A stretch of DNA of 24,495 nucleotides from a virus. The stretch covers positions 1 to 24,495 of the IMG/VR virus record IMGVR_UViG_3300028883_000136, one strand, 5' to 3'. The notes under the pieces were generated by a model. That model did not search any database. It was given only the letters and a program-made list of their open reading frames with translations, and was not told the origin of the DNA. A program made the position numbers and the translations under genes. Shown here in pieces: positions 1-24,495 of this stretch (position 1 is its first letter; each line of letters begins with the position of its first letter).

Positions 1-132
1 CCTAACCGATACAGGCACTACACTTGATGGGAAGATCGACACAATAGACGGGAATGTGGATGCCATCCTAACCGATACAGGCACTACACTTGATGGGAAG
101 CTAAACACAATAGATACCAATGTGGATGATAT
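1..132 (+). repeat. 66-bp tandem repeat in the fibre gene
   Basis: Bases 1-34 are repeated exactly at 67-100, and the following 32 bases of each copy are similar, giving a 66-bp (22-codon) unit. More diverged versions of the same unit continue to about base 600. The near-identity of the first two copies indicates recent duplication or gene conversion, and further copies may lie left of the window. Confidence 0.85.
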
Positions 133-802
133 TGAAACGGCGGTTGGCGCATTAAACGATTTGACAGCGCAGCAAGTTTGGGAATACGCTACGCGTACTT
201 TGACAGACCCGAATAGTTATAAAGCCGATATTAGCGCATTGGCTCTTGAAGCAACATTGACAGCCATTAAGGGGGGAGGCTGGTCAAATGAAACATTAAA
301 GGCGATTAAAGATGCTATTGATGTTGTAGATGGAATTGTAGATGATGTCTTAGAAGATACCGGCACTACGCTGGATGGGATTGTAGACAGTATTCTGGAA
401 GATACCGGAACAACAATACCCGCTACAATAACAACAATTGATAATGAAATTGAAACGATAGATGGGATCGTAGATAATATTCTGGTGGACACAGGCACAA
501 CTATACCAGGAACAATTACGACCATTGATGGAATAGTAGACGATATACTGGAGGATACTGGAACGACCCTGCCAACTGCTATTGCAGCGATTGATACCGA
601 TAGCGTGATGGATGCTGAGGTTGAAGGTGGCTATACCGTAACAGAAATACTACGCATTATGGTAGGCGCATTGGCTGGCAAGTTGTCAGGCGGTGGGACT
701 ACTACGCTAACATTTAGAGATTTGTCTGACACACTGAATCGCATCGTGGCAACAGTAGACAATGACGGTAACAGAACTGCTATAACACTGGATGAGTCTT
801 AA
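1..802 (+). CDS. Repeat-rich tail fibre/virion protein, 5' end missing
   Basis: The reading frame is open from the left edge (first full codon at base 2) to a TAA at 800-802, so the N-terminus lies outside the window; 266 codons are visible. The visible part is built from repeats around the motif DTGTT(L/I)(D/P), about six copies, separated by Ile/Asp-rich stretches such as TIDGNVDAIL and IDGIVDDILE. This is a regular heptad-like pattern suggesting a trimeric fibrous stalk. The C-terminal ~45 residues (GGGTTTLTFRDLSDTLNRIV, then an AT-LDES ending) form a different, probably globular cap. Such DTGTT repeats occur in phage tail and baseplate-associated proteins. Position just before a YW-rich protein and a BppU-like protein supports a receptor-binding or baseplate role. 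A GTG at 56 could be mistaken for a start, but repeats continue upstream of it. The adhesion function is inferred. Confidence 0.7.
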   Translation, partial: LTDTGTTLDGKIDTIDGNVDAILTDTGTTLDGKLNTIDTNVDDIETAVGALNDLTAQQVWEYATRTLTDPNSYKADISALALEATLTAIKGGGWSNETLKAIKDAIDVVDGIVDDVLEDTGTTLDGIVDSILEDTGTTIPATITTIDNEIETIDGIVDNILVDTGTTIPGTITTIDGIVDDILEDTGTTLPTAIAAIDTDSVMDAEVEGGYTVTEILRIMVGALAGKLSGGGTTTLTFRDLSDTLNRIVATVDNDGNRTAITLDES

Positions 803-804
803 TT

Positions 805-1104
805 ATGACAACGAACTATGGCTATTGGGATAACTCTTATTGGGGTGGCTCTTATTGGGGCTCAGGTTATTGGAATGTTACTTCAACGTCAGTAGATATT
901 AACTACGCCGAGATAGCCAGGATTAGTGCCACGCTGAATAAATTAATCGCAAGCGTGGCTAAGTTAAGTAAATCTATAACAGGTGATGTATCATTAAATA
1001 TAGTCATCGCAAGCGTGGCTAAGTTAAGTAAATCTATAACAGGTGATGTATCATTAAATAAAGTCATCAGTGATGATTATGACGAATTGGAGAGTACAGA
1101 ATGA
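805..1104 (+). CDS. YW-rich small virion-associated protein with tandem duplication
   Basis: A 99-residue protein starting 2 bases after the fibre gene stop. Residues 5-24 are rich in Tyr, Trp and Gly (motif SYWGGSYWGSGYW), which looks like an aromatic stacking or adhesive segment. The rest is helical with two nearly identical 20-residue units (IASVAKLSKSITGDVSLN followed by IV or KV). The gene overlaps the next one by ATGA, implying translational coupling. I do not recognise a named family. Its place in the fibre cluster suggests an accessory fibre or baseplate protein. The aromatic N-terminus and a repeat copy number that could vary both fit surface interaction, but that is inference. Confidence 0.65.
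   Translation: MTTNYGYWDNSYWGGSYWGSGYWNVTSTSVDINYAEIARISATLNKLIASVAKLSKSITGDVSLNIVIASVAKLSKSITGDVSLNKVISDDYDELESTE
946..1065 (+). repeat. 60-bp in-frame tandem duplication
   Basis: Bases 946-1005 and 1006-1065 are two adjacent 60-bp copies differing at one position (T1001 versus A1061). Each encodes 20 residues. The near-identity shows a very recent duplication, or slippage that may still be active. Confidence 0.95.
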
Positions 1105-1418
1105 CAACCATCATACACAAAGCAGATGTTGGCACAGTATTTGAATTGACCATCAATGATGCGAATGGCGATGCCATTGATGTTAGCAGCGCGACTGTAA
1201 AATATTTCTACTTTCAAAAGCCGGATTATACCCTGGTAAAAAAGACGGCATCATTTAAGACAGATGGAACGGATGGCATTATCAAATACACTACAATTGC
1301 AAATGATATTAATTTGGTTGGGACTTGGATGGTCCAGGGTTACGTTGAAACAACCGATGGCAAATTCTTTACAGAGAAAAAAGAATTTGAGGTAGAAACC
1401 ACACTGTATACAACATAA
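1101..1418 (+). CDS. BppU N-terminal-like baseplate/fibre protein
   Basis: A 105-residue protein with a GGAGAG ribosome binding site and a 4-base overlap with the gene before. It begins with an ADVGTVFELTINDANGDAID segment and alternates beta strands (SSATVKYFYFQKPD, TDGTDGIIKYTT, LVGTWMVQGYVETTDGKFFT), ending in KKEFEVE. This layout (a polar 'add' strand, Asp-Gly turns, a 'W-VQGYV' strand and a final 'EFEV' strand) resembles the N-terminal domain of baseplate upper proteins (BppU_N type) that attaches receptor-binding modules to the baseplate. It is short, so it probably corresponds to that domain alone. Family assignment is by pattern only. Confidence 0.6.
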   Translation: MTTIIHKADVGTVFELTINDANGDAIDVSSATVKYFYFQKPDYTLVKKTASFKTDGTDGIIKYTTIANDINLVGTWMVQGYVETTDGKFFTEKKEFEVETTLYTT

Positions 1419-1431
1419 CAAAAGGATTAAA

Positions 1432-2316
1432 ATGCCTAACAAGGATACTGTTGTCGCGGTTATCAGCGATATGCACGCTGGCAGCACGCTATCACTATGC
1501 CCTACCAAATGGAATCTTATGGAGGGAGGAACATACAGAGCATCACCAGGACAGAAAGTAATACACAGGCTATGGATCAATAGCGCAAAGAAAATAAAAG
1601 AACTAACAACAGAGGGGAAAGAAAAGAAAAGGCTAATCGTTGTTCTTAACGGTGAACCGATAGATGGCTGCCACCATGGGACAGCACAACTCATAACAAT
1701 CCTACCAAAAGAACAAGTGAATATGGCAATCTCCCTGCTGGATGAATGGCTAACTGCTGCCGAGTTCAATTCTAAGCAGGGAGATTGTATTTATTTGGTA
1801 AGAGGGACAAGCGCACATGAGAGAGGGGAACACATAAACGATATAGGGAGGGATTTAGATGGCGTTATACCATATAGACCAGACACAAGCGATAAACAAA
1901 AGGATGGCAGGTATCACTGGCAAAAGCTAAGGCGCACAGTCAATGGCACTTTATTTGACATAGCCCATCATGGATTTAGCAGAGGATCAAGATCCTGGAC
2001 CAGATCAAACAGTATCCGGTGGGCTTTGACATCAATGTATTTGACCTGCCTTGAAAAGAAATTGCCCATTCCAAAATATGTGATCAGGTCACACAAACAT
2101 TACTACACTTTCGATGGCATATTTAGGAATGAAATTACTATGTATGGATTTCTAACCCCTGCCTGGCAACTCAAAACAAACTTTGGTCACATGGTGGCAG
2201 CCAACGATCCACTCAATACAATCGGAATGATTTACTTTGATGTACTAGCAAGCGGGGCAAGCCAACACTATAAAGAGATAATGGAAATTGAAGACGCACC
2301 AGTAAAGGATTTCTAA
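1432..2316 (+). CDS. Calcineurin-like metallophosphoesterase, variant active site
   Basis: A 294-residue protein with ribosome binding site AAAGGA. Five blocks match the metallophosphoesterase order: ISDMH (D13, H15), NGEPID (residues 73-78), VRGTSAHE (123-130), AHHG (178-181) and SHKH (220-223). The family norm is D-x-H, GD-x-x-D, GNH(D/E), H and GHxH, so the second block has Glu for Asp, the third lacks the Asn directly before His, and the last has Ser for Gly. The metal-binding histidines are kept, so two-metal phosphoesterase activity on a nucleotide, nucleic acid or phosphoprotein is plausible, but the substrate is unknown. The gene sits at the end of the fibre cluster and overlaps the next gene by one base. 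Phage members with such GT-x-x-H variants are known, so this is probably a genuine subfamily. Confidence 0.75.
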   Translation: MPNKDTVVAVISDMHAGSTLSLCPTKWNLMEGGTYRASPGQKVIHRLWINSAKKIKELTTEGKEKKRLIVVLNGEPIDGCHHGTAQLITILPKEQVNMAISLLDEWLTAAEFNSKQGDCIYLVRGTSAHERGEHINDIGRDLDGVIPYRPDTSDKQKDGRYHWQKLRRTVNGTLFDIAHHGFSRGSRSWTRSNSIRWALTSMYLTCLEKKLPIPKYVIRSHKHYYTFDGIFRNEITMYGFLTPAWQLKTNFGHMVAANDPLNTIGMIYFDVLASGASQHYKEIMEIEDAPVKDF

Positions 2317-2564
2317 TGAAGATTACACAAGACGAGAACGAACTGTTAATGCGCCTGGTAGAAGAAAACAAGATACCTGACTACGATCCTGAAAAGCACG
2401 TCATAGTATCACAATTTGCTAAGAAATTAGGCGTATCCGGCAACCATGCTAGATATATCTTAGACAATAGAGTAAAGAAAGGAAAGCTGGCAAAGGAAAA
2501 AGTGCGAATGGACAATGGCCATACTGCATATGGCTATTTCAATATATCACAAAAAGAGGAATAA
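2316..2564 (+). CDS. Small winged-helix DNA-binding protein
   Basis: An 82-residue protein whose start shares the last base of the previous stop codon (TAATG). Residues 28-60 (VSQFAKKLGVSGNHARYILD, then RVKKGKLAKE) form a helix-turn-helix with a basic recognition helix. The following MDNGHTAYGYF looks like the beta wing of a winged helix. It has no effector domain. As the last gene before convergent leftward genes it may be a phage transcription regulator, possibly of late genes. The target is unknown. Confidence 0.6.
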   Translation: MKITQDENELLMRLVEENKIPDYDPEKHVIVSQFAKKLGVSGNHARYILDNRVKKGKLAKEKVRMDNGHTAYGYFNISQKEE

Positions 2565-2600
2565 CAGGGCTCATATAATTGGCACCCCTATTCGTATAGA

Positions 2601-2819
2601 TTAACCATGCACCTGATTGAGTGCTTGTATAAGGTTTTCTCTTTTAGTAATCATGGGGCAATCGGGGGGGCAGGGCATAGGATCATCAACATTATCTGCA
2701 ACCTTGCTGCGTGTTACAAGGCACATGAGTTTAGCACCTAGCACAAGTAGGGGGCAGTCAGCACAAGACTCTGGTACGGGATCAGCGACAACGTATAGGA
2801 TTTTAGGTTTCATTCTCAT
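2601..2819 (-). CDS. Cys-rich small protein, possible zinc-binding
   Basis: A 72-residue protein, the last gene of the leftward early operon. Cysteines occur as CADC (19-22), a single Cys in MCLVTR, and CPPDC (50-54), in a Pro-rich setting, suggesting a metal-binding site with two CxxC-like knuckles. The start lies 17 bases inside the upstream gene, and the first codons (MRMK) repeat those of that gene at both DNA and protein level. No family recognised. Confidence 0.5.
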   Translation of the reverse strand: MRMKPKILYVVADPVPESCADCPLLVLGAKLMCLVTRSKVADNVDDPMPCPPDCPMITKRENLIQALNQVHG

Positions 2820-3057
2820 CGTTTATTTTCTCTATCCAGTTTATACAAATTCCAGCAATCTCTGTTAGTTCCAAATCTGGTGTATGTTCATGCTTTCCTT
2901 CAAGAGCAAGTGTAAGTTCTGCAACTTCTTCCATAAGCATCCTATACCAGTAGTCGTCAGGCTCATCTCGTTTATGAAATATAAACAACCGCCGATGTTT
3001 AATAACCTTGCGCTCAACTTTTGATAAAGTGATATTATGTTTTCGTTTCATTCTCAT
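2803..3057 (-). CDS. MazG-like nucleotide pyrophosphohydrolase-type protein
   Basis: An 84-residue protein. The central helix MEEVAELTLALEGKHEHT matches the EExxE motif of the all-alpha NTP pyrophosphohydrolase (MazG/dUTPase-2) fold with E43, E44 and E47. The second motif, normally ExxD, appears as ELTE (residues 63-66), so the final Asp is Glu. Short single-domain MazG-like proteins are frequent in phages and hydrolyse noncanonical nucleotides or adjust (p)ppGpp or NTP pools. Activity here is uncertain because of the altered motif. The ribosome binding site is AGAGGA before the ATG. Its start lies within the end of a tiny membrane-protein gene. Confidence 0.55.
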   Translation of the reverse strand: MRMKRKHNITLSKVERKVIKHRRLFIFHKRDEPDDYWYRMLMEEVAELTLALEGKHEHTPDLELTEIAGICINWIEKINDENET

Positions 3058-3142
3058 CGTCTATCCTCTCACCTAGTATGCCGGCAACAATCAAGAAGCC
3101 AGTAACGCCTACTGAAAATATAGTTATGTATGCTAGGGTCAA
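3035..3142 (-). CDS. Tiny single-span membrane protein (35 aa, TTG start)
   Basis: The product begins MTLAYITIFSVGVTGFLIVA and continues GILGERIDDENETKT. A hydrophobic span covers residues 3-24, followed by a charged tail. The TTG start is one base after the TAG stop of the RusA gene, and the RusA gene's last codons supply an AGAGGA ribosome binding site. Its end overlaps the MazG-like gene start by 23 bases. It resembles three other small proteins in this operon in having a short Met-Thr start, one span and an E-R-I or I-E-R juxtamembrane motif. Function unknown. Confidence 0.5.
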   Translation of the reverse strand: MTLAYITIFSVGVTGFLIVAGILGERIDDENETKT

Positions 3143-3143
3143 A

Positions 3144-3545
3144 CTAATCCTCTTTCTCTAATGGCTCAATGGTGATATAAACGCCAGGCTCTTTGAAAGA
3201 ATTATCAATAATATTTCTATGCGCCCTAATATTATCAATCCATCTATCATCTTCGTAAAGAATGTCATTACCTGCATCCAGAACAGCCTTGATTAGATTG
3301 TCTAGGTCTGCTCTATGCCCCTGGGATGATGGCACATGAAATGATAGGTAGGCAAGTAAGGGTATTCCATTGGCAAACCTCTCATAATTATCGGCGTTCA
3401 TACTTGTTTTCATTTGAAGCTGCAATGCTTGTTTACTAGCCAGATATTCAGCAGCCTGTGGGTCCACATACTTTCCCTTTTGTGTCATGCGCACATAGGG
3501 TTTGATCCGGCCAGTTAATACCATAACTATCTTAGTTTTTTTCAT
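3144..3545 (-). CDS. rusA: RusA-family Holliday junction resolvase
   Basis: A 133-residue protein, normal for RusA (about 120-140). It is a metal-dependent endonuclease that resolves four-way DNA junctions made in phage recombination and replication. The signature HRADLDNLIKAVLDAG (residues 77-92), followed by LYEDDRWIDNI (97-107), contains the catalytic acidic residues D80, D82 and D99/D100, plus the conserved N83 and K86. The N-terminal GRIKPYVRMTQKGKYVD matches the usual basic 'KPR..R...G..Y..' segment. It lies in the early operon with the initiator, consistent with processing replication intermediates before packaging. Neighbouring tiny membrane-protein genes overlap or abut it at both ends. 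Confidence 0.85.
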   Translation of the reverse strand: MKKTKIVMVLTGRIKPYVRMTQKGKYVDPQAAEYLASKQALQLQMKTSMNADNYERFANGIPLLAYLSFHVPSSQGHRADLDNLIKAVLDAGNDILYEDDRWIDNIRAHRNIIDNSFKEPGVYITIEPLEKED

Positions 3546-3633
3546 TGCGTTCTATCCTAATCATTGCCATTGCATAGCCTAGGGTATATCCCAGGAAGGC
3601 AGCAATGCAAAGTAGTATTTGTTGCTCTGTCAC
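3532..3633 (-). CDS. Tiny single-span membrane protein (33 aa, GTG start)
   Basis: The product begins MTEQQILLCIAAFLGYTLGY and continues AMAMIRIERNEKN. One hydrophobic span (residues 5-25) is followed by a basic/acidic RIERNEK tail. The GTG start is two bases after the upstream stop codon and the ribosome binding site is weak (AAAGAA), so expression may rely on reinitiation. The 3' end overlaps the RusA start by 14 bases. The frame has no other explanation, and the pattern matches its small neighbours. Function unknown. Confidence 0.45.
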   Translation of the reverse strand: MTEQQILLCIAAFLGYTLGYAMAMIRIERNEKN

Positions 3634-3635
3634 TT

Positions 3636-3860
3636 TTATTCTTTTTGTGACGATATGCGAATAGGTTGTGTGTCGGCAAGGCTGCGCCTAAACTGCTCTG
3701 TTTCGTTTACAACTTTACTGACATAATTTTTGATACGCTTTTTAGTCTGCTTTTCTCTTTCAATTCTTGCCAACCATCCAGATCGCCATCCTATAAATGC
3801 ACCAACAAGAAAACTTATAGCGTAAAGCATGACCGATTTCAGCGAAAGTTTACGGTTCAT
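3636..3860 (-). CDS. Small membrane-anchored basic protein
   Basis: A 74-residue protein with one N-terminal membrane span (about residues 10-26, VMLYAISFLVGAFIGWRSGW), then a strongly basic cytoplasmic-type segment (LARIEREKQTKKRIKNYVSK) and a polar tail. The positive charge after the span predicts N-out, C-in topology. The start overlaps the upstream tiny gene by ATGA. It is a larger relative, in layout, of the adjacent tiny membrane proteins. No family recognised; membrane tethering of replication or an effect on host physiology are only guesses. Confidence 0.6.
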   Translation of the reverse strand: MNRKLSLKSVMLYAISFLVGAFIGWRSGWLARIEREKQTKKRIKNYVSKVVNETEQFRRSLADTQPIRISSQKE

Positions 3861-3943
3861 TTGTTCAATGTCCTTTCAATATATCCTCCAACAATCACAC
3901 CAAAAAGAAATATCAACAAGCCCACTAAAATTATTCCAGTCAT
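3857..3943 (-). CDS. Tiny single-span membrane protein (28 aa)
   Basis: The product begins MTGIILVGLLIFLFGVIVGG and ends YIERTLNK. Nearly the whole chain is one hydrophobic helix with spaced glycines, ending in a short IER-containing charged tail. The ATG is embedded in ATGA overlaps with both neighbours, with a GTGAGG ribosome binding site 5 bases upstream. The double translational coupling and strong Shine-Dalgarno site make it a credible gene despite its size. Function unknown. Confidence 0.6.
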   Translation of the reverse strand: MTGIILVGLLIFLFGVIVGGYIERTLNK

Positions 3944-4176
3944 TTTTCCTCACTTTCTTCAAACTCTGGACAGCTAAAGTCCATTGGGTTACCCATACGC
4001 TTGATAATGTCGTCTGGAACATCTCCAAGAAGCAAGCCTAAAGATAAGGCTTCTTCAATGTCGCAATGGTCTATGTACTCATCTTTTTCAGCGTCATATT
4101 CGACATTCTTTTTACACCTGTCGCAATTCTGCGCTCGCCAAAACTGGTATTCCGTTCCGTTACTAAATGGCTTCAT
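3940..4176 (-). CDS. Conserved phage protein with Cys-rich (zinc-like) motif
   Basis: A 78-residue protein opening KPFSNGTEYQFWRAQNCDRC, with cysteines at CDRC (18-21), HCDIEEAL (Cys 38) and CPEFEE (Cys 69). I recognise this layout ('NGTEY...W...NC..C...CDIE.A......G.V...I..RMG...CPE') from a widespread phage hypothetical protein that probably binds zinc through four cysteines. Its role is not known. It sits in an ATGA-linked chain, and its acidic C-terminus (EESEEK) is encoded by the ribosome binding site of the next gene. Confidence 0.65.
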   Translation of the reverse strand: MKPFSNGTEYQFWRAQNCDRCKKNVEYDAEKDEYIDHCDIEEALSLGLLLGDVPDDIIKRMGNPMDFSCPEFEESEEK

Positions 4177-4367
4177 TCTTCCTCGCTATCTTTTTCTACG
4201 ACTTTTACAATAAACAATGTACCATCTCTGTATTCACCCATTATTCCTGGAGGGTCATCCACCCATTTGCTAACAATAACTGGAATACCAGTATAAAAAT
4301 CGCGATGTGGAAGATTGCTCAATTCTTCATCAAAAAATCTTTGCGTAACATATAACTTGGCAATCAT
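4173..4367 (-). CDS. Small hypothetical protein in coupled early operon
   Basis: A 64-residue protein, MIAKLYVTQRFFDEELSNLP..., containing a DPPGIMGEYRDG turn and an acidic end (KDSEEE). The start overlaps the upstream stop by ATGA, and the C-terminal SEEE codons form the AGCGAGGAAGAATGA junction that starts the next gene. No family recognised. The mixed alpha/beta character with a beta hairpin (GTLFIVKVVEK) is consistent with a small folded domain. Confidence 0.6.
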   Translation of the reverse strand: MIAKLYVTQRFFDEELSNLPHRDFYTGIPVIVSKWVDDPPGIMGEYRDGTLFIVKVVEKDSEEE

Positions 4368-4549
4368 TCTTCCTCACTTTCTTCTTTTGTTATAATAAGG
4401 CGGTACTGTTTTGGAAGTTCAACGATTATAGTAATTTTGCTTATGTAATCATGTTTAAGCATTTTCAGGACACGCCCTACGATTTCGCAACTTTCAACAT
4501 TCGTCCATCCTTTCTCATGTTCGCCAAACGCTAATGTTACCGAGTACAT
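4364..4549 (-). CDS. Small hypothetical protein in coupled early operon
   Basis: A 61-residue protein, MYSVTLAFGEHEKGWTNVES..., with alternating strand and helix segments (EIVGRVLKMLK; KITIIVELPKQYRLIITKE). It looks like a small alpha/beta fold. The ATG is preceded by AGTGAGGAAGA, identical to the junction of the next gene downstream. It ends in EESEEE, encoded by that next junction. Not recognised. Confidence 0.6.
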   Translation of the reverse strand: MYSVTLAFGEHEKGWTNVESCEIVGRVLKMLKHDYISKITIIVELPKQYRLIITKEESEEE

Positions 4550-4695
4550 TCTTCCTCACTCCATTCTACTGGTGTGGCAGTTCTTATTTCGTCAAAGTAT
4601 TCCTTTTCTGTCATTTGGATAGCCCAAAGAAAAACAGTAAACGCTATATCTCCAATTTTCCAGCGTATCCTCATCCATATAGTAGGTTTACCCAT
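4537..4695 (-). CDS. Small hypothetical protein, amphipathic/hydrophobic N-terminal half
   Basis: A 52-residue protein, MGKPTIWMRIRWKIGDIAFT..., with a strong AAGGAG ribosome binding site and an ATGA overlap with the gene upstream. A basic N-terminus is followed by a hydrophobic stretch (IAFTVFLWAIQM, residues 17-28) and an acidic C-terminus (EWSEEECTR). It may be membrane-associated. The last codons carry the AGTGAGGAAGA site that starts the next gene, with which it overlaps by 13 bases. Not recognised. Confidence 0.55.
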   Translation of the reverse strand: MGKPTIWMRIRWKIGDIAFTVFLWAIQMTEKEYFDEIRTATPVEWSEEECTR

Positions 4696-5009
4696 CACTC
4701 ACTCCTTCCATGGTTTCTTTGTTTAACCATCTTATCAAGTACATCTGGCTGCATATTGCCTATGGCTGCAAGAACTTCAAGGGCACCCGATTCACTCATC
4801 CTCTGATTATTTTTATGACACAGATCAATGATGCTAAATATAGAACGGTCAATGATCTCTTTGGCCGGACCATCTTCAACCTTAGCATAAGCATTATTCA
4901 GACTGTCCCGTAATACCGCAACCGCATCATGCCCGCTAAAATTTTCATCATCTTTTTTCCTGTTAAATACTGCTCGTTTCAATACTAAATATTCTGTTGG
5001 TCGGCGCAT
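4695..5009 (-). CDS. Hypothetical protein, early operon
   Basis: A 104-residue protein starting MRRPTEYLVLKRAVFN. I chose the ATG at 5009 because an AAAGGAG ribosome binding site lies 5 bases upstream; a GTG at 5024 in the same frame would fall at that site. The protein is mostly helical and charged, with a region ENFSGHDAVAVLRDSLNNAY and a C-terminal helix (PDVLDKMVKQRNHGRSE). It lies directly downstream of the replication initiator, where phages often carry a helicase loader or accessory protein, but no AAA or Walker motif is visible. Not recognised. Confidence 0.55.
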   Translation of the reverse strand: MRRPTEYLVLKRAVFNRKKDDENFSGHDAVAVLRDSLNNAYAKVEDGPAKEIIDRSIFSIIDLCHKNNQRMSESGALEVLAAIGNMQPDVLDKMVKQRNHGRSE

Positions 5010-5034
5010 TGTGACTCCTTTCACTAAAGATTAA

Positions 5035-5694
5035 TTATACGATTACAACCTGGTCGTAATCCTCCACCCCTTTGACAATATTTTTTAGGTAAGGCAATCC
5101 CCGGTCTTTCAACCAGGCAGCCGTATCCTCACAGTCGCTTATGATATTGATTGCACCATTGCCATCCGACACAACCTCACATAGCCTAACAAATTCTGCC
5201 GCTTTACTGGCCCCACTCATTTCTAATTGTCTGATAACAAAATCTTTTAGATCATTTATTTCCACATCTACCTCTGTTCTTTCCGTTTCTTGTTCTGAAT
5301 TATCCCATCCATTACCATCCTGGCTATCCTCATCCTGGCTATCCTCATCCCCATAGTATTTATCTTTGCGGACATCATCCCTTTTGCGGCGCATATATTC
5401 AGCCTTTTTCATTGGTCGCTGCCGCTTTTTGAAATTTACAACCATCCAGGAATCACCATCCAGGCGCAAGATCCCCACCCTGGCTAGACTATCAATATCT
5501 GATTGTAGTTTCTCATCTGTTGTATGAAGTCGCCATGACATAGCCGCCATTTCTGGCAAAAGGCCGCCTTTATTGTGCTCACCTGCAAGCAAAAACAATT
5601 CGATTGCCCGTCTGAATAGATGATCGGATAGACTATACATTTTGAAATCGTCTAGGATTTCATGGTACAACTTTATCCAATACAAAGTAGCCAT
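5035..5694 (-). CDS. Replication initiator / phage replisome organiser-like protein
   Basis: A 219-residue protein. The N-terminal ~95 residues (WIKLYHEILDDFKMYSLSDH, then the FRRAIELFLLAGEHNKGG and LPEMAAMSWRLHTTDEKLQ blocks, ending WMVVNFKKRQ) match the winged-helix domain of phage replisome organisers and DnaD-like initiators. These bind origin DNA and recruit helicase. A basic patch (PMKKAEYMRRKRDDVRKDK) and a very acidic linker with tandem EDSQD units (about residues 115-140) follow. The C-terminal ~75 residues are a separate helical domain that could bind helicase or loader. Its position first among the larger early genes fits replication initiation. No helicase or polymerase is visible in this window, so host enzymes or genes outside it are presumably used. 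Confidence 0.75.
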   Translation of the reverse strand: MATLYWIKLYHEILDDFKMYSLSDHLFRRAIELFLLAGEHNKGGLLPEMAAMSWRLHTTDEKLQSDIDSLARVGILRLDGDSWMVVNFKKRQRPMKKAEYMRRKRDDVRKDKYYGDEDSQDEDSQDGNGWDNSEQETERTEVDVEINDLKDFVIRQLEMSGASKAAEFVRLCEVVSDGNGAINIISDCEDTAAWLKDRGLPYLKNIVKGVEDYDQVVIV

Positions 5695-5701
5695 GGTGTC
5701 A

Positions 5702-5947
5702 TTACTCCCTGCCGATTCCGATAAAGGTTATCTTGTCCGGTACACCATGGTCGCCCATTACTGTGATTTTGTTGTTGTCACATATAATAACTCTCTCTTT
5801 GTCCCCCTCTAAATGTTTTGGATCGACTAGGGCCAGGTTAGGAACAACGCCGGTCTTTTCCTGATGCTCTTTGGCCGCTTTTGATACACGCTGGTGAAGG
5901 CTTAATTCTGATTTGTCATAAATGTATGACCCCTCTATCATTTTCAT
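5702..5947 (-). CDS. Hypothetical protein next to repressor-like gene
   Basis: An 81-residue protein starting MKMIEGSYIYDKSELSLHQR. The start overlaps the end of the XRE-type gene by ATGA, with GGTGAGGA as ribosome binding site. The first half looks helical (HQRVSKAAKEHQEKTG). The second half has beta-type segments (ERVIICDNNKITVMGDHGVP, then DKITFIGIG). Not recognised. The tight coupling to the regulator suggests co-regulation or a partner role. Confidence 0.55.
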   Translation of the reverse strand: MKMIEGSYIYDKSELSLHQRVSKAAKEHQEKTGVVPNLALVDPKHLEGDKERVIICDNNKITVMGDHGVPDKITFIGIGRE

Positions 5948-6144
5948 TCCTCACCATCCTCAAACAAGTCACTAGGTGTAAGTGTAAGGGCGGTACATAA
6001 GGCATCAATTGTTTCTAATCTGATTTGTCTTGGATCATGGCACAATACGGTTATTGCATTTCTGGACATGCCGCACATAACGGCAAAATCCTTTTGGGTA
6101 ATCCCCCTGTCACGAAGTATTTTTCTCAGCTTCAATCGCAGCAT
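5944..6144 (-). CDS. XRE/Cro-C1 type helix-turn-helix regulator
   Basis: A 66-residue single-domain protein. Residues 4-62 form a complete five-helix Cro/C1 fold: LRKILRDRGITQKDFAVMCG (helices 1-2), MSRNAITVLCHD (recognition helix 3) and LETIDALCTALTLTPSDLFE (helices 4-5). There is no C-terminal dimerisation or cleavage domain, so it resembles a Cro-like or small repressor rather than a LexA-type CI. It is the first gene of the leftward operon, 36 bases from its own -10 element. It faces a divergent promoter, and CAAG/CTTG repeats overlap both -35 boxes. Autoregulation and a genetic-switch role are inferred from this arrangement. Confidence 0.8.
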   Translation of the reverse strand: MLRLKLRKILRDRGITQKDFAVMCGMSRNAITVLCHDPRQIRLETIDALCTALTLTPSDLFEDGEE

Positions 6145-6179
6145 AGGTTTAACTCCTTTCTAATATGGTTGGTCTTACA

Positions 6180-6208
6180 AGTGTATCAAATTAAATTACA
6201 GTCGTCAA
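6180..6208 (-). promoter_or_regulatory. Leftward early promoter
   Basis: On the minus strand, -35 TTGACG (6203-6208), a 17-base spacer and -10 TACACT (6180-6185) stand about 35 bases upstream of the XRE gene start. Both boxes are close to the sigma70 consensus. It probably drives the whole operon from 6144 down to 2601. Confidence 0.7.
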
Positions 6209-6242
6209 GGTGTCAAGGGATTAATATATTTTTTACTTGACA
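6203..6242. promoter_or_regulatory. Candidate operator between divergent promoters
   Basis: GTCAAGG occurs twice in direct orientation (6204-6210 and 6212-6218), and CTTGACA (6236-6242) is an exact inverted partner of TGTCAAG (6211-6217) across an 18-base AT-rich spacer. These elements cover the -35 boxes of both promoters. They are natural binding sites for the adjacent XRE-type protein, though they partly coincide with the -35 consensus itself. Confidence 0.45.
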
Positions 6243-6264
6243 TGGATTCTATTTCGTTTATAAT
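6237..6264 (+). promoter_or_regulatory. Rightward early promoter (perfect -35 and -10)
   Basis: TTGACA (6237-6242) and TATAAT (6259-6264) are separated by 16 bases, an exact match to both sigma70 hexamers. The predicted transcription start near 6271 gives a leader of about 210 bases before the gene at 6483. Confidence 0.85.
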
Positions 6265-6303
6265 TGGGATACAATCATTTATAAATTAGGAGTCATTTAT
6301 TTG

Positions 6304-6378
6304 ATGGGTCTAAAACACAAGCCAATGACAATTGTATTCACTAATTATAAGAAGGGAGTGGCGACTCCTGGTTATTGA
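6304..6378 (+). CDS. Possible 24-residue leader peptide
   Basis: An ATG at 6304 (or an in-frame TTG at 6301) lies 8-11 bases after AGGAG at 6288-6292 and opens a 24-codon frame (MGLKHKPMTIVFTNYKKGVA, then TPGY). It ends at 6376-6378, just before the 3' arm of a long stem. The good Shine-Dalgarno site and its position inside a structured leader suggest a regulatory leader peptide or a tiny basic protein. No known peptide recognised. Confidence 0.4.
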   Translation: MGLKHKPMTIVFTNYKKGVATPGY

Positions 6379-6455
6379 TCTAGTCATTGGCTGCTGTTTG
6401 GGGCCAGGAATAAAGCCAATCCCCTACCTGTACCTGCGCTAAAACCTGGCCCCAA
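6320..6455 (+). ncRNA. Structured leader RNA with alternative pairings
   Basis: Two perfect stems lie in the leader: AGCCAATGAC (6320-6329) with GTCATTGGCT (6383-6392), enclosing a small GGAGT/ACTCC hairpin (6355-6368); and TTGGGGCCAGG (6398-6408) with CCTGGCCCCAA (6445-6455). The loop of the second stem holds another AGCCAAT (6414-6420) that could instead pair with ATTGGCT (6386-6392). No T-tract follows, so it is not a simple terminator. It may be a cis-regulatory switch for the downstream genes or a processed RNA. It matches no riboswitch class I know. Confidence 0.5.
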
Positions 6456-6482
6456 CTAAACCACTAGAGAGAGGATAAACCT

Positions 6483-6821
6483 ATGAAAACTATATTTGAG
6501 GGTGACCAATTAAGAATTGATGTTCTTAATGGTTATGTATTTATGAGCCATTTGGGTGCTATTGGAACGGGCGTATCAACGCCAGAAATGCGAAGGGCTT
6601 GCATAGCGTTCTTAGAATATAGCGAAACAGAAGGGCTGCTTCCATGCCCCGTATGTGGAGGAAAAGAATTACAATATAGTATTTCTTTAGACGATGATGG
6701 CGATACATACCATGGTGTTATTTGCCTAAAGTGTGGCATTACAGGGCCACAAATGTGTGTTAAACATAGTGCTATGCGAGCATGGAACTTATTACCCAGG
6801 AACCAGGAGGTTAACTTATGA
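6483..6821 (+). CDS. Lar-like zinc-ribbon protein
   Basis: A 112-residue protein with ribosome binding site AGAGAGG. The C-terminal half contains LLPCPVCGGKEL (C55, C58), then ICLKCGITGP (C81, C84) and ending AMRAWNLLPRN. This is the arrangement of the Lar/restriction-alleviation family, a zinc ribbon with a closing A-x-x-AWN motif common in phage early regions. In lambdoid prophages Lar counters type I restriction; most homologues are uncharacterised. The N-terminal ~50 residues are an extra domain of unknown role. It overlaps the RecT-like gene by ATGA, so the two are co-translated. Confidence 0.7.
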   Translation: MKTIFEGDQLRIDVLNGYVFMSHLGAIGTGVSTPEMRRACIAFLEYSETEGLLPCPVCGGKELQYSISLDDDGDTYHGVICLKCGITGPQMCVKHSAMRAWNLLPRNQEVNL

Positions 6822-7885
6822 CAGAAAGAAACGTACAACTAGCTAAAAGAAATCAAGGGGATATGGTTTGGGATGCCATAAAGAACGATAAAGAAACAGT
6901 GATAAACCGGCTGCGTGCCATGATTGTAAACGGTAAGAAGCTGAACGATCAAGAGGTTTTTGCGCTTACAACCTACTCCATGGCTAACGATCTCAACCCG
7001 TTCAATGGTGAAGCCTTTTTTATCCCCGGCGGTGGACCCGCCCCTGGGATCCAGGGTTTCAGGAAGAAATCAAAGATGGCATTAGAGATTGAAGCCAGGC
7101 AGCATAGTGTCAGGGCACCGTTTTTTACAGAAGAATACACCCTGCTAGACGATCCTGCAGAAGCCGGCCATGAGCCAGACAAAGGGGACATTGCTTATCG
7201 CTGCACCATTACTGATAACGTGAGTGGGACTGGTCATGCCGGAGTTTTATCAGATGCCATGGCTAAGATGGTAGCAGCGGGATTGACAGCAGATGAAGCC
7301 TACCATGCCGCCGAGAAGATCGCCGGCCCAAGACCTACCTGGACTGGCATCGGTGTTGTCAAAGCCAGTGAAAACTTTGGCAGCAAGGAATACTTTAACA
7401 GGCATGAACGAGCCATGAAGCGGGCAGCAAAACTGGCAATGAAGAAACGCTGGCCCTCTCTTGATCTACCATCCTATGCGCTTGAAATGGATGAGCCAGT
7501 GGTCAAAATAGAAACGGTTGAGGAAGAACGGCCCAAGGGAGAAAGGCCCCGACTATCGACTGATCAAATCCTAGATGAGTTAGGTTACTCAAAGAAAGAT
7601 GTCAATGTCATTGCGGTTGATGCTGAATTTACAGAGGTGGAGGATGAGCCAGAGGATGAGCCAGAGGATGAGCCGGACCAAGAAACAAATTATCCAGGAA
7701 GCCAGGCAGAGTATTATTCCTGGTGTGCACAAGGTTTAATACCTTTTGTTGGTGTAAAAGACGCACAGCAGGCTCTAAAGGATGCTAAAGGCGAAATAGA
7801 TATTGCTTTTGAAACCATCAAGCAGCTATCCAAGGAACGACAGGAACATAACGAAAAACTAGAACAGAAGGACACATTATTTTAG
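6818..7885 (+). CDS. RecT-like single-strand annealing recombinase
   Basis: A 355-residue protein. The block FALTTYSMANDLNPFNGEAF (residues 48-67), then FIPGGGPAPGIQGFRKKSKM, is the typical RecT/Red-beta family core ('GL(N/D)PF..E.y.I.....G.....dG.rk'). Later WTGIGVVKASENFGSKEYFN and the basic KRAAKLAMKKRWP fit DNA binding. Such proteins coat and anneal single-stranded DNA in phage recombination and replication. Residues ~270-288 form an acidic Glu-Asp-Glu-Pro repeat (12-base DNA repeat), and a separate C-terminal ~75-residue domain (YPGSQAEYYSWCAQGLIPFV...) follows, possibly a partner-binding module. No RecE-type or lambda-type exonuclease gene is visible beside it. Confidence 0.75.
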   Translation: MTERNVQLAKRNQGDMVWDAIKNDKETVINRLRAMIVNGKKLNDQEVFALTTYSMANDLNPFNGEAFFIPGGGPAPGIQGFRKKSKMALEIEARQHSVRAPFFTEEYTLLDDPAEAGHEPDKGDIAYRCTITDNVSGTGHAGVLSDAMAKMVAAGLTADEAYHAAEKIAGPRPTWTGIGVVKASENFGSKEYFNRHERAMKRAAKLAMKKRWPSLDLPSYALEMDEPVVKIETVEEERPKGERPRLSTDQILDELGYSKKDVNVIAVDAEFTEVEDEPEDEPEDEPDQETNYPGSQAEYYSWCAQGLIPFVGVKDAQQALKDAKGEIDIAFETIKQLSKERQEHNEKLEQKDTLF

Positions 7886-7891
7886 TCATTA

Positions 7892-7958
7892 CCCTGGTAT
7901 GCCCTATTAATAAGTGCTGCCCGACACTTACGGCCAGCCAGGGATGATCATTTTTTTT
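7892..7958 (+). terminator. Possible terminator after the RecT-like gene
   Basis: CCCTGG (7892-7897) can pair with CCAGGG (7938-7943) around an inner TAAGTG/CACTTA hairpin (7911-7930), and a run of eight T follows at 7951-7958. The stem is weak and sits 7 bases from the T run, so termination, if any, would be partial. Confidence 0.3.
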
Positions 7959-7963
7959 CTCCT

Positions 7964-7998
7964 GGTATGCTAGGGTGACTCCTTCACCCTAGCATACC
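7964..7998 (+). repeat. 15-bp perfect inverted repeat in intergenic leader
   Basis: GGTATGCTAGGGTGA (7964-7978) and its exact reverse complement (7984-7998) are separated by 5 bases. The structure ends 26 bases before the start codon at 8025 and has no downstream T run. It may be an mRNA-stabilising or processing hairpin, or a dimeric protein-binding site. GTATGCTAGGGT also occurs at 3128-3139. Confidence 0.8.
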
Positions 7999-8024
7999 TA
8001 CAAGTATAAGAAAGGATAAACCTT

Positions 8025-8396
8025 ATGCCAATGTTACCAAGTGATATGTTAATAAATCGTCTACCGTCTGTTGATGAAATGCCAAAGCCGGTCACTCTTA
8101 CTGATTGGCTTCTATTGGATAAGTTCATCAAACACATAATGAAATTGAAAATAAAGTTAGAAAGATTAGTAGAGGTGATAGGCCCAACTCCACCGCACAT
8201 TATTTACAACGAGAAGGAAGGCATGACCATTGTGATTTTTGCTGATGGTGAGAAGATTATCAGCAAGACTACAAAGGATGATGAGTTTAATCCAGAGGTC
8301 GGTCTTGCCATGTGCCTGGTAAAGCGTATGATGAGCCGGTCTAGTTTCAAGCGACTTGTTAGATCAGGTCATTGGATGGATAACACCGATGAATAG
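8025..8396 (+). CDS. Conserved phage hypothetical protein
   Basis: A 123-residue protein with leader AGAAAGGATAAACC. The second half (IIYNEKEGMTIVIFADGEKI, then SKTTKDDEFNPEVGLAMCLV and KRMMSRSSFKRLV) follows a pattern familiar from many phages of Gram-positive bacteria: a two-strand '(I/V)F.DG.K..(V/S)K...D.F(N/D)PE.GLAM...(K)K' motif ending in a short helix. The function of that family is unknown. The N-terminal half is helical and basic. It overlaps the next gene by 8 bases. Confidence 0.6.
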   Translation: MPMLPSDMLINRLPSVDEMPKPVTLTDWLLLDKFIKHIMKLKIKLERLVEVIGPTPPHIIYNEKEGMTIVIFADGEKIISKTTKDDEFNPEVGLAMCLVKRMMSRSSFKRLVRSGHWMDNTDE

Positions 8397-8724
8397 CCTA
8401 GAATTTGCCAAGGCAATGATCGAATATGAGGAATTGTATCGCAAGCTGCAAGACCTGGAAGAAAAGATCAGCCAGTATGTTATGACCCAGGAAGAAAGTC
8501 AAAAGATCGGCAATGTTACTGCCAGGTACACCCATGGTCGGACCATATACGATTACACCCAGGTGACTGGTGCTTACCCTTTGGTGCAGCTTGACCCCAT
8601 CATACAAAAGCATACAACAACGGTTGATAAGATCGACTGGCGCAGCGTATGTGAAGAAATGGAATGGACCCCGCCGATAAAGCAAGAGCCTACCCCTAGC
8701 GTGAAAGTGCAGGTGAAAACATGA
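8389..8724 (+). CDS. Hypothetical protein with coiled-coil N-terminus
   Basis: A 111-residue protein starting MNSLEFAKAMIEYEELYRKL. I chose ATG 8389, which overlaps the preceding stop by 8 bases; an earlier in-frame ATG at 8356 lacks a clear ribosome binding site. The N-terminal helix (EELYRKLQDLEEKISQYVMT) looks coiled-coil. A beta region (QKIGNVTARYTHGRTIYDYT) follows, and a Pro-rich basic tail ends it. The layout recalls small phage proteins that accompany recombination genes, but no named family is recognised. Confidence 0.6.
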   Translation: MNSLEFAKAMIEYEELYRKLQDLEEKISQYVMTQEESQKIGNVTARYTHGRTIYDYTQVTGAYPLVQLDPIIQKHTTTVDKIDWRSVCEEMEWTPPIKQEPTPSVKVQVKT

Positions 8725-8876
8725 CAGAAAAAAAAGTATATTATTATCCCTTACCCATGGTAGACACCAATGGCTTTGAAGTAAAGGCCAAGGATGATAA
8801 AGACCGGATCAGACTAGCGGAGTATGGCTTTGTCCCAAAGGTGGACAAAGAAAAGAAAGACCATAAGATCACCTAG
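8721..8876 (+). CDS. Small basic hypothetical protein
   Basis: A 51-residue protein beginning MTEKKVYYYPLPMVDTNGFE and ending in a lysine-rich tail (KVDKEKKDHKIT). It overlaps the previous gene by ATGA and is the last gene of the rightward early operon, 20 bases before a strong terminator. A conserved-looking 'AEYGFVPK' segment precedes the tail. Not recognised. Confidence 0.6.
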   Translation: MTEKKVYYYPLPMVDTNGFEVKAKDDKDRIRLAEYGFVPKVDKEKKDHKIT

Positions 8877-8896
8877 AGGGTGCACAGGGATAACAA

Positions 8897-8930
8897 AAAC
8901 CCCATCCAATCGGATGGGGTTTATTTGTTT
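8897..8930. terminator. Bidirectional intrinsic terminator
   Basis: An 11-bp perfect stem AAACCCCATCC / GGATGGGGTTT (8897-8907 and 8912-8922) with a 4-base loop is followed by ATTTGTTT on the + strand and by TTGTTA after the stem's T run on the - strand. It separates the convergent operons ending at 8876 and 8942 and should stop both. Confidence 0.9.
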
Positions 8931-8941
8931 CCGGGGATGGT

Positions 8942-9133
8942 TTACTTATTTCGTAACATAGACCAGGGCTTTCTTTCTGGTATCTGCTCTACCTTTTTGT
9001 GCCTGATTTCCTCTTGAAACATACGATCAACTGCAATATCAATTACGCCGGTCATGGTGGTGGCGTGGCCGGCCTCGATTAGATTGTCGATCTTTGACCT
9101 GGTGCGGTCACTCATGTAAATTGTTGTTCTCAT
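8942..9133 (-). CDS. Ribbon-helix-helix regulator-like protein
   Basis: A 63-residue protein. The N-terminal MRTTIYMSDRTRSKIDNLIE is a beta ribbon plus first helix, and the next helix AGHATTMTGVIDIAVDRMFQ completes an Arc/CopG-type ribbon-helix-helix domain. A short basic tail follows. Such dimers bind palindromic or tandem operator sites and commonly repress phage, plasmid-copy or partition genes. It is the last gene of the second leftward operon. The palindromic GTTAC-N5-GTAAC sites near 14.5 kb are one possible target, but nothing in the sequence proves it. Confidence 0.65.
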   Translation of the reverse strand: MRTTIYMSDRTRSKIDNLIEAGHATTMTGVIDIAVDRMFQEEIRHKKVEQIPERKPWSMLRNK

Positions 9134-9368
9134 CTGCTGCCCTTTCTAATATGGGTTTGATTTCTTTCCAGCAATCCGACAATGAATTATTACACCGGAT
9201 CTCTGCCAATGCTGCTGCAACCTCTGGCTTTTCAACCTGGGCCATCAGCCTGGCCGATATGATGTTACTATTCCACTGCCTAATGATGGTCTGATATACA
9301 ACTGGATTATCTGTTTGTATAGCCTGGCTATGAAGCCAGGCTATAATTCGATTGAACTTATTAGGCAT
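9108..9368 (-). CDS. Helical hypothetical protein
   Basis: An 86-residue protein starting MPNKFNRIIAWLHSQAIQTD. I preferred ATG 9368 because AGAAGGAA lies just upstream; an in-frame ATG at 9389 has no such site. The start overlaps the upstream stop by 8 bases (ATGCCTAA). All-helical, ending in a charged segment (CWKEIKPILERAADENNNLH). Its end overlaps the ribbon-helix-helix gene by 26 bases. Not recognised. Confidence 0.55.
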   Translation of the reverse strand: MPNKFNRIIAWLHSQAIQTDNPVVYQTIIRQWNSNIISARLMAQVEKPEVAAALAEIRCNNSLSDCWKEIKPILERAADENNNLHE

Positions 9369-9588
9369 GCAGCAATTCCTTCTGGCCATCGGTTAGAATA
9401 TATCCCGATAGACCTGCCTGCTCTACGCCCCAATCCCTGGCATCATCCCTGGACCTGAATTGTCTTGACTTCCAGCGGATTTCAAACTTCATTGTAGCCG
9501 GATTGTATACTTCAATCGTGGCATACCATGGCATCTTAGGCCAGGTGTCGTCATACCACATAGATACATAACAATATTGTTTAGGCAT
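9361..9588 (-). CDS. Small hypothetical protein, Trp/Tyr-rich
   Basis: A 75-residue protein starting MPKQYCYVSMWYDDTWPKMP, with an aromatic beta-rich first half and a helix around RSRDDARDWGVEQAGLSG. The layout resembles small alpha/beta folds. Its end (KELLHA) parallels the end of the gene upstream (KELEHA) because the same junction sequence is used twice. Not recognised. Confidence 0.55.
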   Translation of the reverse strand: MPKQYCYVSMWYDDTWPKMPWYATIEVYNPATMKFEIRWKSRQFRSRDDARDWGVEQAGLSGYILTDGQKELLHA

Positions 9589-9934
9589 GCTCTAATTCCT
9601 TTGTATAGTCCCTCTCTGCGATAAGAATCATGTTACTATATCCTGGAAGGGTGCAATGCTTTGTATCCTGGCCATATTTATTCTCTGTTCTAAACTCACC
9701 ATTCAATAACGATTGAAGTAGGTCTGCCGTTATGTAAGTTTCAAACTTGTAGCCATGGATCCACTTGACACCATGGTTTTTATAAAAATCCTCCATGTGC
9801 ATGCCAAAGTTTAAGGCCTGCATAAATTTAGTTTCATCTACATAATAGTTGATAAACTTTCCTTTATCGCCCTGGCCTATTATGTAGTACAGTGTGAATT
9901 TATTGCTTAACTTTTCGCTGCTATCGAATAACAT
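9581..9934 (-). CDS. Hypothetical protein
   Basis: A 117-residue protein starting MLFDSSEKLSNKFTLYYIIG, with ribosome binding site GAGGG. It is mixed alpha/beta and rich in aromatic residues (YYIIGQGDKGKFINYYVDE; HGVKWIHGYKFETYI). It ends KELEHA, overlapping the next start by 8 bases. No recognised motif. Confidence 0.55.
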   Translation of the reverse strand: MLFDSSEKLSNKFTLYYIIGQGDKGKFINYYVDETKFMQALNFGMHMEDFYKNHGVKWIHGYKFETYITADLLQSLLNGEFRTENKYGQDTKHCTLPGYSNMILIAERDYTKELEHA

Positions 9935-9935
9935 A

Positions 9936-10151
9936 CTAGGCCCTCGCTTTCACTGTAACCTCTTTGAGTTCTGATATATCTTTGCCGGTGAAGGCTTTGA
10001 CACTTTCCTCGATGGTGCTGCGCAAGGCCTCACCATGGCCCGATGTGCCCTTTTGACAATAGAATACCTGGCCCCCCCTGCCAGATATTACCCAAAATTC
10101 AGCGTGTAGGCCTGCGTCATGCCCTGGATTTTTGAATTGTTTTTCAATCAT
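9936..10151 (-). CDS. Small hypothetical protein
   Basis: A 71-residue protein starting MIEKQFKNPGHDAGLHAEFW. Glycines and histidines dominate the first half (SGRGGQVFYCQKGTSGHGEA). A helix follows (LRSTIEESVKAFTGKDISEL), then a strand. The start overlaps the upstream stop by ATGA. Not recognised. Confidence 0.55.
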   Translation of the reverse strand: MIEKQFKNPGHDAGLHAEFWVISGRGGQVFYCQKGTSGHGEALRSTIEESVKAFTGKDISELKEVTVKARA

Positions 10152-10471
10152 GCGATCCTCTCTTTCTCTGCTGCTGTTAGTGTGAAGCGTTGCATCCTGC
10201 GGATTGGTGTTCGTTCCTGGTACACCTCATCCACCTCAACTTGACTCACGTCAAGGGATGGGTGCTCATCAATAGCTCTGATAAATTTAGCCAGATCCTC
10301 ATCCTCCTCTAGATATACATAACCGTTACGCTGATAACTGCATTGAGATATCTCACCTGCTATACCTAGATCAAACAGTTCTTTTCTAGGGACCATTAGC
10401 CAGCCATGGCCAGGGTCCTGGTAATAAGTGTAAGAATATGATAGGCTTACTGCTTGTAAAGTTTTAGGCAT
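10148..10471 (-). CDS. Conserved mobile-element hypothetical protein
   Basis: A 107-residue protein. The segment DPGHGWLMVPRKELFDLGIA, then ISQCSYQRNGYVYLEEDEDL, matches a pattern I know from small proteins on plasmids and phages ('DPGHGWL.VP...L..LGI...IS..SY..G..VYLEED.D...F'), usually followed by a basic R-rich strand, here RTPIRRMQRF. The biochemical role of that family is not established. The leader AGAAAGGATACTAAC precedes the ATG. Confidence 0.6.
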   Translation of the reverse strand: MPKTLQAVSLSYSYTYYQDPGHGWLMVPRKELFDLGIAGEISQCSYQRNGYVYLEEDEDLAKFIRAIDEHPSLDVSQVEVDEVYQERTPIRRMQRFTLTAAEKERIA

Positions 10472-10484
10472 GTTAGTATCCTTT

Positions 10485-10760
10485 CTAGTCGTATGGTATG
10501 CTGTTAGGCTCAGTGTCTAGGCAATCCCCTCTTGCATTGTCTAGTTCTCTATTCAATATATAAAATAATCCGGTCAATCCTGTTATTTCTTTTCGTAAGT
10601 GCTTAACCTCTTTGATTAATTCCTTACACGTTTGGATTAAACTCATGTCTGTCATAGTCACCTGGATTTCTGGACTATCCTTTTCAGGATTGTATTTTCT
10701 TTCTTGTGTTTCTAACCACTGTTCTAATCTATTCCAATTGGGTTTGTATTCGGGTTGCAT
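10485..10760 (-). CDS. Coiled-coil hypothetical protein
   Basis: A 91-residue protein starting MQPEYKPNWNRLEQWLETQE. A long helix from about residue 36 to 75 (SLIQTCKELIKEVKHLRKEI...) has heptad-like leucines and isoleucines, indicating a coiled coil. It is preceded by AGAAAGGATTCAACC. No family recognised. Confidence 0.55.
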   Translation of the reverse strand: MQPEYKPNWNRLEQWLETQERKYNPEKDSPEIQVTMTDMSLIQTCKELIKEVKHLRKEITGLTGLFYILNRELDNARGDCLDTEPNSIPYD

Positions 10761-10775
10761 GGTTGAATCCTTTCT

Positions 10776-10994
10776 CTACGCCGGTGGCGTAGCCTTTGAT
10801 TGTGGATTGTATAATTGATCCTCTAGCCTGTCCTGTTTAAGCATGTCCTCTTTACATTGATCACAAACTTTAGTGATGTGAAACCCTCTATAATGCCATC
10901 CTGGAAGGGATGCCGTTAATTCACCCGCTATATCTTGAACGTACCAGGTTACAGGCTCTTTCTTACAGATTTGACACAAAGGGATTTTAGCCAT
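10776..10994 (-). CDS. Small CxxC zinc-binding-type protein
   Basis: A 72-residue protein with CQIC (residues 7-10) and CDQC (44-47) in a setting IPLCQICKKEPVTWYVQDI ... FHITKVCDQC. The two knuckles about 35 residues apart form a likely four-cysteine zinc ribbon, as in many small phage and plasmid proteins. Partner unknown. The start overlaps the upstream stop by 8 bases (ATGGCTAA). Confidence 0.6.
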   Translation of the reverse strand: MAKIPLCQICKKEPVTWYVQDIAGELTASLPGWHYRGFHITKVCDQCKEDMLKQDRLEDQLYNPQSKATPPA

Positions 10995-11178
10995 ACTTCA
11001 CCCTGGTAAATATGATCTGAATGAAGGGCAATATAATGCTAGTGGTTTTGATTTCCTCATACCTGTATACTTTCACCATGGGCTTGATCCGGTGCCAGTG
11101 GTGTATACATATGGTCAAGTATCTTTCAGCTTTTGTGGGGATCCTGCGCATGATGGCCGGCCAAAGTGCTTTTTTCAT
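10987..11178 (-). CDS. Small basic hypothetical protein
   Basis: A 63-residue protein starting MKKALWPAIMRRIPTKAERY, with leader AGAAAGGTATCAACC. Strongly basic and aromatic, with a hydrophobic segment near the C-terminus (SIILPFIQIIFTRVKYG). It may be nucleic-acid or membrane associated. Not recognised. Confidence 0.45.
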   Translation of the reverse strand: MKKALWPAIMRRIPTKAERYLTICIHHWHRIKPMVKVYRYEEIKTTSIILPFIQIIFTRVKYG

Positions 11179-11231
11179 GGTTGATACCTTTCTGCCGGTT
11201 ACAATGCCACCGGCGGGGCAATTGATTTAGG

Positions 11232-11438
11232 TTAGAAGGTGCGCGGCTTGTAGGCGTTAATCCCGATGCTAATTTCACCATGGGGTGTAGGGATTTTTTT
11301 ATTGCCGCTTGTCGTGGCCACCATCATCGACTTGCCGCTTTTTGAAATGCCTAACTCCTGGGCTGTGTCAATTGTGATGGTCAAGATACCATCCTGGACA
11401 ACTGCTTTAACATTATCGCCTAGTCTTAAATTTTCCAT
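11232..11438 (-). CDS. Small conserved beta-rich hypothetical protein
   Basis: A 68-residue protein starting MENLRLGDNVKAVVQDGILT. The segment ITIDTAQELGISKSGKSMMV, then ATTSGNKKIP and a final INAYKP, follows a pattern seen in a widespread small hypothetical protein ('L.I.ID....LG.SKSGK...VA.T.GN......g..(I/L)N.Y.P'). The function of that family is unknown. Leader AGAAAGGAATCAACC precedes the ATG. Confidence 0.6.
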   Translation of the reverse strand: MENLRLGDNVKAVVQDGILTITIDTAQELGISKSGKSMMVATTSGNKKIPTPHGEISIGINAYKPRTF

Positions 11439-11456
11439 GGTTGATTCCTTTCTCTA

Positions 11457-11912
11457 TTAGTGGTTGGTTTGGGCTTGGATCTGGTGCTTATATTCAGATG
11501 GGTTAAACTTGTGAAGCAATGCGGGCCGGTGCCAGCATGATCCATCAGCCAACATTACAAAGGCCTCAAAGTAGGTCCCCTGAATTGTGTGTCTTTTGGT
11601 CCACGATTCACAAAGCGGCTCACCTACCATGAAACAATTGTGAGAAAACCTGGCCGGCGGTAAGCATCCCAACATCTCGTAATATTTATCTTCACTGCAT
11701 GGGACCCACTGGTCTACCAGTTCTGCGGGATCAATAAACGATAGCACGTTGTAATATTCGAGGGGGTCTTTGCTATACTCTGGTAACTTTGATTTTTTCA
11801 TAGGTGACTCGCTTTCTCTTGGTCTGATGTCGTCATACTCGGCGGCGGCTGATACCATGGCGGCTACCTTTGGATCTGGTTGGGTGTTCTTTCCTGGGAT
11901 TGGTTGGATCAT
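11457..11912 (-). CDS. Conserved hypothetical protein, possibly DUF1419-like
   Basis: A 151-residue protein (114 if translation starts at the internal ATG, base 11801). The C-terminal region, DQWVPCSEDKYYEMLGCLPP, then FMVGEPLCESWTKRHTIQGT and YFEAFVMLADG, recalls DUF1419-type proteins of plasmids and phages ('eyyemL..LPP......FmvGEP.......g...Y.aF'). Function unknown. Both candidate starts carry an AGAAAG-type leader, and residues 1-37 look like low-complexity linker (RPRESESP). The true start is therefore ambiguous, and two products are possible. Confidence 0.55.
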   Translation of the reverse strand: MIQPIPGKNTQPDPKVAAMVSAAAEYDDIRPRESESPMKKSKLPEYSKDPLEYYNVLSFIDPAELVDQWVPCSEDKYYEMLGCLPPARFSHNCFMVGEPLCESWTKRHTIQGTYFEAFVMLADGSCWHRPALLHKFNPSEYKHQIQAQTNH

Positions 11913-11916
11913 GGGG

Positions 11917-12702
11917 TTAACTCTCTTTCTTTAGGTAATTCTCATTAACAAAATGGATGGCTCGGTTATTGAGGTATGCCTGCCAGCATCCGCGGGTAGG
12001 TGACCATCTAAAACCGTTGCGCTTTAGCTGCGTTCTGGTTTCCTGGTCCGGCTTACCTGGGAAGAAAATTTGAAGGCGGTTTTCTTCTGTGTTCTGTATG
12101 ATCTCAATTTCGCCGGCTTGAAGGGTCTTTGTTTCCATCTGTGCCAGTCTTTCTAATTTTTCTATGCGTTCTTTAATCCTGCGCATGTTGGCGTTATTGT
12201 TAGAAAGTTCATAAGGTGGGAAGGGGTGCGGCTCCCAGGAATAGCGCGGCGTATATTTCCGGATGATCTCTTTATCATGCTCGGCCAGGTCGTAACGATC
12301 AAGGGCGGCGGGGTTTTTTTGATATGCTTTGTGTGCCCTGTTTACTTTCTTCATGAACTCTTGCCGCTGTTGAAGGTGCGTTAATTTATCCTTTAGCTTT
12401 TTGATTGCGTCGGGGTCGTCGCTGCTGATGCCTGCTTTGCCTACTGATGCGGCCTTTTGTTCGTAATACTCGGCCTTCTCATTAAGGTTAATTGATGCCC
12501 TGATTCCATGGTCGATTTTTTCGAGGTCCTTCCGGTGGCGTTTCTCGCTGTGATGCCCTACAAGGATCGGTTGCCCTGGTGGTATAAATGATGCGATCTT
12601 GTCGGCTCTCTCATGCGCTGCGGCTGCTTGCTGCTTTGCTTTCTGTGCTTTGTTTAGATAATACTCTCTGCGTTCTTCCTGGTGTCTTTCGTAACTATTC
12701 AT
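11917..12702 (-). CDS. DUF3560 domain protein
   Basis: A 261-residue protein, the largest in this operon. Residues ~14-110 match DUF3560: a helical Ala-rich segment, the signature IPPGQPILVGHHSEKRHR (40-57), and GISSDDPDAIKKLKDKLTHL with following MKKVN. The C-terminal ~60 residues (LQIFFPGKPDQETRTQLKRN, then GFRWSPTRGCWQAYLN) are the accessory domain usually attached to DUF3560 and to large polyvalent proteins of mobile elements. DUF3560 proteins occur on conjugative plasmids and phages, often near anti-restriction and DNA-modification genes. The reaction is unknown. It overlaps the upstream gene by ATGA. Confidence 0.8.
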   Translation of the reverse strand: MNSYERHQEERREYYLNKAQKAKQQAAAAHERADKIASFIPPGQPILVGHHSEKRHRKDLEKIDHGIRASINLNEKAEYYEQKAASVGKAGISSDDPDAIKKLKDKLTHLQQRQEFMKKVNRAHKAYQKNPAALDRYDLAEHDKEIIRKYTPRYSWEPHPFPPYELSNNNANMRRIKERIEKLERLAQMETKTLQAGEIEIIQNTEENRLQIFFPGKPDQETRTQLKRNGFRWSPTRGCWQAYLNNRAIHFVNENYLKKES

Positions 12703-12881
12703 GATTGACTCTCTTTCTCTGTGTTTTTAATTCTGCTTATGGCTTGATTAAGTGATTCAATTTCTCTGATTATCTGATGGCGTTCAGCATCGGTTTTATA
12801 ATCCTGATAGATTAATCTCATATGGAGATAATGCTTTCTTTCATATGCCAGGTATAGATCCTCGCTTATTCCGGCTGCCAT
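12699..12881 (-). CDS. Small helical hypothetical protein
   Basis: A 60-residue protein starting MAAGISEDLYLAYERKHYLH. Charged helices throughout (RHQIIREIESLNQAISRIKN) suggest a coiled-coil hairpin. The leader AGAAAGAGAGGTTAACCCC precedes the ATG and lies within the end of the tiny gene upstream. It overlaps the DUF3560 gene by ATGA and may be a partner of it. Not recognised. Confidence 0.5.
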   Translation of the reverse strand: MAAGISEDLYLAYERKHYLHMRLIYQDYKTDAERHQIIREIESLNQAISRIKNTEKESQS

Positions 12882-12885
12882 GGGG

Positions 12886-12978
12886 TTAACCTCTCTTTCT
12901 CTTGGTGTAGGTGTATTTAATATCGGTTATTAGTGCGATCACTATTAAGGCCACTGATACAATGATAAACTCTGTCAT
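12886..12978 (-). CDS. Tiny single-span membrane protein (30 aa)
   Basis: The product begins MTEFIIVSVALIVIALITDI and ends KYTYTKRKRG: one hydrophobic helix and a strongly basic tail, predicting N-out/C-in insertion. The ATG shares one base with the TAA stop of the gene upstream (TAATG), with AAAGGG as ribosome binding site. It resembles the tiny membrane proteins of the other early operon in size and plan. Function unknown. Confidence 0.55.
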   Translation of the reverse strand: MTEFIIVSVALIVIALITDIKYTYTKRKRG

Positions 12979-13301
12979 TATTGGACCCTTTCGCGCTGGT
13001 ATTCGATTGCATTAAGATTGTCTTGGATTTCTCGGTATACATTAGATGTTCTGGTTGGTTTCTCTGTGCATCCGAGGGCCTCCCAGTATTTAAGCCAATA
13101 ATTGAAGCGATCTAATAAACTGGTGTTATAGGCTATTAGAGCATCCTCAAAGGCTGAGAAGGTTTCCAGGTTTAGGCTCTCATCGAATAACTTAAACTTG
13201 GCCTGTGCATCCTCCAGGGCTGCGCTTGCTGCGTCTGCAAGTCTGCAATATTCGTTAATGATCCTCTGGTTTTCTTGTTCTTTCTGTGTCTGCTTTATCA
13301 T
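12978..13301 (-). CDS. Helical hypothetical protein
   Basis: A 107-residue all-helical protein starting MIKQTQKEQENQRIINEYCR. Leader AGAAAGAGAGAATAAACC. Ala-rich and acidic in the middle (AASAALEDAQAKFKLFDESL), aromatic later (LLDRFNYWLKYWEALG). Possibly a helical bundle or coiled coil. Not recognised. Confidence 0.55.
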   Translation of the reverse strand: MIKQTQKEQENQRIINEYCRLADAASAALEDAQAKFKLFDESLNLETFSAFEDALIAYNTSLLDRFNYWLKYWEALGCTEKPTRTSNVYREIQDNLNAIEYQRERVQ

Positions 13302-13323
13302 GGTTTATTCTCTCTTTCTGCCA

Positions 13324-13506
13324 TTAGGCTTTGTAATTAGATCGGGCTTTCGCTGCTGCTTTTAAGTTTAGGCTGCGGTTATACTCGTATAGTTCGACCT
13401 CCTGGGGATTGCTTAAGTCTAGATACTGGTAAGATTTACCAGTATCTAGAGCCTTATTTACTTTGTATAAGTGCCAGTCTTTGATTCGTTTTAATCGTGT
13501 CGCCAT
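13324..13506 (-). CDS. Small basic hypothetical protein containing a DNA palindrome
   Basis: A 60-residue protein starting MATRLKRIKDWHLYKVNKAL, with ribosome binding site AGAGGAAG. The middle, LDTGKSYQYLDL, is encoded by a 33-base perfect hairpin, so this stretch may be selected for nucleic acid structure rather than protein. Basic and helical otherwise. It overlaps the upstream gene by 16 bases. Not recognised. Confidence 0.5.
   Translation of the reverse strand: MATRLKRIKDWHLYKVNKALDTGKSYQYLDLSNPQEVELYEYNRSLNLKAAAKARSNYKA
13418..13450. repeat. 15-bp perfect inverted repeat inside a gene
   Basis: TCTAGATACTGGTAA (13418-13432) and its exact reverse complement (13436-13450) are separated by 3 bases. 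Four further flanking bases (TAAG/CTTA) can pair past a small bulge. No T run follows on either strand. Confidence 0.9.
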
Positions 13507-13718
13507 TGTTTAACTTCCTCTGGTGTGGGTTTGGGTGCGCTACCTGTGCGCAAGTCTAGCCGCTGCCGCATGGGTGCATCATCCGGATCTGGAAGATAAA
13601 CGGTGTCAGGTTTACCAGTGAATAGAGGAAGCCCCGCGGTATCGTTGCCGCTGGACCTCATGCGCTGCCCCTGGGTAAACTCGCCAAGGTGGAATAATTG
13701 TTCTTGTTGGCTGCTCAT
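13491..13718 (-). CDS. Small hypothetical protein
   Basis: A 75-residue protein starting MSSQQEQLFHLGEFTQGQRM. Polar, Pro- and Asp-rich (KPDTVYLPDPDDAPMRQRLD), probably disordered. The start overlaps the upstream stop by ATGA. The ribosome binding site CAGGAA is very close to the ATG, so coupling to the upstream gene is likely. Not recognised. Confidence 0.5.
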   Translation of the reverse strand: MSSQQEQLFHLGEFTQGQRMRSSGNDTAGLPLFTGKPDTVYLPDPDDAPMRQRLDLRTGSAPKPTPEEVKQWRHD

Positions 13719-13831
13719 TTCCTGGGGTCCTTCCTGGCTGCTGCCTTCGCTGCTTTCGCTGCCAAGGTTTTAATCCGTTTCTTGATGGCTGCTTTACTTG
13801 CTGGCTGTGCGTAGTTCTTACTAGCGTGCAT
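13715..13831 (-). CDS. Lys/Ala-rich small basic protein, first gene of operon
   Basis: A 38-residue protein starting MHASKNYAQPASKAAIKKRI and continuing in Lys/Ala repeats (LAAKAAKAAARKDPRK), resembling histone H1-like or Alba-tail sequences. DNA or RNA binding is likely. I chose ATG 13831 because AGAAAGAGATAAAC precedes it. An in-frame ATG at 13891 would extend it by 20 residues but lies upstream of the predicted transcription start and has no ribosome binding site. It overlaps the next gene by ATGA. Confidence 0.55.
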   Translation of the reverse strand: MHASKNYAQPASKAAIKKRIKTLAAKAAKAAARKDPRK

Positions 13832-13881
13832 GAGTTTATCTCTTTCTGGGGCTGCTGCCCCTGTGTGGTTGATGTGCTTCA

Positions 13882-13910
13882 ATTTTAGCATAGTTGATAT
13901 GTTATTACAA
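13882..13910 (-). promoter_or_regulatory. Promoter of the second leftward operon
   Basis: On the minus strand, -35 TTGTAA (13905-13910), a 17-base spacer and -10 TAAAAT (13882-13887) stand about 40 bases before the predicted start at 13831. The boxes match the sigma70 consensus at 4/6 and 5/6. Confidence 0.55.
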
Positions 13911-14512
13911 GGGTGACTTTCTCCCCTGTATTTTAGACCCTGGTACCAAGGGCTGAGTTACCAGAGGATCGCTGAAGGTGATATCAGCTTATAACCTGGG
14001 AGGATTGTAACGCATGTGAAAAGCAGGATCCGCGCAACCCTGAAAATTATTTACATGAGGATAGCACCAAGGCGATGGGATCCGGTTTCATTTAATGCAG
14101 CATCACAAAGACAATGCCCCAGGTTGGACCGGTTGCGCACTTCTCCAGGTAAACACGCAGCCATTGGAATAGTGTTTGAAAACATGTATTCTCATAAACT
14201 ATTTTTTCACCATCCGCAGCACCGGCGGCCATGATCCGCAGGCATCCGCACCATGGGAGGGGCAACCCTTCACCATCCGCAGCCATGCGCACCCACCCGC
14301 AGCATACCGGCGCACCGGGGGTGTTGGGGGATGGTTGTTTTGGTTTGTGCTCGGCGTCTTGGTTCCATCCAGCTCGCAATTTTTTAACCCTGAAAAATAC
14401 CAACATGTAAGTAAATCTTACAAGTTCAAATTTATTTCACACATAGAACATAATAACCCTATCGGTTATTTTAATGATTATTAAAAATAAATAATGTCTA
14501 TAAATATATTTT
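13911..14512. other. Non-coding control region, first part, with GC-rich repeat block
   Basis: No convincing gene is seen here; the frames present lack ribosome binding sites and family resemblance. A GC-rich block at about 14200-14340 carries ATCCGCA at 14212, 14234, 14244 and 14275, and a 15-base direct repeat TTCACCATCCGCAGC (14206-14220 and 14269-14283). AACCCTGAAAA occurs at 14036 and 14386. A palindrome-like GGTACC centre lies near 13943. Small hairpins include TGTAAG/CTTACA (14406-14422) and AATAACC/GGTTATT (14452-14470). Bases 14470-14512 are very AT-rich. Confidence 0.6.
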
Positions 14513-14574
14513 GTTACTATTTTGTTACCATTAGTAACATTTCTCTGTGTTACCATTAGTAACAGATTAGTAAC
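14513..14574. repeat. Iteron-like palindrome cluster 1 (symmetric)
   Basis: Two identical full palindromes GTTACCATTAGTAAC (14524-14538 and 14549-14563) are flanked by half-sites GTTAC (14513-14517) and GTAAC (14570-14574), each 11 bases from its neighbour. The arrangement is exactly symmetric about 14543.5. This is a binding array for a dimeric DNA-binding protein. Confidence 0.9.
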
Positions 14575-14643
14575 AGAATGTCTTGAAAAAAGATATCTAT
14601 ATTCTTATTCTTATTCTTTTTCTATATCTATATCTTTATCTGT
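14575..14643. other. AT-rich pyrimidine tract between palindrome clusters
   Basis: The 69 bases between the two clusters are almost entirely A/T/C on the + strand with TATTCT and CTATAT repeats. Such a tract next to iterons is typical of a DNA unwinding element, but it could also be a flexible spacer between operators. Confidence 0.5.
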
Positions 14644-14715
14644 GTTACCAGAAGTAACGCTTAACCGTTACCATTGGTAACGCACTACCGTTACTATTAG
14701 TAACAGATTGGTAAC
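14644..14715. repeat. Iteron-like palindrome cluster 2 (23-base period)
   Basis: Three full palindromes, GTTACCAGAAGTAAC (14644-14658), GTTACCATTGGTAAC (14667-14681) and GTTACTATTAGTAAC (14690-14704), start 23 bases apart. A half-site GTAAC follows at 14711-14715. As in cluster 1, the last full site is followed by AGATT(A/G)GTAAC. Confidence 0.9.
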
Positions 14716-14729
14716 AAGTAATTTATTGC

Positions 14730-14759
14730 TTGCAAGGAAGTTGATAATTATGATACAAT
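14730..14759 (+). promoter_or_regulatory. Candidate late promoter
   Basis: TTGCAA (14730-14735) and TACAAT (14754-14759) with an 18-base spacer form a plausible sigma70 promoter about 105 bases before the holin gene. An alternative pairing of TTGCTT (14727) with TATGAT (14750) is also possible. It begins 14 bases after the last GTAAC half-site, so the palindromes could control it. Confidence 0.5.
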
Positions 14760-14809
14760 TCAATTGGTTACGATTGACTCCCGTAGCTAAGGTTTATCTC
14801 TCAACGAGG

Positions 14810-14837
14810 GTTGGGGGGGAGTGGTTGCCCCCCCAAC
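14810..14837 (+). repeat. G7/C7 hairpin in late leader
   Basis: GTTGGGGGGG (14810-14819) pairs perfectly with CCCCCCCAAC (14828-14837) around an 8-base loop, 28 bases before the holin start codon. No T run follows. It may stabilise or regulate the late transcript. Confidence 0.8.
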
Positions 14838-14865
14838 GAATCAATCACTTAGTAGAAAGGAATTT

Positions 14866-15063
14866 ATGGATACAAGTAAATGGAAGATGCTGTTGAAGTC
14901 CCGCAAGTTTTGGGCTGCCGTTGTTGGTTTAATTGTCGTATTTCTTGAAGCCTTTGTGCCGAACTTCCCATTTGACGGTGAGCAATTGTTATATTTTGTT
15001 GTCACCGTTGTGGGTTACATTTTGGGTACAGGCATCGAGGATGGTTTGGCCCGCCGGCAATAA
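14866..15063 (+). CDS. Holin-like membrane protein
   Basis: A 65-residue protein starting MDTSKWKMLLKSRKFWAAVV. ATG 14866 is preceded by AGAAAGGA; an in-frame GTG at 14821 lies within the hairpin and is rejected. Two membrane spans are predicted (about residues 15-31 and 40-56), separated by a short polar loop (PNFPFDGEQ), with a charged C-terminus (EDGLARRQ). Size, topology and the 'SRKFWAA..G' opening match small phage holins, which form membrane lesions to release endolysin. No endolysin gene is adjacent; it may lie outside the window. It is the first gene of the late operon, which is unusual for a lysis gene. Confidence 0.65.
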   Translation: MDTSKWKMLLKSRKFWAAVVGLIVVFLEAFVPNFPFDGEQLLYFVVTVVGYILGTGIEDGLARRQ

Positions 15064-15074
15064 TATTCATCTGG

Positions 15075-15101
15075 GATGGGTGGGGATATTTCTCACCCAT
15101 C
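15075..15101 (+). terminator. Hairpin between holin-like and XhlA-like genes
   Basis: GATGGGTG (15075-15082) pairs with CACCCATC (15094-15101) around an 11-base loop, followed by AATAGTTTT. The T run is weak, so this may be an attenuator or mRNA processing site rather than a true terminator. Confidence 0.35.
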
Positions 15102-15125
15102 AATAGTTTTAGACAGGTCACAACA

Positions 15126-15554
15126 ATGAGAAATGCAGAAGCAATAAAGCGTAGACTTGAAGCCGCAAAGCACATAGGTGATCAGAAAGAAGCCCTAAAC
15201 GCCCTTGCCGACATAACCTTCGATATAGGCATATCAGCTTGTGAAGAACGAGCAAAGTTACAAAATGAAATAAACAACTTGCGGAGGATCATATCCGGCA
15301 ATGGTGATATAGAACACTCACTAATATCCAGGGTATCCGAAATGGAAAAATGCGTAAGCACGATGGGAAAAGATATAGCAAAAATAAAAAACGCACTGCT
15401 AGGGGATATTGGAGATGATGATAAATACACAGGTGGAATTATGGGGAAAATAAATGATCTAAAGGATTTCAAATCCGGCGTGACAAAAATTATGTGGGCT
15501 ATCATCCTTGCTGCCATTTCACAGGTAGTAGTGGCTATCCTGGGACTTATTTAA
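15126..15554 (+). CDS. XhlA-like coiled-coil protein with C-terminal anchor
   Basis: A 142-residue protein. Residues ~40-100 form coiled coil (ERAKLQNEINNLRRIISGNG; SRVSEMEKCVSTMGKDIAKI), and residues 122-142 (IMWAIILAAISQVVVAILGL) are a single C-terminal membrane span. This plan is that of haemolysin XhlA-type lysis accessory proteins and tail-anchored phage proteins. Placement beside the holin supports a lysis role, though XhlA is usually shorter, so assignment is moderate. Its stop shares one base with the small terminase start. Confidence 0.5.
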   Translation: MRNAEAIKRRLEAAKHIGDQKEALNALADITFDIGISACEERAKLQNEINNLRRIISGNGDIEHSLISRVSEMEKCVSTMGKDIAKIKNALLGDIGDDDKYTGGIMGKINDLKDFKSGVTKIMWAIILAAISQVVVAILGLI

Positions 15555-16012
15555 TGGGATCATCACTTGTTGATAAAGACGGTAATTTAATTTGGACTCA
15601 TCAAATGGGTAAGGCGGCAGTTTTGTTGGCGCAAGGCTATACCAATGCTGAGGTTGCCAGGGATGAAGAAGTAGACGTAAACCGTTCAACGATTACGCGA
15701 TGGAGGCGGTATGAAGAATTTGAAGCAGAGGTAGACCGGCTCTCTCTCATGTATGGGTTGGCATCCAAACCGGCTAGAATGAGATTGATCCAGCAGGCAG
15801 CCAGGCAGTTTATAGACAATGAGGGAAAAATCGATGTGTCTGGTTTTAATCTTTTGGACTTGCTGAAAGAGGCTCGTATGCAGATGGAAGGAGTACAGAT
15901 TGGCATCCTCAATGAACTTGAAGCCTTCGATGCAAAGGCCGGACCTGTGGCCGGAAGCGGATCAGATTCAAGTAAGCAATTACCTGAAACAATCGAAGCT
16001 GAAACCGATTGA
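15554..16012 (+). CDS. Terminase small subunit-like DNA-binding protein
   Basis: A 152-residue protein. I chose ATG 15554, which overlaps the upstream stop by one base. Residues 18-56 (AAVLLAQGYTNAEVARDEEV, then VNRSTITRWRRYEEFEAEVD) form a helix-turn-helix like those of phage small terminase subunits, followed by a long helical region and a disordered Ser/Glu tail. Small terminases bind packaging sites and load the large subunit. Location immediately before the terminase ATPase gene, which overlaps it by 113 bases, supports this. Confidence 0.65.
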   Translation: MGSSLVDKDGNLIWTHQMGKAAVLLAQGYTNAEVARDEEVDVNRSTITRWRRYEEFEAEVDRLSLMYGLASKPARMRLIQQAARQFIDNEGKIDVSGFNLLDLLKEARMQMEGVQIGILNELEAFDAKAGPVAGSGSDSSKQLPETIEAETD

Positions 16013-16619
16013 TATTTGGCAGCCACAACCCAAACAAGAAGTATTACTGGAATTATGCGGATTGCATGAAGCCCTAACTGGTGGTCCCGTTCATCCGGCA
16101 ATCTCTGGATTGATCGGATACGGCGGCGCAGCAGGTGGGGGTAAAACAGAGGGGATGATAGGGGTGGGGTTGATCGCACTCCTACAAGTACCAGGCGTAA
16201 AGATAGGATATTTCAGGCGCAAGTTTACAGAACTAGAGGGGTCGGATGGGCCAATTGAAAGATCGCAAATACTTTACCCGCAGATCGGCGGGGTTTATAA
16301 TAAATCATCCCATGTTTGGCGTGTGGGCGAAAAGGATAATGACGACTGGAACGAAGGTGTGGCCGGCGCACTCCGATTTTGTCACTGCCAATATGAAAGC
16401 AGCGTTATAGATTATCAATCTAGCGCATTTGACATTTTATTATTTGATGAAGCAACACATTTTAGCTGGAAACAAGTAAGTTATTTATTGACCCGTAACC
16501 GGAAAGCACGACATTCGATGCTTCCAAGGCCCTTTGCTATCTTTTGTTCTAACCCTGGCGGCGTGGGGCACATGTGGTATAAGAAAATTTTTGACATAAA
16601 GGATCGCGCAGATGAGTGA
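15900..16619 (+). CDS. Terminase large subunit, ATPase part (separate polypeptide)
   Basis: A 239-residue protein carrying only the packaging ATPase domain: Walker A GGAAGGGKT (residues 75-83), Walker B ILLFDEATHF (179-188, catalytic Glu 184) and coupling motif FCSNPGG (215-221), ending shortly after GHMWYKKIFDIKD. In normal terminases the RNase H-like nuclease follows in the same chain; here a stop codon ends the protein. The TTG start at 15900 has AAGGAG six bases upstream, so a 113-base overlap with the small terminase gene is likely; in-frame ATGs at 15912 and 15930 are alternatives. It powers DNA translocation into the capsid, presumably in complex with the separately encoded nuclease. 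Confidence 0.85.
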   Translation: MASSMNLKPSMQRPDLWPEADQIQVSNYLKQSKLKPIDIWQPQPKQEVLLELCGLHEALTGGPVHPAISGLIGYGGAAGGGKTEGMIGVGLIALLQVPGVKIGYFRRKFTELEGSDGPIERSQILYPQIGGVYNKSSHVWRVGEKDNDDWNEGVAGALRFCHCQYESSVIDYQSSAFDILLFDEATHFSWKQVSYLLTRNRKARHSMLPRPFAIFCSNPGGVGHMWYKKIFDIKDRADE

Positions 16620-16803
16620 AGAAGCAATCTCAATGGTGTTTTATCGTGATTATACGCTTGTTACCCTTGCCGATGGGACCGAAATCAAGCTGCATCCCCA
16701 AATGGATAATGGGGAAAGGCTGACTTTACAAGAATATCAAGACATTTTTTACCCAATCATTCACGATAGCAACAGATTTAATAAATTGGAGGAAAATGAT
16801 TGA
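16612..16803 (+). CDS. 63-residue protein inserted between the two terminase halves
   Basis: A 63-residue protein starting MSEEAISMVFYRDYTLVTLA, then DGTEIKLHPQMDNGERLTLQ and a helical acidic end (NRFNKLEEND). AAGGA lies 8 bases before its ATG. It overlaps both terminase genes by 8 bases with nearly identical junctions, ATGAGTGA at 16612 and ATGATTGA at 16796. It shows no homing-endonuclease or intein motif and no resemblance to terminase linker sequence. A small beta-rich domain ('YRDYTLVTLADGTEIKL') is suggested. It may bridge the ATPase and nuclease polypeptides; that is inference. No family recognised. Confidence 0.6.
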   Translation: MSEEAISMVFYRDYTLVTLADGTEIKLHPQMDNGERLTLQEYQDIFYPIIHDSNRFNKLEEND

Positions 16804-17632
16804 CCTTCCAGAAGTTAAAACGGTAGAAAATCCGCATCATAGGCAGGTAGAAACAGTCTTTTTGCCTGCTTTTTTGGATGATAACCCGATTTTAACTGAA
16901 TCTGATCCAGGATATGCCGATAGATTGTTCCAACAAGGCGATAGACTGGCCAGAGCCTTGTTAGAGGGTGACTGGTCAGTGTTTGCGGGTCAGTTTTTCG
17001 ATGAATTTGCTTATCATAGGCACACATGCGACTATTTTGAGATACCTAGATCATGGTCAAGGTTTAGAGGGTATGACTGGGGCTTTGCTGCCCCCGCTTG
17101 TATGCTTTGGTTTGCTAAAGAGCCGGCAACGGGTCGCTTATTCTTGTATAAGGAGTGGTATCAGGCCGGTTTTACCGATCCGCACCAGGCAGAAGCCATA
17201 AATGACATGACGGATGAGCACGAAAGGTTTACTTTCACCTATGCAGATCCATCTTGTTGGGCTAAAAGGACAACCGAGGTGATTGCCAAGTCTACATTCG
17301 ATGTTTTTATGACGCACCAGATATATTTGACCAAGGCAGACAATAATCAGATGCGTAAGATCAAGCGATTGCGGCAAGCCCTGGGTGATATCCATGATGG
17401 TGAGCCTGGAATTAAAATATTTAGAAGTTGTGTCAATACCATTGGTGAAATTGAGGGTTTGATGAGTAATCCTGATCATCCCGAAAGATGGTTGAATGGA
17501 CAGTTAGATCATGCCATAGATGCCTTTGGGTATGCCCTAAGCAATTATAAACCCCCAACAGTAACGGGGCTAAAGGAAAAAAGAAATCGTGGTATAAGTA
17601 AAAAGAACAAGTATGCAGTGAAGGGATTGTAA
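16796..17632 (+). CDS. Terminase large subunit, nuclease part (separate polypeptide)
   Basis: A 278-residue protein with a strong GGAGG ribosome binding site. It begins with the linker and post-ATPase segment normally joined to the ATPase (ETVFLPAFLDDNPILTESDP; ALLEGDWSVFAGQFFDEF). It then carries an RNase H-fold nuclease: FRGYDWGFAAP (D94), YADPSCW (D151) and LDHAIDAFGYAL (D238, D242), the three acidic positions expected for metal-dependent cleavage of the concatemer. The C-terminus is basic (KEKRNRGISKKNKYAVKG). Together with the gene at 15900 it makes a complete TerL, split between ATPase and nuclease. Confidence 0.85.
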   Translation: MIDLPEVKTVENPHHRQVETVFLPAFLDDNPILTESDPGYADRLFQQGDRLARALLEGDWSVFAGQFFDEFAYHRHTCDYFEIPRSWSRFRGYDWGFAAPACMLWFAKEPATGRLFLYKEWYQAGFTDPHQAEAINDMTDEHERFTFTYADPSCWAKRTTEVIAKSTFDVFMTHQIYLTKADNNQMRKIKRLRQALGDIHDGEPGIKIFRSCVNTIGEIEGLMSNPDHPERWLNGQLDHAIDAFGYALSNYKPPTVTGLKEKRNRGISKKNKYAVKGL

Positions 17633-17633
17633 A

Positions 17634-19415
17634 ATGAAAACCATTGACGATGCTAAAAGTCACGCACAAGATTTGATGGATAGGTACTACGATCAGAAAA
17701 AAGCCATGGAGGAAATGGATGAAATTTTTTTCATGGATTGGGATGATAAGCCCACTGGCAGGGATGATTTTAAGTTTACGACTTCCCCATCTGGTCGTAA
17801 TGCGCTGCTAGGCGCAATCCGGCTAATGACCAGTACCGAGCCGGTGTTCAATATCCCTTACGAGAAGAACAATCAGCAAGCTAAACAGATCAGTGAAAAA
17901 CTGGAAAAGTTTTGCACAATGGTTTGGTATCACTCTGGCAGATTTAAGGGTGTCCCGCTAGAGCAACCCATCATTGAGAGTTTATTGCGCCATGGTATGT
18001 ACTGCCTGGCTATATTTGATACCAAAGACCTACAAGATACCTTTGTCAAAAAAGATGCTTCTGAAGCACAAATGCGCCAAATTGACCGAGTAGTAAAAAG
18101 CACACCTTATTTGATGGAGGCCTGGGATGTCAGAGGGGTTTATCCAGAATGGGGTAGGTTTGGGCTAAATGCCGTTTATCGCAATGTCACCATGACAGTG
18201 GCACAGGTGAAGGATCAGTTTGGCGAAAAGGTCATACAAGATTATATGAATCTGGACCGGACAAGTGACTCCGATCAGGTGCAATATGCCGATTATTGGG
18301 ACTTAGATAAACATATAGCATGGATTTCAGCGACAATCACAGGCGGCCAATCGATCATTGCCGGTGATCCGATCATCGATAAGGAACATGGCTTGCCATG
18401 TATTCCTATTGTGGTGCAGACAGGCGAGGGCAGTTATATCGATAGTGAGCCAGAAAGACAGGCTTTACCTTTTCTCTATACCCTAAAGGAATCGGGGTTG
18501 TGGGAACGCCAAAGTTTGGAACTTACATTGATGTATACCAACCTATTTGATATTGGCGCAAATCCAAGCTATGTCTATAAAACGATTGGGGATGATGAAC
18601 TTGTTATTGATGGGTCTGTTCCAGGAAGCGCAATAAAACTTAGACCAGGTGAAGATTATTACCCACTCCAAAAAGATGTTATAAATAAAGATATGCTGCA
18701 AGGTTTGAGCATAGCGGATCGGCTTGTAGAAGAAAGTACGCTTTACAGGCAGGCTTTAGGCGGCACTGGCAATTTAGGTGCCAATGTTGCCTTCTCTACC
18801 GTAAGCCTTCTGAATCAGATGGGGCGGCTACCTCTTACCGCCCCACAAAAAAGAGGGGGATGGGGTATCTCAACCGGATGCGAATATATGTTTGAAATGA
18901 TGAAATACAAAAACAATATTCGACAAATCAAAATGAAAGAAGGCGGGTTTGTAGAAATCGATCCGGCAATTATTCCAGATGATCTGATCGTTGAAGCAAA
19001 GTTGAAGGTAGACTTGCCACAAGACCAGATGAATCAGGCTAACATAGCGCAGCTAATCACACAGGCAGGATTGACCTCTAACCGATGGGCTAGAGAAAAG
19101 ATTTTGAATATCAACCAATCATCTGAAATGGATAAAGAAATTTGGGAAGAACAGGCCGCAAGAACGGTCTATGAAATGGTGATACAAAAACTAACACAAC
19201 AAGACATGATGGCCGCTATGCAGCAGCAACAGCAAGCCATGGCTGGACAGGCGGCCCCACAAAATATGCCTAATCAGCAATCGCAAGTTAGAGGGCCAGT
19301 ATCCCCAGGATCAGCCATTCAAGCGCAGGGCGGGCTAACACCAAGCCAACGGCCAAACACCAAGCCAGTACCGGCAGAAGGTCAGGGCATGCCACTGCAG
19401 GAAGGTGAGATATAA
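17634..19415 (+). CDS. Portal protein
   Basis: A 593-residue protein directly after the terminase, the standard place for the portal. The N-terminal region is helical (DDAKSHAQDLMDRYYDQKKA), followed by WDDKPTGRDDFKFTTSPSGR and a mixed clip/stem region (AWDVRGVYPEWGRFGLNAVY). Later ESTLYRQALGGTGNLGANVA, and AREKILNINQSSEMDKEIWE are typical of the crown side. The last ~90 residues are low-complexity Gln/Pro-rich tail. Length and order fit a dodecameric portal of about 65 kDa, which forms the DNA entry channel and docks the terminase. No single motif is diagnostic, so the call rests on position, length and general pattern. Confidence 0.75.
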   Translation: MKTIDDAKSHAQDLMDRYYDQKKAMEEMDEIFFMDWDDKPTGRDDFKFTTSPSGRNALLGAIRLMTSTEPVFNIPYEKNNQQAKQISEKLEKFCTMVWYHSGRFKGVPLEQPIIESLLRHGMYCLAIFDTKDLQDTFVKKDASEAQMRQIDRVVKSTPYLMEAWDVRGVYPEWGRFGLNAVYRNVTMTVAQVKDQFGEKVIQDYMNLDRTSDSDQVQYADYWDLDKHIAWISATITGGQSIIAGDPIIDKEHGLPCIPIVVQTGEGSYIDSEPERQALPFLYTLKESGLWERQSLELTLMYTNLFDIGANPSYVYKTIGDDELVIDGSVPGSAIKLRPGEDYYPLQKDVINKDMLQGLSIADRLVEESTLYRQALGGTGNLGANVAFSTVSLLNQMGRLPLTAPQKRGGWGISTGCEYMFEMMKYKNNIRQIKMKEGGFVEIDPAIIPDDLIVEAKLKVDLPQDQMNQANIAQLITQAGLTSNRWAREKILNINQSSEMDKEIWEEQAARTVYEMVIQKLTQQDMMAAMQQQQQAMAGQAAPQNMPNQQSQVRGPVSPGSAIQAQGGLTPSQRPNTKPVPAEGQGMPLQEGEI

Positions 19416-19612
19416 TGGACATAACAGATGCACTTGATAGTTACTTACAAGCGAAAATAAAAGTTGGTCAATGGGAATTGGAGTTCAATCAGAAATTCTA
19501 CGAGCCAATGGCTAAAGTTTTGATTGCCACTGCAATGAGGGCGGCGAACAGCATCCCGCCACAAAACAGGCCCCAGGTCACCAACAATGAGAACCTAATG
19601 CGAGGTGAATAA
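19415..19612 (+). CDS. Small hypothetical late protein
   Basis: A 65-residue protein starting MDITDALDSYLQAKIKVGQW. Its ATG shares one base with the portal stop, and its own stop shares one base with the next start (TAATG at both ends), giving strict coupling. An amphipathic helix fills the first two thirds. Probably a virion assembly factor; not recognised. Confidence 0.55.
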   Translation: MDITDALDSYLQAKIKVGQWELEFNQKFYEPMAKVLIATAMRAANSIPPQNRPQVTNNENLMRGE

Positions 19613-20466
19613 TGCCAAACCCTATGCTAGACGGTCAAATTTATGGACCCGTTAGAACGCAGCCGCAACCGAAAACTTACGCACCGACTTACGATCCATA
19701 TAATCTATATGGTGGTGGCACTTATGGTGGCACGAAGCCAACCGGATATGTGCCAAAAACACCCGATACCGTAAGTCAGGCAGAAATGGCACAACAGCAG
19801 GCGGCTGCACTCTTACAGCAACAGCAGGCCATGGCGCAAGCAGAGTTTCAGCAACAGCAGGCACAAGCGGCAATCGCTGAACAAAACCGATTAGCCTACG
19901 AACAGCAAATGGCAGAAGCGCAACGGGCCTGGCAAGAACAGCAGGCGAAGGCCCGCGCAGATATGCTAGGTGAAACGCTGAAAAATAATGTATCCTGGAA
20001 CGCTGAGGATATCACAAACCCACAAGTGGGATTGCAGCAATATTGGCAACCAACCCCAATCGATTCTAATTATTTTAGAACTCAACCTGGCGGCTATGGC
20101 TTTTGGGAAAACAACCCGCCATTACCAACGGCAGGCAGAAGCAAGTATGCGCCTACCTGGGACCCATACGGACTTTATTCTTATGGACCGGAAACGAGAT
20201 TTACTGACGCTGAAAGAATTGCAAACTTACGAAAAGCCAGAGGATCATCCATGGCAGAGGGATTGCAAGATATCTATAATGTTATGAACATGGATCCTTC
20301 AAAATTTAGTTACGCAATTAAGGATCAGCCACAAGGGGGCGGTCCTTCAGGTGAGGGTGAAGGTGAGGAAGAAGGGTTACCAAAGTATTCTTATCCCCGT
20401 TATGGAAATGACTATCCAGAAACCTGGTATGAAAAAATGACACAATGGAGTCTGCCACAAAGTTAA
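19612..20466 (+). CDS. Gln/Ala-rich virion protein with internal repeats
   Basis: A 284-residue protein. Two copies of a Tyr/Pro motif, YAPTYDPYNLY (residues 23-33) and YAPTWDPYGLY (179-189), flank a long Gln/Ala-rich helix (residues ~55-118, AEMAQQQAAALLQQQQAMAQ and similar) that should form an extended coiled coil. The C-terminus is Gly/Glu-rich and then aromatic. The order after the portal suggests a scaffold, head-tail connector or ejected internal protein. The helix-with-identical-end-motifs design is compatible with a structural spacer. No family recognised. Confidence 0.55.
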   Translation: MPNPMLDGQIYGPVRTQPQPKTYAPTYDPYNLYGGGTYGGTKPTGYVPKTPDTVSQAEMAQQQAAALLQQQQAMAQAEFQQQQAQAAIAEQNRLAYEQQMAEAQRAWQEQQAKARADMLGETLKNNVSWNAEDITNPQVGLQQYWQPTPIDSNYFRTQPGGYGFWENNPPLPTAGRSKYAPTWDPYGLYSYGPETRFTDAERIANLRKARGSSMAEGLQDIYNVMNMDPSKFSYAIKDQPQGGGPSGEGEGEEEGLPKYSYPRYGNDYPETWYEKMTQWSLPQS

Positions 20467-20476
20467 TTGAGGTGCT

Positions 20477-23400
20477 ATGACACTGCCAAACTATATTAAA
20501 GAGCCGGTAGAAAAAGCGGAAGAAGAAAAAAAGAAACCATCTTATTACCCTTATGGGCCTAATCAAGAGGGTGTAGAAAAGCCGCAAGAAATTGTAAGAC
20601 CAACCTTCAACATTCCTGAAAACATGAAAATGTATCACGATACGGAGGTTGAAGCCGGCCTGCCTGAACAAGAGGGGTATAAGGTATTACCGGATAATTG
20701 GGGATATGCAATGTCCCGACAGTTTGGTGCGCCAGGATCCGGCTATTTTGCAGAAGATCCCAAGCGTTTAGCAAGATATCATTACTTTTTACAAACAGCC
20801 CCGGAAGGATGGCAACCCCCGCCCTGGCTAGATCGTGATCAATACGAACAGGCGTTTAGCTTTATGAGCCAAACTTATGGTGACGACTGGACACAGTGGG
20901 AGGCCCTAGAGCCAGAAGATCCGACAAACCTCTTATTGTCCTCACTGTATGACCCGCCCCTAGATTTTCGATTCCCTAATGAAATAAATAGTGAAGATGA
21001 ATTATTAAAATATCTTAATAATTTGTATGTCACCGACAAGGGCATCATAACGAAAGATCAGTACGCCAAACAGCAAGCGGAATTATTGCGGCAGCAAAGT
21101 GAAATATCCCCCTTCATGCAAGAGGGCACATGGCAAGAAATGGAAAAGTGGCAGCAGGCAGCCCTATCTATATTTAGTCCTCAGCCAATGCAAGGCCGGC
21201 CTGAATGGTCAAGGCTAACAGCCGCAGGCTTTCAGGGACTTCAAGCAGGGGTGGCAGGTTTAGCGATTGGCGCAACTGCTGGCACAGTCGCAGGTGTACC
21301 AGGCATGGCAATAGGCGCAGCCCTAGGTCTAATAATTGGTGGTGCAGCAGGATATCAAGCCTATACTGGCGTAGAGATACCAGGCATCAACAATCTATTG
21401 ACGCTGATGGACTTAGGCGCGATCACAGCAGAGAGATTGATTGGTATAGCAGCCCAATTGTCTGATGATGATTCCAAAGAAGTCCTACAAAACATTTTTG
21501 ATATTTATTTCAAGGATGGAAAGTTAAATGTTTGGGGTCCCGCTGGACAGGCCGGGGAATTTGTTTATGAAGCATCCGGCGTAGGAACAAAGGCCCTGAA
21601 TATTATGTCAGGTGGGGCACAAACCATTGAAAATGTGTTGAATGGTTTGGGTGCGAATGTAGAACTATCAAGTGGCATGAAGGCCGACTATGCAGCCGGA
21701 CAGATATGGGCTTTAGAAAGAGCAATCGTTGAGCCATTTCAATTGCAAGAAGGTATGTTGGGTGGTGAATCGCTAGATGAAATCAGATCACGCTTGATAA
21801 GCGGCGCACAATTTGAGGACATTTATAACGATTATATTTCTCAATATGGCTTCTCTGGTACGGTTGGCGACTTTGTGGCACAGTCTGTTTTAGATCCATT
21901 GAACTTTATACCAGGTATGCAAGGTGAAATTATTGGCAAGATTGCTAATAAGGTGGATAACCCTGGCATACGGGCAAGACTGACCCAGGCCGTTTACATG
22001 AACAAGGGCAACATACTATCCGATGCTTTGCCAATAGGCACAAAATGGGTGGCTAAAATCTTTGACAAGAACGCCAAACAATCCGGCGGCGCATTTGACA
22101 TAATGCGCACATACAAAAACCTGATCCGACAAGGTGGACTGGCAGAGGGATTTTTACCGACCAAGACAGTACCGGATTTTGTGGCACTCAATCTAACAAA
22201 CCCCGACTTGTTTGCTGATAGCGGCAAGCAGTTTCGTAATGTTTGGGACAATAACCTAACCCCCATGGCAGAGGGTAAGGGTGCCATGGTCAATATGGAT
22301 GGTGTAAAGGCTGACTTTACAACTTATGTAGAAACACAATTACAGAACGCTGGCGTGGATATCGAAAACGCTGATGTGCGGCGGATGATCCAGGATGCCG
22401 TAGATGGCGTGGATGGTGTTGTAACCGATGTGGCTATCAATAACTATGGTAAAAGCGATATAGAATTTGCTAACAATCTTCAAAAGGCCTTCACAGAATA
22501 CTTTGATGAAAACATAGGCTCAATGAAGTGGGGCGAAACAACCAAGGAAATAAAATACTACCCTGAACGCAATGCCTGGGAACGTAAGTTTGCAGGTCTG
22601 ACGGATGAATCAACTTTTGCAGAATTGCAGCCAGGTAACAAACCGAAAAACTGGTTTCAAAAACTGGCGGCCCTTGATGTAGAGAGCCAGGCAATCACAC
22701 ATATGCAAATGTTATTCACCAATGTGGCAGGCATCCTCACAATGGCCGATGGTGATGTGGCACAGCAACTATCCTTACTAAAACAGATGGCAGGGATCGA
22801 TCCCACTATGGTGGGTGATGTGGCCGCATCAATGATTGAATCCCCGGCCACAAAGACAACTGCGCCAGTCATTAAAGCCTTTGTTGAAACAGGTTTGCTA
22901 GATGAAATGTATACAGTCTGGCTAACAACTTCAGAACCAAGGGCCATATTCAATATGATCGCTAAAGAATTGGGTCTTGAAACCGGCAAACTGCTAAAGA
23001 TGATTGAGGATGAGCCTAACGCAGTAATTCAGATGATCACAAATTCAGAGTCCGGTAAACTAGGCGACTTCAAACAAGCCATTGAAACAGGGTTGCTCAA
23101 TGGTGAAAAATTGAAATCGGACTATGAGCCATTTTGGGGAACAAAACAATTACCCATAGATGGCAATATGTTTACGGCGCAATTGCTGATGAATCTTAGT
23201 GACTTTTCTGATAAGTTCATGGTTGATTATTATGGGATCAAGGCGAAGCCGGTAATAAACCGACTTTCATCGGTCTTAAAGTCTTTACAATCCCTGGCGG
23301 TGTTGGGCTTCAATCCTCTTTATGCAGTTTACAACTATGTGAACAATGTCGCATCAAGGGCAGCGCAGGGCGTATTTGGTTTTCATTCACCAAAACAAAT

Positions 23401-24495
23401 TCAACGCTTCTGGACCAAGTTTGGCGTGAAACCGGCCATGCTTGATGTTGGTGTTGGTCTTGCGGGTATGCCGGATGGTACACACATGGGCGGTCAGGCA
23501 ATCGCAGCCGCCATGGATGCCGATGATTTTATAGGCAAGATGCGCAAGGCAACCACGAAGGCTAATAAACTAGGCGTGTTTTCAAGAATGGCAGCACAAA
23601 TAGAGGTCATGGAATCCAGACAGGCCACAACCATAGGAACCGAGCAGGCATGGCATAAACTATGGCAACCAGGCATAGGCTTCAAGAAACTATCCCCCAA
23701 GGTGGAAGCCGCACTAAATAACCTTACACCAGGAATGACACAGTTTATTTATGGTATTGCCAGAAGCGGCCTAAACATGGATGAGATTACAAGCAAACTG
23801 TATACCAGGTCTAAGTTTATGGGCGTGGACAGCATTATAGATCGTGCAGTGAACAAAGTATTTACAAACAGTCCCGATGTCGCACACGATTTTATAAGCA
23901 AGTCCGGCATCCGCAATATGTTCAAAGAATTGTTGGGTGATAATCCTACCGTTGATGATATAAACGCTGCCTTTGAATATGTTAATGCAAAGTCCGAAGC
24001 CATTGTAGAGCAGGCATTTAGCAATGACGTGGTTGCCAGAAGTGAAGATGCTAGAAACCGAGTGGCCAGTGAGGGTATGTCAGCCATCATGCCGTTATGG
24101 GGTGAAATGTGGGCCGCCTTTACTTCAAGAAGGCTACAAGACATTATTGAAAATACCAAAATTGCCAATGTTGCTGATGCTTATAGGGGCGTAAAAGACT
24201 GGCTAGGCGCAAGGAATGTTTGGCAACAACACCTCAATGCCACTGAACGAAGATGGAATCGCACTCATACGATGATGTATAACACTGCAAAAGGGATTAT
24301 GGATGCGGTGAATGTGACCGATCCGGCTGCTGCTGCCTATGTCAATATCTTCAAAGACTGGATGGATGGATGGGATAAATTCTATGCTGAAAAGAATGTA
24401 GAATTACGAAAGTTTTTTAGCAAAAACCTGAAGGGCAAAGAAAGAAATGCCGCCTATAAAACCATGCAAGAAAAGGTTGTAGCCCTATACGATCA
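20477..24495 (+). CDS. Giant virion/ejection (polyvalent-type) protein, 3' end missing
   Basis: Starts at ATG 20477 with a GAGGTG ribosome binding site and stays open for more than 1339 codons to the right edge. The N-terminal ~60 residues are polar and Pro-rich (KEPVEKAEEEKKKPSYYPYG). Residues ~250-295 are a Gly/Ala-rich hydrophobic zone with glycine-zipper spacing (GVAGLAIGATAGTVAGVPGM and onward) that could insert in a membrane. The remainder is mainly helical with many short domains, including a LDPLNFIPG motif and a later AVLGFNPLYAVYNYVNNVAS. Huge proteins just after the portal are usually DNA-ejection inner proteins or multi-domain polyvalent proteins delivered with the genome; a tape measure is less likely this early in the order. 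No enzymatic motif was recognised in the visible part. Confidence 0.6.
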   Translation, partial: MTLPNYIKEPVEKAEEEKKKPSYYPYGPNQEGVEKPQEIVRPTFNIPENMKMYHDTEVEAGLPEQEGYKVLPDNWGYAMSRQFGAPGSGYFAEDPKRLARYHYFLQTAPEGWQPPPWLDRDQYEQAFSFMSQTYGDDWTQWEALEPEDPTNLLLSSLYDPPLDFRFPNEINSEDELLKYLNNLYVTDKGIITKDQYAKQQAELLRQQSEISPFMQEGTWQEMEKWQQAALSIFSPQPMQGRPEWSRLTAAGFQGLQAGVAGLAIGATAGTVAGVPGMAIGAALGLIIGGAAGYQAYTGVEIPGINNLLTLMDLGAITAERLIGIAAQLSDDDSKEVLQNIFDIYFKDGKLNVWGPAGQAGEFVYEASGVGTKALNIMSGGAQTIENVLNGLGANVELSSGMKADYAAGQIWALERAIVEPFQLQEGMLGGESLDEIRSRLISGAQFEDIYNDYISQYGFSGTVGDFVAQSVLDPLNFIPGMQGEIIGKIANKVDNPGIRARLTQAVYMNKGNILSDALPIGTKWVAKIFDKNAKQSGGAFDIMRTYKNLIRQGGLAEGFLPTKTVPDFVALNLTNPDLFADSGKQFRNVWDNNLTPMAEGKGAMVNMDGVKADFTTYVETQLQNAGVDIENADVRRMIQDAVDGVDGVVTDVAINNYGKSDIEFANNLQKAFTEYFDENIGSMKWGETTKEIKYYPERNAWERKFAGLTDESTFAELQPGNKPKNWFQKLAALDVESQAITHMQMLFTNVAGILTMADGDVAQQLSLLKQMAGIDPTMVGDVAASMIESPATKTTAPVIKAFVETGLLDEMYTVWLTTSEPRAIFNMIAKELGLETGKLLKMIEDEPNAVIQMITNSESGKLGDFKQAIETGLLNGEKLKSDYEPFWGTKQLPIDGNMFTAQLLMNLSDFSDKFMVDYYGIKAKPVINRLSSVLKSLQSLAVLGFNPLYAVYNYVNNVASRAAQGVFGFHSPKQIQRFWTKFGVKPAMLDVGVGLAGMPDGTHMGGQAIAAAMDADDFIGKMRKATTKANKLGVFSRMAAQIEVMESRQATTIGTEQAWHKLWQPGIGFKKLSPKVEAALNNLTPGMTQFIYGIARSGLNMDEITSKLYTRSKFMGVDSIIDRAVNKVFTNSPDVAHDFISKSGIRNMFKELLGDNPTVDDINAAFEYVNAKSEAIVEQAFSNDVVARSEDARNRVASEGMSAIMPLWGEMWAAFTSRRLQDIIENTKIANVADAYRGVKDWLGARNVWQQHLNATERRWNRTHTMMYNTAKGIMDAVNVTDPAAAAYVNIFKDWMDGWDKFYAEKNVELRKFFSKNLKGKERNAAYKTMQEKVVALYD

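Follow-up and report, generated by a model that had tools for sequence, protein, structure and literature searches.

Among phages, structured early leaders are known to provide elements for antitermination and for the control of translation. The put RNA of phage HK022 consists of two stem-loops spanning about 70 nt (PMC9378689), and in phage T4 a leader pseudoknot lies 67 nt upstream of the start codon of gene 32 (PMC3014915). In the Gram-positive processive antitermination systems LoaP/dfn hairpin, EAR and conAn, an RNA element stands near the start of an operon with internal terminators (PMC12691694, PMC8955417). In amino-acid attenuators, a short frame overlaps one arm of competing hairpins.

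The leader studied here comes from an uncharacterised phage fragment in IMG/VR with terminase and portal genes. This fragment (24.5 kb, the whole stretch of DNA that we analysed, hereafter the window) has no near DNA relative in the phage and plasmid collections. Like putL and putR, the leader has two predicted stem-loops on an early phage transcript, close to a repressor-controlled promoter, but its element covers about 140 nt and thus falls outside the size of put. With LoaP/dfn, EAR and conAn it shares its place close to the beginning of an operon that contains an internal terminator; unlike there, the leader lacks a dfn-type leader terminator and has no Rfam match. A candidate H-type pseudoknot ahead of an early gene recalls T4 gene 32, but here it would require the opening of stem 1, and it is not conserved in the two related loci (L009 and L024) described below. 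As in amino-acid attenuators, a short frame overlaps one arm of possible competing hairpins, although there is no terminator and no run of a single amino acid, and the frame is not conserved. We tentatively read positions 6271 to 6482 as the 5′ leader of an early operon under repressor control, structured but static, and not as a ribosome-controlled two-state switch, a reading to which we give somewhat less than an even chance.

Promoter, leader and early operon

The promoter in front of the leader matches the sigma-70 consensus perfectly, as the initial annotation had stated (Table 1). It looks like the strongest promoter of the phage and would make the leader as its first RNA. A divergent gene for a small HTH protein faces it; the protein is probably the repressor, and the inverted repeat that overlaps the −35 element is its probable operator. 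From the promoter, the transcript would start at about 6271, and as the first gene begins at 6483, the leader should be about 212 nt long.

Table 1. Coordinates of the leader, its promoter region and the neighbouring operon features in the window
Feature	Position	Strand	Details
Cro/C1-type HTH protein, 66 aa	5944-6144	-	Pfam HTH_26, E 4e-16; divergent from leader
Inverted repeat TGTCAAG ... CTTGACA	6211-6242		Overlaps -35; candidate repressor operator
Early promoter, consensus sigma-70	6237-6264	+	TTGACA at 6237, 16-nt spacer, TATAAT to 6264; 12/12
24-codon frame MGLKHKPMTIVFTNYKKGVATPGY	6304-6378	+	ATG 6304 to TGA 6378; AGGAG at 6288-6292
Stem 1	6313-6399	+	10-bp core, AGCCAATGAC (6320-6329) with GTCATTGGCT (6383-6392); outer 5 bp
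Stem 2, perfect 11 bp	6398-6455	+	TTGGGGCCAGG (6398-6408) with CCTGGCCCCAA (6445-6455); 36-nt loop
Second copy of AAGCCAAT, in stem 2 loop	6413-6420	+	Pseudoknot with 6386-6392 possible
First operon gene, Zn-ribbon protein, Lar restriction alleviation-like	6483-6821	+	Pfam PF14354, PHROG 599
RecT-like annealing protein	6818-7885	+	Pfam PF03837, E 1e-4, below cut-off; weak match
Terminator-like hairpin with T8 inside operon	7885-7957	+	-23 kcal/mol stem, then CATTTTTTTT; between RecT-like and next gene

The early operon encodes the Lar-like Zn-ribbon protein, the RecT-like protein and small genes. The Lar-like gene matches its Pfam family with an E value of 1e-5 (below the Pfam cut-off) and its PHROG with an E value of 4e-8. 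The short frame with a good ribosome-binding site that had been described within the leader is present in the sequence. According to the partition function, its AGGAGUC pairs at first with GACUCCU (6363 to 6369; P = 0.85) and loses this pairing once stem 1 has formed (P < 1e-5), so that a timing effect on the short frame is possible in this model.

The intergenic stretch at 7885 to 8001 is itself very strongly structured (z of −8.3 on the minus strand and of −6.7 and −5.8 on the plus strand). In it, the T8 hairpin is followed by a perfect 15-bp hairpin, GGTATGCTAGGGTGA/TCACCCTAGCATACC. The two hairpins both contain CCTGGTATGC, which gives GCATACC two possible partners. The ribosome-binding modules of the Lar-like gene (AGAGAGGATAAACCT-ATG, 6468 to 6485) and of the gene at 8025 (AGAAAGGATAAACCTT-ATG, 8009 to 8027) are nearly identical.

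The two stems and their chance expectation

Both stems proposed in the initial annotation exist, with every arm exact. Stem 1 extends outward by five further pairs (AAACA/TGTTT, 6313 to 6399) beyond a 2-by-2 internal loop; the last two bases of this extension are also the first two of stem 2, and the stem 1 loop holds a small hairpin (6354 to 6369). In the full leader, stems 1 and 2 are predicted with probabilities of 0.98 and 0.89, respectively. In the growing transcript, stem 1 is predicted to be complete once base 6395 has been made, before 6414 is transcribed. No U-run follows stem 2, in agreement with the claim that a terminator T run is absent, and there is no terminator at this place.

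The observed two-adjacent-stem score was reached in 0 of 4,000 leader shuffles. Perfect inverted repeats of ≥10 bp (gap, 3 to 60) number 10 across the window versus 1.2 expected, and stems 1 and 2 form the only pair of such repeats within 150 nt, an arrangement seen in 0 of 40 shuffled windows. The folding energy is less remarkable (z of −2.6 for 6271 to 6482 and −3.1 for 6305 to 6460), and the minus strand of the leader folds nearly as well as the plus strand. On a coarse fold scan of the window, the regions 7876 to 8025 and 14476 to 14700 were far stronger than the leader. Loose two-stem layouts numbered about 10 in 197 kb, several of them within coding DNA.

Two other sites in the window also contain conspicuous repeats. 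Upstream of the late genes, the region 14500 to 14830 carries repeated, iteron-like palindromes (GTTACCATTAGTAAC) with a strong fold on both strands, and a perfect 13-bp inverted repeat (CAATCTCCCTGCT, 1727 to 1787; z of about −5) lies within a gene for a 294-aa protein (1432 to 2316).

Related loci with a two-stem leader

The two relatives were not chosen for their two-stem layout. A search with the ORF for the N-terminal terminase ATPase gave 12 loci; L009 alone among them combined a repressor homologue with a comparable leader. L024, on a 34-kb contig, was found through the first gene of L009. The HTH repressors of L009 and L024 are 45 to 48% and 42% identical to that of the window, respectively. 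A further candidate, L014, had a weak HTH match (32%) and was not comparable. Between L024 and the window phage, identities reach 57 to 63% for the terminase, 49% for the portal protein and 49% for a RusA-like protein, by which L024 is judged to be a true relative. The window (15900 to 17632), L009 and L022 encode the large terminase subunit in two ORFs, one for the ATPase and one for the nuclease, and an extra 63-aa ORF (16612 to 16803) lies between the terminase ORFs in the window and in the identical contig L002.

The promoter architecture recurs as well. TTGACA and TATACT are conserved in both relatives (11 of 12 positions), and in both the homologous repressor gene faces this promoter; in L009 the two elements are 17 nt apart and a 240-nt leader follows. 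The inverted TGTCAAG/CTTGACA surrounds the divergent promoters of the window, L009 (TGTCAAG-N11-CTTGACA) and L024. In both relatives, a two-stem block differing in sequence from that of the window precedes the first core early gene. The L009 block has CAGCCGG/CCGGCTG and then GGGGCGG/CCGCCCC, a result equalled in 28 of 4,000 shuffles. L009 supports the layout weakly, and the stem that scored best against shuffles differs there from the stem of the minimum-energy fold. The L024 block, CGGCTGGC/GCCAGCCG and then the 11-bp GCCGGGATCGT/ACGATCCCGGC, was equalled in 1 of 4,000 shuffles (z of −5.1) and lies about 840 nt from its promoter, with two extra genes in between.

No leader sequence common to the window and either L009 or L024 was detectable (P = 0.38 to 0.52); in the loop of stem 1, L009 and L024 have a short run in common (P = 0.03). 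As the leaders share no detectable sequence and MAFFT did not bring the stems into register, the kinship of the element is a matter of layout, and the RNAalifold consensus of the three leaders was meaningless because their stems do not align by sequence. No relatives were obtained with Lar, RecT and HTH queries against viral contigs or with RecT and L009 first-gene queries against genome contigs, and an alignment of the L009 first gene used as the query gave no additional members. The exact stem 1 pattern had two matches, both to the same coding stretch in other phages. By its layout, the structured leader looks like a real feature of the lineage; the two-stem layout appears weakly conserved across the three loci, which falls short of showing that the RNAs themselves are homologous.

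Alternative readings of the leader

The initial annotation had proposed that the leader switches between two folds: ATTGGCT (6386 to 6392) would pair either within stem 1 or with AGCCAAT at 6414 to 6420, the latter pairing competing with both stems, and a ribosome translating the 24-codon frame would free the 3′ arm of stem 1 for it. The sequence elements are as described. The repeat is in fact 8 nt long (AAGCCAAT at 6319 and 6413), the complementarity exists, the frame has its AGGAG, and a 7-nt complement arises in the loop in only 0.7% of loop shuffles. The alternative helix does exclude stem 1, but it crosses stem 2 instead of competing with it (6386 < 6398 < 6420 < 6455), so that the two would coexist as an H-type pseudoknot. 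As a nested helix, the alternative fold has −38.3 kcal/mol versus −58.1 kcal/mol, a cost of about 20 kcal/mol. Within the nested folds that the partition function covers, the helix stays at a probability of about 1e-8 or below for ribosome-free transcripts of any length and does not exceed 0.006 in any blocked state with the ribosome footprint masked, which argues against ribosome position setting the fold. Neither is an output on translation visible, as the Lar ribosome-binding site is paired to neither stem in the predicted folds and no terminator is present. In the relatives the two stems recur, but the alternative pairing does not: the stem 2 loop of L009 has no complement of at least 4 nt to the 3′ arm of stem 1, and that of L024 has one of 4 nt. 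The short frame with AGGAG is kept in neither: the frame of L009 has 23 codons and lacks a good ribosome-binding site, and L024 has no frame at this place. The proposed switch would matter more if true, but the evidence is against it; these models do not support it, and we regard it as very improbable.

The position of the leader and the T8 hairpin inside the operon make a role like that of put attractive: nascent stem-loops would bind the elongating RNA polymerase and carry it through 7885 to 7957, up to the terminator at 8897 to 8922. The put RNAs let polymerase read through terminators downstream by way of its beta′ zinc-binding domain. Two stem-loops just past an early promoter are found in HK022 put (PMC9378689), and the distance to the promoter can vary, being about 840 nt for the L024 block and about 270 nt for putR. 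The stems here are longer, however, spanning 6313 to 6455, and no Rfam family matched the window at the gathering score; for 6140 to 6500, even a threshold of E = 5 gave two chance matches only (E values of 2.8 and 4.5). Moreover, no comparable terminator was found in the L024 operon or over the initial 2.2 kb of that of L009, and the genes past 7957 may possess their own promoter. We consider such antitermination rather unlikely. RecT-like proteins bind single strands. It is also conceivable, if still more doubtful, that translation is repressed much as in T4 gene 32, through binding of the Lar-like protein, the RecT-like protein or a protein of the host to the stems, possibly to the pseudoknot that stem 2 would make with 6414 to 6420. 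The topology of the alternative helix and the single-strand binding of RecT-like proteins would suit this, as would the T4 precedent (PMC3014915), but the second copy of the arm is missing from L009 and L024 and making the pseudoknot costs stem 1. Finally, the stems may act in DNA, as a replication or recombination site, or be functionless leftovers. The richness of the window in long inverted repeats, some within genes, and the about equal folding of the two strands are consistent with this, whereas the gaps (53 and 36 nt) would be long for a site in DNA, the pair of stems lies right behind the promoter, and two relatives have a similar layout. Here too we think the odds are against it.

A static structured leader is, on the predicted folds, the simplest reading. 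The leader would fold once as transcription passes, with stem 1 beside stem 2, and most likely it would either protect the early mRNA against nucleases in its 5′ region and keep the downstream ribosome-binding site open, or serve as a binding site for a protein of the host or the phage. The leader matches no described RNA family. It could represent a put-like or other protein-binding early RNA whose two-stem architecture was kept in an unstudied lineage while its sequence changed almost completely, an interpretation that we hold to be distinctly improbable. If the layout is functional, this leader would lend itself to a simple reporter test.
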